Assembly (NCBI RefSeq): GCF_013004105.1
Contig: NZ_CP053085.1
Span: 4,588,001 to 4,652,000, forward strand
Reading direction: 5' to 3'
Length of the DNA stretch: 64,000 nt
DNA from: Gemmatimonas groenlandica
Lineage (GTDB): Bacteria > Gemmatimonadota > Gemmatimonadetes > Gemmatimonadales > Gemmatimonadaceae
Part shown: positions 1 to 64,000 of the stretch, one piece after another
Layout of the letters: every line of letters starts with the position of its first letter
How positions within the stretch are numbered: the first letter of the stretch is position 1
The notes under the pieces: model-generated
Database searches by the model: none
Seen by the model: only the letters and a program-made list of their open reading frames with translations
What the model was told of the DNA's origin: nothing
Made by a program: the position numbers and the translations under genes

Positions 1-429
1 TGCCTGTATGCCGCCGCCAAGGATGGACTGCTCCCGGCGCCGCTGGCCAAGGTGCATCCGCGCTACGACACGCCGTACGTGGCCATTCTGGTGTTCGCGT
101 CGGTCGCCTGCGCGCTGGCGGTGTTGGGGGCCTTCCGGTCGCTGGCGATCCTCGGTACGTCGTCGGTGCTGCTGGTGGACGTGGCCGTCTGCCTTGCCGT
201 GCTGCGCCTGCGTCAGCGAGGCGTGCAGACGGCGGACACCCCCTTCGTCATCCCCGGTGGACCGCTCGTCCCGATTCTCGGGGCCGCCGTCTGCGTTTGG
301 GTGCTCACGAACCTGTCGAGGGAAGAGCTGCTCGGGCTCAGCGCCCTGGTCTTCTTCTCCGGCGGCCTGTATTTGCGCGTCCTGCGTGCTCGTCAGTTCA
401 AGGCGGCCCGGGCGGCGCGGTCCGTGTAA
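1..429 (+). CDS. APC-family amino-acid permease, C-terminal part
   Basis: The frame is open from the first base, so the 5' end lies outside the window; about 142 residues remain. The segment DGLLPAPLAKVHPRYDTPY is the cytoplasmic loop typical of amino acid-polyamine-organocation (APC) permeases. It is followed by four hydrophobic stretches at roughly residues 26-45, 50-67, 86-103 and 107-125 of the visible part, and then a short basic tail (RARQFKAARAARSV). The protein would be an inner-membrane amino-acid or amine transporter. The substrate cannot be told from this end. Confidence 0.85.
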   Translation, partial: CLYAAAKDGLLPAPLAKVHPRYDTPYVAILVFASVACALAVLGAFRSLAILGTSSVLLVDVAVCLAVLRLRQRGVQTADTPFVIPGGPLVPILGAAVCVWVLTNLSREELLGLSALVFFSGGLYLRVLRARQFKAARAARSV

Positions 430-508
430 TTCGCCATCGGGCCGTGCCGGTGCGATATTCAAGAGACCGCTCTGTTTCACCTGCTTTTCACGCACAAGGA
501 CTTCACGA

Positions 509-913
509 ATGCGACACGCCTTTCGCTACGCCGGCGGCTTCGAAAAGAACTTCCCGAAGCTGACCTCCGCCACGACGTCCTTCGAGGGCAGCGATGGCCA
601 GCAGCACGAGTACGCGCCGTGGCCGGAAGCGGTGAATGGTCTGCGCATCTCGTTCATGGAGAAGGCCGGCAAGAAGTTCGTGGCCGTGCGCATCGCCGAC
701 GACACCAGCGACGTCGTGCTGCACAACGACATGGTCCTGGTCCCGGGCGAGCATTTCGGCTTCGGCGTGCACCTGCACGGCACGCCCACGGTGGTCGAGG
801 ACAACATCGCCATCATGAAGCTGCTGGAAGACGTGACCAAGAAGAATGTGGCCCACAGCGACGAACTCCTGCAGATTCGGGCGCGCTTCAAAGCCGCGAA
901 CACCAAGCACTAA
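509..913 (+). CDS. Hypothetical cytoplasmic protein, 134 aa
   Basis: I do not recognise this gene. It encodes 134 residues with no signal peptide or membrane segment. The start is the ATG at 509 (MRHAFRYAGGF); the longer in-frame extension back to base 8 is antisense-like, arginine-rich sequence overlapping the permease gene. Composition is that of a normal folded protein, with alternating hydrophobic strands (FVAVRIADDTSDVVL) and a lysine-rich C-terminal helix. A strong hairpin follows the stop, so it is probably its own transcription unit. Confidence 0.75.
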   Translation: MRHAFRYAGGFEKNFPKLTSATTSFEGSDGQQHEYAPWPEAVNGLRISFMEKAGKKFVAVRIADDTSDVVLHNDMVLVPGEHFGFGVHLHGTPTVVEDNIAIMKLLEDVTKKNVAHSDELLQIRARFKAANTKH

Positions 914-931
914 GTCACCGGTTCGGTGAGG

Positions 932-969
932 CGGGCCGGCTCTACGTCATTTGACGGATAGCCGGCCCG
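932..969 (+). terminator. Perfect two-tier hairpin, likely terminator
   Basis: CGGGCCGGCT (932-941) pairs perfectly with AGCCGGCCCG (960-969). Inside the loop CGTCA pairs with TGACG around TT, giving a long stacked hairpin. It starts 18 nt after the stop at 913, ahead of the lipoprotein gene at 1024. The downstream tract is only moderately T-rich (TTCTGCGTTCTGC). Confidence 0.7.
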
Positions 970-1023
970 TTCTGCGTTCTGCACTTTGGTGGGTACGTGC
1001 CTCAACCTACTGGAGTGCTCGCC

Positions 1024-2658
1024 ATGACATCGCTCAATGCTCGTGTACGCCGCCGCGCGCTACGCGCGCTGGCGCTGGTCGGTGCCTTTGGCGCCGTCGC
1101 GTTCTCGGCCGCCTGTGTCTTCTACCGCACGGAAGTTCGCGCGGTGGAGCGACCCACGGCCGACGCCCCGACGTTCATCAAGTCGCCGCTCAAGGCGCAT
1201 CTGAAAGACGGCAGTATCGTCGTGTTTCGCAACGGCGCCACCGTGACGCGCGAAAGTCTCACCGGCGAAGGCCGTCGCTACACGCTGCAGAACACGACGT
1301 CGCGTGTGTACGACCGCGTGCCGATGGACAGCGTGGTCGGGGTGGAGACGTTCGAGAACAAAGTGAACGCTGCGCCCACCGTGGCGGCGTCGATCGCCGG
1401 CGCGGCGCTTGGTGCCGTAGCGGCCGCCGTGCTGGCCGTCGCGATCTTCGGCTCATGTCCCACCGTGTACGCCGACACCGGCGCTACCGGTGAATTGCAG
1501 GCCGAAGGCTTCTCGTACTCCATCGCGCCGCTCATGGAACAGCGCGATGTCGATCCGCTGCGGGTGCGCGCCGACTCCACCGGTCGCGTGCGCCTCGAGC
1601 TCCGCAACGAAGCGCTGGAGACACACTACATCAATCACATCGAGCTGCTGGCCGTGCGGCACGCGACCGGTGCGCGCATCGTGCCCGATCAGAGTGGACG
1701 TCCGGTACTCGTGTCGGGATTTGCCGATATCGATAGCGCCACGGACCGCGCGGGACGCGACGTGCGCAGCACGCTGCAGTCGCGCGACGGCTCGCTGTAC
1801 GCCACCGACCCGCGCATCATGCGCGACGCGCGCTTGGGTGATCTCGACGACTGGATCGACGTGCACGTAGGCGAGCTGCCCGCCGGCGATTCGGTGGCCG
1901 TGGTCCTGCGCCTCCGCAATTCGCTGCTCAACACGGTGCTGCTGTACAACGGTATGCTCGGAGGACGCGATGCGGCCGACTGGCTGCACGAAGGGCTTGG
2001 GCATTTCGGCACGACGGCCGAGATGGCGCTCTGGAATCGCCGCACGATGGGGCTGCGGGCCACGGTGGACGGCGTCAGCCGCACCGATGTCGTACACGGC
2101 GCCACCGCGCGCCTGGGAGACGTGGGGCCGATCGCCTTTCGCGACGTCGCACTCGTATTGCCGCGCTCGGCCGTGAACGCCCGCACCGCACGCATTCGCT
2201 TGGCATTCGTGGCCGACAATTGGCGCATCGATGAAGTGCGCGTGGCGGGCACGGTGTCACGCCCTGCCGTGACCACACTCGCCGTGGAACGCGTAGTGGT
2301 GCCCACGCCCGCTGTGGGTACGGCGCCGGTGCTCGACACCGCGGCCGTTTCAGCCATCGCGGCCGCCGACACGCGCTACCTCGAAACACGCCCCAGTCAG
2401 CGCATGGTGCTGGAGTTCGCGCGTGATCATCGAAGTGCGCGCGAGGCGTCGCCCTCTGCCGACTCCACCACGACGTACATGATCGCGTGGCAAGGCTGGT
2501 ATCGCGAATGGATTCGGGGCGACTGGCTGGCCAATCCCACGCGCACCGAACCGTTCAAGCCCGGTGATGCCGCCGTGCTGACCGCGTTGCGGCGCTGGAG
2601 CGAGCGCAAGGACAGCTTCGAGCGTGAATTCTACGCGTCTCGTATTCCCGTTCGGTAA
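1024..2658 (+). CDS. Large lipoprotein of unknown function, 544 aa
   Basis: The start at ATG 1024 is favoured over 997 because GGAG lies about 8 nt upstream and the signal peptide then begins with MTSLNARVRRRALRAL. The signal peptide ends in a lipobox (FSAAC) at about residue 31, so the product is probably a lipid-anchored envelope protein. A glycine/alanine-rich hydrophobic stretch follows at about residues 120-145 (SIAGAALGAVAAAVLAVAIFGSC) after a beta-rich segment. The rest looks like a mixed beta protein with no motif I can name. The next lipoprotein gene starts 10 nt downstream, so the two are probably co-transcribed. Confidence 0.8.
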   Translation: MTSLNARVRRRALRALALVGAFGAVAFSAACVFYRTEVRAVERPTADAPTFIKSPLKAHLKDGSIVVFRNGATVTRESLTGEGRRYTLQNTTSRVYDRVPMDSVVGVETFENKVNAAPTVAASIAGAALGAVAAAVLAVAIFGSCPTVYADTGATGELQAEGFSYSIAPLMEQRDVDPLRVRADSTGRVRLELRNEALETHYINHIELLAVRHATGARIVPDQSGRPVLVSGFADIDSATDRAGRDVRSTLQSRDGSLYATDPRIMRDARLGDLDDWIDVHVGELPAGDSVAVVLRLRNSLLNTVLLYNGMLGGRDAADWLHEGLGHFGTTAEMALWNRRTMGLRATVDGVSRTDVVHGATARLGDVGPIAFRDVALVLPRSAVNARTARIRLAFVADNWRIDEVRVAGTVSRPAVTTLAVERVVVPTPAVGTAPVLDTAAVSAIAAADTRYLETRPSQRMVLEFARDHRSAREASPSADSTTTYMIAWQGWYREWIRGDWLANPTRTEPFKPGDAAVLTALRRWSERKDSFEREFYASRIPVR

Positions 2659-2668
2659 GGAGCGCGCC

Positions 2669-3127
2669 ATGACCTCGTACATGAACCGCAACATTGTGCG
2701 CGCCCTCGCGTTGTTCGCGTGCGTACTCCTGTCCGCCTGTCGCTTCGGCACCAAGCCGGGTGAAATAGACTGGGTGGTCTCTCCCGAAGGCGCGCGCATT
2801 GCCCTGCGCGTCGTCGGCGAGACGCAGGATCGCATGGGCGAACTGCTCTCCGTCGACAACGAACATGTCCTCATGCGCAGCCCTGAAGTCGTCGAGGGCG
2901 TCGAGCTGCGCCGACCCAAAATCACCCGCGTGGCGTGGAGCCGTGTCTACGCCATCGACGTCGATCAACTGGGTGGCGCATACGACGTGGTGCGAGGTCA
3001 GCGTGTCGCCGAGGAAACACGTCGCAAGCTCGCCCTGATCAGTCGCTTCCCGCAGGGCGTTTCCCTGGAGCTGCTCACGCGATTGCTGGCGGCCGACAAG
3101 CAAGCCGCCGTAGAGGAGATCAAGTGA
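2669..3127 (+). CDS. Small lipoprotein of unknown function, 152 aa
   Basis: Start ATG 2669 has AAGGA about 7 nt upstream, overlapping the end of the previous gene's region. The N-terminus is a clear lipoprotein signal (VRALALFACVLLSAC, cleavage before Cys23). The mature part is 130 residues, charged, with a short beta-rich core (VLMRSPEVVEGVELRRPKI) and a C-terminal helical tail. Family unknown. It sits 10 nt after the 544-aa lipoprotein and is convergent with the M20 peptidase, whose stop is 13 nt away. The two lipoproteins may form an envelope pair. Confidence 0.8.
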   Translation: MTSYMNRNIVRALALFACVLLSACRFGTKPGEIDWVVSPEGARIALRVVGETQDRMGELLSVDNEHVLMRSPEVVEGVELRRPKITRVAWSRVYAIDVDQLGGAYDVVRGQRVAEETRRKLALISRFPQGVSLELLTRLLAADKQAAVEEIK

Positions 3128-3139
3128 TCGCAACCGCCC

Positions 3140-4855
3140 TTACTGCTTTTCCCGTCCGTCGTCGCCCTTCGGTGCCACCACCTGCGGCCTTACCGTCGGA
3201 TACTCGATGCCCAGCTGTTCCATATACGTTTTGAACTTCGTGGGGTCGTAGTAGAACTTCTGCAGCTGCGTCTTGTAGCGCGCCATGATGTCGGCGTTCA
3301 GGTACGTTGGCGGCATGTCCTGCGGGCGGATGAATGGCGTGTACGTCACGTTCTTCGTCTGCACGTTCTTGAAATAATCCCACGCGTCGGCGACGACCTT
3401 GGGTGTGAGCATGATATCGAGCATCGTGAGCGCCTGCACCTTGGCGCCGGCCAGGGCGCCCTTGTGCGCGATCGGCGTCGCCATGGCGATCGCGTTCGCC
3501 CAGTTGTGCCCCGGCAAGCCCGGAATGTTCGACGGATAGCGCAGCGTGATCGTCGGCATGTTCCATGACACGTCGCCGATATCGTCGGATCCGCCACCCA
3601 TCCAGTTCTGCGGCGTCTCGGCACCACGCAGTTCCTTGTTCACCTGCTCGGACAAGCCGAAGTCGGGTGAACCGAGTTCCTTCTGAATGCCCTTCGCCAG
3701 CGTCTGGTCCTTGTCATCCCACTTCGGCATGCCCACCGTCTGCACATTGGCGTGCATCGCCTGCGCAATCGGCTTGCTGAAGTGTCCCGACCAGCCCGAG
3801 CCCAGAATCAGAATCGTATCGAGCTTCGTGTCGGTCATCATCGCGGCACCCTCGGCCACCTTCTTGCCGACTTCGAACAGCGCCATCGTGCGCGGATAGT
3901 CCTGCTCGCGGAAGTAGAACCAGATGCTCGCCGTGCTGGGAACCACGTTCGGCTGATCACCGCCGTCCTTGATCACGTAGTGCGAGCGCTGCTGCAGCCG
4001 GAGATGCTCGCGCTTGTACTCCCACCCCTGTCCCATCAGCATGACCGCGTCGAGTGCGCTTTTGCCGCTCCACGGCGAACCGGCCGCATGCGCGCTCGAG
4101 CCTTTGAAGCGGAACTCGGCCGACAACAACGCGCTCGAGCCGCTGGCGCCCCATGACACGCCGAGGTCGTTGCCGACGTGCGTGAACAGCGTGACGTCGG
4201 TGTTCTTGAAGATTCCGGCACGCACGAGGAACGCCTTGCCCGCCATCTGCTCTTCGGCGATGCCCGGCCACAGCAGCAGCGTGCCGTTGATCTTGTCGCG
4301 CTGCATGAGCTGCTTCACCACGATCGCGGCCACGATGTTCACGGCCTGTCCCGAGTTGTGTCCTTCACCATGACCGGGGCCACCCGTCACCATCGGATCC
4401 TTGTAGCCCACGCCCGGCTTGTTGCTGGCCTGCGGAATGCCGTCCACATCGGAGCCGAGAGAAATCTCCGGCTTGCCCGTGCCGTAGCTCCACTTGGCCG
4501 TCCACGCCGACGGGATACCCGCCACGCCCTTCTCGATGGTGAAACCTTCCTTGGCCAGCAGGGTCGTGATGTAGCGTTGCGACTCGAATTCCTGGAAGCC
4601 GAGCTCCTGGAACGAGAAGAGCATGTCCACGATCTCCTGCACCTGCTTGGCGCGGGATTCGACCATCACCAGCGCTTCGGCCTTGAGCTTCTCCAAGCGG
4701 GGGTCGACGGGTGCAGCCGCGGTGGTGGCGGCCGGCGGGGTCGCTCCCTGGGCCAGCAGCGCGGGCGCAGAGGCCGGCACAGCGGCTAGTGCCGAGAGGC
4801 CGGCAACGAGGGAACGGGTACTGCGAAAGCAGTCGCGAAAGCGGGTCGGATGCAC
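3140..4855 (-). CDS. Secreted M20-family amidohydrolase (AbgB-like)
   Basis: This is a metal-dependent amidohydrolase/peptidase of the M20 (AbgB/aminobenzoyl-glutamate hydrolase) type. Visible motifs are SLGSDVDGIPQAS, the His-rich GGPGHGEGHNSG, and the Glu pair in IAEEQMAGKA, followed by a dimerisation region with FKGSSAHAAGSPWSGKSALD. GTG 4855 is preferred because GGGAG lies 6 nt upstream and the signal peptide then begins VHPTRFRDCFRSTRSLVAGL and ends near LLAQG; an in-frame ATG at 4924 would add 23 residues. The 571-residue precursor would be exported to the periplasm or envelope. It is divergent from the Omp85-like gene. The natural substrate is unknown. Confidence 0.88.
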   Translation of the reverse strand: MHPTRFRDCFRSTRSLVAGLSALAAVPASAPALLAQGATPPAATTAAAPVDPRLEKLKAEALVMVESRAKQVQEIVDMLFSFQELGFQEFESQRYITTLLAKEGFTIEKGVAGIPSAWTAKWSYGTGKPEISLGSDVDGIPQASNKPGVGYKDPMVTGGPGHGEGHNSGQAVNIVAAIVVKQLMQRDKINGTLLLWPGIAEEQMAGKAFLVRAGIFKNTDVTLFTHVGNDLGVSWGASGSSALLSAEFRFKGSSAHAAGSPWSGKSALDAVMLMGQGWEYKREHLRLQQRSHYVIKDGGDQPNVVPSTASIWFYFREQDYPRTMALFEVGKKVAEGAAMMTDTKLDTILILGSGWSGHFSKPIAQAMHANVQTVGMPKWDDKDQTLAKGIQKELGSPDFGLSEQVNKELRGAETPQNWMGGGSDDIGDVSWNMPTITLRYPSNIPGLPGHNWANAIAMATPIAHKGALAGAKVQALTMLDIMLTPKVVADAWDYFKNVQTKNVTYTPFIRPQDMPPTYLNADIMARYKTQLQKFYYDPTKFKTYMEQLGIEYPTVRPQVVAPKGDDGREKQ

Positions 4856-5043
4856 GGCGGACTCCCAAGGGTGGTCGGCGAATCTCAGACAGGGCTCGCC
4901 CGTGGCCGGCAGCAAACCGGGCACGACAGACGAACCCCGAAATTACGTTTCACGCGGGGAAACCGCTCGGTCCGGCCCCCCGTACGGTCACCAAGATGCC
5001 CGTTTTGGTCGTGATGTCCTCGTCTTATCCCGTTCCCCGGTTC

Positions 5044-7644
5044 ATGCGCTCTCCGAATTCGCTCCGTGTGGTCGCCCTGATTGGGGTGATGAGCCTGATC
5101 TCAGCCGCGAGCCCCGATTCGCTGTTCGGCCAGGCGCAACCCAAGCCGCCGGCCAAGCGCGACACGCTCACGGCCGAAGAACGGACCGCCGCGCGGGAAG
5201 CCACCCGCGACGCCCGCTCCATCGCGCGCCGGCAGCTCTCTCCCGACAGCGTGGTGCGACGCCTACGAGCCGACTCGGCCAGCGCGTCGGCCTTCAGCGA
5301 CCCCGAGGCCAAGCTCATACTGACGCGGGCCCGTGAAGCGCGTACACGGCAGGACAGTGCGCTCCGGGCCTACAAGGCCACTGCCACACAGCGCATTTCG
5401 ATGGGCATGGGTGCCAAGCGGTTGGGGCTCGAGAAGCTGTTGTTCCGTGGCGACAACGTGGCCGAGATCTCGTGGCGTCGCGATGTGGGTGTGCGGGTGC
5501 GGCCGATCGGGTCGCGCATCACCGTGCCGATGGCCTCGAGCTCGAGTGGCGATTTCAGCAGTGCCATTTCCATTCCGTACTTTCCCGGACGCGAGTCGCT
5601 CTGGTTTCCGAGCAGCAACTTCGGCGTGGTGAAGAGCGATATCGACGAGCGTGAAGTCATTCATCCGCTCGCGAACGGCGCCGAGACGTACTACAAGTAT
5701 GCCACGGGCGACTCGGTGGACATCAAGCTCGATGGTGGTCGGGTGATCAAGCTGCGCGAGTTGCGCATCACGGCGCGTCGGCCCGACTGGCGGGTGTTCG
5801 TGGGCTCGTTCTGGTTCGATCGTGACGGTGGTCAGCTGGTGCGCGCGGCGTACCGGTTGGCGATGGACCTCGAGATCTGGGATGTCGCGTCGGAAGAGAA
5901 TGAAGCCGACAAGAAGGTGAGCCGGGAAGCCGACCGCCTGCGTGATTCGATTGCGCGTGTGCGTATGCCGCGTGACCTGTATGTGAAAGACTCGATCCTG
6001 CGCGCACCGGCGGTGCAGGCGCGGGCAAAGGATGAGAACAGCGACGAAGACGTGCCGGTGTGGGTGAAAGCCACGTTCCGTCCGGCCAAGGCCAAGCTCG
6101 ACGCCATCTCGGTGGAATACGGCTTGTATCAGGGCAAGTTCTGGCTGCCGCGCGCGAACAGTGCCACGGCGAGTATGCAGCTGGGCTTCGTGCGCACGCC
6201 GTTCAGCATCGACGAGAAGTTCACCTACGAAGACGTAAACGGCGACTTCTCGTTGGCGGCCATTCCGGCGGCGCGACTCAGTGGTGCGGCCGGTGATTCG
6301 AGTGCGCGGGATACGACGGTGATCACGGGCGGGAACGATGTGAACATCACCGTCGGTGGTGGCAGCGATAGATCGGGCAAGGCCACAAAGCCGGACACGA
6401 CGAAGATGTCGACGTCGGCGCGCGCGCGATACCGGGCGTGTCAGAAAGATTCCACCTACACGCGGGTGGAGTCGCGCTACGAAGGCGCGTTGCGCGTGGC
6501 GTACGACATGCCGTGCGATGCGTCGAAGCTGGCGAATTCGCCGGCACTGCCGCCGGCGGTGGCGTCGGACGAAGAGCTGTTCGACATCAAGAGTCGCGAC
6601 GAACTGTTGTCGGCACTGGATCTGTCGTTGCAGCCGGGCTGGATGCCGCAGATGCCGACGGTTCGCCTGGGCTCCGACTTGCTGCGTTTCAACCGCGTGG
6701 AAGGCTTCTCGGCCGGCGTGAACGTGTCGCAGGTATTGGGCGCGGGTTACACGCTGAACGCGGTGGGCCGCATTGGCCACGCCGACCTGCATGCGAACGG
6801 TGAACTGAGCCTGGCGCGCAGTAATGGCGCACGCACGGTGACTGCGACGGTATACCATCGCCTCGCCGCCACGAATCCCGAATGGGGCGGGGGACTGAGC
6901 TTCGGCCCGAGTTTGCCGGCGTTCATCTACGGACGCGACGAGGGGTTCTACTACCGCACGATGGGCGCCGAGTTGGGCGAGCGTCGTGAGCGCCGTCGTG
7001 GGGCGTTGGAGTACAAACTGTTCATCGAGCGGCAGTGGACGGCGGGCGACACCGACGTGGTGAACACCTTCTCGCTGGCGAAGCTCATTGCCGACCGCCG
7101 ATTCCGTCGCAACATCGAGTCGGAAGCACTCAGCGTGACCGGTGTGTCGGGCATGTACTCGCGTGTGTTGCTGGAGCGACCGAAGGGGCTGCGTTTCACG
7201 ACGGTGCTCAACGGCGAAGCGGGCACCGGCACCTTCCAGTACGCGCGCGCATCGGCGGAAGGCACGGCGACGCGCCCGGTGGGACGATTCTCGACGGCGC
7301 TCACGGGCGCGATCGGCAGTTCACTCGGTGATGTGCCGCGTCAACGCGGATGGTTCTTAGGGGGAGTGCGCACCGTGCGAGGACAGATCGCCGGGACGCA
7401 GGACGGTGATGCGTTCTGGCTTGCGCGCGCGGAGGTCGGAACGAAGCAAGGCTTCTTCAGACCGGTGGGATTCTTTGATATCGGCTGGGCGGGAAGTCGT
7501 GATGCGTTCGGAAAGACGCAGCCGCAGCGTGGGGCCGGTGTCGGGTTTGGTGTGCTGGACGGATTGATTCGCGTGGACTTCTCGCGCGGGTTGTATCCGC
7601 TGAAGCAGTGGCGGACGGATTTCTATTTGAGTGCGGCGTTGTAG
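5044..7644 (+). CDS. Large Omp85-like outer-membrane beta-barrel protein
   Basis: An 866-residue envelope protein. The N-terminus from ATG 5044 reads as a signal peptide (MRSPNSLRVVALIGVMSLIS, cleavage near FGQA); ATG 4996 or 5014 are alternatives and none has a good ribosome-binding site. A central beta-rich domain contains PYFPGRESLW and REVIHPLANGAETYY. The C-terminal third alternates like a barrel and contains WFLGGVRTVRG, matching the (L)GG..(V)RG signature of BamA/TamA/FhaC-type Omp85 barrels, then GDAFWLARAEVG and a terminal strand ending SAAL. No POTRA repeats are obvious. A paralogue lies at 54480-56921. The role (assembly or transport) is inferred from the fold only. Confidence 0.8.
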   Translation: MRSPNSLRVVALIGVMSLISAASPDSLFGQAQPKPPAKRDTLTAEERTAAREATRDARSIARRQLSPDSVVRRLRADSASASAFSDPEAKLILTRAREARTRQDSALRAYKATATQRISMGMGAKRLGLEKLLFRGDNVAEISWRRDVGVRVRPIGSRITVPMASSSSGDFSSAISIPYFPGRESLWFPSSNFGVVKSDIDEREVIHPLANGAETYYKYATGDSVDIKLDGGRVIKLRELRITARRPDWRVFVGSFWFDRDGGQLVRAAYRLAMDLEIWDVASEENEADKKVSREADRLRDSIARVRMPRDLYVKDSILRAPAVQARAKDENSDEDVPVWVKATFRPAKAKLDAISVEYGLYQGKFWLPRANSATASMQLGFVRTPFSIDEKFTYEDVNGDFSLAAIPAARLSGAAGDSSARDTTVITGGNDVNITVGGGSDRSGKATKPDTTKMSTSARARYRACQKDSTYTRVESRYEGALRVAYDMPCDASKLANSPALPPAVASDEELFDIKSRDELLSALDLSLQPGWMPQMPTVRLGSDLLRFNRVEGFSAGVNVSQVLGAGYTLNAVGRIGHADLHANGELSLARSNGARTVTATVYHRLAATNPEWGGGLSFGPSLPAFIYGRDEGFYYRTMGAELGERRERRRGALEYKLFIERQWTAGDTDVVNTFSLAKLIADRRFRRNIESEALSVTGVSGMYSRVLLERPKGLRFTTVLNGEAGTGTFQYARASAEGTATRPVGRFSTALTGAIGSSLGDVPRQRGWFLGGVRTVRGQIAGTQDGDAFWLARAEVGTKQGFFRPVGFFDIGWAGSRDAFGKTQPQRGAGVGFGVLDGLIRVDFSRGLYPLKQWRTDFYLSAAL

Positions 7645-8119
7645 GGGGGGGGCGCGGCGCGCGCGGGAAGGCCGGCGCGATTGTGCTTGCGGGTGCGTGC
7701 GGCGCGTTGGGTCGATCGGCCTAACGCGCTTCGTGTGTCGTGGCGCGGTGCGCTATGGTGCTGACCCGTGGGGACTGGCGACGTGACCAAGCTTGCGGGA
7801 TTGTCTGATGGGCGGCAGTGCTTGGCGACCTCATCGCGATAGGTCGGTCGAGTGAATAGAGGTTCGGTGGTTGCAGGAGCCAACTCGTACACGAATACAC
7901 GAGCAGACGAAAAGAGCGCTTCGCGGTCGCGGCGGCTGATCAACACGGATCTCGCCGTCGGAATCGGCACGTTAGCGTTGGCGACGTGGTTGCGTGTGAA
8001 TGCGCGGTTAGCGCAGCTTTAATGGGAGCACAGGTGAAAAACTGGCTCTGGCTGCCCGGCGGCAGTTCGTCCGCGATTCTCGATCAGGGCAAGCCGGTAA
8101 AAATCAAAAGTGACAAGCG
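7645..8119. other. 475-nt intergenic region
   Basis: The region begins with a G-run (TAGGGGGGGGGCGCGGCGCGCGCGGG) right after the Omp85-like stop. It holds no convincing gene apart from a possible 51-codon open frame at 7867-8022. The last 80 nt upstream of the beta-propeller gene are comparatively A-rich (GGTAAAAATCAAAAGTGACAAGCG) and may contain its promoter, but I cannot assign -35 and -10 boxes. Confidence 0.4.
7867..8022 (+). CDS. Possible 51-aa single-membrane-segment protein
   Basis: A GTG-started frame with AGAGG 4 nt upstream encodes a polar N-terminus, a basic patch (SRSRRL) and one hydrophobic segment (DLAVGIGTLALATWLRV). The layout fits a tiny membrane protein or the tail of a decayed membrane-protein gene. 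GTG 7852 is an in-frame alternative start. No homologue is recalled. Confidence 0.25.
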   Translation: MVAGANSYTNTRADEKSASRSRRLINTDLAVGIGTLALATWLRVNARLAQL

Positions 8120-9157
8120 ATGAAGGCAATGGTGTTTGCGTGGGCACTCAATTTCGTCATAGGTCTGACTCTCCTCGCCGGCCCTACCGCAGCTGACGCG
8201 CAGGCCAAGGCGCAAGCCGCCATGCGCGTCAAGTCGTGGAATTCCGTCGTTCTCTTCAGGCTTCGTGACGCGAAGGGCGAACAGATACCATTCGACTACT
8301 CGGCGGGAGTTGCGATTCTTTCGAATGGCTCGGTGTTGTTCGGCGATCAATACGAGCCCCGAATCGTCTTGGCCGACTCGACCGGACGCTTCGTCGCGGC
8401 AGCAGGTCGAAAAGGTGGCGGTCCGGGCGAGTTCGAGGCGCGATCCCGAGTGCTGCGTCTGCGCGGCGATTCGATTGGTGTTCACGACGGAATGTTACGA
8501 CGATTGTCGATCTTCGACTCGAAACTCACGTTTGCCAGAACCGAACTGATCCAGGAGTTCTCTCGAACAAGGGGGTTTAACTCGGTTCAGGGGCAGTTCG
8601 CCGACGGGTCGATGGTGATGTTGCATCGCCCGATGATGAGCTTCTCCTCAGCAAATGTCGTGCGCGAGGTGCAGTACATCTTGTACGTGAGCGACCGGGG
8701 CGGGAAGTTCACGCAATTCAACTTGCCGCTGTCACGCGAACTGCAGGTAAGCGCGGGCAACCGCGGAACAGCGATCAAGGTCCCGATGACGAGTATTAGC
8801 GGTGTAGCCGTTTGCGAGAATGGCTTCGTGACAATCGCAGACGGGAGGATCGAAGTGCACGACGCCTCCTTCAGGCTCCTCTTGACGACTCCATACCGCG
8901 GTCGGATCGACACGTTGTCTTCGGCTGAACGAACGCAGCTGATCCAGGTCCACAGTGGCGGCTACGAGAACACAACCTTCCAACGCAAGATCGAAGAGGC
9001 GTTGGATGCAGAACAACCTCGACGACTGGTGCGTTACTCTACGCCGTTTGTTTCAGCTGACGGAATGCTGTGGTTCCGGGCAGGGGATGATGCCGAGGGC
9101 CGTTTCATGAGGACGACCCTGCGTGGAGAAATCATTGATACGTTGTACGCACCGTAG
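8120..9157 (+). CDS. Secreted 6-bladed beta-propeller protein, 345 aa
   Basis: The N-terminus is a signal peptide (LNFVIGLTLLAGPTAADAQA). The body contains propeller-type blades, best seen in GRKGGGPGEF followed by a polar strand, the signature repeated in the 6-bladed/NHL-like proteins of Gemmatimonadota and Bacteroidota. Other blade-like segments are GVAILSNGSVLFGDQYEP and SADGMLWFRAGDDAEGRF near the C-terminus. It is probably an exported ligand- or polysaccharide-binding protein; no enzymatic residues are evident. A more diverged relative is encoded at 30606-31826 (GREGEGPGEY). No clear ribosome-binding site precedes ATG 8120. Confidence 0.75.
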   Translation: MKAMVFAWALNFVIGLTLLAGPTAADAQAKAQAAMRVKSWNSVVLFRLRDAKGEQIPFDYSAGVAILSNGSVLFGDQYEPRIVLADSTGRFVAAAGRKGGGPGEFEARSRVLRLRGDSIGVHDGMLRRLSIFDSKLTFARTELIQEFSRTRGFNSVQGQFADGSMVMLHRPMMSFSSANVVREVQYILYVSDRGGKFTQFNLPLSRELQVSAGNRGTAIKVPMTSISGVAVCENGFVTIADGRIEVHDASFRLLLTTPYRGRIDTLSSAERTQLIQVHSGGYENTTFQRKIEEALDAEQPRRLVRYSTPFVSADGMLWFRAGDDAEGRFMRTTLRGEIIDTLYAP

Positions 9158-9390
9158 CAAATCCTGCATGCCGACAAACGCATTTCGGTAGCGTCCGGAC
9201 CGTTCCCTGAAGGAGAGGATGCACCCGTAGTCATCGTGCGACAGAAAGCTGCCGAAACGCGACGCAAGGCGATTCCGCTGTCCCCCGTCGGTCGGTGCAA
9301 TTCGCTGGTGACCTACTAGGCCCTCGCGACGAGATGTCGAGGTGAATTCGTGAGATCATCACACCCGAGCGCGAGGGCGTGAGTGGTTAG
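9158..9390. other. Intergenic, no gene seen
   Basis: Short frames on both strands are interrupted by stops. A 9-bp inverted repeat GCCCTCGCG (9320-9328) / CGCGAGGGC (9370-9378) with a 41-nt loop is present, of doubtful significance. The HepT-like remnant begins directly downstream. Confidence 0.4.
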
Positions 9391-9486
9391 GCAGAGCGTC
9401 GCGTCGATTCAGACTTGGTGTGGGAAGTCATCAAGGACCGAATCCCCGCGCTCGAGCGGCACCTGAGGCGCATCGGCACCACCTAA
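9391..9486 (+). pseudogene. C-terminal remnant of a HepT-like (DUF86) toxin
   Basis: A 31-codon open stretch, preceded by an in-frame TAG, reads AERRVDSDLVWEVIKDRIP then ALERHLRRIGTT. This matches the end of HepT/DUF86 proteins as I remember them, in which a (V/I)D.DLVW.(I/V)...(L/I)P.L...L motif closes the helical bundle. No start codon, no conserved R....H active-site segment and no MntA-type nucleotidyltransferase partner are present nearby. It is best read as a dead piece of a toxin-antitoxin module lying next to an intact one. The assignment rests on one short motif. Confidence 0.4.
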
Positions 9487-9537
9487 CACTGAGGCGTTAT
9501 GCGCACTCAGGTGGGTTGCCTGACCGCTGTCCTTTTG

Positions 9538-9569
9538 GTACGTTAAAACGTACGTTTTTTGGTACATAA
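9538..9569 (+). promoter_or_regulatory. Palindromic operator/promoter of the phd-parE module
   Basis: GTACGTT (9538-9544) and AACGTAC (9547-9553) form a perfect inverted repeat around AA. A further GGTAC half-site at 9561-9565 and an AT-rich CATAAT element follow, 30-45 nt upstream of the antitoxin ATG at 9583. This arrangement is typical of toxin-antitoxin operons repressed by their own antitoxin. Binding is inferred. Confidence 0.55.
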
Positions 9570-9582
9570 TCTCAGGAGCCGT

Positions 9583-9864
9583 ATGTCGAAGCTCAGGCCG
9601 AGTCGTGATATCCAGCCGGTGACGGAGTTTCGCGCCAATGCCGCGCAGTTCATCGAGCAGGTGCAGGCGACTGGCGAACCCGTGATTCTTACCCAGCACG
9701 GCCGGAGCGCCGCCGTGCTCCTCGATGTCGAGTCGTACGAGGGAATGCTCGACGAGCTGGCGCTGTTGCGCGACGTACGCCAGGCCGAACAGCAGGTGGC
9801 GGCCGGAAAGACGGTGACGCACGCGGCGGTTGCTAAGCGGCTTCGGGCGCGACTCGGGCGATGA
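9583..9864 (+). CDS. Phd/YefM-family antitoxin
   Basis: A 93-residue protein starting at ATG 9583, with AGGAG 5 nt upstream; an upstream GTG frame is rejected because it would run through the operator. The sequence has the Phd/YefM pattern: basic N-terminal strand (LRPSRDIQPVTEFRANAAQF), then PVILTQHGRSAAVLLDVESYEGM, and a charged C-terminal helix that would neutralise the toxin. It should dimerise, bind its own operator just upstream and be stabilised by the toxin. The gene overlaps the toxin start by 4 nt (ATGA), the usual arrangement for translational coupling. Confidence 0.9.
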   Translation: MSKLRPSRDIQPVTEFRANAAQFIEQVQATGEPVILTQHGRSAAVLLDVESYEGMLDELALLRDVRQAEQQVAAGKTVTHAAVAKRLRARLGR

Positions 9865-10160
9865 AGGTGGTCTGGTCCCCGCTGGCAGAGCAGCGGGCGC
9901 TCGAGGCCGTGGAGTATATCGCGCAGGATCGACCGCGGACGGCGGCGGTTTGGCTTGAGGGACTGCTGGAGCGTGTGAGCCAGCTCGACCGATTCGAAGA
10001 GCAAGGCCGCGTGGTGAGTGAAATCGGCATTCCGGCCTATCGGGAGATCCTGCACGCGCCGTATCGCATCATCTATCGCGTCGACGCGTCACGTGTTGTG
10101 ATTCTGACGCTCCGGCATGTGCGGCGTGCGTGGGACCCCGCAGAAGTCGACGACGCATAA
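9861..10160 (+). CDS. RelE/ParE-family toxin
   Basis: A 99-residue basic protein of the RelE/ParE fold. Recognisable segments are VVWSPLAEQRALEAVEYIAQ (helix 1), GIPAYREILHAPYRIIYRVD and the closing strand VVILTLRHVRR. The YREI...YRIIYR pattern is more like ParE (DNA gyrase poison) than RelE (ribosome-dependent mRNase), but sequence alone does not decide. It starts inside the antitoxin stop (ATGA overlap). The module appears intact and presumably serves stabilisation or stress response. Confidence 0.88.
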   Translation: MKVVWSPLAEQRALEAVEYIAQDRPRTAAVWLEGLLERVSQLDRFEEQGRVVSEIGIPAYREILHAPYRIIYRVDASRVVILTLRHVRRAWDPAEVDDA

Positions 10161-10229
10161 CGTTTCGCTGCAGCAGAGCGCAGCGATCGGCCGACGCCGC
10201 CATCGTGAATCGCAACCCCGGAGGCGACC

Positions 10230-10471
10230 ATGGCTAAGCCGATATGGTTTGGGCAGCTCGTTTGGTCGAAGGCCAGGAACATCGGAACGCTCGATCCAGT
10301 CGTTATCCCGCCAGGATCTGGACTCTACGCATTCACGGCGGACGCGGGAGAGCTAACCGCTGGCAACGTCCTTTACGTCGGCACGGCAGACGGCGCTCGA
10401 CAGACTCTGCGCACTCGCCTTCAGGTCTACTTGCGCCGCCTCGCTTGCACGCCGAGTGCCCCGCCACCAAC
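10230..10471 (+). pseudogene. 3'-truncated GIY-YIG-like gene
   Basis: From ATG 10230 the frame reads MAKPIWFGQLVWSKARNIG and then GLYAF and LYVGTA, which resemble the paired GIY and YIG elements of GIY-YIG nucleases, followed by RQTLRTRLQVYLRR. At about residue 72 the sequence changes to low-complexity Ser/Pro-rich translation that is simply the antisense of the end of the convergent thioredoxin-like gene. The frame formally runs to 10568. The catalytic Arg may survive, but the Glu and Asn of the core domain are gone. A short independent protein cannot be excluded. Confidence 0.45.
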
Positions 10472-11560
10472 TCATCCAAACGTGAAGGCAAACGCCTCGA
10501 CCCCTGCGTCGAGGAACTCGATCTCGAAGAGCCGATCGGAGATACCCGTCGCCTGCCGAATGAGCTGATACATCCGTGGTTCGACCACGACACCATTGCC
10601 GTCAGAGTCGACATCACCCCCGTGCGCCGCGCCTGGAGACTGTCCGTCGATTCGCACGCGAAAACGCACCGCCTTATCGCGCGCGACGGGCCCCATCACG
10701 AGATGCACATCACGCGCGTGGAACCGATAGACGATGCGTCCGTTCGACGCATGCAGTACCGCCGCGTCGCCCCGCACCGACCACTCGCCCGAGAGTGACC
10801 ACTGATTCAGCCTCAATCGTGAGGGCACCGTAAAACGCCGCCGCTCCCCTAGGATCAGCTCATCGGGTGACGCGAAGGTGCTCGCACGATTGGCGCCGAG
10901 GTACGACTCCGGCGACTTGAGATTGCTCCAGTCGGCCGCCGCCTCTACGCCAGGCCCGGTGATGTCTCCTACGGGGCGATCTACCTGCTTGGCGCCTGCT
11001 TCGGCAAGGAGCTCGCGGATCACGGCTTCCGACCGCGCGTAGCCGCCTTCGCCGAACTGGCGATGACGTATGCGCCCTTCTGCATCTGCGATGTAGAGCG
11101 CTGGCCAGTACTGGTTGTTGAAGGCCCGCCAGATAGCATGATCGCTATCGACCGCAATAGGGTAACCCACGTTCAGGCTCAGCGCGGCGCGTCGTACGTT
11201 CTCGACGTGCTTCTCGAACTCGAATTCGGGCGAGTGCACACCGACCGTCACCAACCCGTCTCGCTTGTATTGCTCGGCCCATGCGCGAGTGTACGGCAAG
11301 GTGCGCAGCCAGTTGATGCAGGTGTACGTCCAGAACTGCACGACGACGACTTTCCCAAGCAGCCCCGGCGACGACAGCCCCGGTGAGTTGAGCCACGCGG
11401 TGGCTTTGTCGAGCGATGGTAAGCTGCCATGGCTCAGTGGGAACGCCGTGCACGCAAGCCGCGAGGCGGACGAGCCAAACAGACCGAGTCGCGTAGCAGC
11501 CAGCGTCGAAACAGCGCTGCGAAGCAGACGACGGCGAACCTCGCTGATGTGATCGGACAT
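10472..11560 (-). CDS. Exported thioredoxin-fold protein (DipZ-like), lacks one active-site Cys
   Basis: A 362-residue protein; ATG 11560 is preferred over 11614 because GGAGG lies about 11 nt upstream. The N-terminus (VRRRLLRSAVSTLAATRLG) looks like a Tat-type signal. A redoxin domain follows at about residues 65-190 with FWTYTCINWLRTLPYTRAW. Relatives with this motif carry CINC; here Cys81 is kept but the second cysteine is Trp84. A C-terminal jelly-roll-like domain (RVRIDGQSPGAAHG) is as in DipZ/TlpA-like proteins. It is expected in the periplasm as a thiol-redox protein, but with a single Cys it cannot run the normal disulfide cycle. It follows the cupin gene by 50 nt. Confidence 0.8.
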   Translation of the reverse strand: MSDHISEVRRRLLRSAVSTLAATRLGLFGSSASRLACTAFPLSHGSLPSLDKATAWLNSPGLSSPGLLGKVVVVQFWTYTCINWLRTLPYTRAWAEQYKRDGLVTVGVHSPEFEFEKHVENVRRAALSLNVGYPIAVDSDHAIWRAFNNQYWPALYIADAEGRIRHRQFGEGGYARSEAVIRELLAEAGAKQVDRPVGDITGPGVEAAADWSNLKSPESYLGANRASTFASPDELILGERRRFTVPSRLRLNQWSLSGEWSVRGDAAVLHASNGRIVYRFHARDVHLVMGPVARDKAVRFRVRIDGQSPGAAHGGDVDSDGNGVVVEPRMYQLIRQATGISDRLFEIEFLDAGVEAFAFTFG

Positions 11561-11610
11561 GGGTAATCGCTCCTCCGCACGCGCGGCGTTTACACGAGGT
11601 CTACAGCTTC

Positions 11611-12003
11611 TCATTTCACCAGAACCAACAGCGGCTTTCCCTTTTCCACGGTGTACGTCGCGAGCTCGGCGCCGACGCTGCGGCCGACATTCTTTGCCGA
11701 ATGAGGGGTGCCTGCTGGAATGAACAGCACCTGGCCTGGATGAAGGGTCACAGGAGGTTGACCTTCGAGCTGATACTCGAGCGTGCCTTCGATCAGGTAT
11801 ACCATCTCTTCGCCAGGATGTTTGTGCTTGGGCGCCGTGAACCCCGGCGCCACTTCAACGCGCGCCTGAATCACTTCGCGACCAGCTGTGCTGAGATCAT
11901 GCCGCAGCAGGTCGATGCGCTTCACTCCTGTCTGCTGCGTTGGCCGGATGTTGAGCGCCGCGGCGCCAGCAGCGAGGACCGCAACGACGGCGAGTCTTAT
12001 CAT
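11611..12003 (-). CDS. Exported cupin-domain protein, 130 aa
   Basis: Start ATG 12003 has GGAG 6 nt upstream. The signal peptide is MIRLAVVAVLAAGAAALNI. The mature part is a single cupin barrel: GFTAPKHKHPGEEMVYLIEG carries the motif-1 histidines and glutamate, and PGQVLFIPAGTPHSAKNVG is motif 2 with its histidine. It should bind one divalent metal in the periplasm. Substrate unknown; the family includes small detoxifying or quercetinase-like proteins. It lies between the epoxide hydrolase and thioredoxin-like genes on the same strand, with a strong hairpin on the hydrolase side. Confidence 0.85.
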   Translation of the reverse strand: MIRLAVVAVLAAGAAALNIRPTQQTGVKRIDLLRHDLSTAGREVIQARVEVAPGFTAPKHKHPGEEMVYLIEGTLEYQLEGQPPVTLHPGQVLFIPAGTPHSAKNVGRSVGAELATYTVEKGKPLLVLVK

Positions 12004-12065
12004 TGGAATCTCCGTAGAACACGACGAGTGGAAGTGATGCCCTGCCAATGGCATCGCGAGTGGAG

Positions 12066-12100
12066 AGCGCACCACACGCCATCACGTTGTGTGGTGCGCT
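12066..12100 (-). terminator. 12-bp perfect hairpin after the epoxide hydrolase gene
   Basis: AGCGCACCACAC (12066-12077) pairs perfectly with GTGTGGTGCGCT (12089-12100) across an 11-nt loop. It sits just past the stop of the minus-strand epoxide hydrolase (12112) and before the cupin start at 12003. It could terminate or attenuate transcription between the two. Confidence 0.6.
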
Positions 12101-12111
12101 GCAGGGCACCG

Positions 12112-13575
12112 TTACCGCACTTTCTTGAACGCCGCACGCACTTCTGTCGCGAAGAGCGCAGGTTCTTCCCACGCGGCGAAGTGCCCGCCGCGATCGACGG
12201 CGTTGAAGTAGGCAAGGCCGGGATACACGGCCTCAGCCCAACTGCGTGGGGCAGCCCAGATCTCTCCGGGAAACGTCGTGAAGCCCACGGGCACCTTCGT
12301 TGGAGGCGGAGCCATGGCGGCAGCAGGCGACGCGAGAAACTGCCCGAGTTCCCAGTACCACCGTGCGGACGACCCACCGGTGCCGGTCAGCCAATACAGG
12401 GTAATGTTGTCGACGATGGCTTCCCGAGTGAGACCGCCGGTCGGCTCGCCGCCCACGAACGCGCGCGAGATCTTGTAGTAGCTGTCGGTGTCATGATCGA
12501 GCAGCCACGCGGCAAGTCCGGCCGGCGAATCGAGCAGCGAGTAGCCGATGGTTTGCGGCCTGGTGGACTGTTCCAGGAAGTAGCCAAAGCCGGTCGCCTT
12601 GAACGTCGCCAATGCTTTGTGCGCCGCGCGTTCCTCATCCGACTTGGCCGGGAGTCGATCGGCGATGCCTGTCGCGCCAGCCAGCAGGTTCACGTGAATG
12701 GCGCGCAGTCCCTTGGGCCCCTGCCGCGCCATGGCGTCTGTGACCGCGGCACCCACATCGCCCCCCTGGGCGACGTACTGCGTGTAGCCCAGACGCGCCA
12801 TCAACTGTGCCCATGCGCCGGCGATGCGCCCGGAGTCCCAACCAAGCTCGCTGGGCTCACCGGAGAACCCGTATCCGGGCAACGATGGCAGCACCACGTC
12901 GAACGCGTCGCTCGCACTCCCGCCATGCGCCGTCGGATTCGTGAGTGGATCGATGACCTGCAGTAGCTCGAACACCGAGCCAGGCCACCCGTGCGTCATG
13001 ATCAGGGGCATCGCGTTCGCGTGCTTTGACTTGACGTGGATGAAGTGAATGTCCACCCCGTCGATCTTCGTCACGAACTGCGGAAATGCATTCAACCGTG
13101 CTTCGGCCTTTCGCCAATCGTACTCCGTCCCCCAGTACTTCACGAGCGCCTTGAGTGTCGCGAGTTGCACGCCCTGCGTACGATCAGAGACGAGTTCCTT
13201 GTTGGGGAAACGTGTTGCCGCGAGGCGTCGGCGAAGGTCGGCGATGTCCTTCTCCGGAATGTTCGCCCGAAACGGGCGGACGGCTGCTTCGTTGATGTTG
13301 CCTGCGGCGCCCTTCGAAACTTCCAGCGTCTGTGTCATGTCGGTGCCTCGTTGGGCGGAGTTGGTGAGTCGTGCTGTGCTCGTCCGGTGTGTGGTGGTGG
13401 CCGGGCGATGCTGGCGTGTCGCGGTGGACTGGACCTGCGCTGACATCGAGGTGGACAGCGAGGTGGACATCGTGACCGCGAGCCCGAGTGCCCAGATGCA
13501 GGAACGCGCGGTGCCATCGCGGACGCGCGTGGTTGGGTTCGCATCGACGTGCGAACCAGTGCCGAGTTGGACCAT
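12112..13575 (-). CDS. Epoxide hydrolase (alpha/beta hydrolase), possibly exported
   Basis: The protein has the epoxide-hydrolase N-terminal domain (VRPFRANIPEKDIADLRRRL) followed by an alpha/beta-hydrolase core. THGWPGS is the oxyanion-hole motif, Asp273 in AQGGDVGAAV the nucleophile, and GGHFAAWEEP near the C-terminus supplies the catalytic His. It would hydrolyse epoxides to diols. Two starts are plausible: ATG 13575 (487 aa, GAGG 8 nt upstream) adds a leader with a hydrophobic CIWALGLAVTMS segment ending MSAQ; ATG 13338 (408 aa, GAGG 7 nt upstream) gives the usual family length. I list the longer form. The gene heads a same-strand cluster with the cupin and thioredoxin-like genes. Confidence 0.87.
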   Translation of the reverse strand: MVQLGTGSHVDANPTTRVRDGTARSCIWALGLAVTMSTSLSTSMSAQVQSTATRQHRPATTTHRTSTARLTNSAQRGTDMTQTLEVSKGAAGNINEAAVRPFRANIPEKDIADLRRRLAATRFPNKELVSDRTQGVQLATLKALVKYWGTEYDWRKAEARLNAFPQFVTKIDGVDIHFIHVKSKHANAMPLIMTHGWPGSVFELLQVIDPLTNPTAHGGSASDAFDVVLPSLPGYGFSGEPSELGWDSGRIAGAWAQLMARLGYTQYVAQGGDVGAAVTDAMARQGPKGLRAIHVNLLAGATGIADRLPAKSDEERAAHKALATFKATGFGYFLEQSTRPQTIGYSLLDSPAGLAAWLLDHDTDSYYKISRAFVGGEPTGGLTREAIVDNITLYWLTGTGGSSARWYWELGQFLASPAAAMAPPPTKVPVGFTTFPGEIWAAPRSWAEAVYPGLAYFNAVDRGGHFAAWEEPALFATEVRAAFKKVR

Positions 13576-13713
13576 GTTGACGTCCTCGTGAAAGAGGTGC
13601 TCCGCGACGCGCCGCTACGAGATGTGGTGCGCGAGGCGTGCTAGCAGTCTGGGCCCATCAGCTTTTTCACGAATCCAACGGACAGTTGGACTTTCCCTCA
13701 ACCGAACGACGTA

Positions 13714-14349
13714 TCAGTCGTGTGCGGGGAGGTGAATGATCCCGCGCTTGAGCGCGATGGTCACGGCACCGGTGCGGTCGGGTGCGCCGAGCTTCTGGAA
13801 GATGTGGAGGACGTGCACCTTGACCGTCGCTTCCGTACAGCCAAGCGCTGCGCCGATCTCCTTGTTGCTCAATCCCTTCGCCATTTGCGTCAACACGTCG
13901 ACCTCCCGCTCGGTGAGGTCCACGCGCGGTGTGGCATCGGCGAGCGTCTCGGCTATGACGGAGGGAATGGCGCGCATTCCTGCATGCACCCGACGGATGG
14001 CATGCACGACATCCTCCGCGACCATGTCCTTGAGCAGGTACCCGCGCGCGCCCGCCGCCAAGGCGCGGTGAATATCAGCGTCGCCATCCCACGTGGTGAG
14101 CGCGATGATACGCGCGTCGGGAAAGGCGCCGACGATCGCGGCTATCGCGTCGACACCGCCCATCACCGGCATGCTGAGGTCCATCAGCGTCACGTCCGGC
14201 CGGTGCGCACGGAACGCATCGATTGCCTCGCGTCCGTTGGCGGCTTGCGCAACGAGCTCGAAGTCCGGATACGCGGCAATCAGCGCGGAGAGGCCACCGC
14301 GATAGATGGGGTGATCGTCCACCGTCAGAAGACGAATCGAATTGCTCAT
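13714..14349 (-). CDS. NarL/FixJ-family response regulator
   Basis: A 211-residue two-component regulator. The receiver domain (residues 5-120) has the acidic pair Asp11/Asp12, the phospho-acceptor Asp57 in LMDLSMPVMGG and Lys107 in GYLLKD. The C-terminal LuxR-type HTH (about 143-205) contains LTEREVDVLTQMAKGLSNKE and ATVKVHVLHIFQKLGA. Phosphorylation should trigger DNA binding as a dimer. The sensor kinase gene ends 52 nt upstream on the same strand, so the pair is clear. The epoxide hydrolase gene begins 139 nt further on in the same direction and is a possible target. Confidence 0.95.
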   Translation of the reverse strand: MSNSIRLLTVDDHPIYRGGLSALIAAYPDFELVAQAANGREAIDAFRAHRPDVTLMDLSMPVMGGVDAIAAIVGAFPDARIIALTTWDGDADIHRALAAGARGYLLKDMVAEDVVHAIRRVHAGMRAIPSVIAETLADATPRVDLTEREVDVLTQMAKGLSNKEIGAALGCTEATVKVHVLHIFQKLGAPDRTGAVTIALKRGIIHLPAHD

Positions 14350-14401
14350 GCTGGACGCTCATGCGGCCGACGCTCATGGACAATACGTCGTTCGTTGTAT
14401 C

Positions 14402-17380
14402 TCACCCTGGGCTCGTGAGCGGAAGCTCGAGCGTCACGACGGTCCCTCCACCAGGGTTGGCGCGCAGTTCGCATCGACCTCCCGTCGCGCTGGCGCGGTC
14501 GCTCATCCCGCTCAGTCCGAAATGACCATTATGCCTCGCGACTTCCGCCTGCTCGGGGGTGAACCCTCGCCCATCGTCCCGCACTTCGAGACGAACGGTC
14601 TCGGGCGTGAACGCGACGTGCACTTCGATACGTGTGGCATCGGCATGCTTGACGGCGTTCGAGATGGCCTCGCGCCCAATTCGGTATGCGGCATGTTCGA
14701 TCGAGGGCGCGAGGCGGCGTCGATTCCCCGATGACTCCACTGAGGTCTGGATCTGCATACCCGCGGTGCGCTCGCGTATGCACGTCTCCAGCGCCGCAGG
14801 AAGGTCTTGGCCGCCGAGCTCCGTCTCGTGCATGTCCCACACGCTCTCGCGTGCTTCGCGCAGCGAATTGTGCGTGAGCCGCTGTACGCGCATGAGTGTT
14901 TCGGCTGCAATGTCAGGTCGCTCCGGCAGTGCCAGCTCCGCGGCCTTGATCTCGAGTGCCACGCCGGCAAACCCCTGCAACAGGGTATCGTGAAGGTCCT
15001 GCGCAATGCGCGCACGCTCGGCGAGCTTTGCTTCGTACTGCCCTCTGAGCGTTCGCTGCGATATCATGTGTCGTCGACGCTGCACCGCGACGGCCGACGT
15101 CGCGCCAATCGCGCCGATGAGCATCACGACGGCAATGCGGAAGAGGATTGTCTGATACCATGCAGGCAGTACCTCGAAGCTCAAAGGTGCGCCCGCCTCG
15201 TTCCATTCGCCTTCACCGTTGCGCGCGCTGACTTGGAACGTGTACTTGCCGGGCCCGAGCCCATTGTAGTACGCGCGACGACGAGCACCGACGTCATGCC
15301 ATGTGGAATCCTCGCCGTCGAGTCGATAGCGGAATTGCATTCGATCGGGTCGCGCCAGATTTGCCGCCGTATAGTCGATCTCCAGGTCACGGCCACCGGG
15401 GGGAATGATCACCGCTTCAGACATCAAGAGATCACGCCCATCCATGCGGGCCGCCTCGATGATCGCCGGGAACTCGCGGCGGCGTGAGAGCCGTCTCGGA
15501 TCCAGGTTCGCCAGGCCGCTGTCCGTCGCGATCCAGATCAGCCCGTCTGCCGTTGCCGCGACGCGTGGTCCTTCGAAGGCGAGAAGCGATCCGGGAAAGC
15601 CATCGAGTTGGTCGAAGGTGCGATACTGCAGAGAATGTGTGGAATCATTCAGCGCACGATTGGCCTCTCCATCGATTAACCGTAGCAGACCCGACTTCGT
15701 CAGCATCCACCAGGTGCCCGCCGCGTCGGTGACCACGCCGTTGACCGTGCGGCCCGGAACGCCTCTCCGTTCGGGAAGGGTGCGGAAGCCGCGCGCTTCG
15801 AGCTTGGCAAGCCCCGCCTCGCCGGTGAGCCAGATGTCGCCCGCGCGATCCTCGAACACGCTGCTGGCGCCGCGCGGCGCCGTGCCATCTCCCACGCGAA
15901 ACGTGCGCCGCACACCACGTTCGTAATACGAAACCTCGTCACGATGCAGGTTCCAGATGCGGCCTTTGCGATCGAGGTACAGGTAGCCTCGGTCTGCCTT
16001 TTCGTCGATCTTCGTGACCTGGACGAGCGTGTCGCGAATGGTTCGCATCAGCCCGTGGTTCAGGTCAAATGCCCAGATAGTCCCGGAGTCGTCTACGACC
16101 ATGTCCGCGAGGCGCAGATTTGGGACGTGACGGATCGGCACCAGCTTGAATGCCTTGCCCTGAAGGCGCCGAACGTCCGACACCACTGCGGCCCAGAGAC
16201 TCCCGGCCTTGTCCTGAAACAGGCGAGTGGGAAAGTATGCCGTGTCGGTATCCGCGATGGCGCTATCGATGGCTTCGCGGGAGTGCGGCGTTTGTCGGAG
16301 AAATCCGTTGGCGTTGTACGTGGCGCTCCACACCGACGAGTCACGAACTGCGAAAATGGTTCGCGGTCGCGGTGAGCCGGATATCGGGTACGGTGTAAAG
16401 TCCCCTTCCCGGAAGCTTTCGAGGCCACGGGTCGTGCCCACCCAGATATTTCCCTCTCCATCTTCGTGGAGCGCATACACGATGTCGGATCCCAAGCCAT
16501 CCTTCGTCGTGTACTGCTCCGCTTCGGGGCCGAACTGCGCGACTTGTCGGCCGCCGAGCCGGTCGGGATAGAGGACGCGGCGCAGGCCGTCGCCGGCACT
16601 GCCGACCCAGAGACTCCCCCTGCGGTCGATAACCAGGTTGAACGTTCCGACTTTCACCTCGCTGATGGGTTGCCGAGCATCACCGCGCGAGAGTGTATGT
16701 GCGCTGCGTTGGAGTTCCGCCATCCAGATCGCGCCATCCCTGGACTCGGCGAATGCGGCAGGCGCAGGCCCGCGAAGGAGGGGCGTGCCCGCATCCGGGA
16801 AGTGCGCGGCTCCGGCGGGTAGATGGACAACTGCCCTTTCGGTCTGTGCCCAGAGTCCATCCTTGCTATCGAACCACACCGCCTGCGACTGCGTGCCCGG
16901 GAATCGCAGTTCTGCTCCGACGTCTTTCCATTTCCCCGCGTCGAGGCGAGACAGTCCCTTTTCGGTTCCCGCTATCACGGTGCCATGACTCGACTCGGCA
17001 ATCTGGTAGGCCGCCGGCAGCCCTTCCTTCTTTCCGTACGTGGTCAGCCGCCCACCTGCGAGATGGCCTGCGATGCCGCCGCCCCATATAATCCACAGGC
17101 TCCCGTCGTGGGCTGTCAACAGGCTCAGCACCGGTCCGGACGGCAACGTGTCGCCGCGTTGCGGAGCGTAAGCAACGAAGCGCACGCCGTCGTAGCGCAC
17201 CAGTCCGATGCGTGCTCCAATCCAGAGGTAGCCATCGGGTGTGTGCGCCAACGCTCGTATTCCGGCTGGCGCGCCGTCTCTCAAGGACCACTTCGTATGA
17301 ATTAGCTGCCCGATCGGACGCGGTGGCGTTGAATCAGCCGACTGCACTCCGATGAGGATCGCCGCAATGAGTGGCAGCAC
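14402..17380 (-). CDS. Reg_prop/Y_Y_Y sensor histidine kinase
   Basis: A 992-residue membrane sensor kinase starting at GTG 17380 with a short signal peptide (MLPLIAAILIGVQSADS). Residues about 30-640 form beta-propeller Reg_prop repeats (for example PDGYLWIGARIGLVRYDG, DGEGNIWVGTTRGLESFREG). A Y_Y_Y immunoglobulin-like domain follows (YRLDGEDSTWHDVG...YYNGLGPGKYTFQVSARNG), then one membrane helix near 755-775. HisKA_3 comes next with phospho-acceptor His797 in QDLHDTLLQGF, then HATPase_c (AISNAVKHADA, DDGRGF). This one-piece architecture is known from polysaccharide-sensing two-component systems. The ligand is unknown. It pairs with the NarL-type regulator downstream. Confidence 0.95.
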   Translation of the reverse strand: MLPLIAAILIGVQSADSTPPRPIGQLIHTKWSLRDGAPAGIRALAHTPDGYLWIGARIGLVRYDGVRFVAYAPQRGDTLPSGPVLSLLTAHDGSLWIIWGGGIAGHLAGGRLTTYGKKEGLPAAYQIAESSHGTVIAGTEKGLSRLDAGKWKDVGAELRFPGTQSQAVWFDSKDGLWAQTERAVVHLPAGAAHFPDAGTPLLRGPAPAAFAESRDGAIWMAELQRSAHTLSRGDARQPISEVKVGTFNLVIDRRGSLWVGSAGDGLRRVLYPDRLGGRQVAQFGPEAEQYTTKDGLGSDIVYALHEDGEGNIWVGTTRGLESFREGDFTPYPISGSPRPRTIFAVRDSSVWSATYNANGFLRQTPHSREAIDSAIADTDTAYFPTRLFQDKAGSLWAAVVSDVRRLQGKAFKLVPIRHVPNLRLADMVVDDSGTIWAFDLNHGLMRTIRDTLVQVTKIDEKADRGYLYLDRKGRIWNLHRDEVSYYERGVRRTFRVGDGTAPRGASSVFEDRAGDIWLTGEAGLAKLEARGFRTLPERRGVPGRTVNGVVTDAAGTWWMLTKSGLLRLIDGEANRALNDSTHSLQYRTFDQLDGFPGSLLAFEGPRVAATADGLIWIATDSGLANLDPRRLSRRREFPAIIEAARMDGRDLLMSEAVIIPPGGRDLEIDYTAANLARPDRMQFRYRLDGEDSTWHDVGARRRAYYNGLGPGKYTFQVSARNGEGEWNEAGAPLSFEVLPAWYQTILFRIAVVMLIGAIGATSAVAVQRRRHMISQRTLRGQYEAKLAERARIAQDLHDTLLQGFAGVALEIKAAELALPERPDIAAETLMRVQRLTHNSLREARESVWDMHETELGGQDLPAALETCIRERTAGMQIQTSVESSGNRRRLAPSIEHAAYRIGREAISNAVKHADATRIEVHVAFTPETVRLEVRDDGRGFTPEQAEVARHNGHFGLSGMSDRASATGGRCELRANPGGGTVVTLELPLTSPG

Positions 17381-17586
17381 TGTCTTGCATGGTCAGGCGT
17401 GAACCAAGTGACGTAGCGACCGCGAGCAACTGCGGTGGAAAATTTCGTTCGTGAACGCGCCACGCACCAGTGCGCCGATCAGACGTACGGTGTGGATGAG
17501 TTCGCCTCGCTCGGTGCGCTCTCGGTCCCCAACGCTTTCTTTGAGTGCAGTGCAATACATACCTGTGATAATCACGGAGTCGTGGC

Positions 17587-18126
17587 ATGGAACTACCGGA
17601 CAAGCTCGATGAGCGTCGGCTGGTGAGGGTTACCGGTACGTTACCGCTTACCCATCACGTCAGCGATCAAGAACAGCTCAACCATCATCTCGTGCGCGCC
17701 ACGTTGGCGCCGATGGTCGACGGGTACGCGCAATTGCTCGAGTTCAGCGGCTTTCAGGCGCTCGTTCGATTCCCTGGTCCGACGCGTCCACTTCGTGGCG
17801 ATGCACCGGAGCCCTTCCAGTCGTGGGAGTGGTCCGGCAACGACTTCGTCCGATTGTTCTTTGGTGTCGGCGGCGAGCTACCCCGGCTTATCGGGGTCAG
17901 CACGTTCGAGGGCGCCGAAGGCGTTGAGATAGACACGCACCCCTTTCAACTACTGCGCGGCTATGATGCATCGCGCCGCTGGTTTGTAGCGCGCCTCGAC
18001 GGATACTTGCGAGACACCGTTGAGTTGGAAGTGTTCATCGTCGCGCCAACTGCCGAGCGACGGGACCAACTCGTGGCAGGTGTCGCCACCTTGCGCGTGG
18101 TCGCGTCGCCAAACGAGCATAGCTAG
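17587..18126 (+). CDS. Hypothetical protein, 179 aa
   Basis: I do not recognise the family. The product is soluble, acidic, and lacks a signal peptide. It has regular beta-strand and helix periodicity (DFVRLFFGVGGELPRLIGVS, VELEVFIVAPTAERRDQLVA) typical of a folded domain. Codon third positions are strongly GC as in neighbouring genes. It is divergent from the sensor-kinase gene across a 206-nt gap, which should contain both promoters. The start at 17587 is the first ATG in frame. Confidence 0.65.
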   Translation: MELPDKLDERRLVRVTGTLPLTHHVSDQEQLNHHLVRATLAPMVDGYAQLLEFSGFQALVRFPGPTRPLRGDAPEPFQSWEWSGNDFVRLFFGVGGELPRLIGVSTFEGAEGVEIDTHPFQLLRGYDASRRWFVARLDGYLRDTVELEVFIVAPTAERRDQLVAGVATLRVVASPNEHS

Positions 18127-18249
18127 CATCCGCAGCCGTCGAGAGTAGCGCGGGACCGCGCGCAATGCTTGACGCGAGCGCCCGTTCCTCTGCACACTGT
18201 GACGGATTCTCATCCGAACGGCAGTGCCTCTCTGAATCGGCCCGTGTAT

Positions 18250-20019
18250 ATGCGTGCAATGTCCTATCCGTCCGTCGCCGTGGCGCTGCTGCTGGCCGTC
18301 GCACCGCCGGCAACAGTCGTCGCGCAGTCTGCCAGCGCTCCGAATGCCACGGCTCGGCGTATCACCGCATTGGCCGATCGGTATCTCGCGGCGTGGACCG
18401 TCGCCCGGCCGGAGGACATTCTCGGCAGTGGCCTCGCGGGCGGCGACCAAGGCGCGATCGTCGACAATCGGCCGGCCGCCCTTGGCAGGTGGCACGCGAT
18501 CGAGGACACGCTGCTTCGTGCGGTGCGCGCGATCGACCCCACGTCAACGCGTGCGCGCCCAGAGTATGTCACGTACGCGATCCTCCGACAGACACTAGAA
18601 GGGTCTATTGGCGCGCGCGTGTGTCGCTTTGAATGGTGGAACATATCGCCGGGGGCGGGCGGATGGCTCGGCACGTACGCCGCCGTCGCGTCGATTCAGC
18701 CCACGGGCAGCGCCGCAACGCGTGCAGACGCCGTGCGCCGCGTGCGCGCACTTGGTAGGTATGTCGAGCGAGAGATCCCGAACCTGCGCGCCGGCCTGTT
18801 GAAGGGCTATGTCGCTCCGCAGATCCTGGTGGCGGGCGTGCTCACGCAGCTCGACGAAGTTCTGGCGCTCGATCCCGCGGAGTCTCCGTTCGCATCGCCG
18901 GCCACGCGCGACTCGACGCCCGACTTCCGCGTCGCGATGCGGGACGCCATTCGCGATTCGCTCTACCCTTCGCTGAAGCGGTATCGAGACTTTCTGCGCG
19001 TCGAATACTTGCCGAAGGCTCGAACGACGCTTGGCGTATCGGTGTTGCCGCGCGGAAAGGAATGCTATGCGGCGACCGTACGGCTCCACAGTACACTCAC
19101 ATTGTCGGGCGACTCCATTCATCGTTTGGGCTTGGCCGAGGTGGATCGTCTCGACGCGGAAATGCGCGGCATCGCGGCGCGTGAGTTCAAGAGCACGGAC
19201 GTCCGCGCGATGCTCACACGGCTGCGAACTGATACCGCGTATTCGTTTCGGACGCGCGACGAAATACGAGACTCGGCGAGGGCCGCGATCGCGCGGGCTC
19301 AAGCCGCGGCGCCACGATTCTTCGGCACGGTACCGAAGGCCAAGGTCGAGGTGCGCGACTACCCTGAGTTTCGCGCGAAGGCCGGCGCGATCGGTGAAGC
19401 GTCGCCGCCGGGAGCCGACGGATCACCCGCGATCTATTTCATCAACACGTACGATCCGTTGCACAAGCCGCGGGCCGCGGCGGAGCCGCTGGCGTTCCAC
19501 GAGGGCTCGCCGGGGCACGGCTTACAGTTGAGTCTCGCGGCGGAACAGCGAGACGCCCACCCGATTGTGCGCGCACTCGTCCCGGGCGGCTTCGTGGAGG
19601 GGTGGGGGCTATACGCGGAGCAATTGGCCGAGGAGATGGGCGCCTATTCGAGCGACCTGGGACGACTGGGATTGCGCGCCAGTCAATCGGCGCGAGCGGC
19701 ACGCCTTGTGGTGGACCCTGCGCTGCACGTGATGGGGTGGTCTCGCCAACAGGCGATCGATTACCTGAGCGCACACACGACGTGGGATGATCGCTTGATC
19801 GCCGCGGAGGTGGATCGCTACATCGGCCTACCTGGCCAAGCAACGTCGTACATGTTGGGTCGACTCGAGATCGTACGCCTACGCGCCAAGGCGGAGCGTG
19901 AGCTTGGCGATCGTTTCGATATTCGTGGCTTTCACGATGCTATTCTTGGGCACGGCAGTCTGACGCTGCCGGCGATGGAGACCTTCGTCGACGAGTGGAT
20001 CGCGGGGCGTAAACGCTAG
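18250..20019 (+). CDS. Exported DUF885 protein, peptidase-like
   Basis: A 589-residue precursor from ATG 18250; an in-frame start at 18169 would only add a tail ahead of the signal peptide MRAMSYPSVAVALLLAVAPP (cleavage near VVAQS). The body is the all-helical DUF885 domain, whose FHEGSPGHGLQ motif is an HExxxGH-type metal site as in gluzincin-like peptidases. VPGGFVEGWGLYAEQLAEEM downstream supplies a further Glu. Members are thought to be exported metallocarboxypeptidase-like enzymes. Expected location is periplasm or surface; substrate unknown. Confidence 0.88.
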   Translation: MRAMSYPSVAVALLLAVAPPATVVAQSASAPNATARRITALADRYLAAWTVARPEDILGSGLAGGDQGAIVDNRPAALGRWHAIEDTLLRAVRAIDPTSTRARPEYVTYAILRQTLEGSIGARVCRFEWWNISPGAGGWLGTYAAVASIQPTGSAATRADAVRRVRALGRYVEREIPNLRAGLLKGYVAPQILVAGVLTQLDEVLALDPAESPFASPATRDSTPDFRVAMRDAIRDSLYPSLKRYRDFLRVEYLPKARTTLGVSVLPRGKECYAATVRLHSTLTLSGDSIHRLGLAEVDRLDAEMRGIAAREFKSTDVRAMLTRLRTDTAYSFRTRDEIRDSARAAIARAQAAAPRFFGTVPKAKVEVRDYPEFRAKAGAIGEASPPGADGSPAIYFINTYDPLHKPRAAAEPLAFHEGSPGHGLQLSLAAEQRDAHPIVRALVPGGFVEGWGLYAEQLAEEMGAYSSDLGRLGLRASQSARAARLVVDPALHVMGWSRQQAIDYLSAHTTWDDRLIAAEVDRYIGLPGQATSYMLGRLEIVRLRAKAERELGDRFDIRGFHDAILGHGSLTLPAMETFVDEWIAGRKR

Positions 20020-20082
20020 CGTAGGGGCTCGGTGTCACACAAAGGGGTATTCTCGCCCGCCTGGAATTCACTTGGAGGAGCA

Positions 20083-20499
20083 ATGAAAGCGCTTCGAACG
20101 TTTCTGTGCGCATCTGTAGCACTAGCCGCATCCGTGCCGTCGTTATTACGCGCGCAGACCACACCGCCCGAGGTGCCGCGACCCGTCATCGGCAATGCGC
20201 TGTCGTCGGTCATGCCGACGTCGGTGCGGCGCTATTCGCTGGGCATCGCGCCCCGCGCGTTCGGGGTCGGTTCGTTGCGCTGGCGGATGCAGGACTCGAC
20301 GCGGACGGATCAGCCGATACCGATCGTGCTGCGATTGGATTCGATCACAGCGTCGGTGCTCGAATGTCCGATGCCAGTCGCCCGGATGGCACCAGAGGCG
20401 ATTCCGCGCATGCCGGTCGCGCAGGTCGATTCCATCAGCGCGGCGCCGCGCGTGGTTTCGTGGCGTGGCTGTACGAATCCGCTCGATCGCCGGCCGTAA
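20083..20499 (+). CDS. Exported hypothetical protein, 138 aa
   Basis: ATG 20083 has a strong GGAGG 4 nt upstream, better than the upstream frame start at 20032. The N-terminus is a signal peptide (MKALRTFLCASVALAASVPS, cleavage near LRAQT). The mature part is about 115 residues, Pro/Arg-rich, with two cysteines (LECPMP, WRGCTN) that could form a disulfide in the envelope. Family unknown. It follows the DUF885 gene by 63 nt in the same direction and is convergent with the next minus-strand pair. Confidence 0.65.
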   Translation: MKALRTFLCASVALAASVPSLLRAQTTPPEVPRPVIGNALSSVMPTSVRRYSLGIAPRAFGVGSLRWRMQDSTRTDQPIPIVLRLDSITASVLECPMPVARMAPEAIPRMPVAQVDSISAAPRVVSWRGCTNPLDRRP

Positions 20500-20563
20500 C
20501 CGGTTCGCACGACGGCGCCGTCCGCGAACGGCAGCGTTGTGTGTCACACGCCGTTTCGTCCGG

Positions 20564-21052
20564 CTAGCGGACCCATTCGTAGATGTGCCGCTGAAAGAAC
20601 TCGCCGCCGTCATAGCGCACCAGCTTCTGCAATGACGCCGCGCGTTCCTCGATCACGTACACGCTGCGGATTGGCGCCGGGCGCTCGTTGTCACGCCCAT
20701 CTTGCTCGGTCACGAGCTGCACACGTCCGTCTGGCAGTTGTTCACGCGACACGATCGAGGCGCCTCGCAGCGCGCGCCTGTCCGCGGTGAGCACGAGCGT
20801 ATCACCGCTGTTGGCGTGGGGCTCATCGGCGTATGCCATCCGAAAGTCCCAGCGGACCGCGCCGTCCGTGCCGTCGCCTGGGCGAGTACGCTCGTTGCCG
20901 TGAGCGCATCGGCCCGGGGGCAAGGTTTGGAATGCCACCGGTACATCGAGCGCCTGGGACTGGTGACCACCGTGCTCTGTAGTGAGAATGAGCCGAACCG
21001 CACCGTCTACGTCAGAGCATCTCTCGCAGCGGCCAGACTTCGACGACCCCAT
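20564..21052 (-). CDS. Hypothetical protein, beta-rich, 162 aa
   Basis: No signal peptide and no recognised family. The C-terminal 100 residues look properly folded (RWDFRMAYADEPHA, SGDTLVLTADRRALRGASIV, RSVYVIEERAASLQKLVRYD, FFQRHIYEWVR), alternating strands like a lipocalin- or DUF1579-type barrel. The first 20 residues are poor and overlap the end of the YCII gene at 21012, so the true start may be an internal GTG near 21010. Same strand as, and immediately downstream of, the YCII gene. Confidence 0.55.
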   Translation of the reverse strand: MGSSKSGRCERCSDVDGAVRLILTTEHGGHQSQALDVPVAFQTLPPGRCAHGNERTRPGDGTDGAVRWDFRMAYADEPHANSGDTLVLTADRRALRGASIVSREQLPDGRVQLVTEQDGRDNERPAPIRSVYVIEERAASLQKLVRYDGGEFFQRHIYEWVR

Positions 21053-21344
21053 GAGCGACGGCGCATGGCGTCTTCGAGACCATGGCGACCGCCGTTGCCA
21101 AGTCCGCGGCCTCGATCACGGCAAATCCTGCAATCGGCAGACTGCTGTGCATGAACGCACCGGTGGTGGTCTGCACGCCGGTATCGTCGGGGTTTCGCAC
21201 TTGGACGGGTTCGCCTGCCACACCGATTAACGCGCCGCCCGCTTTGAGCCGTGCGTCATGCGCATGAGCCCCGTTGCGCACGTCAGGCGCCGTCTGCCGA
21301 TAGCCGCTCTCGTCGCCGTACCCGACGGTGATGAACTTCGCCAC
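21012..21344 (-). CDS. YCII-family protein
   Basis: GTG 21344 is chosen because AGGAGAG lies about 5 nt upstream, giving 110 residues (VAKFITVGYGDESGYRQT...). The fold is the dimeric alpha/beta YCII barrel: MAKF-type first strand, AHAHDARLKAGGALIGVAGE, then FAVIEAADLATAVAMVSKTP and VVEVWPLREML. YCII proteins carry a His-Asp pair and are thought to be small enzymes or chaperones. Such genes commonly travel with DUF1579 and VOC genes, as here. It is divergent from the DUF1579 gene. Confidence 0.85.
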   Translation of the reverse strand: MAKFITVGYGDESGYRQTAPDVRNGAHAHDARLKAGGALIGVAGEPVQVRNPDDTGVQTTTGAFMHSSLPIAGFAVIEAADLATAVAMVSKTPCAVAHGVVEVWPLREML

Positions 21345-21576
21345 GGATCTCTCCTGATGAGTGGATGGCCGCACCCCATTTGCGTCCGCCGTTCATCGGC
21401 GCCGTGTCGCGAGCATCGTGCCACGATGGCGCATGCGGGAAGCCGCATGGCCGTGAGCCGTCAACGAGCATGGTCTGCTCTCGAGCACGCACCGAGCGCA
21501 ATGTATTGGCAAGGTCACGCAACAGAACGCAGTGGGGAAGCGTACCTCTTACAACGTCGCGTCGAGAGGATTTCTG

Positions 21577-22104
21577 ATGTCCGTTCACGATGATACCGCG
21601 TCCCCCGTCACCACGGCCGCGCTCCGCCGGCTCGATGCGTTTGTCGGCACGTGGCAGAGCGTCGGCACATTTTACAGCGACGATCCGGGTGAAGACGCAC
21701 CTGCCGATGCACCTGCCAATACCGGTACCACCGGAAGCGCGGATCGCATGCTCGCGACCGATCGCTATGTCTGGCTGCCGGGGGGCGCCTTTCTCGCCCA
21801 TCACTGGGACGCGAAGATGCCCGACGGGCGGACTCAAGGCGTGGAGTTGATCGGCTACGAAGCCGATCGGCAGGTCTATTCGATGCACGCGTTCGACAGT
21901 CACGGTAGCCGCACCACGATGCACGCGACGGTTGACGCGGACGCGTGGACGTTCGAGGGCGACGACTTGCGCTTCACGGGCCACTTTCAAGACGATGGCG
22001 CGACGTTCCGAGGTCGTTGGCTGCGGCGCGCAGGAGACTCGGCGACGTGGGTACCGTGGATGGAACTCACCTTGACGCGCGACGCGTCGTCACCCGACGC
22101 CTGA
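21577..22104 (+). CDS. DUF1579-family protein, 175 aa
   Basis: ATG 21577 has AGAGGA about 8 nt upstream. The sequence shows the DUF1579 lipocalin-like pattern: ALRRLDAFVGTWQSVGTFY at the N-terminus, DRYVWLPGGAFLAHHWDAKM, VELIGYEADRQVYSMHAFDS, and a C-terminal FRGRWLRRAGDSATWVPWME. It should form a small cytoplasmic beta-barrel that binds a hydrophobic ligand; no enzyme activity is established for the family. It is divergent from the YCII gene. Confidence 0.8.
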   Translation: MSVHDDTASPVTTAALRRLDAFVGTWQSVGTFYSDDPGEDAPADAPANTGTTGSADRMLATDRYVWLPGGAFLAHHWDAKMPDGRTQGVELIGYEADRQVYSMHAFDSHGSRTTMHATVDADAWTFEGDDLRFTGHFQDDGATFRGRWLRRAGDSATWVPWMELTLTRDASSPDA

Positions 22105-22186
22105 CTGCAATCTTCGGTTTGCCGAAGGTCGGACCACGCCGGTGCCACGCCTGCAACTCGCGCTTCCGCGCTCCCGTAGGGCGTGC

Positions 22187-23329
22187 ATGACCCTCACTCG
22201 CCGAGTCATAGCGGCTGCGCTCGCCATTATCGCTGGAACGGCATGCACCCACGCTCGTCTTCCCCTCGTGGCATCCAACATGGTGTCGAACGACCGCGAC
22301 GCGGCCCGCGCGCTCTTCGCGCGATTTGATTCGCTCCGCGTTGCCGAGCGCATTCCCGGCATGGCCGTCGTGTTGCTGCGCGATACCACGGTGCTGCTCG
22401 CCCAAGGCTTCGGGTTCGCCGACGTGGCGCGTGAGATTCCGGTCACGCCCGATACGCCCTTCGACGTCGCATCGGTCGCCAAACCAATCTCGGCGGTCGT
22501 CGCGTTGCGGCTGGTCGAAGCGGGACAGCTCGATCTCGATCGTCCCATGCGGCGCTATCGCGACTTCAACGAGTTCTGCGCGGCGGCTCGTGGTGACGGC
22601 GGGATCTTCTTCGGCGACTACGCGTGCGAGAACGATCAGCTCACGCTGCGCCATGTGCTGTCGATGACGGCCAATGGCACGCCCGGTACACGTTTCTGGT
22701 ACAACCCGCCGTCGTTCTCGTGGGCTTCACGTCCGATGGCCGAGGTGGCCGGACAGACCTTTTCCGACCTGGTCGATTCACTCGTGTTCCGCCCCGCGGG
22801 CATGCAGCACGCCGCGCGGCGGCATCGGCGTCGTCCGCTTCCTCCCGAATTGGCAGCGGCGCTGGCCACACCGTACCACGTGGACTCGGCAGGTCAAGTC
22901 GTGCCATCAGATCCGCCGCCACCGCAGGGTGATGGGGCGGCGGGCGGCGTGATCGCGAGTGCGAACGATGTCGCGCGTTTCGACATCGCCCTCACCAGCG
23001 GGCGGTTGCTCGCGCCGGCGTCACGCGCGAGCCTCTGGACTCCAACCCGCACGCCATCGGGCGCGATGCTCCCCTACGGACTGGGCTGGTTTCTGGCCAC
23101 GTACCAAGGTCGCTCGCTGGCCTGGCACACCGGTCTCTGGGAGGGACGCTACTCGGCGCTATATCTCAAGGTGCTGAACGCGTCGCGCGACGAGCAGCTC
23201 ACCCTGATTCTGCTCGCCAACAGCGAAGGGCTGCGGTGGCCATCGCGCCTCGACGAGGCCGCGATCGAACGCTCGGCCTTTGCGACCGCGTTTCTGGATG
23301 CCTTCCCTGCGCGCCGTACGACGCATTGA
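22187..23329 (+). CDS. Serine hydrolase, class-C beta-lactamase/PBP-like lipoprotein
   Basis: A 380-residue precursor from ATG 22187 with a lipoprotein-like signal (LTRRVIAAALAIIAGTAC). The beta-lactamase-related fold is shown by the SxxK motif SVAK in FDVASVAKPISAVVALRL, the Tyr motif YNP in FWYNPPSFSWASRPM, and the third motif HTG in AWHTGLWEGRYSALYL. It is probably an esterase or peptidoglycan-related D,D-peptidase anchored in the envelope. Two other members of this superfamily are encoded in the window (37066-38406 and 51715-53475), all quite diverged from each other. Confidence 0.85.
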   Translation: MTLTRRVIAAALAIIAGTACTHARLPLVASNMVSNDRDAARALFARFDSLRVAERIPGMAVVLLRDTTVLLAQGFGFADVAREIPVTPDTPFDVASVAKPISAVVALRLVEAGQLDLDRPMRRYRDFNEFCAAARGDGGIFFGDYACENDQLTLRHVLSMTANGTPGTRFWYNPPSFSWASRPMAEVAGQTFSDLVDSLVFRPAGMQHAARRHRRRPLPPELAAALATPYHVDSAGQVVPSDPPPPQGDGAAGGVIASANDVARFDIALTSGRLLAPASRASLWTPTRTPSGAMLPYGLGWFLATYQGRSLAWHTGLWEGRYSALYLKVLNASRDEQLTLILLANSEGLRWPSRLDEAAIERSAFATAFLDAFPARRTTH

Positions 23330-23483
23330 GACGTGGCGCCGCCTGGGACTTTTTCGGGTCGGTCTGACAGGACCTTCGTCAGCCTGCTCGCGCGGTGTTG
23401 TACGGGAGGCGAGCACGAGCAATCTTTCTAGGAGCGCGACCTTGCGATCCGATCTGCTCCACATCCCCTGACTTGACGACCAC

Positions 23484-23633
23484 GTGGCCAAGAAGCCGAA
23501 TTACGAGTTTGAGAAGCGGAAGAAGGAACAGGAGCGCCAGCAGAAGAAGACGGCGAAGCTCCAGCAACGCGAGGACGCGGCGCGGCAGCGCGCCGAAGAT
23601 CTGGCCAACGGCGTGGTGCCCGAAGAGGAGTAG
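23484..23633 (+). CDS. Small conserved basic coiled-coil protein, 49 aa
   Basis: A GTG-started gene with composition wholly unlike the overlapping frame: MAKKPNYEFEKRKKEQERQQ and then a Lys/Gln/Arg-rich helix ending VVPEEE. This strongly resembles the short MA(K)(K/Q)PNY.FEKR(K/Q)(K/R)E proteins found in many bacteria. Their function is unknown; the sequence predicts one long charged helix. The next gene, a lipoprotein, begins within a few nucleotides of its stop. No good ribosome-binding site is visible before GTG. Confidence 0.72.
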   Translation: MAKKPNYEFEKRKKEQERQQKKTAKLQQREDAARQRAEDLANGVVPEEE

Positions 23634-23637
23634 GGGA

Positions 23638-24252
23638 ATTCGTCTCGCTTCCTGCCTGAGCCTGTCGATCACCCTGTTGGCGTGCAGCGAGCGGACGCCG
23701 GCCCCCGTCGACACGGCGGTGCGCTCGATGCCCGCCGCGACACCCGCAGCGCCGGCTGCGGACTCCGGCGCCGTCCTCGCGCTCGACGGCGAGGGCCTGC
23801 GCGTATTCCTGCAGCCCTCGGGTGCGGCTCGCCTCATCGCGTTCGGCGACGCGCGCTCGGTGGTGGTGGCAACCGTAACCCGCCTGCGCGGCGGAATACA
23901 GCCCGAGATCGCCGAGAATCTCGAGTGCCGGGCCACCGTCGCGACGTGGCCTACGAGCGGCCTGCAACTCTGGTTCACGTCAGATTCCGCAGATTCCGCC
24001 GCGCGTTTCATCGGGTGGTCGCTCGGCGGCCGCGCGCCCACCGATTCCACCATGCCCAAGCTCACCACGCCGAGTGGGATCGGGCTGGGCTCGACGCGCG
24101 CGGCGCTGGACAGCGTGTATGTCGCCCGCGTCGCACGATCTTCACTCGGTGTCGAGTTTAGCGCCGGCGGCCTCGCGGGCATACTCGCCACGGCGCGACC
24201 GGACGCACCGATCCAGAATTTGTGGGCCGGTCAGGTCTGTCTCGCCCGCTAG
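23638..24252 (+). CDS. Lipoprotein of unknown function, start codon unclear
   Basis: The frame encodes a convincing lipoprotein signal (RLASCLSLSITLLAC, lipobox LLAC) and a 180-residue beta-rich mature protein (GLRVFLQPSGAARLIAFGD, GLQLWFTSDSADSAARF). Yet there is no in-frame ATG, GTG or TTG between the stop of the 49-aa gene and the lipobox. The nearest candidates are an ATT at 23638 (GGAG 10 nt upstream), TTG 23473 or GTG 23395, the last two inside or before the small gene. I anchor the entry at ATT 23638 only because it fits the signal peptide. A base-call error is possible. It ends at a bidirectional hairpin. Confidence 0.6.
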   Translation: MRLASCLSLSITLLACSERTPAPVDTAVRSMPAATPAAPAADSGAVLALDGEGLRVFLQPSGAARLIAFGDARSVVVATVTRLRGGIQPEIAENLECRATVATWPTSGLQLWFTSDSADSAARFIGWSLGGRAPTDSTMPKLTTPSGIGLGSTRAALDSVYVARVARSSLGVEFSAGGLAGILATARPDAPIQNLWAGQVCLAR

Positions 24253-24285
24253 CACGCGCGTTATCGGCGCCCAGGTGCCACAGCG

Positions 24286-24319
24286 ACGTGCATAGCTGTA
24301 CGCAATCAGCTATGCACGT
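24286..24319. terminator. 13-bp perfect hairpin between convergent genes
   Basis: ACGTGCATAGCTG (24286-24298) and CAGCTATGCACGT (24307-24319) are perfect complements around an 8-nt loop. The hairpin lies between the lipoprotein stop (24252, plus) and the ABM stop (24330, minus), the expected place for a bidirectional terminator. Confidence 0.75.
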
Positions 24320-24329
24320 TGACCGCCGG

Positions 24330-24632
24330 TTATCCCGGAAGCTTGGCCGCCAACAGATCGACCATCTCGATTTTCGGAGGCTCACTCAACAGCGCCTCAG
24401 CGTTGGCCATCAGTGCCGCCGCGATGGGGCCGCTGAGGTGCGCCTGGCGCCCTTGGTCGTCATCGAACGTGTCGAAGATGCCGAAGGTCGACGCGTCAAA
24501 GCGCAGCGCGAACCACGAGGTGGTACCGGACTCGGCGTTGGCGAGGGGAAGTGCACCGGCAAGGAAATCGGCGAGCGCCGTTTCCTGGCCGGACTTGGCG
24601 TGTAACCGGACGAACAGAGCGAGCTTGGCCAC
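24330..24632 (-). CDS. Antibiotic biosynthesis monooxygenase (ABM)-like protein
   Basis: A 100-residue protein from GTG 24632; starts at 24641 or 24692 are possible, but the family is about 95-105 aa. The dimeric alpha/beta ABM barrel is seen in LALFVRLHAKSGQETALADF, GTTSWFALRFDASTFGIFDT and the segment DQGRQAHLSGPIAAAL, where the His lies in the usual pocket. These small enzymes oxidise quinol-type substrates or act as heme or stress proteins. It is a single gene bounded by the hairpin at 24286. Confidence 0.8.
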   Translation of the reverse strand: MAKLALFVRLHAKSGQETALADFLAGALPLANAESGTTSWFALRFDASTFGIFDTFDDDQGRQAHLSGPIAAALMANAEALLSEPPKIEMVDLLAAKLPG

Positions 24633-24963
24633 AAGAGACACCGGTTCAGGATGGAGAATGTCGGCACGCGTTCGCGGAGTCCGTCGCATCAACTTCTCAT
24701 CATGCTCGCGATCGGGCCAGTGTGCGGGCGCGTTGCCGGCGTGCTACTCTTTGGTGCCACAGCAGTCGAGCGGGGGCTACGTCACGACGGACTCGTCTGG
24801 CTCTGTCGGCCTGCCCGCTCTGCGTAGGACGGCCGAAGCGAGAACCCGCAGAGGGCAATGTTCTACCGCGACCGCCGAATGTTCGTTGCACCTGTCAAGC
24901 GATTAGTGGATCGCTCGGCGGTGAACTCGAGCGTTGGGACTCAGCAGAACCCAAGGAGTGAGA

Positions 24964-25914
24964 ATGATGCGAGGCGTCCGCGCGGTCTGGGTCGGCGTGG
25001 CCCTGTTGACGGGATGCGCGCGCGAGGTCCCTGTTCCCGCGCCGCAGCCAATTATCGACATGCACCTCCACGCGTTCGCGTATGACGCGTACGGCCTGCC
25101 GGCTCCGCCGAACGAGGTCACGGGGAACGTGCCACACTTCGGCTCGGATACCAGCGCCATGCGTGCGACGTTCGATACGCTACGTCTGTACCACGTCGTG
25201 CGCGCCGTGGCGAGCGGCCCGTTGGCCGACGTGCGCCGGTGGCGGGCCGCCAATCCCACCGTAATCATGGGCGGCGCGTACACGGGGCCGCGCGATACGC
25301 TGCTTGCCGTGACGACTCTCGAGCAGCTGTTCGCCGACGGCGAGCTGAAAGTACTTGGGGAATTGGGCCTACAGTATCGTGGGCTGAGCCCCAGCGCGCC
25401 GGAGCTCACGCCCTATTGGGCCTTGGCGGCCGCGCGAAAGATTCCCGTGGCGGTGCATACTGGCTTGGGAGATGCAGGCACGCCGTTCGATTGCTGTCCG
25501 AACTTTCGAGCGCGCTTGGGAAATCCCTTGCTGCTTGAAGACGTGTTGGTGGCGCATCCTGGACTTCGCGTGAACGTGATGCACGCCGGATATCCGTTCC
25601 TTGCCGAGACCAAGGCGCTGCTGACGATCTACCCCGAGGTGTACGTGGACATCGGCGTGCTCAGTTGGGCAATCCCGCGTGCGGAGTTTTACGCCTACCT
25701 CAAAGCGTTGATCGACGCGGGCTTCGCGAACCGGGTGATGTTTGGCTCCGATCAGATGGTCTGGCCGGAGGCGATCGGGATGGCGATCGCCGGGATCACC
25801 GAGGCACCCTTTCTCACGCCCGCGCAGCGACAAGCCATTTTCTATGACAACGCGGCGCGCTTTCTTCGCCTCACTCCGGCGGAGATCGCGCGCGACCACG
25901 CCGCCGTGCGGTAG
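24964..25914 (+). CDS. Amidohydrolase-2-family lipoprotein
   Basis: A 316-residue precursor; ATG 24964 has GGAG 5 nt upstream. The signal ends in a lipobox (VALLTGC). The mature part is a TIM-barrel metal hydrolase of the amidohydrolase-2 group: DMHLHAF gives the HxH metal ligands, VHTGLGD and NVMHAGYPF the further histidines, and FGSDQMVWPE the catalytic Asp. Members decarboxylate or hydrolyse aromatic or lactone-type compounds. Anchoring in the envelope is unusual for this group but follows from the lipobox. The TPR gene follows in the same direction. Confidence 0.85.
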   Translation: MMRGVRAVWVGVALLTGCAREVPVPAPQPIIDMHLHAFAYDAYGLPAPPNEVTGNVPHFGSDTSAMRATFDTLRLYHVVRAVASGPLADVRRWRAANPTVIMGGAYTGPRDTLLAVTTLEQLFADGELKVLGELGLQYRGLSPSAPELTPYWALAAARKIPVAVHTGLGDAGTPFDCCPNFRARLGNPLLLEDVLVAHPGLRVNVMHAGYPFLAETKALLTIYPEVYVDIGVLSWAIPRAEFYAYLKALIDAGFANRVMFGSDQMVWPEAIGMAIAGITEAPFLTPAQRQAIFYDNAARFLRLTPAEIARDHAAVR

Positions 25915-25961
25915 CGGTCCTGCCCCCACTATCGCATCAGATCCCCAATGGAGGTCGGACC

Positions 25962-27659
25962 GTGATCCATCGCCATTCCATCCGCTACGTGAGCATCGCG
26001 CTGCTCGCATCTGTTGCCGCGTGCGACGGTGATGCCAAGCCCGCCAGGCCGGCCGATTCGGCCGCACACGACGCAAGCATGGCCGCGGCGCCAGCGCGCA
26101 CCGAGCGCCTCGCGAATCTCGGGCCGTACCATCGTGTCATCCGCACGAGCAACGCGCAGGCGCAGCAATTCTTCGATGAGGGACTGACGCTGCTGTATGG
26201 CTTCAATCACGAGGAGGCCTTCGCGTCGTTCGGCCGCGCGGCCATGCTCGACACGCTCTCCCCGATGCCACACTGGGGCATGGCGCTCTCGCTCGGCACC
26301 AACATCAACGACCCGGCGCCGGCCGATCGACTCGCGAAGGCGTTCACGCATCTCGCCGTCGCCCAACGCCTGGCCGCGAACGGCAGCGACGTAGAGCAGG
26401 GACTCGTGGCGGCGCTCGGCCAGCGGTACGTGGCCCGTCCTACCGGAGATCAGGCGGTGCGTGAGGCCGCATATGCCGACGCCATGGGCGCGCTGTCCAC
26501 GCGCTTTCCCGACGACGCCGACGTGGGCGCGCTCCACGCGGAAAGCCTGATGAACCTGCATCCGTGGCGGCTGTATACGGCCGACGGTACGCCGGAATCG
26601 TGGACGCCGCCGATCGTCGCCGCGCTGGAGCGCCAGCTCGCTCGGCACCCCGAGCATCCCGGTGCCAATCACTACTACATCCACGCGATCGAAGCCTCGA
26701 AAACGCCAGAGCGTGCGACGGCGTCAGCCGCCCGCCTGGAGACGCTGGTGCCCGGGGCCGGCCACCTCGTGCACATGCCCTCGCACATTTATATCCGCAC
26801 GGGCGACTACGTCCGCTCCGCGAAGGCCAACGCTGCCGCCGCCGCGGTGGATGAAGCCTACTTTGGCTCGAAGGGCGCGCAGACCTTCTACGCGATGGGC
26901 TACTACGCGCACAACCGCCAGTTCGAGTCTGCGTCAGCGATGTTCGCCGGCAATCTCGCCGAGGCACGGGCGAGCGCTGTGCGCACGGTGCAGGTCGCAG
27001 ATCCGGCGGCAGATCAGATGGCCATGCTCGAACCCTTCGCCGCGCTGGAGCTGTTCGTGTTGGTGCGCTTCGGGCAGTGGGCCGATATCCTGTCGGGTAC
27101 GACTCGGGCACCGAAAGCGACGCGCACCCTGCAGACCGGCTTTCACCACTGGGCACGGGGCGCCGCGCTTGCGGCAACCGGAAAGCTCGGTGACGCCGAG
27201 CAAGCGCTTACCTCGCTGAAGAGCGCGGCGACGGGCGTGCCGAAGGAAGCGATGGTCGGTCCGGTGAACTGGGGCGGCGATGTGCTCGCCGTGGCGATCT
27301 CCGACCTCACGGGCCGCATCGCGGAGGCCAAGGGAGATCACGCGGCGGCGATCACGGCGTTCACCGCGGCCGTCGTGGCCGAGGACAAGTTGGGCTACAA
27401 CGAGCCACCTGACTGGTTGCTCCCCGAGCGCGAACGATTGGGTATCGTGTTGCTCGCGGCGGGGAAGCCGGGTGAGGCCGAGTCGACATTCCGTGCCGAA
27501 TTGGCAAAGCACCCGCGCAATCCACGAGCGCTCTACGGCGTGTGGAAGAGTCTCGAGGCGCAGCGCCGCGATGCGCGTGCGGCGCAGCGCGACTTCGCGG
27601 CCGCCTGGTCCGGTGCGGACGTCATCCTCGGTGACGACCTGTATCCGCGACGCCGGTGA
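25962..27659 (+). CDS. TPR-repeat lipoprotein, 565 aa
   Basis: GTG 25962 has GGAGG 8 nt upstream. The signal carries the lipobox SVAAC. The mature protein is mainly helical, with tetratricopeptide-type repeats: QQFFDEGLTLLYGFNHEEAF and SFGRAAMLDTLSPMPHWGMA near residues 70-110, and LLAAGKPGEAESTFRAELAK near the C-terminus. A His-rich centre (NHYYIHAIEASKTPERA, GAGHLVHMPSHIYIRTGDY) is conserved in this family as I recall and might bind metal. It is likely a surface or periplasmic protein of unknown role; it follows the amidohydrolase gene by 47 nt and may be co-transcribed. Confidence 0.85.
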   Translation: MIHRHSIRYVSIALLASVAACDGDAKPARPADSAAHDASMAAAPARTERLANLGPYHRVIRTSNAQAQQFFDEGLTLLYGFNHEEAFASFGRAAMLDTLSPMPHWGMALSLGTNINDPAPADRLAKAFTHLAVAQRLAANGSDVEQGLVAALGQRYVARPTGDQAVREAAYADAMGALSTRFPDDADVGALHAESLMNLHPWRLYTADGTPESWTPPIVAALERQLARHPEHPGANHYYIHAIEASKTPERATASAARLETLVPGAGHLVHMPSHIYIRTGDYVRSAKANAAAAAVDEAYFGSKGAQTFYAMGYYAHNRQFESASAMFAGNLAEARASAVRTVQVADPAADQMAMLEPFAALELFVLVRFGQWADILSGTTRAPKATRTLQTGFHHWARGAALAATGKLGDAEQALTSLKSAATGVPKEAMVGPVNWGGDVLAVAISDLTGRIAEAKGDHAAAITAFTAAVVAEDKLGYNEPPDWLLPERERLGIVLLAAGKPGEAESTFRAELAKHPRNPRALYGVWKSLEAQRRDARAAQRDFAAAWSGADVILGDDLYPRRR

Positions 27660-27768
27660 CGCCTGTAGCTTCATCGTGCCAGGAAAGCCGCTGCCACTCT
27701 TTCGCTGGTTGTTTACCTATGCGCAGACGCCCGCTGTATCGTTGCCTCCGAGAGGCCATGGACTAGTC

Positions 27769-28335
27769 ATGGGAATCCTGACCTTCAGCCTCAACGTCAC
27801 GCTTGATGGTTGTGTCGATCACCAAGAGGGGATCGCCGACGACGAGACGCACGCGTTCTTCACCAATCTCATGAACGCGAACGGCGCGATGCTGTGGGGG
27901 CGCGTCACGTACGAGATGATGGAGAATTACTGGCCCTCGGTCGCGCGCGGCGACGTCGAGGCGCCGCCGGCCATACGGGAGTGGGCGGTCCAGCTCGAGG
28001 CGAAGCCAAAGTACGTCGTGTCGAGTACGCGAACGGACTTCTCGTGGAACAATAGTCACCACATCACCGGCGACCTGCGCACGCGCGTGCAGCAGCTGAA
28101 AGACGCGACCCCGGCCGGTGTGCTCCTTGGCAGCGGCGCACTCGCGACTGAGTTAGACCGACTGGACCTTATCGACGAGTACCTGTTCCTCGTGCACCCC
28201 AGGATCGCCGGTCACGGCCCCACGCTGTATCAAGGCGGGCTGCCCCGCACGCGGCGGCTCGAACTTCTCTCGGCCACGCCCCTCCGCTGTGGTTCGGTGG
28301 CGGTGCACTATCGACGTGCGCCGAACGACACGTGA
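27769..28335 (+). CDS. Dihydrofolate reductase/RibD-C-like protein
   Basis: A 188-residue protein from ATG 27769 (MGILTFSLNVTLDGCVDHQ). Domain landmarks of the RibD C-terminal/DHFR-like family are the N-terminal SLNVTLDG, GAMLWGRVTYEMMENYWP and VVSSTR, GVLLGSGALATELDRLDLID, and DEYLFLVHPRIAGHGPTLY. Members bind NADPH and reduce varied substrates; they are usually not the housekeeping folate reductase. Location cytoplasm. The next gene starts 55 nt downstream on the same strand. Confidence 0.88.
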   Translation: MGILTFSLNVTLDGCVDHQEGIADDETHAFFTNLMNANGAMLWGRVTYEMMENYWPSVARGDVEAPPAIREWAVQLEAKPKYVVSSTRTDFSWNNSHHITGDLRTRVQQLKDATPAGVLLGSGALATELDRLDLIDEYLFLVHPRIAGHGPTLYQGGLPRTRRLELLSATPLRCGSVAVHYRRAPNDT

Positions 28336-28390
28336 TACGGCACCACTGGCTTCGGCTACTTTGGTGTGCAACTTGAATGCTGGAGGTTGT

Positions 28391-28882
28391 GTGAGCGAAA
28401 GTCTCAAGCTGGTTCGCCGGGTGAGTGCATTCTGTGTAGGCGTGGCCCTCGCCGCCTGCGGCGCCGACGACGAAGCACTGATCTCGGTCTCGTATCGATC
28501 CGACGCGATAGTGCCGCGTACGCAGACGACTGTCATTCTGTCCGACGGTACGCGGCGCTACGTGATTACCGGAGCGGAATTGCGGCCGGCCGACGGGATC
28601 GCCATCATGCGTCCGACTGCCATGTCGGGCGAGGCCAAGGCAAACGTCAGCATGAGTGACGCGCAGGGTGTCATCGCAACCGGGCAGCTCGAACTGCCGT
28701 TGATGTCAGACTGGGTTTGGGGCGTGGAAATCCACGTCGACTCTGTGAATCCGTCGCGGTTGTGCTTCGGCTGCGTTGGGAGCCGGTCGTTTCCGCTTCG
28801 ACCCGGCGTGGGCCGTACGGTTCGTGATTCGCTTTGGCTAACGTGGGGCGGGAACTCCATTCGCAACCCGGTTGTCTACTAA
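28391..28882 (+). CDS. Small lipoprotein of unknown function, 163 aa
   Basis: GTG 28391 has GGAGG 4-5 nt upstream; it is preferred over 28289, which overlaps the DHFR-like gene. The signal (LVRRVSAFCVGVALAAC) has a lipobox. The mature domain is beta-rich (TTVILSDGTRRYVITGAELR, WVWGVEIHVDSVNPSRLCFG) and has a CFGC pair that could form a disulfide. Family unknown. The region immediately downstream contains a decayed VOC gene piece. Confidence 0.7.
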   Translation: MSESLKLVRRVSAFCVGVALAACGADDEALISVSYRSDAIVPRTQTTVILSDGTRRYVITGAELRPADGIAIMRPTAMSGEAKANVSMSDAQGVIATGQLELPLMSDWVWGVEIHVDSVNPSRLCFGCVGSRSFPLRPGVGRTVRDSLWLTWGGNSIRNPVVY

Positions 28883-28897
28883 CTGGTCGCCAATGGG

Positions 28898-29068
28898 GTC
28901 GTCATCGGCACCGACTGAGTCGAGTTGTAGTCAGTGTTCGAGAAGCTCGCCATTCGGGCAGAGGCCGAGCGGTTTCAGGAACTTCGGCCGCTGCCGTTCG
29001 GTGTGTGCGGCCGGATCTACGACAAGTACGGGATGCAGTGGATATTCAGCGGCGACGGTGCGCAGTAG
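28898..29068 (+). pseudogene. Decayed 3' fragment of a PhnB-like VOC gene
   Basis: This stretch aligns without gaps to the last 171 nt of the intact VOC gene at 38406-38828 (my count: about 135 of 168 identical from 28901). It ends with the same YDKYGMQWIF.GDGAQ and stop at 29068. Two in-frame stops, TGA at 28916 and TAG at 28928, interrupt it, and everything 5' is missing. It is a relic of a second copy. Confidence 0.8.
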
Positions 29069-29173
29069 CGGCCGGTGACTTGACGGCACCCGACACCATC
29101 GCGAACGGCGCGCGGCGTTCCTACGGCTTCGGACTCGGTACGGGTAACACATGCACTTCCACACCTGACGGCA

Positions 29174-29728
29174 ATGACCGACGACGAATTGGCGGTGGCG
29201 CTCCAGGCCGAATTCGCCCGCTTGGGCTTGGATTGGGAACGGGCGCCCTTCGATATCGTGAACGCGACGACGGACGACGAGCGCGACGCGGATCGGTCGG
29301 ACGACCTCTTCCTCGCACACCTGCGAGGACTGTCGCCGGGCGCGACATGGCGAGAGGTCTACGTTGACCTCCCAGCACACTGGGATCTGGAGGATCCGCA
29401 GACGTGGTCCGTGCCCTACCACCCGTTGGGGCCACTCGACTACCCGGTACTGCCGACCGGCCCGGCTCTGCTGCTCGCGTGGCCCGTGACGCTCGACGAG
29501 GGATGTCTCGACAGACTCTGCGCACGCGCCAACGCCGCGGCCTTTCGCGTGCACGCCACATGGTTCCTGTCTTTGAGCACGCCCTTTCCGGAGCGTCTCG
29601 CCTACGTGGTGTTGCCGCACGACACCACCGATGACATGTTTGCCGCCTTCCAGGCGTTCGTCGCCGCCGACCTCGAGGCGCGTGTATGGTCGATTTGCCG
29701 CACGGGCAGGGAGCGCTACTACGCGTGA
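29174..29728 (+). CDS. Hypothetical protein, acidic, 184 aa
   Basis: I do not recognise the family. The product is acidic and Trp-rich (WREVYVDLPAHWDLEDPQTW, VHATWFLSLSTPFPERLAYV), without signal peptide or membrane segment, and looks like a compact alpha/beta domain. The start is ATG 29174; no strong ribosome-binding site is seen. The next gene lies 152 nt downstream on the same strand. Confidence 0.65.
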   Translation: MTDDELAVALQAEFARLGLDWERAPFDIVNATTDDERDADRSDDLFLAHLRGLSPGATWREVYVDLPAHWDLEDPQTWSVPYHPLGPLDYPVLPTGPALLLAWPVTLDEGCLDRLCARANAAAFRVHATWFLSLSTPFPERLAYVVLPHDTTDDMFAAFQAFVAADLEARVWSICRTGRERYYA

Positions 29729-29880
29729 GGGTCAGGCGGCCATACGTATTCGTGCGCCGACGTATGCTGTATCTTCGATGAAGAAGCACACACCATTCTC
29801 GGGGATACATCTTTGTCACGCATGCCTGGCGTACGGAACGATGAAGGTCGGCGCGGTTCAGAATCCCGCCCCGCGCGCGC

Positions 29881-30603
29881 ATGAGTGAGCCCGCACAGTC
29901 GCCACGGTACCAGCTGCTCGTCGACCACCTCGGTACCGGGCTGACCCTGAGCTACCTCGCCCTCGTGGCGATCGGCATGTTCCATAGCGTCCTCGGTTAT
30001 CGCCACTACGGGATCAATATTCTGGACTATGCGGAAGCCAGCGACTTCTTACTCGCGCCGTTTCGGGACCCGATGGTGATGGTCGTGACCGTGCTTCCCG
30101 CCGTCCTCGCATTCGCGTATCTGAGATTCTTCGATCAGTATTCGACGCGCGCGCGGGAGAAGCGTCGCGCTGCAGGGAAAGCGCTCGCGTGGTGGGAGAG
30201 CAGCGAAGCCACGGTGGCGCGTACGAAGCCGCTCCTGCCGTTCCTCGCGATTGGAATGGCGATGCTCTGGGTCTTCGTGAGCGCGGATGCCTACCAGCGC
30301 AGACTCGCCACGCGGGCGATGCGGGGTGAGGGACAGCGCGTTCTCGTCGAACTCACGAACGGAACGATTGATGGCGGCAGCCCGCGCCGTCCGCTGGTCA
30401 TGGTCGGGGCGACGAGTCGCTACTTCATCTTCTTTCGTACTGCGGACTGGCAGACGGAAGTGATGCCAACCGATAACGTCCTGCGAATTCTTCCCGAAGG
30501 CACGTTGCCCACGACCAGCGTGTCGCGCCGTGAGCGGAGCTGGAAGCAGCTCGATGAACGTCCACTGCCGCGAAGCGGGGCGGACTCGACGAAGGGGCAC
30601 TGA
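29881..30603 (+). CDS. Membrane protein of unknown function, 240 aa
   Basis: Three hydrophobic segments are predicted at about residues 21-40 (TLSYLALVAIGMFHSVLGY), 62-80 (PMVMVVTVLPAVLAFAYL) and 118-135 (LLPFLAIGMAMLWVFVSA). A soluble C-terminal domain of about 100 residues follows (VLVELTNGTIDGG, LVMVGATSRYFIFFRTADWQ). It should sit in the inner membrane. Function unknown. The beta-propeller gene begins 3 nt after its stop, so the two are almost certainly co-transcribed. Confidence 0.75.
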   Translation: MSEPAQSPRYQLLVDHLGTGLTLSYLALVAIGMFHSVLGYRHYGINILDYAEASDFLLAPFRDPMVMVVTVLPAVLAFAYLRFFDQYSTRAREKRRAAGKALAWWESSEATVARTKPLLPFLAIGMAMLWVFVSADAYQRRLATRAMRGEGQRVLVELTNGTIDGGSPRRPLVMVGATSRYFIFFRTADWQTEVMPTDNVLRILPEGTLPTTSVSRRERSWKQLDERPLPRSGADSTKGH

Positions 30604-30605
30604 CT

Positions 30606-31826
30606 TTGCCGATTCTGGTATTGCATCAAGTCTGTCGCGTACGGCTGGCTGTCGAAGTTCTCACGTTCGCGACACTCGCGGTTTTCGTTGCTGGGTGTCG
30701 CGAGTCCGCCAGCCCGCAGCGCGTAAGCCAACGTGTCGTCGGCGACACCACGTTCGTGTCGTCACCGGCAGAAGGAGTCGAGGGCCCCGTGCGTTTGGCG
30801 GAGTCGCTGCGAATCACCGAGCCGTCGCTCGATTTCAGTCGAATCGACGCGGGCGCGTTTGGACCGGGCGGCACGATTTGGATCTTCGACGCCGCGGGTC
30901 CACAGGGCGCGTCCATTCACGTGGTCGATGCCCTCGGCCACACCGCAACACCCGCTGGACGCGAGGGTGAAGGCCCGGGCGAGTACCGAGCGCCGCTGCG
31001 GATATTCCGCTTGGCGGACAGCACGATGCTGGTCAAAGAGATGTCCACCACGCGGGCGGTTCTCTTCAGTGGCACTGGGACGGTGCTCTCGACGATTGCG
31101 CTACCCCCGAAGGTCGCGGGTGGGTGGGTCGTGACGCCGGATACCGCCGGCGGTTGGTTCATCACCGTCTCGTTCGAGGACAACAAACCCAATCGTATTG
31201 GCCGATTCGGCTGGCTGCATTTCGATCACACCGGCAACGTCATCGACACGGTGCATCCCCCGATCCACGTGCTGTCGGAACCGACACCGGACGGCATCGC
31301 CCCGGGTCGCATACGCACGGTTGGGAGAGACGGTTCGGTGCTGACAACCATCCCCGGTCCGAATCGTTTCATGCGGTATGCGCGTGACCGCTCGGTGCTG
31401 GTGATGGAGTGGCCCGGGCTGCCGCCCGAATACGGCGACGCTGAACGTGCCGACATGCAAGTCGTGGAAGATCGGATGCGTGAGTTGTTCGGCGAGGCAA
31501 AACGCGCCCTGCCTACCCGCAAGCAACCGGCCAATCGCATTCTGACCGATGGCAGCGGCAACCTCTGGGTGCAGTTGTCCAACGTTGGCGAGCGAATTCC
31601 AGATGAAGAGTTGTCGAAGGATCAGGGGCCGCTGACGGTCAAGTGGCGCGAGCCCGATCGCTGGGCCGCCTTCCGTCACGATGGGACGCTGCGCTTCGTC
31701 GTTGACCTCCCACCGCACGCGAGGCTCCTTGATCGAGAGGGAGATCGACTGCTTGGTGTCATCGCCGATGAGAGTGGGGCCGAGCACGTCGTCGTGTGGC
31801 GAATTATTTCGCGTGATGTTCCATAA
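30606..31826 (+). CDS. 6-bladed beta-propeller lipoprotein, 406 aa
   Basis: A TTG start at 30606, immediately after the previous stop, gives a lipoprotein signal (FATLAVFVAGC). The mature protein shows propeller blades: GAFGPGGTIWIFDAAGPQ, GREGEGPGEYRAPLRIFRLA, DSTMLVKEMSTTRAVLF and DGSGNLWVQLSNVGERI. It is a relative of the propeller protein at 8120, sharing the G(R/K)xGxGPGE turn. It is probably an envelope binding protein; a link with the membrane protein 3 nt upstream is likely but unproven. Confidence 0.78.
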   Translation: MPILVLHQVCRVRLAVEVLTFATLAVFVAGCRESASPQRVSQRVVGDTTFVSSPAEGVEGPVRLAESLRITEPSLDFSRIDAGAFGPGGTIWIFDAAGPQGASIHVVDALGHTATPAGREGEGPGEYRAPLRIFRLADSTMLVKEMSTTRAVLFSGTGTVLSTIALPPKVAGGWVVTPDTAGGWFITVSFEDNKPNRIGRFGWLHFDHTGNVIDTVHPPIHVLSEPTPDGIAPGRIRTVGRDGSVLTTIPGPNRFMRYARDRSVLVMEWPGLPPEYGDAERADMQVVEDRMRELFGEAKRALPTRKQPANRILTDGSGNLWVQLSNVGERIPDEELSKDQGPLTVKWREPDRWAAFRHDGTLRFVVDLPPHARLLDREGDRLLGVIADESGAEHVVVWRIISRDVP

Positions 31827-31977
31827 CGCGCCGCGTGCGTGCGCTGGTTTGAGCAACTTCGAGATTGACGGACAGGGAATGCACATGGTGCGTGCGCTCT
31901 GGATCGGAATGCTGTAGCTGCATCGCGGGCCCGCACCGACGCCAGCGGACCTCCGCGCTCCCTCATGGAGGCTCGCT

Positions 31978-33249
31978 ATGCCTGTTCGTCGACTTTCCGT
32001 GCACCCTGACCTTGAGCAGCTGCAGCGTCAGGCCGAGGAACTGCTTCGTGCTGTACACAACAGCGATGCCGACGCGCTGGCTGAATGGGGTGAGTGGCAC
32101 CCAGCTCCCGTCGCGCCCGCCGCGGCGACGCTAGCCGACGCGCAGTTCACACTGGCGCGCAGCTATGGATCGGCGAGTTGGACGAGGCTCGTCCATGCGG
32201 TGCGCCTCGCGGATGCCATCTGGAGTGACGACCTCGATCAGGTCCTCATGCTCGTCAAGGACAACCCTATGCTCCTGCAGGAACCGGTGCTCATTCGCGT
32301 CGACAGTAATTGGGGGCCACCCATGACCTACGCGGCGAACCTCGGACGCGACGTCATGATCCGAGCGCTCTTCAGGCAAGGTGCCACGGATCTGGAGTCG
32401 GCCGCTGGGCGTGCGGCGCTGCAAGGCCATCCGGACACCGTACGCATGATCCATGAATTGGCGGGGCGACCGCCACTCTGGAACTGGTCGCTGGCTGGAC
32501 CCGCGTACACACTCAACGTCGAAGGAACGGCCGTGCTGTTCACGCTCGGCGCGCAGATCGTTGGCGCCGATGGCGTTGATTACAACACGATGGAACACCT
32601 GCTCGGCACCGACAGCCGCAATCCGCCAGCGAAGCATCGCATTCTCGAGATGTATGTCACGCATGGACTCGAACTGCCCGATACGCCCGTGATGGCGCTC
32701 CATCGCGGACGCATCGACCTGCTCGAGGCGCATCACGCGCGCGACCCAAACCTCTTCACCCGCACGTTCGATATCGTGGACGTCTTTCCACTCGCGCCAG
32801 CGTGCGCGCGTGAGCTGTACACGGCGCAGGGGACACCGGTTCACGGCACGACGTTGCTCCACCTCGCCGCGTACTTTGATGATCTGGAAGTCGCGCAATG
32901 GCTTCTCGAACGCGGTATGGATCCGAACGTATGCGGCGTAACGGATGCGGACGGCTTCGGCGGGTACCCGGCCCTCTTCTCGACAGTGGTGTCCCAGCAC
33001 AACTTCTGGGTCAACTATCGCGAGGGCGGGGATGACGACGCCACGTTCACGCAGCTCCTTCTCGACCACGGGGCCGACCCCAATCTTCGCGCGTCAGTCC
33101 GGGCGCGACTGGAGGAAGGACATGGTGGCGGACCGCTGCGCGAGTACCGCGATGTCACGGCACTGAGTTGGGGTGAGCGTTACGACGCGAAGATCTTTGT
33201 CAGTCGGGAGTCGCTGCGACGGATCGAGGCGTGTGGCGGTCGACGCTAA
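31978..33249 (+). CDS. Ankyrin-repeat protein, 423 aa
   Basis: ATG 31978 has GGAGG 6 nt upstream. No signal peptide. Ankyrin-type helices recur, for instance GPPMTYAANLGRDVMIRALF, GTTLLHLAAYFDDLEVAQWL then LERGMDPN, and FTQLLLDHGADPNLRA. The N-terminal region (LSVHPDLEQLQRQAEELLRA...LARSYGSASWTRLVHA) matches the lead-in seen in several Gemmatimonadota and Acidobacteria ankyrin proteins. It is a cytoplasmic protein-protein interaction scaffold; partner unknown. Confidence 0.85.
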   Translation: MPVRRLSVHPDLEQLQRQAEELLRAVHNSDADALAEWGEWHPAPVAPAAATLADAQFTLARSYGSASWTRLVHAVRLADAIWSDDLDQVLMLVKDNPMLLQEPVLIRVDSNWGPPMTYAANLGRDVMIRALFRQGATDLESAAGRAALQGHPDTVRMIHELAGRPPLWNWSLAGPAYTLNVEGTAVLFTLGAQIVGADGVDYNTMEHLLGTDSRNPPAKHRILEMYVTHGLELPDTPVMALHRGRIDLLEAHHARDPNLFTRTFDIVDVFPLAPACARELYTAQGTPVHGTTLLHLAAYFDDLEVAQWLLERGMDPNVCGVTDADGFGGYPALFSTVVSQHNFWVNYREGGDDDATFTQLLLDHGADPNLRASVRARLEEGHGGGPLREYRDVTALSWGERYDAKIFVSRESLRRIEACGGRR

Positions 33250-33518
33250 CGCGGCGTCGCTGGGCACATCAGGGATTGTGTGAGGACGCAGGCACTTGGT
33301 CCGAGAAGCGCCGACGTCCGCGCAGGAGTAGGATCGTGGAGTCGGAGTGCAGCCGTGTGCCTGATCGTTATGCCACGATCTCACGGTCCAATCAATGACG
33401 TGAACGGCACGGGGGATGCTCGTTGGCGACGGGGAACGATCCGTCGCCCGTACGGCTACGTGTGCCGAGAGGTGCCAAGTTGTGAGTGCCTCGCTCTTCC
33501 CGTGTGAGAAAGACGCCA

Positions 33519-34001
33519 ATGATTCGTGCTGCCCGTCTCGCCGATACACCGACGCTGCTTGCTGTCGCGTGCGCCACAGGCCTCTTTGCACCCGCTGAAG
33601 CGAGCGCGCTTCTTGGGGGAGTTCTGGACGCGCTTCACGCTGACCATCTCGGGCCTGGGCATGCCGCACAGGTGTGGTCGCCCAACGATGCAGGCGCACC
33701 CTCCGGGTGGGTCTACCACGCCCCGGATGCACACGCCGACGGTGTGTGGAATCTGTGGTGGATAGGCGTCCACCCAGAGGACCACGGTCGCGGAGGCGGC
33801 GACTCGCTTCTCGATGCCGTGGAAGCGGCCGTCATGGCCGAAGCGGGGCGAGAGTTGGTAGTCGAGAAAAGCGCGCTTCCCCCTCTTGCCCGCGCACGAG
33901 CGTTCTACGCCAGGAGAGGCTACATCGCGTGTGGCCGTGTGCCAGACTTCTACGGCGTCGGCGATGACAAGATCATCTTCGCAAAGCGGATGTGTGCGTG
34001 A
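33519..34001 (+). CDS. GNAT-family N-acetyltransferase
   Basis: A 160-residue protein from ATG 33519 (MIRAARLADTPTLLAVACAT). The GNAT fold is indicated by WNLWWIGVHPEDHGRGGGDS, in which the R/QxxGxG-like loop for acetyl-CoA is HGRGGG, and by ARARAFYARRGYIACGRVPD, the usual motif B helix and strand. Substrate unknown. An upstream GTG/ATG frame from 33486 is rejected because the MIRAARxxD start is the family norm. Confidence 0.88.
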   Translation: MIRAARLADTPTLLAVACATGLFAPAEASALLGGVLDALHADHLGPGHAAQVWSPNDAGAPSGWVYHAPDAHADGVWNLWWIGVHPEDHGRGGGDSLLDAVEAAVMAEAGRELVVEKSALPPLARARAFYARRGYIACGRVPDFYGVGDDKIIFAKRMCA

Positions 34002-34070
34002 GCCTCACCGTCGTCGTTGCGCTGCTCTCGCAGTTGCTCGGTCGGGTCACGCGAGGCGACCGCTCCGCGA

Positions 34071-34530
34071 CTACTTCGTCCAGAAGACGGCCGTGCCGCA
34101 GTGTGCGCCGCCCACTCGACCGCCGGAGGTGTTGAAACGCGGTGGGGTCGACGCGACCGTGTAATATTCAAAGCCGATGATGACAGAGGCGTTCAGACTG
34201 TTTACGTCGAAGAGTTCATCGCTTGCGCCGTTGGTGATCGACACGCCGTTCAGAATGACCTGGACCATGCACCCGTTGCGCGGCCCCCGCTGCCCCTGCA
34301 AGTACTGCTGGCTACCTTTGCCCCAGGTCCGAAGGCCGGCGATGCTGGACACGAGAATCTCGGACACGGCACGAAAGCGATAGCGCTCAAACGTCGCCGC
34401 ATCGAGAAAGCGCCCTAGCCCCAGCGCTCGCCGCTCGCTGAACTGTTGGAGCTTCCACGCATTGGCCGGTCCGCCCGCCGCCTCCGTGCGTACGGTCTCG
34501 AGCCGAGTGGGCCCGAGTATCAGACGTGGG
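34071..34530 (-). pseudogene. 5'-truncated plug-domain gene (TonB-receptor/carboxypeptidase-regulatory type)
   Basis: Reading the minus strand down from about 34530, the open frame encodes FSERRALGLGRFLDAATFER, AVSEILVSSIAGLRTW, NGCMVQVILNGVSITNGA, and ends PPRFNTSGGRVGGAHCGTAVFWTK. This is the order seen at the end of Gemmatimonadota proteins with a carboxypeptidase-regulatory domain plus TonB-type plug (ERRR.G.GRF(L), LSDIL..(I/V)PG, VDG.., PAEF....CG.V.(I/L)WT). The signal peptide, the regulatory domain and any start codon before GTG 34367 are missing, so I call it a fragment. The family match is by memory of the pattern. Confidence 0.6.
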
Positions 34531-34672
34531 AGTCGAATGCACGTCCGGCTGTACTCCTATCGCGCGGCGCGTGAATCATTCGACCGTGCGGTCTACTTAT
34601 TGCGCGTGTCGCGTGGAAATCGGCGACCGCAGCGAGGCGGTCGCTGCGGACATCTCTCGATGGAGCAGTGAC

Positions 34673-35158
34673 ATGACGCCCCCCGCGAAAAGCACGATTT
34701 GTCTGTGGTACGATGGTCAGGCCGAGGCCGCTGCGAAATTCTACGCGCAAACCTTTCCGAATTCGTCAGTGGGTGCCGTGCACCACGCGCCGGGCGACTT
34801 TCCGGCGGGGAAGGCAGGCCAGGTGTTGACCGTCGAGTTTACCGTGTTCGGCGTTCCGTGCCTTGGGCTCAACGGGGGGCCGGAGTTCAAGCACTCCGAA
34901 GCCTTCTCGTTTCAGATCGCGACGGAGGACCAAGCCGAAACGGATCGGTACTGGAACGCGATCGTCGGCAACGGCGGCCAAGAGAGCGCGTGCGGATGGT
35001 GCCGGGACAAATGGGGACTCTCTTGGCAGATTACACCGATCGCGTTGACGCTGGCGGTCACCGATCCGGATCCTGGGGTTGCGAAGCGCGCGTTTGAGGC
35101 GATGATGCAGATGAAGAAGATCGACATCGCCGCTATCGAAGCAGCCCGTCGCGGCTGA
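34673..35158 (+). CDS. PhnB-like VOC-family protein
   Basis: ATG 34673 has GGAG 8 nt upstream and gives 161 residues; the longer frame from 34526 is arginine-rich antisense-type sequence. The vicinal-oxygen-chelate/PhnB (3-demethylubiquinone methyltransferase-like) pattern is clear: ICLWYDGQAEAAAKFYAQTF, CLGLNGGPEFKHSEAFSFQI, and the closing CGWCRDKWGLSWQITP. These small dimeric proteins are not established methyltransferases; many are stress- or resistance-related. Related genes are at 38406 and 59611. Confidence 0.9.
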   Translation: MTPPAKSTICLWYDGQAEAAAKFYAQTFPNSSVGAVHHAPGDFPAGKAGQVLTVEFTVFGVPCLGLNGGPEFKHSEAFSFQIATEDQAETDRYWNAIVGNGGQESACGWCRDKWGLSWQITPIALTLAVTDPDPGVAKRAFEAMMQMKKIDIAAIEAARRG

Positions 35159-35234
35159 GCGCGGTGTCAACAGCCGGGAAGCTAGGCGACACTTCGTTGG
35201 GGGGCCGTTTGATGACTTGTGCTTTCAATACCCG

Positions 35235-35786
35235 ATGCATGCGTTCCCGCGGTCGTTTCGCGCTCCCGTGAACGTGGATGCTCTAGTTCTGGTTGGACCG
35301 AACGGCGTCGGGAAGTCAACGGTTGGACGCGCCCTCGCCGAAACCGGCGAATTCGAATACCTCGACTTGGAGGCGTTCTTCGCCCGCCGGTACGCATCGC
35401 TGGCGGCCTATCGCGCTGACCGGGCGAACGCCTACGTCCAATTCGAAGACACGGTCCGATCGCGTATCGCCGCCGATGCGTTACCCGTCGTGTTTGAAGA
35501 AGTCGGCATCAATGCATCGGCGCTCGGGATGCTGACGGCGCTACGGCGCGACTACCACGTCGTGCTAGTCGAGCTGCACGCGAGCGTCGAGAGTTGCATT
35601 CATCGCGCTGCCCAACGTGAAGGCGGCGAGCGCTTCCCCAAAACGGCTGTCTCCGTCCGCGACGTGTGGGAGCGATTCGCTACAGATCGCGCGCTTCTTG
35701 GTCCTATTGAGCATCGCATTGATACGGAGATGCTCGACGTATCGGCGATCGTCGACCAAATCCTCGCAGTGCTTACGGAGGGATAG
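35235..35786 (+). CDS. P-loop nucleotide kinase-like protein
   Basis: A 183-residue protein from ATG 35235; TTG 35217 would add six residues. The Walker A motif GPNGVGKST is at residues 21-29, preceded by the hydrophobic strand DALVLV. The following EYLDLEAFFARRYASLAAYR resembles the substrate-binding part of shikimate- or gluconate-kinase-like proteins. The lid and sensor regions are short. It should be a small cytoplasmic kinase, substrate unknown. The ICMT-like gene starts 4 nt after its stop, suggesting co-transcription. Confidence 0.82.
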   Translation: MHAFPRSFRAPVNVDALVLVGPNGVGKSTVGRALAETGEFEYLDLEAFFARRYASLAAYRADRANAYVQFEDTVRSRIAADALPVVFEEVGINASALGMLTALRRDYHVVLVELHASVESCIHRAAQREGGERFPKTAVSVRDVWERFATDRALLGPIEHRIDTEMLDVSAIVDQILAVLTEG

Positions 35787-35789
35787 CTC

Positions 35790-36470
35790 GTGCTCGTCGT
35801 TGCTCTCCGACTGATGGCGGACGGCGGACTCGTGGCGCTGATGCTCTTCGCGTCCGCCGGCACGCTTGCGTGGTGGCGCGCTTGGGTTTTGCTCGGGGTG
35901 TTGATGGTGGTCCGCGTCGCCGGTGCTGCGGTGATTGCCCGCGTCAGTCCCACGTTGTTGCGCGAGCGCGCGCGGCTCCCACTCCACGACGAGCAGCCGT
36001 CGGCCGATCGACTGCTGCTGCTCGCGGTGTTGGCCACGGGGTTTCTTGGGCTGCCGCTGCTCGCGGGACTCGATGTGCACCGGTGGCACGTGCTCCCTCC
36101 CCCCGCGCCGTGGCTCAGTAGTATTGGCTTGGTGCTCTTCGCGCTCGGCTGGGGCCTCAAGCAGGTCGCGCTCCGAGCGAACGCGTTCGCAACCACGGTC
36201 GTCCGGCTGCAGACGGAAAGGGCGCACGCGGTCGTGGACGCGGGGATCTACGCGGTCGTGCGCCATCCGTTCTACGCGGCCGATCCACTGATCTTGGTCG
36301 GGCTCGGCCTGTGGCTGCAATCGTCGACGGCGGCGCTCGCGGCGGTCGTCCCGGTTTTGTTCATGGTGCTCCGGCTGCAGCTCGAGGAGCGCTTCCTGCT
36401 CCGGGCCCTTCCCGGCTACGATACGTACATGACGCGCGTGCCGCATCGCCTCGTCCCGGGCATTTGGTAG
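35790..36470 (+). CDS. Isoprenylcysteine carboxyl methyltransferase-family membrane protein
   Basis: A 226-residue integral membrane protein starting at GTG 35790. Five or six hydrophobic helices are visible. The C-terminal signature VVDAGIYAVVRHPFYAADPL followed by LEERFLLRALPGYDTYMTRV matches the ICMT/PEMT-like membrane methyltransferases, where the RHP(x)Y motif lines the SAM site. The bacterial members methylate unknown small or lipid substrates. It is tightly linked to the P-loop kinase gene upstream. Confidence 0.88.
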   Translation: MLVVALRLMADGGLVALMLFASAGTLAWWRAWVLLGVLMVVRVAGAAVIARVSPTLLRERARLPLHDEQPSADRLLLLAVLATGFLGLPLLAGLDVHRWHVLPPPAPWLSSIGLVLFALGWGLKQVALRANAFATTVVRLQTERAHAVVDAGIYAVVRHPFYAADPLILVGLGLWLQSSTAALAAVVPVLFMVLRLQLEERFLLRALPGYDTYMTRVPHRLVPGIW

Positions 36471-36616
36471 GAGGTCTCGTCTGTGTCTCACTCGTTGCAC
36501 GAGTCGTTGCTGACCAACTCACGTACACGTGGCGCGAGTTGGAGCCGACGCCGGATTCCCTGCGTTGCACGCGAACGCCGGTCTTCGTCGTTCGCTTACA
36601 TCACGCTGAATAGCCT

Positions 36617-37057
36617 ATGGCCGACGAGCTGACACTGCAGATCGTGGTGCGCGAACCACTCCCCGAGGTATTTCTCCGGATGCAGCGCGGACGGCACGAG
36701 CTCGTCGCGCCGGTACGTGTCTCGGCGCTGTCGGTCACATTCGAATTGCGCGTGCAGGCGGTGATGCGGGCCAACGGCGCCATCGTGCTGAAAGGCCCGG
36801 AGGTCCAAGGTCCCCCCGCGCAGCGGTTCGTATATGTCAATGCGGGGTCGTATGCCGGTGCACCCCAGTCGCCGTGGTCTCGGCGCGCGAAAGTCCCGCT
36901 CGGCGCAATTACCGAGGCCTTGGTGCACGCCGTCCAAGCGACGACGCGGGCGGTGCTGCGCGCCGAGATCCACGGTCGGGCGCGCGACGGGGGACCGGCG
37001 GCTGCCACTGTCCCGCTGTTGGGCGCGGGATGGACCGTGGCGTCGGGCGAGGAGTAG
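36617..37057 (+). CDS. DUF5990-family protein, 146 aa
   Basis: The sequence fits the DUF5990 pattern well: ELTLQIVVREPLPEVFLRMQ, RGRHELVAPVRVSAL, GPEVQGPPAQRFVYVNAGSY, then AGAPQSPWSRRAKVPLGAI. Function is unknown; the family is small, cytoplasmic and beta-rich. The serine hydrolase gene begins 9 nt after its stop with its ribosome-binding site overlapping the DUF5990 end, so the two are likely translated from one mRNA. Confidence 0.85.
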   Translation: MADELTLQIVVREPLPEVFLRMQRGRHELVAPVRVSALSVTFELRVQAVMRANGAIVLKGPEVQGPPAQRFVYVNAGSYAGAPQSPWSRRAKVPLGAITEALVHAVQATTRAVLRAEIHGRARDGGPAAATVPLLGAGWTVASGEE

Positions 37058-37065
37058 GGGGACGC

Positions 37066-38406
37066 GTGCTGCGGCTACTCGGGTCGAAGCCAGCCGGGCG
37101 CGCGATGAAGCGACTCTTGGTGGCGGTAGTAGCAATTCTCGCGTGGACCGCTGTCGCCGGATACGGCGCCATCGAGGGCTGGTGGCTCCGGCCGATCGCG
37201 CCCCGCGGAAACGCGCAGGCGTTCATGCAGGCGGTGACGGCGCGGGCCACGGCCGAGAGCAAGGGGAACATCGCGCTCGTCTTGCTGCGTCACGGCGCGG
37301 TGTACGCCGAGCAGTACACGCCCTCTGTCGATCCCGTCGATCGCGACACCCGATTTCCGCTCGCGTCGATGAGCAAGTGGTTCACCGCCTACGCCGTGAT
37401 GCAACTCGTGCAGGCGGGTCGACTGGAGCTGGATGCGCCCCTGTCGAAGTCTCTCACGCAGTGGCAGTTGCCGGCGGGCTCCTTCGATGCGCAACAGGTC
37501 ACGATCCGTCGACTGCTGTCGCACACGGCCGGCCTCACGGATGGGCTGGGGTTCGGCGACTACCTGCCCACGGAATCCTTGCCCTCGCTGCCGGAAGCGC
37601 TGCGTCATCCGCGGGCGACAAGCGACTCCGCCGTCGCCATCGCGCTGGGCCGCAAGCCAGGCAGCGGATTCCAATATTCGGGCGGCGGTTACTTGATACT
37701 TCAAGCATTGCTGGAGGACGTCACCGGCATGCCCTTCGCGACATGGATGCAAGACTCGGTCTTTCGCCCGATCGGCATGCATCGCGCAACGTACGCGTAC
37801 CTCGGCTCGCTGGACAACGTGTCCCGGTCGTTCGACGCGCGTGGGGCACTCGCGCCGACCTATCGCTATGCGGCGGCCGGCGCCACCGGACTGTCGGCGT
37901 CGGCGCGTGATCTGATCACGTTTGCGCAGGCGAATGTGCAGGCCGATGTGAAGGCCGATGTGAAGGCTGATGTGAAGGCTGATCAGCGCGCCAGCGCGCC
38001 GTTGCGACGCGATACTCTACAACGCATGCGAGAGCCGCACGGCCGCCAGTTTGGCCTCGACATCTGGGGGCTCGGCGTGGCGCTCTACGCGCCGACGGCG
38101 AGCGGCGCGTACGTCTACGGCCACGACGGGAGCAACGCGCCGGCGATCAATAGCTCCATGCGGATCAACCCGGACAACGGGGATGCGGTGATCGTGTTGG
38201 TCACGGGGAATCCCACGCTGGCCACTGCGATCGCCGGCGAGTGGACACTCTGGCAAACCGGCGTCGTCGACTTCCTGTCGATCGAGCGTGCCGCGCGCTC
38301 GGCACTATTGCCGTGGCTGCTTGGTCTCGCTGCCATAGCTGTACTGTGGCGCTGGCGCGTGGTGCGCCGCCGTCGTACGACTCTTCCCGTTTCGGAGACG
38401 CTCTGA
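37066..38406 (+). CDS. Membrane-anchored serine hydrolase (beta-lactamase superfamily)
   Basis: GTG 37066 has a GGGGG tract just upstream and is preferred; ATG 37105 would give 433 residues starting at the signal anchor MKRLLVAVVAILAWTAVAGY. Motifs: SMSK in LASMSKWFTAYAVMQL (SxxK), YSGGGY for the Tyr motif, and YGHDGSN (HxG-type). A C-terminal hydrophobic helix (LLPWLLGLAAIAVLWRW) followed by RRRR would anchor it in the membrane. It contains a four-residue tandem repeat (ADVK), see the separate entry. The next gene overlaps its stop (TGATG). Probable esterase or D,D-peptidase. Confidence 0.85.
   Translation: MLRLLGSKPAGRAMKRLLVAVVAILAWTAVAGYGAIEGWWLRPIAPRGNAQAFMQAVTARATAESKGNIALVLLRHGAVYAEQYTPSVDPVDRDTRFPLASMSKWFTAYAVMQLVQAGRLELDAPLSKSLTQWQLPAGSFDAQQVTIRRLLSHTAGLTDGLGFGDYLPTESLPSLPEALRHPRATSDSAVAIALGRKPGSGFQYSGGGYLILQALLEDVTGMPFATWMQDSVFRPIGMHRATYAYLGSLDNVSRSFDARGALAPTYRYAAAGATGLSASARDLITFAQANVQADVKADVKADVKADQRASAPLRRDTLQRMREPHGRQFGLDIWGLGVALYAPTASGAYVYGHDGSNAPAINSSMRINPDNGDAVIVLVTGNPTLATAIAGEWTLWQTGVVDFLSIERAARSALLPWLLGLAAIAVLWRWRVVRRRRTTLPVSETL
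37930..37983 (+). repeat. 12-bp in-frame tandem repeat inside the serine hydrolase
   Basis: Units of GC(C/T)GATGTGAAG repeat about 4.5 times, the first unit diverged (GCGAATGTGCAG). They encode ANVQ-ADVK-ADVK-ADVK-ADQ, a charged spacer between the catalytic core and the HxG strand. The 12-nt unit keeps the frame, so slippage would change linker length only. Confidence 0.9.
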
Positions 38407-38828
38407 TGCTGCGTTGCACACCATTTCTGCTGTTCGACGGCAACTGCGCCGAAGCAATGAGCTTTTATCACGCGTGTGTTGGCGGCAGTCTCGTGCTGAC
38501 GACGCTCGGCGACACGCCCATGAAGGCGCAGTTTCCGCCGGACAAGCACGGGCGGATCATCAACGCGCAGCTCAAGAGTGGTCCAATCGAGATCTCGGCC
38601 ACCGACTGGATGGCCTCCCCGGCTTTCGAGCCAAAGCTCGGCAACATGTCGGCGATATTCGTCATCGGCACCGATAGCGCGGAGTTGAAGGCGGTATTCG
38701 ACAAACTCGCAGTGGGGGCTGATACAGAGCGGTTGCAGGAACTACGCCCGATGCCGTTCGGTCTGTACGGCCAATTGTACGACAAGTATGGCATGCAGTG
38801 GATCTTCAGAGGCGACGGTGCGCAGTAG
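38406..38828 (+). CDS. PhnB-like VOC-family protein, 140 aa
   Basis: ATG 38406 overlaps the stop of the serine hydrolase (TGATG), giving translational coupling. The VOC/PhnB pattern is MLRCTPFLLFDGNCAEAMSF, the middle DWMASPAFEPKLGNMSAIFV, and the end PFGLYGQLYDKYGMQWIF. The cytoplasmic dimer may bind a metal or aromatic ligand; function unknown. A decayed copy of its last third lies at 28898-29068. Confidence 0.9.
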   Translation: MLRCTPFLLFDGNCAEAMSFYHACVGGSLVLTTLGDTPMKAQFPPDKHGRIINAQLKSGPIEISATDWMASPAFEPKLGNMSAIFVIGTDSAELKAVFDKLAVGADTERLQELRPMPFGLYGQLYDKYGMQWIFRGDGAQ

Positions 38829-38949
38829 CGCTCGGTGACCATCACCTCCTCCACCTCTCAGGGTCGCACCGTCTGATGACGATCAATCCCCGCCAGTCCA
38901 CTCGCGTTCCTTTCTTTGGCGCTGCTACGCATCCGTAGGCACCTCCACT

Positions 38950-39125
38950 GCCGGCACCATCTTCACCGCCCGCTACGCAACGAGCCGGCGTCTCCTCGCC
39001 ATCGTTCGCGTTGACGCATGTGTCCGTCGTGGACGTCGAGCGTGGGCAGGTGGTCCACGACTACACCGTGGTGGTGTCCGGCAACCGCATCGAAGCGATG
39101 GGTCCCACCGCGCGCCTTCCCCAGG
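38950..39125 (+). pseudogene. 5' fragment of an imidazolonepropionase-like amidohydrolase gene
   Basis: The frame reads QRAGVSSPSFALTHVSVVDV, ERGQVVHDYTVVVSGNRIEA, MGPTARLPQG and then diverges. This is the start of the mature part of secreted amidohydrolases (ITHVTVVDV..G....D.TVVV.G.RI.AVGP), before the metal-binding HxH. After about 39125 the frame soon ends at TAG (39191) and none of the barrel is present. A start codon for the signal peptide is also not evident. Gene remnant. Confidence 0.6.
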
Positions 39126-39397
39126 GGGAAAGATCGCCTGCGAGCAGGCTCGGCTTTACCGTTGTGTCTGAGATCGTGTGCACGACGACGTAGCGAGCGC
39201 GTTCCACGACGGTACGACAGCGTTTTAGCTTGCGCCGCCCATGCGCACGGCGCATACTCTGAACTCAAGGGTGTGCAACGTCATACCAGTTGGGCTCGTC
39301 ACATCATTGACAATACGAGCCGTACTCGAGCGCGTCTACGCATTGGGCATGATGCCGCTCGCCAAGCGCGTGTACCCTTTCGGGCAACTGGCTCGCG
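39126..39397. other. Intergenic region upstream of bphO
   Basis: No gene seen. The stretch is less GC-rich than its surroundings and includes GACAATACGAG and TTTTAGC segments; it should contain the promoter of the phytochrome operon, but no confident -35/-10 pair can be assigned. Confidence 0.4.
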
Positions 39398-40027
39398 ATG
39401 ATCTTACAGGTTTTGAAGGATGTGACGCGCGAAAGTCATTTGGCGCTCGAACGCCTGATGCCTCTGCTCGACGCGGACTTGGCGGCGGCTGAGTACCGGC
39501 GCATGGTGCAGAAGTTGTTCACGTATCACAAACCGCTCGAAGCGATGCTGTTCTCCTCGCCAGGCTTTGCGGAGATCGGTCTCGACTATGCCGAGCGCGC
39601 CAAGACCACGCGGTTGGCCAACGATCTCTGCGCATTGGGAGTCAGCGCGGACGAAGTCGCGCAGATGCACTCGTGCGAGAGTCTGCCTCCTCTCGCCGAT
39701 CCGTCCCACGTATTCGGTTGTCTCTATGTACTCGAGGGCGCGACCCTCGGCGGGCAGATCGTCACCCGCCACCTGCAGGCCAGCCTCGGGTTGACGCCCG
39801 AAACGGGCGCGTCGTATTTCAGCGGCTATGGCGTTCGCACGGGTCCGCAATGGAAAGCGTTCTGCGCACTCTTAACCGGGTATGCGGCCCGCACCGGCGC
39901 CGACACCGACATTGTCGACGGCGCCAACGCCACCTACGAGACACTGACCGCGTGGATGCATGTCGTAGACGTTGAACCGACGACCGCCAGCGGCACCGGT
40001 TCCGTTGTGCGCTCGGTACTCGCATGA
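39398..40027 (+). CDS. bphO: Biliverdin-forming heme oxygenase (BphO-like)
   Basis: A 209-residue heme oxygenase-like protein. It opens with ILQVLKDVTRESHLALERLM, in which the His after the TRE(S/A)H element is the proximal heme ligand (H14). HVFGCLYVLEGATLGGQIVT carries the distal-helix glycines, and FSGYGVRTGPQWKAFCALL is the C-terminal signature of this bacterial group. It would open heme to biliverdin, the chromophore needed by the phytochrome encoded next, whose ATG overlaps its stop (ATGA). This bphO-bphP pairing is a known arrangement in other bacteria. Cytoplasmic. Confidence 0.93.
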   Translation: MILQVLKDVTRESHLALERLMPLLDADLAAAEYRRMVQKLFTYHKPLEAMLFSSPGFAEIGLDYAERAKTTRLANDLCALGVSADEVAQMHSCESLPPLADPSHVFGCLYVLEGATLGGQIVTRHLQASLGLTPETGASYFSGYGVRTGPQWKAFCALLTGYAARTGADTDIVDGANATYETLTAWMHVVDVEPTTASGTGSVVRSVLA

Positions 40028-42399
40028 CCATCGCCGAGCAGGGTGATGCAAGTCGACTGCCGTGGGCAGACGGTGTGTACAGCATCAAGCGACATGGCAC
40101 GAGTCTGACCAACTGTGACAGCGAGCCTGTGCAAGCTCCAGGCTGCATTCAATCGCACGGCGCCTTAGTGACCGCTCGCTTGTCCGATCTGACGATTCTG
40201 CAGGTGAGCGAGAATTCCGAACAGTACCTCGGTGCGGTGCCGGAGCGTCTCCTCGGCCAGCCACTTGGTAACGTGATCAGCAGCGAGCATGAGATTCGCC
40301 TTCGTTCGATGATCGAGAATGACTCGATCGAAGGGAATGCGCTGTTCGCCTTCACACATCCCGCTCGAGCCGACATGGCTCCATTGGACGTGTGTGTGCA
40401 CACCATGAGCGGCGTGCTTATCCTCGAGTTTGAGTCGAGCAGTCGTGGCGCCGATCCGCTGTTGCATCCGGCCGGAGATTTCTTTACATCGGTTCGGGCG
40501 GCCGTGACTCGAATGCAGAGTACGACCGGTCAGCTCGCCTTCTGTGATCGAATCGCGCGGGAAGTCCGTACCATCACCGGATTGGATCGCGTGATGGTTT
40601 ACCGATTCCACGCAGACAACCACGGTGAGGTGGTCGCCGAGAGCAAGCTGGACGAGCTGGCACCGTGGCTCGGGCTGCACTATCCGGAAGCCGATATCCC
40701 CAAGCCGGCGCGCGACATCTATCAGCGCATCTGGATCAGGCCCGTGCCGAATGCGGCGGGTCCGTTGATCGAGCTGGTACCTCTGGCGAACCCTGACACG
40801 GGGAAGCCGCTCACGATGACGTATTGCTCGCTGCGCGGCGCATCCGTGATGTACACCGAGTATCTCGCCAACATGGGAGTCGGCGCGTCGCTGACGATGC
40901 CGATCCTGATCGAAGGCGAACTGTGGGGGCTGATCGCGTGCCACCATCGACAGCCGACCGCGTTCCCGCACCAGATGCGCGCCGCCTGCGAGCTGCTCGC
41001 CCAGGTGGCCTCGCTGCAACTCAAGTCATCTGATCGAATCGAATCGCTGGAATACGGGCTCAAGGTGGAACAGATCCACCAGGAGCTCGTGGCCAAGGCT
41101 GCGCGAGAAGGCGACCTCCTCGCGCTCTCAGATCGTCAACCGTCGCTGCTCGACGCGATGGACGCCGATGGCGCCGCACTGTACCACATGGATCGCTGGT
41201 GGACCGCCGGTCGCACGCCGAGCGAGGAGCAACTTGACGCGCTGGCGGATTGGGTCAACCTCCGTCCCGAATTCTTATCGTTGACGCGTCCGGTGTTCGC
41301 GACCGACATGCTCTCGCGCGAGTATCCGGAAGGCGCGGGAATACGCGACGTCGCAAGCGGTGTGATCGCCGTTCAGGTCTCCCGCCTCCGTCGCGACCTC
41401 ATCATGTGGTTTCGCCCCGAGACGATACAAACCGTGAAGTGGGCTGGTCATCCGGACGACAAGCCACTGGTGCCGGGACCGAACGGCATGCGATTGACGC
41501 CGCGTCGATCGTTCGAGCTGTTTGTCGAGTCCGTGCGCAATCGCTCCCTCCCGTGGACCATGCTGGAGATCGATGCGGCCCTGCGCCTTCGCTTGCTGAT
41601 CATGGATCTGGCCACGTCGGAAGGGGAACGCATCAGTGAGCTGAACGTGGATCTCACTAGCAGCAACGAGGAGTTGGACGCGTTCGCCTACGTCGCGTCA
41701 CACGATCTCAAGGAGCCGCTGCGGGGGATTCATCGCTATGCCCATCAGCTGCTGGAGAGCGCGGATACCATCGGCGCCCTCAACCGCGGTCGCATGGAGA
41801 GCCTCATGCGTCTCACGCTGCGCATGGACAGCCTGCTTGATTCGCTGCTGCACTATTCACGGGTGGGCCGGACCAATCTCGAATTCGAGGCCGTCGATCT
41901 GAATGACGCCGTGGCTGACGCGCTCGAGATGGTCGGCGTACGCAGGCACCCTTCCGACGTCGGTGTGGTCTTCGAACGCCCGCTTCCCACCGTGCTCTGC
42001 GACCTGGTACGAGTTCGGGAGATCTTCAGCAACCTGATCAGCAATGCGCTCAAGTACAATCGCGATCCGCATCCTCGCATCGAGGTCGGGTACCTGCGTC
42101 CAGACGAACCAGGTCCGCGCCCGAACATGCCTGCGGAAGCGCTTGGCGAAACGATCTACTACGTCCGCGACAATGGGATCGGGATCGAAGCGCGACACCA
42201 TGAGCAGATCTTTCGCATGTTCAAACGACTGCACGGCCGGGACGAATTCGGAGGCGGCGTGGGTGCGGGCCTCACCGTGGTGAAGAAAGTGGTGAGCCGA
42301 CATGGCGGCCACGTCTGGCTGGACTCGACGCTCAACCACGGCACCACGTTTTTCTTCACGCTGCCCTCGCTGGCGCAACCCAATCGGAACCGCGAATGA
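40024..42399 (+). CDS. bphP: Bacteriophytochrome histidine kinase
   Basis: A 791-residue red/far-red photoreceptor with PAS-GAF-PHY-HisKA-HATPase order. Cys31 in LTNCDSEPVQ is where biliverdin is attached in bacteriophytochromes; a second Cys at 41 (APGCIQSHG) is unusual. The GAF domain has HYPEADIP (221-226, variant of PASDIP) and ARDIYQRIWIRPVPN. The PHY tongue is recognisable by WFRPE and LTPRRSF. The kinase has phospho-acceptor His560 in VASHDLKEPLRG, then NLISNALKYN, RDNGIGI and GAGLTVVKKVV. It is translationally coupled to bphO upstream and to the response regulator downstream. Cytoplasmic dimer. Confidence 0.96.
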   Translation: MTIAEQGDASRLPWADGVYSIKRHGTSLTNCDSEPVQAPGCIQSHGALVTARLSDLTILQVSENSEQYLGAVPERLLGQPLGNVISSEHEIRLRSMIENDSIEGNALFAFTHPARADMAPLDVCVHTMSGVLILEFESSSRGADPLLHPAGDFFTSVRAAVTRMQSTTGQLAFCDRIAREVRTITGLDRVMVYRFHADNHGEVVAESKLDELAPWLGLHYPEADIPKPARDIYQRIWIRPVPNAAGPLIELVPLANPDTGKPLTMTYCSLRGASVMYTEYLANMGVGASLTMPILIEGELWGLIACHHRQPTAFPHQMRAACELLAQVASLQLKSSDRIESLEYGLKVEQIHQELVAKAAREGDLLALSDRQPSLLDAMDADGAALYHMDRWWTAGRTPSEEQLDALADWVNLRPEFLSLTRPVFATDMLSREYPEGAGIRDVASGVIAVQVSRLRRDLIMWFRPETIQTVKWAGHPDDKPLVPGPNGMRLTPRRSFELFVESVRNRSLPWTMLEIDAALRLRLLIMDLATSEGERISELNVDLTSSNEELDAFAYVASHDLKEPLRGIHRYAHQLLESADTIGALNRGRMESLMRLTLRMDSLLDSLLHYSRVGRTNLEFEAVDLNDAVADALEMVGVRRHPSDVGVVFERPLPTVLCDLVRVREIFSNLISNALKYNRDPHPRIEVGYLRPDEPGPRPNMPAEALGETIYYVRDNGIGIEARHHEQIFRMFKRLHGRDEFGGGVGAGLTVVKKVVSRHGGHVWLDSTLNHGTTFFFTLPSLAQPNRNRE

Positions 42400-42839
42400 G
42401 CCGGACAGATCACGTCCTGGTGGTCGAGGACAATGACGACGACTTCGAGACGGTGACCGAGGCCGTACGTCGCGCGGGCATCACGAACCAACTCCGTCGC
42501 GCCGTGTCCGGTACCGAATGCGTGGAGATGCTGGTCGAGTTACTCGAGCGCGGGAGTACGTTGCCGGCGCTGGTCCTCCTGGACTTGAATACGCCAAACG
42601 CCGACGGGCGAGATGCCTTGCTGCAGATCCGCGCCAACAGCAACCTCGCGGTGATACCGCTGGTCGTTATCAGCGCGTCGGCGAACCCACGCGACATCAC
42701 CACCGCCTACAGCAACGGTGCGAACGCGTATCACATCAAGCCGGTCAATCATGCGACGCACCTGGAGATCCTGCAGACCATCTTCACGTATTGGATAAAC
42801 CAAGCCGTCCTGCCGACACATCGATCGCTGAGCCGATGA
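42396..42839 (+). CDS. Single-domain response regulator (Rcp1-like)
   Basis: A 147-residue receiver domain with no output domain. Acidic pocket EDNDDD (residues 11-16), phospho-acceptor Asp63 in LVLLDLNTPNADG, and Lys in YHIKPVN. The DLN.P..DG and KPV patterns match Rcp1-type regulators that pair with phytochrome kinases. It overlaps bphP by ATGA and the hybrid kinase gene by ATGA. It is likely the direct phosphoryl acceptor of BphP, acting as a shuttle to the next protein or by protein contact. Confidence 0.95.
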   Translation: MSRTDHVLVVEDNDDDFETVTEAVRRAGITNQLRRAVSGTECVEMLVELLERGSTLPALVLLDLNTPNADGRDALLQIRANSNLAVIPLVVISASANPRDITTAYSNGANAYHIKPVNHATHLEILQTIFTYWINQAVLPTHRSLSR

Positions 42840-44881
42840 TCGCACCGACCTTCTCGTGGGCCCCAGTGACCGCCGTTTCGCCGAGCGCTGCGCGCGACCG
42901 ACGAACCGACGACCGTCGATGCCGAGTGTTGATCGTCGACGATAACCCGGACGATCGCGCCAGTCTTCGACAGATGTTGTTACTCGGGTCGGAACGTCAG
43001 TTCATCTTCACCGAAGCCGAACTCGGGAACTCGGCGTTGCAGATGATGCGAAACGCGCCGGGTGAGGACGTTGGTCCGTGTCCGTTCGATTGCGTGCTCC
43101 TTGATTTTAACCTGCCCGACATGAACGCGGTGGAGGTATTGACGGCGCTGTGCGGCAGCGACAATCTGCCCCCCTGTCCAGTCGTAGTGATCACTGGATG
43201 GGGTGGTGTCAGCCGTGGAGAGGGTGCACGATTGCTTGGCGCCGGTGCGCAAGACTATATCGGCAAGAGCTGGACGACTGCCGACAGCCTGAATCGATCG
43301 CTGGATAATTCCATCGAACGGTTCGAGCTGTTGAAGCGACGGAATCTCGCCCAGCAGGAACTGCGCGAATCCGAGGAGCGGTATCGCAACTTGTTCGACT
43401 CGCTCAACGAGTGCCTGTTCGTCGTCGAGAAGCTTGACGTTGCGTTGGGCGAACCCGTCGATTTCCGCTATGTCAGCTTCAATCCGGCCTTTCTCGCGCA
43501 ATCCGAAATTCGCGGCGAGATCGGACTGACCATGCGACAGCTCTTGCCGGATGACTTCGAGGAGTGGTTCTCGACGTGTGACCGCGTGTGTAGCAGCGGC
43601 GTGCCGGTGCGGTTCGAGCACGATGTCCCGAACACGGAGCGCGTGCTCGAGTTGTACGCATTCCGTCTGGGCGGGGCAGAGAGTCATCGTGTCGCCGTCA
43701 TTTTCTGGGATATCACGACGCGAAAACAGTCTGAGTTGAAGGTGTTGGCGCAGGCTGATGCACTGGCCCAGGCCGATCGTCGCAAAGATGAATTTCTGGC
43801 GATGCTCGGCCACGAGCTTCGCAATCCATTGGCTCCACTGCGCAGCGCGGTCGAGCTCTTGAAATTGCAATACCACGACGAGTCGCAACATCCGAAGGCG
43901 CTACAAATCGTGGAGCGTCAAGTCGGTCAGCTGACTCGTCTGGTCGAAGATCTGCTGGATGTTTCGCGCGTCACGACTGGTATCTTTCAGTTGCGCTTGG
44001 ACACGTGCACCATCAGGCAGATCGTCGAGAATGCCGTGACCACGACCCACGCGCTCGCGCTGGAACGCGGGCAGTCGCTCACGGTTGCCATACCGACCAA
44101 AGAGTTGCATTTGAAGGCCGATGCGGCGCGGTTGGAACAGGTCGTCGTCAACCTGTTGAACAATGCCGTCAAGTACACCGACGCGGGCGGCGGCATCTGG
44201 TTGACGGTCGAGGAAGATGGCGATGTGGTGGTGTTGCGAGTGCGCGACACGGGAATCGGTATCGCACCCGAACTCTTGCCTCGCATCTTCGACTTGTTCA
44301 GCCAGGCTGAACAATCACTCGATCGGTCGGAAGGCGGCTTGGGCGTCGGCTTGAGCCTCGTGCGACGACTGGTCGAGCTGCATGAGGGCAGTATCGAGGT
44401 TTCAAGCACGTTGGGATACGGTAGTGAGTTTGTCGTTCGGCTACCGTTGAGCGCCGCGCCTGTTGAGCGCGCACCGACGCAATCACCTGCCAAGGTCGCA
44501 CCCGTCAGTGTTAAACGACGTGTTCGAATTCTTCTGGTAGATGACAACGTGGACGCGGCGGAGAGCCTCGGAATGCTGCTTACGGCGACGGGGCATGACG
44601 TCCGGTTGGCGCACGACGGTCAGGCGGCACTCGCCGTAGCTCTCGCCCATCCACCTCAGGTCGTCCTGCTGGACATCGGGCTGCCCCTGCTGGACGGATA
44701 CGAGGTCGCGAGGCGATTGCGGCTACAGGACGGTCTCTCGAACGTCGTGATCGTGGCCACGACGGGATATGGTCACGCGCGCGATCGCGAACTGTCCACG
44801 AGCGCAGGGTTCGACCGTCATCTGCTGAAACCGGTGAATCTCGCGGCGGTGCAGAACATCCTTTCGGAGTTGATCGCCTAA
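42836..44881 (+). CDS. Hybrid histidine kinase, REC-PAS-HisKA-HATPase-REC
   Basis: A 681-residue soluble hybrid kinase. The N-terminal receiver (about 29-155) has Asp90 in VLLDFNLPDMNAVE; a PAS-like domain follows after ESEERYRNLFDSLNECLFVV (about 180-300). HisKA has His326 in FLAMLGHELRNPLAPLRSAV, and HATPase_c has VVNLLNNAVKY, RDTGIGI and GLGVGLSLVRRLVEL. The C-terminal receiver has Asp613 in VVLLDIGLPLLDGYE. The ATG overlaps the previous stop. With receivers at both ends it can both accept phosphate and pass it on, extending BphP signalling; no DNA-binding output gene is adjacent. Confidence 0.95.
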   Translation: MIAPTFSWAPVTAVSPSAARDRRTDDRRCRVLIVDDNPDDRASLRQMLLLGSERQFIFTEAELGNSALQMMRNAPGEDVGPCPFDCVLLDFNLPDMNAVEVLTALCGSDNLPPCPVVVITGWGGVSRGEGARLLGAGAQDYIGKSWTTADSLNRSLDNSIERFELLKRRNLAQQELRESEERYRNLFDSLNECLFVVEKLDVALGEPVDFRYVSFNPAFLAQSEIRGEIGLTMRQLLPDDFEEWFSTCDRVCSSGVPVRFEHDVPNTERVLELYAFRLGGAESHRVAVIFWDITTRKQSELKVLAQADALAQADRRKDEFLAMLGHELRNPLAPLRSAVELLKLQYHDESQHPKALQIVERQVGQLTRLVEDLLDVSRVTTGIFQLRLDTCTIRQIVENAVTTTHALALERGQSLTVAIPTKELHLKADAARLEQVVVNLLNNAVKYTDAGGGIWLTVEEDGDVVVLRVRDTGIGIAPELLPRIFDLFSQAEQSLDRSEGGLGVGLSLVRRLVELHEGSIEVSSTLGYGSEFVVRLPLSAAPVERAPTQSPAKVAPVSVKRRVRILLVDDNVDAAESLGMLLTATGHDVRLAHDGQAALAVALAHPPQVVLLDIGLPLLDGYEVARRLRLQDGLSNVVIVATTGYGHARDRELSTSAGFDRHLLKPVNLAAVQNILSELIA

Positions 44882-44941
44882 GCGAGAACCACGTCGGCGT
44901 TCGAAGGCAGGCGAGCCGACCTTCCGCTCCCACGAGACTCG

Positions 44942-45295
44942 CTACGCCGAGATCCTCTTCGCGCGTTGCGCATCTCGGGCGAGTAGTGTCTCGCCCCAGC
45001 GACGCATGCCATCGAACATGTCGTGGAGTGCCTCGCCGAGCGCCGTCAGGCGGTACTCCACGTGATTGCCGCTCGCGTCGAGCAGCCGTCGCTCGATGAC
45101 GCCGTCCGCTTCCAGCTCGCGCAACTGGCGCACGAGCACGCGTTCAGCGCAGCCCGCCATTCGTTGTCGCAGCACGCTGTACCGTGCCGGGCCATCGAGC
45201 AGCCCATAGAGGATCATCGACTTCCAGCGCCCGCCGACCACGTGCACGGCGCGCTCGATGGGACAATTCGTGGTGCTGCGACGGGTGATTCCCAT
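44942..45295 (-). CDS. HxlR-family transcriptional regulator
   Basis: A 117-residue winged-helix regulator; ATG 45295 has GGAGG 8 nt upstream. The N-terminus NCPIERAVHVVGGRWKSMIL carries Cys11 at the position of the redox-sensing Cys in YodB/HypR-type HxlR proteins, followed by LLDGPARYSVLRQRMAGCAE and VLVRQLRELEADGVIERRLL (HTH and wing). It probably senses quinones, aldehydes or thiol stress and represses neighbouring detoxification genes. A 37-bp element upstream of it recurs upstream of the SDR gene at 47374, pointing to autoregulation plus control of the SDR-Ohr pair. Confidence 0.92.
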   Translation of the reverse strand: MGITRRSTTNCPIERAVHVVGGRWKSMILYGLLDGPARYSVLRQRMAGCAERVLVRQLRELEADGVIERRLLDASGNHVEYRLTALGEALHDMFDGMRRWGETLLARDAQRAKRISA

Positions 45296-45338
45296 GTGTA
45301 GACCTCCGGGCGTAAAAACTATCCACAGCTGAAATGGA

Positions 45339-45375
45339 GAGCTACTGACGGCAATGTCAGTCCCATCGCCGCGCG
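45339..45375 (+). promoter_or_regulatory. 37-bp repeat copy A, putative HxlR operator
   Basis: A 37-bp sequence identical to 47224-47260. Its core is the imperfect palindrome CTGACGGCAATGTCAG. It begins 43 nt upstream of the hxlR start codon. Operator function is inferred from position and perfect conservation. Confidence 0.6.
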
Positions 45376-45481
45376 GTGCGTTTCGCGTGAACTCCGATCA
45401 TCATCGACTTCCTCTCCAACGAGCCGGTGCCGACGCTCGCTCCGATCCGGCGCACGAGCGATGAGCACGGAGACGCTCGTA

Positions 45482-46270
45482 TCAAAAGCGGGTGACAGGT
45501 TTTCGTGCGATGATCGCCTGCGGGCGAAACGTGTTCCCACTGAAGAATCCGATCACGGTGGATTCGAGCCCCCCGCGCTCCTCGCGGAGGTGCGTGATTC
45601 CGGCGGTGTGCAGCTGGGCGATGTATTCGGTCTGGTGACTAATGTCAGCGAGGATGAGCCAGCCATCGGGTCGGAGCACGCGCAGCATCTCACGCAGCGC
45701 CTGTGCACGATCCGTTGCCGTGGCCAAGTTGTGCACAACCCAGTGTGAGAGCACGACATCGAAGCTGTTCACCTCATAGGGGAGTGCGCGCACATCTCCC
45801 GTATCGATCCGTACGCGGTCGACAACTCCCGCCCGACGGGTGTTCTCTCGCGCGGCGTCGGGGGTGTTGTCGGCCTGGTCCGCCGCGCTCCACAGATCGA
45901 TACCGATCACCTCGCCGTTAGGCACCTGCAGCGCCGCGCCGACCGCCATGAGGCCCCGGCCGCACCCGACATCCAACACGCGCTCGCTGCCAGTCCACGG
46001 AATGACGCGCAGGAGACGATCGCGCGTGCGCACTTTGCCGATGCGGCTACCATAGGTCATGTACGCGGCCATGCCGATCCCATAGCACGCGGCGATTGCG
46101 CTGACGGCACGGGCCGTCACGACGATCCATGCCGATCCGTGAAACGGGACGTACGCAAAGATTAGACTGAGAACGAGGGCGCCGCCGCCGACGCGGAAAA
46201 ACATGCGGCGGACACCCGGAGCATCGATGCCAAAATCCAACATGGGGACGGGTCTTGAAACAGTGGCCAT
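45482..46270 (-). CDS. Membrane-associated class I SAM methyltransferase
   Basis: A 262-residue protein from ATG 46270 (MATVSRPVPMLDFG); a GTG frame start at 46360 would add 30 residues without improving the N-terminus. Two hydrophobic segments near residues 25-42 (VGGGALVLSLIFAYVPF) and 48-68 (IVVTARAVSAIAACYGIGMA) precede a Rossmann methyltransferase domain. ERVLDVGCGRGLMAVGAALQ is SAM motif I, then GIDLW, DTGDVRALPYEVNSFDVVLS (motif IV) and LRVLRPDGWLILADI. It may methylate a membrane lipid or quinone-like substrate. Confidence 0.85.
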   Translation of the reverse strand: MATVSRPVPMLDFGIDAPGVRRMFFRVGGGALVLSLIFAYVPFHGSAWIVVTARAVSAIAACYGIGMAAYMTYGSRIGKVRTRDRLLRVIPWTGSERVLDVGCGRGLMAVGAALQVPNGEVIGIDLWSAADQADNTPDAARENTRRAGVVDRVRIDTGDVRALPYEVNSFDVVLSHWVVHNLATATDRAQALREMLRVLRPDGWLILADISHQTEYIAQLHTAGITHLREERGGLESTVIGFFSGNTFRPQAIIARKPVTRF

Positions 46271-46477
46271 GGAGAACCGTCGGCTGCGGTCGGGGTGGAT
46301 GATGTCGTATATCGAGTCTTGTTGATACCAGTGCTCGGTGGTTCCCAACGACTTGCGCACGGCGTGCGGTTCCCGCGCCTACGCGCACGCCATCACGCGG
46401 ACCGAATGGACGACGGAACCGCCGCTCGTCATTGCCCTCGGGCGCGCGCAGCATCACTCCTCCTGCAACAGGCAACC

Positions 46478-46987
46478 ATGAGTACCTCTCCCTTCGCAGG
46501 ACAGCAACTGTCCTTCCATGCAACGCTTGAGAACTGGGCCGAAGGCATGAACTATTGCGCCGTCCCCGTCCCCGCGAAGATCACCGAGGCATTGGGAACA
46601 AGAGGCCCGGTCTTGGTCATGGCACAGGTGAACGAGTCGAAGCCGTTTCAGGTGAGTCTCTTCCCCGTCGGCAATGGCCAGCACTACATCCGCATCAAGG
46701 CGAAGGTTCGTCAGGAGACGAAGACCACGACCGGCGATCGCATTCTGGTGCGACTGACCGTCCTGAATCGCGCACACGTAGAAATCCCCGACGATCTGAT
46801 GCTCGCGCTCGCCACAGACGGCATCACGGCCGCTTTCACGTTGCTTCCGCCTGGCAAACAGCAATACATCATTCGCCGCATCAACGAAGCGGTCAAACCG
46901 CAGTCGCGGAAGAAGAGGATTCAGGAGGCCGTGGAAGCCGCGCATGAGCGAAGAGGGCGGCTGATCGATGAAGACGTCGAGGGGTGA
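46478..46987 (+). CDS. YdeI/DUF1905-family protein
   Basis: A 169-residue protein from ATG 46478. Residues 5-95 form the DUF1905 beta-barrel (LSFHATLENWAEGMNYCAVP, HYIRIKAKVRQETKTTTGD). The C-terminus has the YdeI-type helical bacteriocin-protection/OmpD-associated motif INEAVKPQSRKKRIQEAVEA. Function is unknown; members are linked to stress and antimicrobial tolerance. Its stop overlaps a GTG that opens the short DinB-like frame (GTGA). Confidence 0.88.
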   Translation: MSTSPFAGQQLSFHATLENWAEGMNYCAVPVPAKITEALGTRGPVLVMAQVNESKPFQVSLFPVGNGQHYIRIKAKVRQETKTTTGDRILVRLTVLNRAHVEIPDDLMLALATDGITAAFTLLPPGKQQYIIRRINEAVKPQSRKKRIQEAVEAAHERRGRLIDEDVEG

Positions 46988-47175
46988 GCGCCGACGTCCC
47001 CGTCCTTCACGCGGACGGTCCTGCGGCTCAGGCGCTGGCAAAAGCGATGCCGGAAGACAAGTATGGATGCCGTCCGACGGCGGCAAAGGCGTCGATGTCG
47101 ATGGACTTCTTCGTACAGAAGATGACAGAGCAGACCGCGTGGATGAACGGTGTGACGCCGCCGTGGAGTAAGTAG
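46984..47175 (+). pseudogene. Short DinB-like frame, probably internally deleted
   Basis: The 63-residue frame begins at a GTG overlapping the YdeI stop. It contains LAKAMPEDKYGCRPT, the standard helix-1 end of DinB four-helix proteins, and ends MNGVTPPWSK, the standard DinB C-terminus (MNG(I/V).PPW). The roughly 100 residues normally between, including the metal-binding histidines, are absent. It is either a deletion remnant or a short coupled peptide. An intact DinB gene is at 53523. Confidence 0.5.
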
Positions 47176-47223
47176 TGGCTCATGGCGCCTGACACGCTCC
47201 CGGCGCTTGTCGAAGCGTGCGAA

Positions 47224-47260
47224 GAGCTACTGACGGCAATGTCAGTCCCATCGCCGCGCG
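47224..47260 (+). promoter_or_regulatory. 37-bp repeat copy B, putative HxlR operator
   Basis: Identical over 37 bp to 45339-45375. It lies 113 nt upstream of the SDR start at 47374. A related inverted element, CTGACATTAGCGGCAATT, follows at 47265-47282, giving a possible second half-site. Confidence 0.6.
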
Positions 47261-47373
47261 AGCGCTGACATTAGCGGCAATTGATCGATCGATCGCAGGG
47301 CTCGAAGTTGCCTCCGCGCACCACCGCGTTGCGCCACGCGCGGGCCGGATGTCCGAGCTCAACATCCCTGTTC

Positions 47374-48135
47374 ATGATCGACTTCACTCAAAACCGACTT
47401 CGCGAGAAGGTGGTCCTCATCGTCGGAGGGAGTTCGGGAATCGGACTCGCTGCGGCGAGACAGGCGGCGGCGCAAGGCGCGTCGCTCGCACTCTTGGCGC
47501 GTAACGCGGAGCGGCTCGCCACCGCCGCCACGGCGGTACGCACGGCGGGTACGGCGTCCGTGAGCACACACGCGGTCGATGCCACCGATGTCACCGCGCT
47601 CGAGGCGGCGTTTGCCGAGGTGCAACGCATTCACGGGGCCATCGACCATGTGCTGCTCACCGCCGGTGGCGCCACGTTGGCACCGTTGCTCGACCATCGC
47701 AGCATCGACGAGCAGGTCGCACCACTCGAGCAGCGCATCCGCACGGCGATCATCACGGTGCGCGCGCTCGCCCCCGGTATGCGAGACGGTGGATCGTTTG
47801 TGTTCGTCGGCGGCATCTCCACCGATCGTCCGGTCAAAGGGGCATGGGCGACCGGCGTCGCCACAGCTGCCGCGGAGCAGCTTGCCCGTACGCTCGCGCT
47901 CGAACTGGCGCCGATACGCGCCAATGCCATCTCGCCCGGCTGGATCGACACCCCGATGTGGGATGGCGTACTGGGCGACGAAAAGTCGGACGTGTTCGCC
48001 CAGATCGTCGCGCGCACGCCCATCGGTCGATTTGCGTCCGCTGAGGAGACGGCGGATGCGGCGCTTTTCCTGATGCAGAATGGCGGTATCACCGGCGAAG
48101 TCCTGCACATCGATGGCGGACAGCGCCTCACCTGA
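47374..48135 (+). CDS. Short-chain dehydrogenase/reductase-like protein lacking YxxxK
   Basis: A 253-residue SDR from ATG 47374. The NAD(P) loop VVLIVGGSSGIGLAAARQAA is intact, as are DATDVTALEAAFAEVQ, LLTAGGAT (NAG-like) and the C-terminal NAISPGWIDTPM and GEVLHIDGGQRL. At the catalytic helix, however, the sequence is GAWATGVATAAAEQLARTLA: the Tyr and Lys of YxxxK are both Thr (TGVAT). It may bind cofactor without classic dehydrogenase chemistry, like other YxxxK-less SDR groups. It lies 14 nt before the Ohr gene and downstream of the repeat shared with hxlR. Confidence 0.88.
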   Translation: MIDFTQNRLREKVVLIVGGSSGIGLAAARQAAAQGASLALLARNAERLATAATAVRTAGTASVSTHAVDATDVTALEAAFAEVQRIHGAIDHVLLTAGGATLAPLLDHRSIDEQVAPLEQRIRTAIITVRALAPGMRDGGSFVFVGGISTDRPVKGAWATGVATAAAEQLARTLALELAPIRANAISPGWIDTPMWDGVLGDEKSDVFAQIVARTPIGRFASAEETADAALFLMQNGGITGEVLHIDGGQRLT

Positions 48136-48149
48136 ATCGGAGCACTCGC

Positions 48150-48605
48150 ATGTCACATATCAACGTATCCGAACTCGACACGACGGCCCTGTTCTCCATT
48201 GCCGCCACGGCCACCGGTGGCCGCGATGGTCGCATCGCCACCGCCGACGGCCGACTCGAAAGCCGTCTCGCCTTTCCCCCGGAACTTGGGGGCGACGGCA
48301 ACGGCCTCAGTCCCGAGCACCTCTTCGCGGCGGGGCACGCCGCATGCTTTGCCTCCTCGGTCAAAGTGGCGGCGCAACATGCTGGCGTCAGAGTCTCAAC
48401 CGTTCGGGTCACGGCAACGGTCACGGTGCAGCGTGAATCGTCGGGCGCCTTTCGCCTGCGCAGCGCACTGGAGGTCGACGCCCCAGAGCTGCCCCCCGCT
48501 CAGGCCGCGGCCATCATTGAAGCGACACACGGCATCTGCATGTACTCGCGAGCGCTCGCCGGGCACGCGGACGTCACCGCCACCTGGCTTGCGCCAGCGG
48601 TGTAA
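48150..48605 (+). CDS. Ohr/OsmC-family organic hydroperoxide reductase
   Basis: A 151-residue Ohr-type protein. ATATGGRDGRI near residue 20-30 holds the conserved Arg; GLSPEHLFAAGHAACFASSV has Glu56 and the peroxidatic Cys66; THGICMYSRA has the resolving Cys130. It would reduce organic peroxides in the cytoplasm using lipoyl or other thiols. It forms a two-gene unit with the SDR gene 14 nt upstream, consistent with control by the HxlR regulator of the same area. Confidence 0.92.
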   Translation: MSHINVSELDTTALFSIAATATGGRDGRIATADGRLESRLAFPPELGGDGNGLSPEHLFAAGHAACFASSVKVAAQHAGVRVSTVRVTATVTVQRESSGAFRLRSALEVDAPELPPAQAAAIIEATHGICMYSRALAGHADVTATWLAPAV

Positions 48606-48812
48606 GGTTGGAGTGTACGCGGCGGAGATGGCAGGCGGTTGCCCTATTCTCCCCTTCAGGTCTGCCACCGACCGGCCGATACGAGAATGGAGGTTGCGCC
48701 GATCAGGCGCGTCCGGACTTGCCGACGATGTGGTTGGCTGCGCGACGCGCCGTGAGGCTACGCCGTGCCTCATGTCTGACGCGGCTAGGTGGCGTGACGT
48801 GCCGGTCGGACC

Positions 48813-50228
48813 ATGGCCACAGACGAAGATCGCCTCACGGGCTTGTGTACGCGTCCCACGCTACGCGAGCGACTGGCCGAGGCGCTGGCCCAGGCGACCC
48901 CCGACGGTCCGCAGCCGGCGTTGTTGGCGCTCGACCTCGATCGCTTTCAGGAGGTCAACGATAGCACGGGCCTGGCCACTGGCGACGGCGTACTCAGTCG
49001 TGTGGCGCGCCGCATCGTGAGCGCCGCACCACCGGGGGCAACGGTCGCCCGCATCAGTGGTGATGAATTCGCCGTGCTGTTGCCGGATTCGAGTACCGGC
49101 GAAGCGGTCGCGGCGCGTCTGCTCGAACTGATTGGCCGACCATATGCCGTGAACGGTCACGCCGTCACGATCAGCGTCAGCATCGGTCTCGCGCTGTCAC
49201 CGCACGATGGCGGTGATGCCGACGCGCTGCTGCGTTCCGCGAGTATTGCGCTGCACCACGCTGAGGCGGCAGGCAAGAACCACTCGGTTCGCTTCGAACC
49301 ATGGATGCAGGCCAGCGCCAGCGCGCGCCAGTCGCTCGAAACCGACCTGCGAGCCGCCCTGGCGCTCAACAAAGTGGAGCTGCGCAAAGCGATGGTAGTG
49401 GACCAGTTCAAGATCTACTACCAGCCGCAGGTGTCGTTGCCGGATATGCAGCTCACGGGGTTCGAGGCGCTGGTGCGCTGGCAACATCCGGTGCGCGGTA
49501 TGATCAATCCCGACGACTTCATCCCGCTGGCCGAAGAGATCGGTCTGATTGGTTTGCTGGGCGACTGGGTGATGCACACGGCCTGTCGGACGGCCGCCGC
49601 CTGGCCCCTGTTGTCGAATGGGCGGGCGCTGCAGGTAGCGGTGAACGTGTCGCCGATTCAGTTGCGCGAACGACGCGCGCTGGTGGCGAGCATTGCCGAC
49701 GCGCTGGCCCAATCAGGGTTGGACGCCGCGCGTCTGGAAGTCGAGATCACCGAAAGCGCGTTGATCGGCGATGCATGCGAGACACTGCGATCTATCAAGC
49801 ACCTCGGTGTCACGCTGGCGCTCGACGATTTTGGCACGGGCTTCTCCTCGCTGAGTCAACTGGCACACTACCCGTTTGATCGACTGAAGATCGATCGCTC
49901 GTTCGTCCGGAATTTGCCCGATGGCGCTGACCTGACGAGTGCCGACGCCACGCACGCGCGATGGATGATCCAGGCGATTGCCTCGTTGGGGAGTGGCCTC
50001 GACATGTGCACGATCGCCGAGGGCGTGGAGACCATCGCGCAGGCCGAGATGGTGCGCGCCGCCGGCGTCACCGATATCCAGGGATTTCTCATTTCGCGTC
50101 CAGTCCCCGAGGGCGATGTCCTCGCGCTCGTGCGACGACTCGATGCAGCCAGCACCGATGCCATTCACATTTTCACCGAGATCAACCATGTCGAACGCCC
50201 TCTACAGCCTGGCGTACTTCAGCCGTAA
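48813..50228 (+). CDS. GGDEF-EAL protein without sensor domain; degenerate GGDEF
   Basis: A 471-residue c-di-GMP protein. An in-frame TGA 18 nt upstream of ATG 48813 shows no N-terminal sensor domain is missing: the protein starts at DRLTGLCTRPTLRERLA. The cyclase signature is SGDEF (residues 82-86), so activity is doubtful, though it may still bind GTP. The EAL domain is intact: GFEALVRWQHP (EAL 218-220), NVSPIQL, EITESAL, ALDDFGTGFSSLSQLAHYPF (DDFGTG 338-343), RLKIDRSF and AEGVET. It is a likely phosphodiesterase. Its last 41 nt overlap the BLUF gene in another frame. Confidence 0.95.
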   Translation: MATDEDRLTGLCTRPTLRERLAEALAQATPDGPQPALLALDLDRFQEVNDSTGLATGDGVLSRVARRIVSAAPPGATVARISGDEFAVLLPDSSTGEAVAARLLELIGRPYAVNGHAVTISVSIGLALSPHDGGDADALLRSASIALHHAEAAGKNHSVRFEPWMQASASARQSLETDLRAALALNKVELRKAMVVDQFKIYYQPQVSLPDMQLTGFEALVRWQHPVRGMINPDDFIPLAEEIGLIGLLGDWVMHTACRTAAAWPLLSNGRALQVAVNVSPIQLRERRALVASIADALAQSGLDAARLEVEITESALIGDACETLRSIKHLGVTLALDDFGTGFSSLSQLAHYPFDRLKIDRSFVRNLPDGADLTSADATHARWMIQAIASLGSGLDMCTIAEGVETIAQAEMVRAAGVTDIQGFLISRPVPEGDVLALVRRLDAASTDAIHIFTEINHVERPLQPGVLQP

Positions 50229-50646
50229 CAGCATCGTCGGCACCGCCGACGAAGTGCAGGCCAACATCGCCGCGATTTTGCGCACCGCGCGACGCTCCAA
50301 CGCGCAGTCCGGCGTCACCGGTGCGTTGCTGTTCAGCGACGGATGTTTCGCACAAGTGCTCGAAGGTGAGCGCACGCAGGTGGAGACGATCTTCGAAACG
50401 ATTCAGTGCGACCCACGTCATCACGATGTCACCATCCTGCACCTGCACGAAATCGAAGCGCGCAGCTTCGGTGCCTGGTCGATGGCGTTCGCAGGTATCG
50501 ACGGCGTTTCGGTCGACCCGCAGTTGCAGCACGACGGCATGCACGATCTCGCGGGTATTATGGCCCAGGACGCGGGCCAGAACCTGCTGGCTTCGCTCCA
50601 CAGCGTGGTGCATCGCGACGATCTGGCGCGCCGCGCCGACGGCTAG
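50188..50646 (+). CDS. BLUF-domain blue-light sensor
   Basis: A 152-residue protein from ATG 50188. The flavin-binding BLUF fold carries the key residues of the photocycle: Tyr10 (LYSLAYFSRNS), Asn38 (ARRSNAQSGVTGALLF), Gln56 (DGCFAQVLEGE) and Trp97/Met99 (SFGAWSMAF). About 50 residues of C-terminal helices follow, with no output domain, as in short BLUF proteins. The gene overlaps the EAL gene by 41 nt, which suggests coupled expression. Since fused BLUF-EAL proteins exist (BlrP1 type), it may control the adjacent EAL protein by contact. Confidence 0.94.
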   Translation: MSNALYSLAYFSRNSIVGTADEVQANIAAILRTARRSNAQSGVTGALLFSDGCFAQVLEGERTQVETIFETIQCDPRHHDVTILHLHEIEARSFGAWSMAFAGIDGVSVDPQLQHDGMHDLAGIMAQDAGQNLLASLHSVVHRDDLARRADG

Positions 50647-50809
50647 GCCGCCGCGCCCGCCACGTCGCGCTGGAACCGCGCCTGCGACGTGGGACACCTC
50701 GACGAACGCAGGTCGAAGCGGCACATTCCTGCAGACTCGTAGGATCGCGCGCACATCGTGGCCGTTGGAAGCGATGGGCCGCCGCCTCACTCGTTTACGG
50801 GAGGACGAC

Positions 50810-51655
50810 ATGCGGGGCCATCGAACGTGCGTCGGCGCCATGATCGTTGCCAGCCTGGGCACGCTTACCGCCTGCCGTGACGTCCCGGGCACGAACGCGA
50901 CCGCGACCGCGAACGCGGGAGCCGACGTGCCGGTGACGGTGCGCGCGGGCGCCATCGTGGCACCCGACTCGGTGCGGCCGGGATGGGCGCGCGTGCGGGT
51001 CAACGAGACTGACGGCGAGCACATCGTCGTGGTGTTCCGGCTGCCGGCATCCACGACGGCGGCCGACGTACCCACGTTCGTCGCCGCGTTGGATACCGCG
51101 CCCGCAACGCCGCGGCCCGGTGTCGCCCTCGGCGGGCCGGAAGTCGGTTCGCGAGGCGACGTGATCGTGCATCTCACGCCGGGCGTGTACGTGCTCGCGT
51201 GTGTGCGACGGGGCGACGATGGCCATCGGCACGCGTACGGCGGGGAATCCCGGATCATGCACGTTCGCGCCGGCCAGGCAGCCGATTCCATGATGGCGGC
51301 GCCACCGCCCAGCACGCAGACTGTGCGTTTGATCGACTTCGCCTTCGTCGGGCCTGATCACTGGGCGCCCGGCGTGCAGCTGCTCCGGATCGAGAACACG
51401 GGCCCGCAGGATCATCAAATCCGGCTTGCGCGAGTCCGCGACGGGGCGTCCGTGCAGGCATGGATGGCGGCTGACGATCCCGACACGGTGGCCACCACGA
51501 TCGCGGGAATGGCACGTGTGGGCGCGGGCGAGGTCGCGTACTTGCCGATCGATCTCATACCGGGCACGTACATCGCGTATTGCTTGGTCGCCGACGCGGC
51601 CACGAAGCGTCCCCACGTCGAACTCGGAATGCTGCGCACGATTCACGTGCCGTAG
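50810..51655 (+). CDS. Lipoprotein of unknown function, 281 aa
   Basis: ATG 50810 has GGAGG 6 nt upstream. The signal peptide ends in LTAC (lipobox). The mature part looks like two cupredoxin- or immunoglobulin-like beta domains, with VRVNETDGEHIVVVFRLP and PGVYVLACVRRGDDGHRHAY in the first and HWAPGVQLLRIENTGPQDHQ, PGTYIAYCLVADAATKRPHV and LGML in the second. His and Cys in the last segment recall copper sites but the set is incomplete. Predicted envelope location; function unknown. Confidence 0.75.
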   Translation: MRGHRTCVGAMIVASLGTLTACRDVPGTNATATANAGADVPVTVRAGAIVAPDSVRPGWARVRVNETDGEHIVVVFRLPASTTAADVPTFVAALDTAPATPRPGVALGGPEVGSRGDVIVHLTPGVYVLACVRRGDDGHRHAYGGESRIMHVRAGQAADSMMAAPPPSTQTVRLIDFAFVGPDHWAPGVQLLRIENTGPQDHQIRLARVRDGASVQAWMAADDPDTVATTIAGMARVGAGEVAYLPIDLIPGTYIAYCLVADAATKRPHVELGMLRTIHVP

Positions 51656-51714
51656 AGACGCGAGCGGCCGCCATGCGAAGACGAATGCGGCGGTCAATTA
51701 CCACGAGACGCGAG

Positions 51715-53475
51715 ATGGCTACCATGGGATCTATGCGCGACCGGCTCATCACCGTGTTTGTCGGACTGGCGATCGTGGCGACGACCGACGCGTGCACCTC
51801 GCCGTCGCAATCGCATGACTCCGCCGCGCCGTCCGCGCAGGTGGACTCCCTCTTTCTGCACGAGATCCGTCCGGGCGCGCCCGGCTGCGCCGTTGGCGTA
51901 TACCGAAGCGGCGAGATCGTGCTCGCGCGCGGGTACGGGGTCGCCAGCGTCGAGGACGGCCGCCCAATCACCTCGCGCACCACGTTCAACCTCGGCTCCG
52001 CCTCGAAGCCGTTCACGGCGCTTGCCGCGCTCATGCTCGAGCAGCGCGGCGCGCTCTCCATGGCTGACGATGTGCGCCGTTGGGTGCCGGAACTCCCGGA
52101 CTACGGGACGCCAATCCGCGTGCGAGATCTCCTGCAGCACACGAGCGGTCTCCGCGACTTCGGGACTCTTGAACTGCTTTCCGGACGAGTCGTCTCGACC
52201 CAAGCGGAATTTCTCGGGCTCGTCGCCTCGCAGCGCGCCCTCAACTTCGCACCGGGCACGCGCCACGAGTACAGTCACACAGACTTTGGCGTCCTCGGCG
52301 TCATCGTGCAGCGCATTGTCGGCGTCCCTTTCGGCGAACACCTACAGAACGTCATGTTCGGCCCGCTGGGCATGTCGGGGAGTTTCGTCGACGACCTCGG
52401 CCGCAGCGCGTTACGTGATCGGGCATTGGGGCATCAGGTTCTGCCGCGAGGGCCGAGCGTCGCGTTCCCCAACTCACATACCTTTGGTGGCGACAACGTT
52501 TACGCCTCGGTTGAAGACCTCGCGCGGTGGGACCGGAACTTCGACCAACCGATCGTCGGTGGCGCGGAAATCATGGCGCGCATGCTGAGCCGTCCGACGC
52601 TTCCGAATGGCGACACCATCCCGTACGCCTATGGCGTTCGCCTCGACACCTACCGTGGACTTCGCACCGTTTCACGCCGTGGCCATCCGCCGGGCACGCA
52701 GACGGTGTTCATGCGATTTCCGGAACAGCGCTTCACGGTGGCCACCCTGTGCAACGCTGACGACCTCAGCGCACCGAAATTGGCCGAGCGCGTGGCGGAT
52801 ATCTATCTCGCGGACGTGATGAGTCTGCAGAAGCCTCGCGTGACGCCGCCAAAGGCCGTCGCGATGTCGCCGCCGGAGCTCACCCGATACGCAGGAACGT
52901 ACCGATCGATCGACGATCCCTGGAACGTGCTGTCCACTGAAGTGCGGCAAGGCGTGCTGGGAGAGATCATCCCCGACGATGCGGCAGACGAAGTGTTCTA
53001 CCCGATGACGCCGGCGGGCGACGGCCGTTTTTTCGAGATCGGAGGCACTGGCAACGTGGGCCTCTACACGTTCCGGCCATCGGCGTCTGGCGGTCCGCTT
53101 CGACTGGAAATCTCCTGGAACGAAGGGCCCATCGAACTGTCTGAGCGCGTCACGGATGCGGCGGTCTGGCGACCATCAGCCGCTGCCCTCGCCGAGTACG
53201 CCGGCACCTGGTTCAGTCCAGACCTCGACGCGGGCTGGCAGCTGGAGACCCGCGGCGCGAGACTCGTGCTCCGCCGCCGCGATCGGGTCGAGCTGACGCT
53301 ACAGCCAGTGGAGCGCGACCGATTTCTGCGCGGCTTCGGCTCGGATGGCGACGTTTCCGTGCGGCTGCAATTTCGTCGCGACCGCACGGGCAGAGTGAGC
53401 GAACTGACCGTGTCCACCCTGCCGGGCGAGAACGCGGTTCGCAACGTGCAATTCACTCGGCTGGTTGCGCACTAG
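51715..53475 (+). CDS. Serine hydrolase lipoprotein (beta-lactamase superfamily), 586 aa
   Basis: From ATG 51715 (51724 and 51733 are in-frame alternatives) a lipoprotein signal reads LITVFVGLAIVATTDAC. The catalytic core has SASK in NLGSASKPFTALAALML (SxxK) and YSH in HEYSHTDFGVLG for the Tyr motif, with RRGHPPGTQTVFM as the third strand. After about residue 400 there are two lipocalin-like C-terminal segments (ELTRYAGTYRSIDDPWNV, ALAEYAGTWFSPDLDAGWQL), typical of the longer Pab87/EstB-like members. Envelope esterase or peptidase, substrate unknown. Confidence 0.88.
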   Translation: MATMGSMRDRLITVFVGLAIVATTDACTSPSQSHDSAAPSAQVDSLFLHEIRPGAPGCAVGVYRSGEIVLARGYGVASVEDGRPITSRTTFNLGSASKPFTALAALMLEQRGALSMADDVRRWVPELPDYGTPIRVRDLLQHTSGLRDFGTLELLSGRVVSTQAEFLGLVASQRALNFAPGTRHEYSHTDFGVLGVIVQRIVGVPFGEHLQNVMFGPLGMSGSFVDDLGRSALRDRALGHQVLPRGPSVAFPNSHTFGGDNVYASVEDLARWDRNFDQPIVGGAEIMARMLSRPTLPNGDTIPYAYGVRLDTYRGLRTVSRRGHPPGTQTVFMRFPEQRFTVATLCNADDLSAPKLAERVADIYLADVMSLQKPRVTPPKAVAMSPPELTRYAGTYRSIDDPWNVLSTEVRQGVLGEIIPDDAADEVFYPMTPAGDGRFFEIGGTGNVGLYTFRPSASGGPLRLEISWNEGPIELSERVTDAAVWRPSAAALAEYAGTWFSPDLDAGWQLETRGARLVLRRRDRVELTLQPVERDRFLRGFGSDGDVSVRLQFRRDRTGRVSELTVSTLPGENAVRNVQFTRLVAH

Positions 53476-53522
53476 GCGACACGGCGCGAGCGTCGTGCTA
53501 GTCAAGCGGAGACCCAGGAGCC

Positions 53523-54020
53523 ATGTCAAACACGTCGTACGATGCGCTGCTGCACGCGCTGTTGGACTCGTGGGATCGCAACAACACGATTCTCGTGAAT
53601 CTGCTGCATGCGATTCCGGCGGGCGCGCTCGACCTGCAGCCGATGCCGACGAGTCCGTCGATTGGCGGCCTGTTCATGCACATGCACTACTGCCGCTTGA
53701 TCTTCGTGCACGAGGACGCGCCAGACGTGGCAACGCCGATGCCCGACGGCGAGTGGCGCACGGAGCGGGATCGCGTGCAGATCGCGCAGTGGTTGTCCGA
53801 GAGTGCGCGTACGGTTCGTGCCGCGGTGATCTGTCGTCTGCAAGCGGGCCGCCAAATGGAACAGCATTACGATCACCCGATCCTGCTTCTCCAGCATATG
53901 ATCTGGCACGAAGGCTATCACCACGGGCAAATCAAGTTGGCGCTGAAACTGGCGGGTCAGCCCTTCGACGACGAGGATATCGGGCCTAAAACGTGGGATG
54001 TCTGGATGCGCAAGACGTGA
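53523..54020 (+). CDS. DinB-family protein
   Basis: A 165-residue four-helix bundle protein. LLDSWDRNNTILVNLLHAIP is helix 1; FMHMHYCRLIFVHEDAP supplies the first metal-binding His; MIWHEGYHHGQIKLALKLAG carries the paired His of the C-terminal site. Such proteins bind a divalent metal and act as thiol-dependent transferases (bacillithiol or mycothiol type) or are uncharacterised stress proteins. It ends convergently with the small acidic gene at 54074. Confidence 0.9.
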   Translation: MSNTSYDALLHALLDSWDRNNTILVNLLHAIPAGALDLQPMPTSPSIGGLFMHMHYCRLIFVHEDAPDVATPMPDGEWRTERDRVQIAQWLSESARTVRAAVICRLQAGRQMEQHYDHPILLLQHMIWHEGYHHGQIKLALKLAGQPFDDEDIGPKTWDVWMRKT

Positions 54021-54073
54021 ATCGACACCGATGCCGCCAGAACGTTCGTCGCGTTCCCGCAGCGGAAACGCGC

Positions 54074-54310
54074 TTACTTCTCTTCCTCGTCGTCGGGCTT
54101 CGTGACAGGCGTCGGGTTGGCCGAGCCTGCTCGTGACGGTGTGAACGATGGCGGATCAGACGCGGGAAACGAGTCCACCGCTGCCAATTCGGCTTCATCC
54201 TCCGCGTCCAGTTCGGGCGGTTCCTCTTTCCGTTCCGTGACGCTCAGGTCGTCATCTTCGGGAGCGGGATCGCGCTGGTCGGGATCGGGATGATGCGGGG
54301 GGACGGTCAT
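54074..54310 (-). CDS. Small acidic protein, 78 aa
   Basis: A very acidic, proline-rich and probably disordered protein (PEDDDLSVTERKEEPPELDA). It carries the short conserved block AAVDSFPASDPPSFTP, a motif I recall from many small bacterial proteins of unknown function. No signal peptide. The reverse reading (plus strand, serine-rich) is a shadow. Confidence 0.7.
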   Translation of the reverse strand: MTVPPHHPDPDQRDPAPEDDDLSVTERKEEPPELDAEDEAELAAVDSFPASDPPSFTPSRAGSANPTPVTKPDDEEEK

Positions 54311-54479
54311 GGAGTTGTCCGGTATGATGAAATAGTTGGCGCTTAATCACCGCACGTGGATGCGCGAATCATGCCAGCACTGGAACACGCGTGGACGTGG
54401 CCGCCGCGTCTCCCACATGAGGTCGGAGTTCGCCGGCAACCAATCGCCCCGAGACCGGGTCGAATGATGCGTCTCCTAC

Positions 54480-56921
54480 GTGGCGTTTGCGCGCGCGCCG
54501 TCATTCCGACCAATTCCAATGCTGGCTACAGTTGCCGTGCTGTTGCAGATCAGTGTCATGACGGGCCCGAAGCCGTGTGACCCGAAGACGCTCCCGGCTG
54601 GCGCCCCTCCCGATACCGTCTGCACCGGCATCGTGTCGCTGAACGTCGGCGGCGTGGGCAGTGGCGGCAAACGCACCGGCGCGGCACGCCACCGCACGGT
54701 GACCGACGCACACCGTACGAGCGCCTTCCGCGACCCGTCAGCGAAATCCATGCTGCTCGGCGCCCGCGCGGCGCGACTTCGGCAGGACTCGGCGCTCGTC
54801 GGCTACGATGTGCAATCGCTGCAGCGCTTCTCGCTCGGCGTTTCGTTCTCGGAGAGAGTGCGCACGCGCAATGTCGTCACCTACGAGAATGCCTCGCGTG
54901 TGCGATGGCAGCGTGAACGCGGCATCGTGGTGGACGTGCAAGGCGCCCGCATGTCGAGCGGCATGCTGCCACGAAGTTCGATCGACGACAACGAGGCATC
55001 GATCTCGGCTTCGGTGCCGTACTATCCCGGACGCGACGAACTCTGGGTTGGCACCGGCGTCGTGTCGGGTGAAGTGGACGACCGCGAGATGGTGCATCCG
55101 ATGGCCGAGGGCGCCGAGGCGTACTACGTGTACGAGAGCGGCGAGAGCGCCACGATTCAGGCGGGTGCGGCGGTAATCCGCATTCGTGAGCTTCGTGTCC
55201 GTCCACGTGAGGTGGCGTGGAATGTCGTCGTGGGATCGCTCTGGTTCGACGAGGACCGCGGCACACTGGTACGAGCCGCATTCCGCTTCGCCGCTCCGTT
55301 CGATTTCTGGCTCAATCTCAGTAGCATCGACTCGTTGGCGGCAACAGAATTGTCGAAGAGCGTGCCGCGTGTGGTACGGCCCGTGCTGCCTTCGGTTCGC
55401 GGACAGATGGAAGCGGTGACGCTCGAGTACGCGTTGTACGGTGGCCGCTTCTGGTTGCCACGCGCCCGGTACGCCGAAGGACTCGTACAGGTCAGCATGG
55501 CGCGATTGCCCTACCGTCTGGAAGAAAGCTTTCGATACAATGCGGTGAATGGCACGGACTCGCTGGCGGGTATGCCTCCCATTGTGGTGCCAACGCCGCT
55601 CCCGCTTACGGTCGCCAATCAGCGGGCGCGCGACTCGATACAGGCGGTGCAACGGGCGAGGCGTGACTCGGTCAGCAAAGGATTGATCCCGGTCGGGCGC
55701 GCGGCCGATCCCGCCTGCGAGACGAGCGCGTTCTACACCGATATTCGCTTCGCCGCTGATGGTCTCACACCCGTACTCACCCGCGTGCCGTGCGATCGCC
55801 GCCTGCTCGCCACATCACCCGCGTTGCCGCCGGATCAGGCACCGGACACCGCGGATCTCTTCGGTGCCACCGCGCGCGCGGAGCTGATCGCGCAGGTGAT
55901 GTCGATGCAGGTACAGCCACTCTTTGCGCCGCAGCGCCCCACGCTGCACGCGGGCTCAGGACTGCTGCGGTACAATCGCATCGAGGGGCTGAGTGTCGGC
56001 GTCGAGCTACGACAGCAGCTCGGCGCCGGGTACTCGAGCACGTTGTCGGGCCGGCTGGGCGTCGCCGACTTGGTGCCGAATACTTCGCTGGCGCTGCAGC
56101 GCACCGATTTGCAACACACGTGGACCATTGCTGGCTATCGCGAGCTGACCGCGGTGGGCGAAGACGCGCCGTTGTCGGCCGGCAGTTCGCTTGGCGCGTT
56201 GTTGTTCGGTCGAGACGAGGGCTACTACTATCGCCGAGCGGGGCTGGCTGTGGGGTACGCGACCGCGTCGATTGCGGCCAGCAGTCGCGTGCAGTGGCGA
56301 CTCTTCGCTGAACGCCAGCAGTCGGCGGGCACGAATGCGACCTGGTCGCTTGGGCGGCCGATGATCGACAGCAACATCACGGCATACGGTGCGCGCTACG
56401 CCGGAGTCGGTGTCGACGCGCAGCGGAGATTCGGCGGCGCGGGCGGCGGCTTGGAGCTCGCGAGTGGGGTGCAGGTGGAAGGTGCGGTGACCGATGCGGA
56501 CGCGCGCACGGGATACGGACGCGCCACCGTGCATCTTGCGCTCGCGCGCTCACTCGGGGCGTTCGCGGGTGCGATACAGCTGTCTGGCGGTGGTTCGATC
56601 GGTGCGCTGCCATCGCAGCGCCGGTTCTACTTGGGTGGCACGCGCACGCTGTCGGGATTGTCATTCGGCACGGCTGGTGGCGACGCTTTCTGGCTCGCGC
56701 GCGCGGAGGTGAGTCGGGGCGTGCCGCTGATCCGTCCGGTGCTGTTTGCGGACCTCGGCTGGGCCGGCGCGCGCAACGATTGGCGTCGAGGGTATCGGCC
56801 ACTCAGTGACGTGGGCATCGGATTGCGGGCGCTCGATGGACTCGTGCGCGTTGATGTGGCGCGGGCGTTGTATCCGGTATCGCGCACGCGGCTGTCGTTG
56901 GCGATCGAGCGCCGGTTCTGA
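54480..56921 (+). CDS. Large Omp85-like outer-membrane protein, paralogue of 5044-7644
   Basis: An 813-residue protein from GTG 54480 (ATG 54522 possible) with a short hydrophobic start (IPMLATVAVLLQISVM). It shares with the 5 kb protein, in the same order: AARLRQDSALVGY near the N-terminus, PYYPGRDELW, REMVHPMAEGAEAYY, GRFWLPRARYAEG, GLLRYNRIEGLSVGVELRQQ, FGRDEGYYYR and GDAFWLARAEVSRG. The Omp85 signature is altered to FYLGGTRTLSG, losing the Arg of the usual RG. Terminal strand SLAIERRF fits a barrel end. Function inferred only as outer-membrane. Confidence 0.8.
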   Translation: MAFARAPSFRPIPMLATVAVLLQISVMTGPKPCDPKTLPAGAPPDTVCTGIVSLNVGGVGSGGKRTGAARHRTVTDAHRTSAFRDPSAKSMLLGARAARLRQDSALVGYDVQSLQRFSLGVSFSERVRTRNVVTYENASRVRWQRERGIVVDVQGARMSSGMLPRSSIDDNEASISASVPYYPGRDELWVGTGVVSGEVDDREMVHPMAEGAEAYYVYESGESATIQAGAAVIRIRELRVRPREVAWNVVVGSLWFDEDRGTLVRAAFRFAAPFDFWLNLSSIDSLAATELSKSVPRVVRPVLPSVRGQMEAVTLEYALYGGRFWLPRARYAEGLVQVSMARLPYRLEESFRYNAVNGTDSLAGMPPIVVPTPLPLTVANQRARDSIQAVQRARRDSVSKGLIPVGRAADPACETSAFYTDIRFAADGLTPVLTRVPCDRRLLATSPALPPDQAPDTADLFGATARAELIAQVMSMQVQPLFAPQRPTLHAGSGLLRYNRIEGLSVGVELRQQLGAGYSSTLSGRLGVADLVPNTSLALQRTDLQHTWTIAGYRELTAVGEDAPLSAGSSLGALLFGRDEGYYYRRAGLAVGYATASIAASSRVQWRLFAERQQSAGTNATWSLGRPMIDSNITAYGARYAGVGVDAQRRFGGAGGGLELASGVQVEGAVTDADARTGYGRATVHLALARSLGAFAGAIQLSGGGSIGALPSQRRFYLGGTRTLSGLSFGTAGGDAFWLARAEVSRGVPLIRPVLFADLGWAGARNDWRRGYRPLSDVGIGLRALDGLVRVDVARALYPVSRTRLSLAIERRF

Positions 56922-57072
56922 GGGGGCGCGTCGCGCGTCGCTCGTGGCGGTACCGTGCGCTGGGACGAAGGAACTAGCGAAGCAGGGGTCGGTCGAGTAA
57001 AACGAGGTTAGGCTCCGCCCCATCCGTTCGCCTCGCCTGCTAGGTCGTGCTTCCCCCGTCTCGCCGTATCCA

Positions 57073-57282
57073 ATGCCCGATACCCCAAAGGTCAAAGGTC
57101 CCGCGTCATACTTTCCGTCGATTGAAAAGACGTACGGCGAACCGATCGCGCACTGGATGACAGTGCTCGAGCGAGCGGGGCCACTGAAGCATATGGAGCT
57201 GGTCGCCATCTTGAAGTCGCAACACGCGATGGGACACGGGCACGCGAATGCGCTCGTAGCGTCCTTTCTCGCGAAGCCGTAG
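57073..57282 (+). CDS. DUF4287-family protein, 69 aa
   Basis: The whole protein matches the DUF4287 pattern: VKGPASYFPSIEKTYGEPIA, HWMTVLERAGPLKHMELVAI and QHAMGHGHANALVASFLAKP. The family is small, helical and of unknown function, common in bacteria that also carry DinB and YdeI genes. A second, frameshifted copy of its C-terminal half lies at 63053-63177. The next start is 3 nt after its stop. Confidence 0.92.
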   Translation: MPDTPKVKGPASYFPSIEKTYGEPIAHWMTVLERAGPLKHMELVAILKSQHAMGHGHANALVASFLAKP

Positions 57283-57284
57283 CC

Positions 57285-57380
57285 ATGAACAATCTCGTGC
57301 TCGCCTTGGTCGTCGTCGTTGCCGCCGATCTGCTTTTGCTGAGCCGACGCCGACTCTCGGGTGCGCTCGATGTTGCCTAA
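57285..57380 (+). CDS. Possible 31-aa single-helix membrane peptide
   Basis: ATG 57285 follows the DUF4287 stop by two bases. The frame encodes MNNLVLALVVVVAADLLLLS then RRRLSGALDVA and a stop: one hydrophobic helix with a positive cytoplasmic flank. Such tiny proteins are usually missed. The position suggests translational coupling with DUF4287. Expression is unproven. Confidence 0.4.
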   Translation: MNNLVLALVVVVAADLLLLSRRRLSGALDVA

Positions 57381-57417
57381 CTGCCGTTCGCGACGGGAAA
57401 CGCACCTCTCGAGTACG

Positions 57418-57924
57418 ATGATGAGTACAAAGGTTTGGCGGCGTCTCGCTTGTGTGCTCGCCACGGCGTGGTCTTGCACCGCGCCGCCACCGCGAGACGC
57501 AAAGCCGTCGCCATTGATCGAAGGTGAGACGGAACTGCGTGCGCGCTATGTGCAGCAGTTCCCCTGTCCATCGCCTGTTCCGGTGGGATTAGGGTCACGT
57601 CCTGTGGCGCGCCGTGACGACTGGGAGTGCAGCGCCGTCGCCGCAACCGCTGCGGCGTTTGCGCGCGCGGCCGTTAGCTCGAGTTACTTGGCGGAGTGGC
57701 GTCGGGTCCCCGTGCGCTGCGTTCATGTGATTCCGATGCGCTTCATCGAGTTGAACCGCCATGGGGCGCCAGCCTCGTTGCAGGGATACTGGTCGGTGGA
57801 GTTCATTAACACCCAAGGGCAGGGCGCGCGCGGCGTGATTCAGGTGCCGTCAGGCGCGCTCGAGGTGTCCCAGCTCGACAATGAGTTCAATGTTCCGATC
57901 GAGGAGCTGTGTCCGGCGACGTAA
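57418..57924 (+). CDS. Lipoprotein of unknown function, 168 aa
   Basis: ATG 57418 (or 57421) opens a lipoprotein signal (VWRRLACVLATAWSC). The mature part is about 145 residues with a folded-looking core (RRVPVRCVHVIPMRFIELNR, YWSVEFINTQGQGARGVIQV) and four cysteines. Family unknown. The in-frame start at 57361 overlaps the preceding small ORF and adds only polar residues. Confidence 0.65.
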   Translation: MMSTKVWRRLACVLATAWSCTAPPPRDAKPSPLIEGETELRARYVQQFPCPSPVPVGLGSRPVARRDDWECSAVAATAAAFARAAVSSSYLAEWRRVPVRCVHVIPMRFIELNRHGAPASLQGYWSVEFINTQGQGARGVIQVPSGALEVSQLDNEFNVPIEELCPAT

Positions 57925-58115
57925 CGCAAAGCGATATGCGCACCAGCCGACTGGTTACCCGACCGAACCCCTGACCCCTGAGCGACAGGCGCGTCGTGTT
58001 CATCGCGGGAGTGGCGAAGGAGCGCGCACACCGCGACTTTAGGCGAAGGCGCGCCGCATGCTGCTTCGGCAGCCGGGCATGCCAGTCCGAACTGAATCAA
58101 TCCGCCGGAGATCGC

Positions 58116-58265
58116 ATGGAGAACATTGGTGTGGGTGGTATGCTGTTGCTGTATTGGGGCGTAGTGCTCGGCGTGATCGTCGCGGTGCTGAACGCCGTGT
58201 GGCGCGTGGTGCGGGCGCACGAGCGCATCGCGAGCGCCTTGGAGTCGATCGCCGCGAAGCGATGA
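58116..58265 (+). CDS. Small membrane protein, 49 aa
   Basis: ATG 58116 has GGAG 5 nt upstream; the upstream extension to 57996 is rejected as arginine-rich. The product has one hydrophobic helix (GVGGMLLLYWGVVLGVIVAV) followed by an amphipathic tail (RVVRAHERIASALESIAAKR), a layout seen in small inner-membrane proteins that contact larger partners. It ends 3 nt before the next membrane protein gene, so the two are likely co-transcribed. Confidence 0.65.
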   Translation: MENIGVGGMLLLYWGVVLGVIVAVLNAVWRVVRAHERIASALESIAAKR

Positions 58266-58268
58266 GCC

Positions 58269-58712
58269 TTGGTGAAGCGATTTCTTGCGCTTGCGCTCTT
58301 TCCCGCGGCCGCTGCGCTGCTCGTTACTGCCATCGCGGTGTGGAGCAGGAGCGCGCATAGCATCGAGGCGGGGGAGCGATATGCGGTTGAGGCCGACGCG
58401 CTCGTGCTGTTGACGCCGTCCGTGCTGTTGTACTTGCTGGCGCTGCCCGTCATCTGGCGCCGTATCGGCCGCGTGCCTGTTCGTGCGGTCGCAATATTCG
58501 CGTCGGTCACGTTCGGCCTTACTATCGTCGGACTCGTCTTGCTGATGGGGCCGATCTACAAGGCCCTGAGTCCGGACTATCCGATGCTGGCGGATCGCGC
58601 GTTTTTCTTCGTGTTTCCGTTTGCGCCAGTATTGGCAGCGATCGTCCTGAGTGCGCGTGTTGTGCGACCTCGTCCGGGCCCAAGCACGGTGCTATCGGCG
58701 CCCGAACGATGA
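58269..58712 (+). CDS. Membrane protein of unknown function, 147 aa
   Basis: It starts at TTG 58269 (or GTG 58272), just after the 49-aa gene. Four hydrophobic helices are visible: FLALALFPAAAALLVTAIAV, VLLTPSVLLYLLALPVI, AVAIFASVTFGLTIVGLVLL and FFFVFPFAPVLAAIVLSA. No family is recognised. The ankyrin membrane protein gene overlaps its stop by 4 nt (ATGA). Confidence 0.75.
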   Translation: MVKRFLALALFPAAAALLVTAIAVWSRSAHSIEAGERYAVEADALVLLTPSVLLYLLALPVIWRRIGRVPVRAVAIFASVTFGLTIVGLVLLMGPIYKALSPDYPMLADRAFFFVFPFAPVLAAIVLSARVVRPRPGPSTVLSAPER

Positions 58713-59524
58713 GCATGCTGCTCAGCCTGGTGCTGGCATACTTCACCACGGCAACGCTGAACGGCGGCATCGATTTTCGAGCCGACGGAACGGCGGTCGC
58801 GCCGACGAGGTTCGAGCAGTTTTTGCACGGGTGGTGGCTGACGTTCTTCTTCACCTCGATGTTCTTTGCGGCCGATCACATCCTCGTCCACACGTGGACG
58901 CGATGGCGGCTCGGTCGAGACGTCATCGAGATCGGACAGCAAGCGCATAACCCGTTCGCGATCCTGCCGTATGCTGCGCTCGGCGGCATGGGCCTCTGGA
59001 TCATTGTGACGGTGTTGCGTCTCCCGTGGGCCTATCGCGCTGCGAAGGGCCGCTCGCGGTATCAGTGGGAGTTCCTCGTCGCGGCGATCGCCGCGATGGG
59101 GATGTACATGGTGCCGCGCTCGTTCTTGCACCATGCGACGCTCGCCACCGTGGGGCCGGGCGCGCACGCCGGAGCGCTGCTCTCGTATGCCGCAGCGACC
59201 GGCGACGAGCGAACGGTCAAACACTTGATCGAGCACCGCGACGCGCTCGACGCGTCGAACGATGAGGGGCAAGGGGCGCTGCAGGGCGCGATCAACTGGA
59301 ATCGTGAGGAGATCGTGCAGCTCCTGTTGGACCACGGAGCACAACTGCCCTGCGCGAGCTGGCATATACGTCGGTGGAACACGGAGGTCGCGTCGCGCCG
59401 ACGCGGCCGTCAAATCATCGTGGCGAGCACGGACAGCCTGTTCAGAATACAGGCGCTCCGGTCCGACAGCCTGACAGCCGCGTGGGCTGCCGCGTTCGGC
59501 CGAGTCCCCTCGCCTTGCGAATAG
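58709..59524 (+). CDS. Membrane protein with ankyrin repeats, 271 aa
   Basis: ATG 58709 overlaps the previous stop. Four hydrophobic segments occupy about residues 1-140 (MLLSLVLAYFTTATL, WWLTFFFTSMFFAADHIL, LGGMGLWIIVTVLRLPW, FLVAAIAAMGMYMVP). Residues about 150-215 form ankyrin repeats: GALLSYAAATGDERTVKHLI and GALQGAINWNREEIVQLLLD, then HGAQ. It is an inner-membrane protein with a cytoplasmic or periplasmic interaction domain. It forms a three-gene unit with the two small membrane proteins upstream. Confidence 0.8.
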   Translation: MSMLLSLVLAYFTTATLNGGIDFRADGTAVAPTRFEQFLHGWWLTFFFTSMFFAADHILVHTWTRWRLGRDVIEIGQQAHNPFAILPYAALGGMGLWIIVTVLRLPWAYRAAKGRSRYQWEFLVAAIAAMGMYMVPRSFLHHATLATVGPGAHAGALLSYAAATGDERTVKHLIEHRDALDASNDEGQGALQGAINWNREEIVQLLLDHGAQLPCASWHIRRWNTEVASRRRGRQIIVASTDSLFRIQALRSDSLTAAWAAAFGRVPSPCE

Positions 59525-59610
59525 CGGCTTAGAGGCAAATGACGAGCTTGCCGAGGGACGGGAGGGGATGAAGGTTTGTGCAGGCGACATCACCATACGC
59601 GGAGACACCG

Positions 59611-60072
59611 ATGTCCAAGGTCACACCGTTTCTGATGTTCAACGACCAACTCGAAGCCGCGATGGCGTTCTACACCGCGACCTTCCCGCACTCCGAGATC
59701 AGGAACGCCGCTCGGATTGGTGGTGATGGACCGGTGATGTCCGCCGAGTTCGTCGTCGGCGGCCAGTCTTTCATGGGATACAACGGGGGCTCGTACTTCA
59801 GCTTCTCCGAAGGGGTCTCCCTCTATGTCGACTGCGACGATCAAGCGGAAGTCGACGAGTACTGGGACAAGCTCGTCAACGCCGGCGCGACGCCAACTGC
59901 CTGTGGCTGGATCAAGGATCCGTTCGGCCTCACGTGGCAGATTGTGCCTCGGCGATTCATGGAGCTGATTCGTGACAAGGACCCGAAGAAGGTGAAAGCC
60001 GTGATGGATGCCATGATGACCATGGTGAAGCTCGACGTCGCCGCTCTCGAGAAGGCGTACGATGACGCATAG
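59611..60072 (+). CDS. PhnB-like VOC-family protein, 153 aa
   Basis: ATG 59611 has GGAG 6-7 nt upstream. The pattern is VTPFLMFNDQLEAAMAFYTA, SFMGYNGGSYFSFSEGVSLY, and CGWIKDPFGLTWQIVPRRFM, close to the VOC protein at 34673. The cytoplasmic dimer is of unknown substrate. The next gene's ATG lies inside its last codons (60062), with AGAAGG 6 nt upstream of that ATG. Confidence 0.92.
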   Translation: MSKVTPFLMFNDQLEAAMAFYTATFPHSEIRNAARIGGDGPVMSAEFVVGGQSFMGYNGGSYFSFSEGVSLYVDCDDQAEVDEYWDKLVNAGATPTACGWIKDPFGLTWQIVPRRFMELIRDKDPKKVKAVMDAMMTMVKLDVAALEKAYDDA

Positions 60073-60637
60073 CAGTCGTCCACGTTCGATGGACTCCGAC
60101 CCGACCGTGCTCTCCGAGCAGACGGCGGCGCAGGTGCTCGCCCGCGCGAGTGAGTTGGACCAATTCCGCCGCGCAGGCTCCACCGTGGCGGAACTGCGCG
60201 TCGCGGCCGCCGAGGCGGGTATCGCGGTCCCGGACTTCGACGCCGCTCTCGCCGAAGTGCAGCGCCAGCCCTCGGCGTCAGCTGCGCGTCCTCGCAACCG
60301 CACGCGGCGCGCCATCATTCAAGCCGTGGCCGTGATGCTCGCCGTGGCGGCTATGGCCGTCGTGGTGCGCGGGACACGGAAAGTGCAGGAGGCGGTTTCA
60401 ACGAGCTCGCTCCGCGACGAAGCCATCATTTTGCAGTGTCTTGCACCCGCCGAGGCGGCGGAGCTGATTCGTCCGCTGCTCACGTTGTCCGGGAATCAGG
60501 TCGTCGTGAGCCCAACATCGGCGCCGCGCGTGCTGACCATGCGTGTCACCGCCGATCAACTCGCGCAGGTGAAGGCGCGGCTCGCGCCGTACGAAGCGGC
60601 GGGTTCGCCGAGTTGTGCCACGCGTCCCGCTCGCTGA
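60062..60637 (+). CDS. Membrane protein with secretin-like C-terminal domain, 191 aa
   Basis: ATG 60062 overlaps the VOC gene by 11 nt and has AGAAGG 6 nt upstream; ATG 60089 is possible. Residues about 20-75 are helical (AAQVLARASELDQFRRAGST, VAELRVAAAEAGIAVPDFDA). One membrane helix follows at about 83-102 (AIIQAVAVMLAVAAMAVVV). The C-terminal segment ILQCLAPAEAAELIRPLLTL then VVVSPTSAPRVLTMRVTADQ and LAQVKARL resembles the N1/N-type subdomain of secretins. Function unknown. Confidence 0.72.
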   Translation: MTHSSRPRSMDSDPTVLSEQTAAQVLARASELDQFRRAGSTVAELRVAAAEAGIAVPDFDAALAEVQRQPSASAARPRNRTRRAIIQAVAVMLAVAAMAVVVRGTRKVQEAVSTSSLRDEAIILQCLAPAEAAELIRPLLTLSGNQVVVSPTSAPRVLTMRVTADQLAQVKARLAPYEAAGSPSCATRPAR

Positions 60638-60649
60638 GACGTATCGCAG

Positions 60650-61462
60650 ATGAAGACTTCCTACACGACAGAGATCGGCTTTCTCGGGCTGGTGATCGCA
60701 CTCAGTCTGGTCGGCTTCTCCAGCCTCTTTACCGGCGAGCAGACGGGCCCCAACGGGTATCAGGCCGCGCATATCGTCACGAGTCTGGCGTGGTTGCTGC
60801 TGTTGATGGTTCAACTCGTCGTGATCCGCCAGCGCCGCTTCGAGCGTCATCGCGCCATCGGGCTGTCCATCTTTGGTGCCGGGCCCGTGGTGGTGGCCAC
60901 GCTGACGATGCTGACGGTGCACTCGGCCGCCCACGACGCGATCATCGGACGTGCGGACCAGTTGGTCGTGCAGAACGTGATGGTCACCGTGGAAGTGGCC
61001 TTGCTGGTGTTCCTCGCTTTTCTCCTGCGCCGAAACCGCACCGTACACGGCGCGATGTTGCTCAGCACAGCGCTGCTCTTCATGGGGATCGCGCTGTTCT
61101 TCACCCTCATCAGCTATGTGCCGGGGTATCGTAGCGAGGGGCCGGGCATGATGCCGCGCTTTGGTGCCGCCGCGCAAACAAGCGCGATCGTCGGCAGCGT
61201 CGTCGGTCTGCTGTTCTTTCTCAAGCAACGACGCGGCGGATGGCCGTGGCTGCTGACCAGCGCATTCTTCTTCCTGAACGGGTTCCTGCAAATGTCCGTC
61301 GATCGCGCCGATCGTACGATGGCGCTGACGCAATCGGTCGCGTCGATCGGTCGGGCGCCCGCCTTCGCGCTGGGCTTCACCATCTTCGCCGCTCTGCTGT
61401 GGCTGGCATGGCGAGCCAATCCGACGTCGCGGACGACGCGCGAAATCGAGGCGGCGCTCTAA
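60650..61462 (+). CDS. Seven-helix membrane protein of unknown function, 270 aa
   Basis: About seven hydrophobic helices fill the sequence (for example GFLGLVIALSLVGFSSLF, SLAWLLLLMVQLVVI, VALLVFLAFLL, LLFMGIALFFTLISYVPGY). Basic loops such as RQRRFERHRAIGLSIFG, with a His in the second half, recall DUF2306/cytochrome b561-like proteins, but the heme-binding His set is not convincing. Inner membrane. It lies 12 nt after the secretin-like gene in the same direction. Confidence 0.78.
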   Translation: MKTSYTTEIGFLGLVIALSLVGFSSLFTGEQTGPNGYQAAHIVTSLAWLLLLMVQLVVIRQRRFERHRAIGLSIFGAGPVVVATLTMLTVHSAAHDAIIGRADQLVVQNVMVTVEVALLVFLAFLLRRNRTVHGAMLLSTALLFMGIALFFTLISYVPGYRSEGPGMMPRFGAAAQTSAIVGSVVGLLFFLKQRRGGWPWLLTSAFFFLNGFLQMSVDRADRTMALTQSVASIGRAPAFALGFTIFAALLWLAWRANPTSRTTREIEAAL

Positions 61463-61505
61463 CAACACAACATGCGGCGCTTATTTCCACCTTGTCGTCA
61501 ATGCC

Positions 61506-61904
61506 ATGCCAACTGTTACGCGCCAGCCGAACATTGCACCACGGAGTCAGGAGCTCCCGGCGCGTATTCGCTGGGTGAGTGGGTACTTCGCGATCGGCGG
61601 CGCGGTTGGTGTTGCCGGCGCGCTGATCGGTGCAAGTGCGCTGTTCTTCGATCTCGGCGTCGTGTCGACCACGCTCCATGCGAAACCATGGATGCCGCTG
61701 GTCGCGCTGGCGAATGGCGCGGGGTGGATCTACGCGAGTCGACAGCTCGCCGACGGCGAGCGCCGCGGGGCGATCGTGGCGATCGTGGCCATGCTTCCCG
61801 CAGTCGTGCAGGTGGTGACTGGAAACGGTGGGCTCGACTCGACCGCGATCCTGCATGCCGTGGCGGTGGTTGGTTTGCTCAGTGTCTGGCGACGGCTGCG
61901 GTGA
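61506..61904 (+). CDS. Membrane protein of unknown function, 132 aa
   Basis: Four hydrophobic stretches (YFAIGGAVGVAGALIGASAL, WMPLVALANGAGWIYA, IVAIVAMLPAVVQVV, ILHAVAVVGLLSVW) make this a small inner-membrane protein. No family recognised. It is followed 13 nt downstream by the exported protein gene at 61918. Confidence 0.7.
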   Translation: MPTVTRQPNIAPRSQELPARIRWVSGYFAIGGAVGVAGALIGASALFFDLGVVSTTLHAKPWMPLVALANGAGWIYASRQLADGERRGAIVAIVAMLPAVVQVVTGNGGLDSTAILHAVAVVGLLSVWRRLR

Positions 61905-61917
61905 TGCGGGGCACAGG

Positions 61918-62292
61918 ATGACGACGCACGCAGCGGTGCTTCTGGCCGTTGCGACCGCCGTGAGCGCAGCATCTGTTGGCGGCGCATTGCGACCAACCGA
62001 CGTTGAACGGCAGGTAGGCGTCTGCTCGGATTCCGGACAGTACTGCGTGGCGTTGCGCTCTATCGGAGGCCTGAATGCCACGACACCGAATGATGTCTCC
62101 GTAATCGCGGATACGGTTGCGTGTCGTCGTGCGGTGAACGCGTTCCATGCGTACTACGACACAACCGATAACGCTCAGACGGCACGCACCATCGACTCCG
62201 GACTGCTCGTACGCGCTGGACGGAACAGATACGTGCTGATGGTCGCGCTGTTCGACTACTGGTCCAGAGGGCGACCCCGCGCGTCCGCATGA
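61918..62292 (+). CDS. Exported hypothetical protein, 124 aa
   Basis: From ATG 61918 (AGG just upstream) the N-terminus is a signal peptide-like MTTHAAVLLAVATAVSAASV. The mature part is about 100 residues with three cysteines (VGVCSDSGQYCVAL, TVACRRAVN) and an alpha/beta C-terminus (RAGRNRYVLMVALFDYWSRG). Family unknown. The next frame opens inside its stop (ATGA). Confidence 0.65.
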   Translation: MTTHAAVLLAVATAVSAASVGGALRPTDVERQVGVCSDSGQYCVALRSIGGLNATTPNDVSVIADTVACRRAVNAFHAYYDTTDNAQTARTIDSGLLVRAGRNRYVLMVALFDYWSRGRPRASA

Positions 62293-62570
62293 CCTGGCAC
62301 AATGCTGGCGAGGCCGAATCGCTACGTGTCGCGGCTCGTCCCGACGAGAACGGCACGGCGATCTCGGTGGCGATCGATCGCCGAGGCACACTCGTGGCGA
62401 CCGCCGCGTTCGCAGGCATGGGGACGATGCTCGGCATCCTTGCGGGTGTCGGGCTCGACGCCGACGTTGGTGCGCTCGCCCTTGGTGCCAGCCTGACCGG
62501 AGTCGCCCGGTTCGCCGCCGTTGCGCGCGGTTCCTGGCGAAGTCCACGCGGCGGGTGCGCGAACGCTTGA
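62289..62570 (+). CDS. Hypothetical 93-aa frame, perhaps a frameshifted remnant
   Basis: The ATG overlaps the previous stop. The product looks like the middle of a larger protein: a beta strand pair (LRVAARPDENGTAISVAIDR) followed by a Gly/Ala-rich hydrophobic region (TAAFAGMGTMLGILAGVGLD, GALALGASLTGVARFAAVAR), as in Gemmatimonadota proteins that carry two membrane helices and a C-terminal charged coil. The coil is indeed present in another frame just downstream (FLAKSTRRVRERLSVSMN, ending 62596), suggesting a frameshift near 62530. It could also be a short real protein. Confidence 0.45.
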   Translation: MTWHNAGEAESLRVAARPDENGTAISVAIDRRGTLVATAAFAGMGTMLGILAGVGLDADVGALALGASLTGVARFAAVARGSWRSPRGGCANA

Positions 62571-62618
62571 GCGTGAGCATGAACACGATTGACTGAAGCT
62601 TTCCCCCGGAGCCCTGAC

Positions 62619-63056
62619 ATGACTATCAAGCGTATGGACAACGTTGGCATCGTCGTCGAGTCCCTCGATGCCGTGATTCCATTTTTCATTGCGCTCGGGT
62701 TGAGGCTCGAAGGGCGCGCGAACATCGACGGCGAGTGGGCAGGGCGGGTTACCGGACTGGGCACGCAGCGCGTGGAGATCGCAATGCTGATCACACCAGA
62801 CGGCCACAGTCGGCTCGAGCTCTCGCAGTTCTTCGCGCCTGCGGTCGTGGCGGATCACCGCGAGGCACCGGTGAACGCGCTTGGCTATCTGCGCGTCATG
62901 TTCACGGTGATCGACCTCGACGATACGCTCGTCCGGCTCCGCGAGCACGGCGCGCAGCTCGTCGGCGACGTGGTGCAGTATCAAAATTCCTATCGGCTCT
63001 GCTACATCCGCGGCCCCGAGGGTCTCCTGATCGGACTCGCCGAGGAGCTCATGTGA
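62619..63056 (+). CDS. Glyoxalase/VOC-family protein, 145 aa
   Basis: ATG 62619 has GGAG 8 nt upstream. The classic glyoxalase-type VOC layout is present: IKRMDNVGIVVESLDAVIPF opening with the first beta-strand, VEIAMLITPDGHSRLELSQF, NALGYLRVMFTVIDLDDTLV and the closing CYIRGPEGLLIGLAEEL. The Asp, Glu and His positions suit a metal site. It likely acts on a small electrophile or lactone; substrate unknown. Its stop overlaps the start of the decayed DUF4287 frame. Confidence 0.9.
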   Translation: MTIKRMDNVGIVVESLDAVIPFFIALGLRLEGRANIDGEWAGRVTGLGTQRVEIAMLITPDGHSRLELSQFFAPAVVADHREAPVNALGYLRVMFTVIDLDDTLVRLREHGAQLVGDVVQYQNSYRLCYIRGPEGLLIGLAEELM

Positions 63057-63177
63057 ACGAGCAGCAGCGGTCGGCGACGCGGGAGCACATGGAGTTGGTC
63101 GCGCTGCAGAAATCAGAGCACGCCGTGGGCACGGGCACGCCAACGCCTTGGTCCCGGCGTTTGTCGCCAAGCAGTAG
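63053..63177 (+). pseudogene. Frameshifted remnant of a DUF4287 gene
   Basis: The frame from GTG 63053 contains EHMELVALQKSEHAVG, matching HMELVAILKSQHAMG of the intact DUF4287 protein at 57073. After this point the match continues only in another frame, as GHGHANALVPAFVAKQ and a stop at 63175-63177. One base is missing near 63130. The N-terminal half of the domain is absent. Gene remnant. Confidence 0.8.
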
Positions 63178-63383
63178 CGGTGTCCCGGCGCGTTCAACAA
63201 CTCCGACCCCTTGAACCGGCCCGACCGGATCATACGCCACACGCTGTAGCACCACACGGCACCTCCCCGAACTCTGTGGTGTACGTCACAGTCGAGCGGC
63301 CCTCCCGTCTGCCGCTCACCTCGCGAGCACCCGCTCCCCGGGCCATCGCGAGCCCCTCCAACGTTCCTCGTGGAGTAATGCCA

Positions 63384-63986
63384 ATGCGTGTCGTTCTGCC
63401 GTCCAGTGTGCAGGCCCTCGTCCTGCTGGGAAGTTTGGCCGTCCCCGCCGTCGCTCAGCAGCGCCCGGAACGCGTCGAGCGCACGCACACCACCGGCCTC
63501 CTTCTCGGCTACGGCACCGAAACCAACGTGATCACGAGCCAGCCCGGCGCGGCCAGCTCGGACAACGAGCACGTCGTCGGACACGGGATCACGCTCGGGT
63601 ACGGCTTTACCCGGCGATGGGCGGCGTACCTCAATGCCGGTTGGGGCGGATTCGAAACAACAGCCGGCAATCGCACCGGCGCGGGATCGATAGACTTGGG
63701 GGCACGTTATCACCTGCCCACGGTCGGCCGGGTGATCTCGCCATTTCTGCAGGGCGGACTCGCGAGTCGCGCGCTGAGTGTGGACGCGCTGAATAGCCGC
63801 ACCGGATTCGTCGATAACGTGTTGGGGTGGCGGTCGATGGCGGCCTTTGGCGGCGGCGCCAATGTGCATGTCACCCGCAGCCTCGCGATCTCCGGCATGT
63901 CGACCTGGGGCGCCACGTCGGACGGGATCGCCAACCCCCGCGTGCATCTGGGCGTGCTGCTCCTGCCCTCAGCGTGGCGGCGATAG
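63384..63986 (+). CDS. Outer-membrane beta-barrel protein, OmpW/OprF-like fold, 200 aa
   Basis: ATG 63384 has GGAG 8 nt upstream; ATG 63378 is possible. Signal peptide MRVVLPSSVQALVLLGSLAV ends near VAQQ. The mature part alternates in barrel strands: TGLLLGYGTETNVITSQ, HGITLGYGFTRRWAAYLNAG, GSIDLGARYHLPTVGRVISP and LGVLLLPSAWRR. It is a small eight-stranded-type outer-membrane protein, role unknown. The protein is complete within the window; its stop is at 63984-63986. Confidence 0.8.
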   Translation: MRVVLPSSVQALVLLGSLAVPAVAQQRPERVERTHTTGLLLGYGTETNVITSQPGAASSDNEHVVGHGITLGYGFTRRWAAYLNAGWGGFETTAGNRTGAGSIDLGARYHLPTVGRVISPFLQGGLASRALSVDALNSRTGFVDNVLGWRSMAAFGGGANVHVTRSLAISGMSTWGATSDGIANPRVHLGVLLLPSAWRR

Positions 63987-64000
63987 GCGAGGGCTGTGTG

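Follow-up and report, generated by a model that had tools for sequence, protein, structure and literature searches.

The window, by which we mean the whole stretch of 64,000 nucleotides of Gemmatimonas groenlandica DNA that was analysed, holds on its forward strand at 39398-44881 a row of four genes, bphO-bphP-RR-HHK, in which RR is a single-domain response regulator and HHK a REC-PAS-HisKA-HATPase-REC hybrid kinase. The genes, their junctions, one codon in bphP and a convergent neighbour are as follows.

39398..40027, + strand: bphO, biliverdin-forming heme oxygenase, 209 aa (Pfam Heme_oxygenase PF01126, E=3.6e-14)
40024..40027, + strand: ATGA overlap of bphO and bphP (read in the sequence)
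40024..42399, + strand: bphP, PAS-GAF-PHY-HisKA-HATPase bacteriophytochrome, 791 aa (Pfam domains, conserved residues)
40852..40854, + strand: codon TAC for BphP Tyr277, at the position of the DrBphP pocket residue His260 (sequence and alignment)
42396..42399, + strand: ATGA overlap of bphP and RR (read in the sequence)
42396..42839, + strand: RR, single-domain Rcp-type response regulator, 147 aa, receiver Asp63 (Response_reg 6.6e-12)
42836..42839, + strand: ATGA overlap of RR and HHK (read in the sequence)
42836..44881, + strand: HHK, REC(Asp90)-PAS-HisKA(His326)-HATPase-REC(Asp613), 681 aa (Pfam domains, residues)
44942..45295, - strand: HxlR-type regulator, convergent neighbour outside the operon (PF01638, 6.6e-26)

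The sequence-only reading had described four genes joined by 4-nt ATGA overlaps, and the gene calls, the Pfam domains and the junction sequences bear this out for all three junctions. The triple ATGA overlap is also present in two related Gemmatimonadaceae genomes and in three Burkholderiaceae genomes, including Polaromonas, and because the pattern recurs in six genomes in total, a chance origin of the overlaps is ruled out. Elsewhere in Gemmatimonadota the four-gene order is found in the same two related Gemmatimonadaceae genomes and in G244. A scan for promoters and terminators gave no signal above chance, and the G+C content of the operon is 60.0-62.4% compared to 64.3% for the whole window. 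That these genes form a light-controlled operon for multi-protein phosphotransfer is well supported. The earlier statement that no DNA-binding gene is adjacent does not hold, as the HxlR-type regulator gene adjoins the operon at 44942-45295; since it lies on the opposite strand and is convergent, it is not a member of the operon. None of the 29 other genomes of the genus has a match to it at E<=1e-25.

BphP matches PAS_2 (4.5e-22), GAF (5.5e-17), PHY (8.9e-53) and HATPase_c (3.8e-23) over the Pfam cutoffs, and although HisKA stays below its cutoff (4.9e-5), phmmer yields a full-length alignment to 8uph, and the protein has the photosensor-kinase fusion of an HK-type BphP. The bilin attachment residue Cys31 is N-terminal, upstream of the PAS domain, at a position aligned in nearly all BphPs. 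Also retained are the DIP motif (Asp224-Ile-Pro), the PRxSF motif of the tongue (Pro493-Arg-x-Ser), the ring-D His307, which corresponds to DrBphP His290, and the phospho-acceptor His560. The residue at H+1 is Asp561, as in the kinase-active Agp1, and that at H+4 is Glu, as in the phosphatase DrBphP, which carries His533 at H+1, shows no detectable kinase activity and requires its H+4 Glu for phosphatase activity (PMC8292422). By comparison with these two proteins, the combination predicts Agp1-like kinase competence and a possible DrBphP-like phosphatase activity (PMC8292422).

With the PHY profile, bphP is the sole PHY-domain gene in the G. groenlandica genome. Strain TET16 is an aerobic anoxygenic phototroph, and Table 2 of its genome paper lists BphO QJR37606 and BphP QJR37607 together with a second BphP, QJR35953 (PMC7844134). 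Judged only by the consecutive order of the accessions, the first two are probably the bphO and bphP of the window. Because the profile finds one PHY domain genome-wide, QJR35953 is probably not a full phytochrome.

The best PDB matches of RR are RcpB (1k66, 2.1e-26), DrRR (6xvu) and a Ramlibacter regulator (5ic5), with 96 bits for the cyanobacterial RcpB versus 61 bits for 5ic5. Its alignments with RcpB, 4zyl and DrRR extend to residue 140 or beyond and include an Rcp-like C-terminal extension, such that RR has all that marks the Rcp type, namely a single REC, the extension and a gene next to that of a phytochrome kinase. The catalytic residues Asp11, Asp63, Ser93 and Lys115 are present, the acidic position 11 being read from the motif VEDNDDD (Glu-Asp at residues 10-11). 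As for HHK, Pfam confirms the two REC domains, HisKA (2.3e-15) and HATPase_c (2.5e-31) of the domain order that had been read from the sequence, while the PAS domain is sub-threshold (PAS_4 2.2e-4, with the region scanned alone) but clear in the Polaromonas orthologue, which passes (4.3e-8). Asp90 and Asp613 had been named as the receiver aspartates, and inspection of the residues agrees: Asp90 occurs with Thr120 and Lys144, and Asp613 with Thr643 and Lys665, in addition to the kinase His326. Pfam gave no HWE match in HHK, the type of core that ExsG has, and the domain scan revealed no DNA-binding domain of the kind found in the third components of the Rfp and Rca systems.

It had been proposed that a phytochrome operon of this kind is a richer layout than the known bphO-bphP and phytochrome-Rcp1-type pairs. 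However, this layout is already published, for Ramlibacter tataouinensis as hmuO-bphP1-cheY-hybrid kinase (PMC6848086) and for rhizobia as BphP1-AgR-ExsG (PMC1552090, PMC3899027), and the four-gene operon is of a known type. As in operons of the Ramlibacter and NT-26 type, bphP-RR is immediately followed, in the same orientation, by a gene for a kinase with an N-terminal REC (N-REC). The putative R. tataouinensis operon hmuO-RtBphP1-RtBRR(cheY)-RtBHK ends in an atypical hybrid kinase, the loss of which gives the same rod-division phenotype as the loss of either BphP (PMC6848086). All four of its genes agree with those of the window in type and order, but it is probably outside the window's clade, as its regulator (5ic5) matches the window RR with fewer bits than the cyanobacterial RcpB does. 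In Agrobacterium, agp1, AgR and ExsG form one operon (PMC1552090), and in Rhizobium NT-26 the BphP1 kinase phosphorylates AgR and, directly and in parallel, Asp62 in the N-terminal REC of ExsG; the phospho-REC inhibits ExsG and so keeps it from phosphorylating ExsF (PMC3899027). These operons share with the window the succession of phytochrome, small regulator and N-terminal-REC kinase, and the branched path has biochemistry there, phosphorylation of the N-terminal REC by the phytochrome kinase having been shown for NT-26 only. ExsG has an HWE core, lacks PAS and C-terminal REC domains and relies on the separate ExsF to accept phosphate, whereas in HHK the core is of the HisKA type and a C-terminal REC is part of the protein. 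HHK is not an ExsG and would at most work in an ExsG-like manner, and since ExsG is an HWE kinase without a C-terminal REC, its inhibition by phospho-REC may not transfer to HHK.

The pairs Cph1-Rcp1, CphB-RcpB and DrBphP-DrRR likewise consist of a phytochrome kinase and an Rcp-type regulator, and the window RR aligns lengthwise to RcpB (1k66), but publications describe them as two-component pairs, whereas the window has a third gene. RfpA-RfpC-RfpB (FaRLiP) and RcaE-RcaF-RcaC are multi-step phytochrome relays of cyanobacteria in which a small REC protein takes part (PMC4390838). They resemble the window in joining a phytochrome-class kinase, a CheY-like regulator and a multi-REC third protein, some with a REC at each end, yet their third protein is a DNA-binding regulator (PMC4390838), whereas that of the window is a kinase.

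From these comparisons we favor, with some reserve, the reading that the operon was gained horizontally, that its genes are translationally coupled and that it serves as a red/far-red two-component branch point of the BphP-Rcp-(N-REC kinase) kind. BphO would make biliverdin, BphP is predicted to bind it at Cys31, and light would shift the kinase/phosphatase balance of BphP at His560. Phosphate would then pass from BphP in parallel to Asp63 of RR and to Asp90 in the N-terminal REC of HHK, the state of which would set the activity of the HHK core, with phospho-REC inhibiting it if ExsG is a valid guide. His326 of HHK would in turn feed its own C-terminal REC at Asp613, a regulator elsewhere, or both. 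For the window operon the genes, the intact catalytic residues, the conserved overlaps and the co-inheritance are established, while the NT-26 precedent and the co-evolution described below point to direct transfer from BphP to Asp90 and to a branched path.

Across 17 triads of the clade to which the window BphP belongs, the distances of the N-terminal REC (RECn) and of RR correlate with those of the photosensor at r=0.93 and 0.92, compared to 0.62 for the HHK kinase core; the difference between RECn and core is 0.14 to 0.48 when the taxa are resampled, a descriptive range as the taxa are related. Within one operon the distance correlations are high for all parts, and controlling for the photosensor leaves little signal (partial r of 0.31 for RECn-kinase versus 0.27 for core-kinase), therefore the co-evolution supports but does not prove direct BphP-to-RECn transfer and a role of the N-terminal REC as a conserved input port. 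Behind one type of RECn we find two types of kinase core. One set, with 46-95% internal identity, comprises the window, genus code g18, Polaromonas and Schlesneria; the other, with 48-80%, comprises the Burkholderiales/Methylococcaceae. Identity between the sets is about 29-36%, and L134 belongs to neither. L042, the photosensor sister of the window, has the other core type, at 35% identity to the window compared to 62% for RECn. In the window's clade the N-REC has kept step with the phytochrome, whereas the kinase core has been exchanged. Other parts vary too: the HHK PAS is absent in G281, the C-terminal REC is absent in L044 and L051, and cyanobacterial third genes have extra sensory domains in the middle. 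The third gene would then act as a socket, its N-terminal REC, fitted with exchangeable kinase modules.

That the phytochrome feeds the hybrid kinase through its own regulator, as the sequence-only reading had it, is disfavored by the direct N-REC phosphorylation in NT-26 and by L049, a single metagenome contig of Methylococcaceae in which HHK directly follows bphP with no RR between them. In such a linear relay BphP would give phosphate to RR, and RR would reach HHK by binding or through an HPt shuttle. The gene order bphP-RR-HHK and the conserved overlaps fit this path, as do the multi-step Rca and Rfp relays with their small REC protein (PMC4390838), but a genome-wide search of G. groenlandica with Pfam Hpt found no small stand-alone HPt to serve as the shuttle, every match lying in an open frame of at least 380 aa. 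Asp-to-Asp transfer is not known to be an established step in such pathways. Given the NT-26 biochemistry, the core-swap pattern, the lack of a stand-alone HPt and the missing RR of L049, a branched path from BphP to RR and from BphP to HHK appears more likely than the linear one, which we consider improbable.

A similarly small chance is given to the two outputs sharing a promoter but no phosphate, with a BphP-RR light pathway merely co-expressed with an independent, PAS-sensing HHK. Such independence would suit an HHK that has a PAS of its own next to a full kinase-REC cassette and whose core is exchanged among relatives; on the other hand, the N-terminal REC is retained in 41 loci from six phyla despite variation in core, PAS and C-terminal REC, and in G281, where the PAS is absent, a signal of HHK's own is non-essential. 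Less likely still, the main role of BphP could be to remove phosphate, under the control of light, from RR~P and HHK Asp90~P in the manner of DrBphP and DrRR, with phosphate coming from HHK or small-molecule donors. The Glu at H+4, needed in DrBphP for phosphatase activity (PMC8292422), agrees with such a role, but Asp561 at H+1 is the residue of the kinase Agp1, and DrBphP, with His533 there, has no detectable kinase activity.

In L042, L048, L049, L052, L131 and L133, which have the second core type, a fifth gene encoding a REC and a PAS-like tail directly follows HHK, and reaction-centre genes are present in each of the genomes tested among them, G396 (L048), G490 (L131) and G752 (L133). 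An output via this gene was considered and rejected, as in several Burkholderiales relatives it has no DNA-binding domain and the window has no fifth gene.

PHY-domain genes occur in 21 of the 395 Gemmatimonadota genomes examined, and the BphP type of the window in 3 of 179 Gemmatimonadaceae genomes, namely G. groenlandica itself and two genomes with genus code g18, whose BphPs are 89-90% identical to the window's; one of the two is the Greenland MAG ES-bin-51 (L041). The BphP of G244, the fourth genome with the gene order, is about 42-44% identical. All four genomes have reaction-centre genes (PufL/PufM-type at 2.084-2.086 Mb in G. groenlandica), compared to 44/179 family-wide, and so do 13 of the 16 PHY-bearing genomes of the family, although these are related and not independent. 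Among Pseudomonadota, the same BphP type is found both with reaction-centre genes (G396, G490, G752, G473) and without them (Polaromonas G395 and G399, G736, Methylococcaceae G397), therefore the operon is not bound to photosynthesis generally. For aerobic phototrophic Gemmatimonadaceae it offers a testable light input.

As to the origin of the operon, in a rapidly inferred maximum-likelihood tree (103 photosensors, SH-aLRT support, no bootstrap) the window, L024 and L025 group with the beta-proteobacterial L042 (SH-aLRT 99) inside an otherwise all-Pseudomonadota group. The window BphP is 64-70% identical to those of Pseudomonadota versus 42-44% to the nearest other Gemmatimonadota BphP. Both the identities and the nesting of the window clade among Pseudomonadota make a native Gemmatimonadota origin less likely, and the simplest reading of these sequence relationships, of the slightly lower G+C content and of the flanking genes is that the operon was probably acquired horizontally from Pseudomonadota. 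These flanking genes, beta-lactamase-like and HxlR, are themselves almost without counterparts in 29 other genomes of the genus, which left no well-defined empty site for comparison. Upstream of bphO, at about 38998-39137, a short frame, SFALTHVSVVDVERGQVVHDYTVVVSGNRIEAMGP, resembles the truncated beginning of an amidohydrolase and is possibly a remnant at an insertion boundary.

In a domain map of the loci collected, those of the form bphP-RR-(REC...kinase) number 41 and span six phyla: Gemmatimonadota, Pseudomonadota, Myxococcota, Planctomycetota, Cyanobacteriota and Chloroflexota. The triad of phytochrome, small regulator and N-REC kinase, previously discussed organism by organism, is thus shared by six phyla or more, and many bphP-rcp pairs of cyanobacteria are followed by a third gene. 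Of the HK-type bphP loci that have 3.5 kb or more of downstream sequence, in a sample of the closest BphP relatives and not a random one, 38 have the triad, 17 RR only and 16 neither. The 38 are a lower bound, as the kinase profile misses HWE cores: Shinella L110, with a REC and HWE kinase in the same slot, and Niveispirillum L099, with a third gene of the same kind, are counted among the 17. Three loci deserve separate mention. In L049 (2480-2640), bphP ends in a run of twelve G, and the absence of RR could reflect either genuine loss or an error of assembly. In L050, which comes from a MAG titled Klebsiella pneumoniae, the same type of operon is present but its bphP frame is split; the MAG is most likely a mislabelled or mixed bin. 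L037 (G288; 9741-11795 and 9819-10256 in reversed orientation), from another member of the same class, is a rearranged form of the module: bphP, bphO and a REC-kinase share one strand, and a small REC gene occupies the other strand at the same place.

The part that in our view most deserves the attention of specialists, more than the operon itself, is a residue in the chromophore pocket. The pocket motif in the GAF domain of BphP reads RGASVMYTEYLANMGV, compared to the usual RSVSPxHxEYLxNMGV. BphP numbering exceeds that of DrBphP by 17, an offset that is constant for Asp207, Arg254, Ser257, Tyr263 and His290 (DrBphP numbers per PMC7164956), which therefore places Tyr277 at the position of DrBphP His260, a residue called 'strictly conserved' (PMC7164956). 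The window protein thus departs from HK-type BphPs at the His260 position, and because all other tested sequence features are present, we would class it as a variant BphP. It does not stand alone: Tyr occupies this position in 22 of the 23 members of one clade of the tree (SH-aLRT 100), with Herminiimonas L091, which has His, as the exception, and in 0 of the 80 remaining sequences. The residue is present in the window, L024, L025/L041, L042-L055, L080 and L131-L134, and the clade spans Gemmatimonadota, Pseudomonadota, Myxococcota and Planctomycetota. Its distribution would itself question His260 as a defining feature of BphPs. Two cyanobacterial proteins, also without the bilin Cys, have Cys at the His260 position.

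The equivalent of His260 has been tied to proton re-uptake and chromophore pKa in Agp1, where it is His250, and in Cph1 (PMC12961729). We give slightly less than an even chance to the joint reading that the Tyr clade exchanged the proton-shuttling His260 for Tyr and so has an altered photocycle, for example in chromophore pKa, proton release and re-uptake or dark reversion, that still drives a branch point of RR and N-REC kinase. If this holds, nature can do without a residue that has been regarded as strictly necessary. A natural His-to-Tyr clade would test the role of His260 in proton transfer and chromophore pKa without artificial mutants. Tyr277 might also impair photoconversion, a point against the branch-point reading. 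A literature search found no description of Tyr-clade BphPs, which is weak evidence of novelty as it covered open-licence papers only. The variant is unlikely in RtBphP1 of R. tataouinensis because the Ramlibacter regulator 5ic5 is distant from the window RR. A natural pocket variant on record is SaBphP1 of Stigmatella aurantiaca, in which the ring-D His is absent and Thr289 takes its place (PMC6126659). Both it and the window BphP are natural BphPs missing one conserved pocket His; however, SaBphP1 is without the ring-D His, whereas the window BphP retains that residue as His307 and is without His at the His260 position.

Follow-up and report, generated by a model that had tools for sequence, protein, structure and literature searches.

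A split GGDEF-EAL/BLUF gene pair in Gemmatimonas groenlandica as a candidate blue-light-regulated c-di-GMP phosphodiesterase

The gene pair and its predicted products

Our study concerns two genes on the forward strand of the window, by which we mean the whole 64,000-nucleotide stretch of Gemmatimonas groenlandica DNA that was analysed. The first encodes a GGDEF-EAL protein and the second a short, stand-alone BLUF protein; the features of the locus are as follows.

48813-50228, forward strand: GGDEF-EAL gene, 471 amino acids, assigned from Pfam domains, residues and the GGDEF-EAL fold of its AlphaFold model
50188-50646, forward strand: stand-alone BLUF gene, 152 amino acids, with its ATG at 50188 and its stop codon ending at 50646, assigned from Pfam, residues and the BLUF fold of its model
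50188-50228, forward strand: overlap of the two genes, 41 nt, in different frames
49368-49406, forward strand: region of an 11-residue linker insertion (about NKVELRKAMVV) between GGDEF and EAL, from an alignment of pair members

Pfam places the GGDEF domain at residues 5-157 (E = 3.6e-32) and the EAL domain at residues 189-430 (E = 1.9e-64) of the first product, with nothing N-terminal of GGDEF and no space for a further domain in the 471 residues; this bears out the original prediction that the protein has no sensor of its own. We also considered that the EAL gene might once have had an N-terminal sensor, but the window holds no remnant of one upstream. The BLUF domain occupies residues 5-100 of the second product (E = 3.9e-29), whose first methionine aligns with the start of its relatives, and the start call is thus correct. 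As had been predicted, the BLUF gene begins within the last 41 nt of the EAL gene; the two are nevertheless separate genes in different frames, and the locus encodes neither a single-chain EAL-BLUF protein (BldP-type) nor a BLUF-EAL protein (BlrP1-type). The closest relative from the same family (genome G398, locus L092) has no overlap, its EAL stop and BLUF start together reading TGACATG, from which we conclude that the 41-nt overlap arose when the EAL gene of the window lost its stop codon. This rules out overlap length as a meaningful trait: to judge from the alignments, close linkage is what is conserved and the length of the overlap is incidental.

The EAL domain of the window protein retains a complete catalytic set (E218, N278, E311, D338, D339, K359, E403 and Q423; 8/8). 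Its GGDEF half is degenerate, with SGDEF at the signature motif, Q46 at the position of the FK lysine and L54 at that of the GH histidine, so that none of the features of an active diguanylate cyclase (GG(D/E)EF, FK lysine, GH histidine) is intact. The BLUF protein has both the fold and the residues of a BLUF photoreceptor: Y10, N38, Q56, W97 and M99, which we take to be the positions around the flavin in AppA and PixD, are all present, and they are kept in the 18 relatives examined, the sole change being M to L at position 99 in G729. The AlphaFold model of the BLUF protein (mean pLDDT 71) matches the folds of PixD, BlrB and AppA, while that of the GGDEF-EAL protein (pLDDT 84) matches the GGDEF-EAL structures of PA0575 and MorA; a low-confidence stretch at residues 187-195 of the latter is noted together with the linker insertion. 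Among its closest relatives the window BLUF shows good conservation of the C-terminal helical tail, which fits a docking role.

The same genome has four genes for BLUF proteins and, above the Pfam cut-off, eight for EAL proteins (nine matches in total), and only the BLUF gene described here adjoins an EAL gene. At a second locus (L003, G000:C1:2544746-2548021) a BLUF gene (1351-1785, reverse strand) has a PAS-HD-GYP-type gene (HD_5, 2004-3236, reverse strand) on one side and on the other a GAF-PAS gene that seems to encode a sensor kinase, the three sharing one strand; the arrangement is a possible second link between light and c-di-GMP. A 2022 review notes no BLUF domains inside HD-GYP proteins (PMC8846402). 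A third locus (L004, G000:C1:3800410-3803682) encodes a 354-residue BLUF protein (778-1842, reverse strand) with a weak match, below the Pfam cut-off, to the AppA SCHIC / B12-binding C-terminal region, and from this match we read it as a putative AppA-like regulator in a phototrophic member of Gemmatimonadota.

Conservation and inheritance of the pair

The pair was sought in surveys of 395 genomes of Gemmatimonadota, 385 of Alphaproteobacteria and 349 of Burkholderiales, together with a genome-contig scan and plasmid records. Among the 395 Gemmatimonadota there is one close relative of the window BLUF (69% identity), in G398, which belongs to another genus of Gemmatimonadaceae and has a matching GGDEF-EAL gene (63-66% identity) directly upstream; the pair is absent from the other surveyed members of the window's genus. 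The genome-contig scan recovered it from a Burkholderiales MAG (L091; EAL 69%, BLUF 68%), a betaproteobacterial MAG (L093) and two Acetobacteraceae (L094, L095), and the plasmid records from Skermanella mucosa (L096), Aureimonas (L097) and the Rhizobiaceae Neorhizobium, Sinorhizobium and two Rhizobium (L098-L101). On one of these plasmids (L100, Rhizobium sp. CC-CFT758) the EAL partner is split into several frames and the BLUF gene is open, through either decay or sequencing errors. The alphaproteobacterial and Burkholderiales surveys added pairs in G932 (Burkholderiales) and G1002; in G729 the two genes are adjacent as well, but the pair is more distant. Members of two phyla keep the linkage, at identities of 63-69% and 40-51%.

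All 14 BLUF proteins that score at least 84 bits against the window BLUF in HMMER, the window included, have a same-strand GGDEF-EAL gene directly upstream (14/14), whereas among the weaker BLUF loci (about 98, with flanks up to 1.5 kb) such a gene lies upstream in only 2, one of which is a fusion. The observation that would have refuted the original prediction, most relatives having the BLUF gene but lacking the EAL gene, was thus not made for this orthologous group; the exception, detected by BLAST only, is Skermanella rosea, where a similar BLUF (53% over 85 residues) has no EAL gene beside it. With the BLUF start set by alignment to the first residue of the window BLUF, the distance from EAL stop to BLUF start is -41 in the window, -4 in four members (the ATGA overlaps of L091, L093, L094 and L097), 0 to +9 in five and +22 to +41 in four, and translational coupling of the two genes is likely. 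The flanking genes vary among members (a GH15-like gene, cydAB, bchE/bchJ, repABC; in Skermanella mucosa bchE and bchJ come next), which indicates that the pair moves as a unit.

The EAL and BLUF distance matrices of the 12 core pairs agree (Mantel r = 0.88, p = 1e-4). The EAL tree fully supports a group made up of the window and the Gemmatimonadaceae, Burkholderiales, G932 and L094 members, and in the BLUF tree the same members are nearest to the window by path, although the fork is not resolved. No unpaired GGDEF-EAL protein of Gemmatimonadota exceeds about 45-47% identity to that of the window, against 64% for the paired protein of G398 and 69% for that of the Burkholderiales MAG; the two genes thus share their inheritance, apparently even across phyla. 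The simplest reading is that the pair was transferred from one phylum to another. The GC content of the pair (64.2%, against 64.3% for the window) bears no trace of recent import, so that such a transfer would be old or its donor similar in composition. Simple linkage could also account for the co-inheritance, a point against functional partnership.

Fused versions, for which a comparison of genomes had been suggested, do exist: PAS-GGDEF-EAL-BLUF is found in one chain in four Burkholderiales-order genomes (G859, G1069, G975 and G830), three of the four proteins having an additional periplasmic-binding-protein domain in front, and the domains follow one another as in the split genes. These proteins form their own branch in both the EAL and BLUF trees, at only 32-39% identity, and hence represent as much analogy as homology; they show that the combination is workable, without making them the source of the window pair.

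The 11-residue linker insertion is shared by the window and the Gemmatimonadaceae, Burkholderiales and L094 members, and is not found in the other alphaproteobacterial members. Within the window's subgroup the GGDEF domain is degenerate in most members and no N-terminal sensor is recognisable; a 430-residue N-terminal extension in L091, considered as a candidate sensor, appears to be non-coding, an open frame overlapping cydB. In most of the remaining alphaproteobacterial members the GGDEF motif is intact and about 120 residues precede the domain; Pfam recognises a PAS there in L095 alone. We infer that the window's subgroup came to depend on the BLUF protein for its input.

A model of light control, its alternatives and the link to phototrophy

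Because the pair recurs in distant bacteria and is fused in others, the BLUF protein very probably switches the EAL enzyme. Our comparative data suggest a model in which the two-gene operon is probably a split blue-light-regulated c-di-GMP phosphodiesterase whose BLUF component would regulate the EAL protein in trans. The BLUF protein is expected to bind flavin and change state in blue light, and would then dock on the GGDEF-EAL protein and alter its EAL activity through physical interaction. By analogy with PapB-PapA, BldP and BlrP1, light would most likely raise c-di-GMP hydrolysis; motility and biofilm formation are governed by c-di-GMP, and the physiological output may be less biofilm or more motility in the light. 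As for the degenerate GGDEF half, it is probably a GTP-binding or dimerisation module and not a source of c-di-GMP, and GTP binding could add a metabolic input. Degenerate GGDEF domains can affect EAL activity upon GTP binding (PMC3989770).

A shared operon might also reflect nothing more than a common light response, the BLUF protein acting not on this EAL but on another partner such as a transcription regulator. AppA acts on PpsR in this way. Short BLUF proteins are known with varied partners, most of those surveyed here have no EAL neighbour, and the genome itself has three more BLUF genes, one of them AppA-like; the near-exclusive GGDEF-EAL adjacency of this BLUF subgroup and the fusions in the same order nevertheless lead us to regard this alternative as unlikely.

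The Acetobacteraceae pair of L094 raises a different question. Its EAL gene (2508-4004, forward strand) encodes D, D, Q, K, D, K, D and Q at the eight catalytic sites and its product looks catalytically dead, yet the BLUF gene beside it is kept and intact, and hydrolysis is thus not the output in every member. Together with the degenerate GGDEF half of the window's subgroup and the precedent of degenerate GGDEF-EAL receptors (FimX, LapD), this could mean that the EAL protein is a scaffold sensing c-di-GMP or GTP rather than an enzyme, with light and c-di-GMP read jointly through a BLUF-EAL complex. We consider such a role improbable for the window protein, which keeps all eight catalytic residues, as does every other member in which all eight can be read except L094. 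That the genes are chance neighbours with an accidental overlap is scarcely credible: the 41-nt overlap is indeed not conserved, but the pair turns up in two phyla, in 14 genomes or records whose flanking genes differ, and with only about nine EAL genes in the genome it is implausible that chance would bring one next to a BLUF gene again and again; the 14/14 adjacency and the fusions refute this reading.

A split, light-regulated phosphodiesterase would be of interest in two respects. As a small two-protein system with natural split and fused forms, it has a docking surface and a signalling direction that are directly testable, and, its sensor and enzyme being separate chains, it is a candidate for a blue-light tool acting on c-di-GMP. 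The literature searched yielded no description of the split GGDEF-EAL/BLUF operon family, its occurrence in Gemmatimonadota, its spread across phyla or its phototroph bias; earlier mention is possible, most subscription papers lying outside the search.

The window genome, a single contig of 5.18 Mb, carries the reaction-centre L and M genes and is therefore that of an anoxygenic phototroph. Reaction-centre genes are present in eight of the nine pair-bearing genomes tested (the window's, G398, G400, G402, G403, G404, G932 and G729) and absent in pair-bearing G1002. Across Alphaproteobacteria and Burkholderiales they occur in 5/6 genomes with the pair against 35/148 BLUF-bearing genomes without the split pair, the latter including fusion carriers (Fisher p = 0.005, a statistic that ignores relatedness). 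Within Gemmatimonadota the link is uninformative, since BLUF-bearing genomes are mostly phototrophs (23/31) and remain so where the pair is lacking (21/29). The Rhizobiaceae and Aureimonas plasmid hosts are probably not phototrophs, which makes the association only a tendency. We put forward tentatively, as a suggestion that may well not hold, that anoxygenic phototrophs retain the split module preferentially and that it has passed between Pseudomonadota and Gemmatimonadota as one piece. If this is so, phototrophs would own a light-to-c-di-GMP switch beside their photosynthesis genes; the photosynthesis of phototrophic Gemmatimonadota was acquired from another phylum, and the pair suggests that they also gained a c-di-GMP light switch.

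Comparison with known systems

Control in trans, as read here from sequence, is a principle already known from PapB-PapA, with BldP as its fused form. In Rhodopseudomonas palustris the short BLUF protein PapB and the EAL protein PapA form a heterotetramer through which blue light raises c-di-GMP breakdown, PapB apparently acting through its C-terminal helices (PMC8846402). The window pair resembles this system in combining a stand-alone BLUF with a separate EAL-domain partner, here encoded adjacently and with conserved linkage; it differs in that PapA is described as a solo EAL whereas the window partner is GGDEF-EAL, and the likeness drawn here is one of domain content. An arrangement of the PapB/PapA type might exist in a phototrophic alphaproteobacterium (L134, G527:C11): a short BLUF gene there comes after an apparent hemA and converges with a REC-EAL gene.

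A 2017 paper on BldP reportedly describes an EAL-then-BLUF order in a C-terminal EAL-BLUF module (Allochromatium vinosum, Magnetococcus marinus). This is the order of the window genes, and the PAS-GGDEF-EAL-BLUF fusions resemble BldP; BldP is, however, one chain, whereas the window pair is split and without an N-terminal sensor. BldP is listed as a blue-light-activated BLUF phosphodiesterase, and in BlrP1 of Klebsiella pneumoniae BLUF controls an EAL phosphodiesterase that light activates about 4-fold (PMC8846402, BldP in Table 1). The original prediction had likened the window genes to BlrP1. Its notion of a split pair stands, given the conserved linkage and the existence of fusions, whereas BlrP1 gives way to BldP and PapB-PapA as the nearer analogues: it is fused, in the opposite order (BLUF-EAL) and without GGDEF, while the window has two genes with GGDEF-EAL first. 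Proteins of the DosP, MorA and PA0575 type share the common GGDEF-EAL core, the window protein being about 30-40% identical to solved structures, but carry their own sensors within the same chain, unlike the sensor-less GGDEF-EAL protein of the window.
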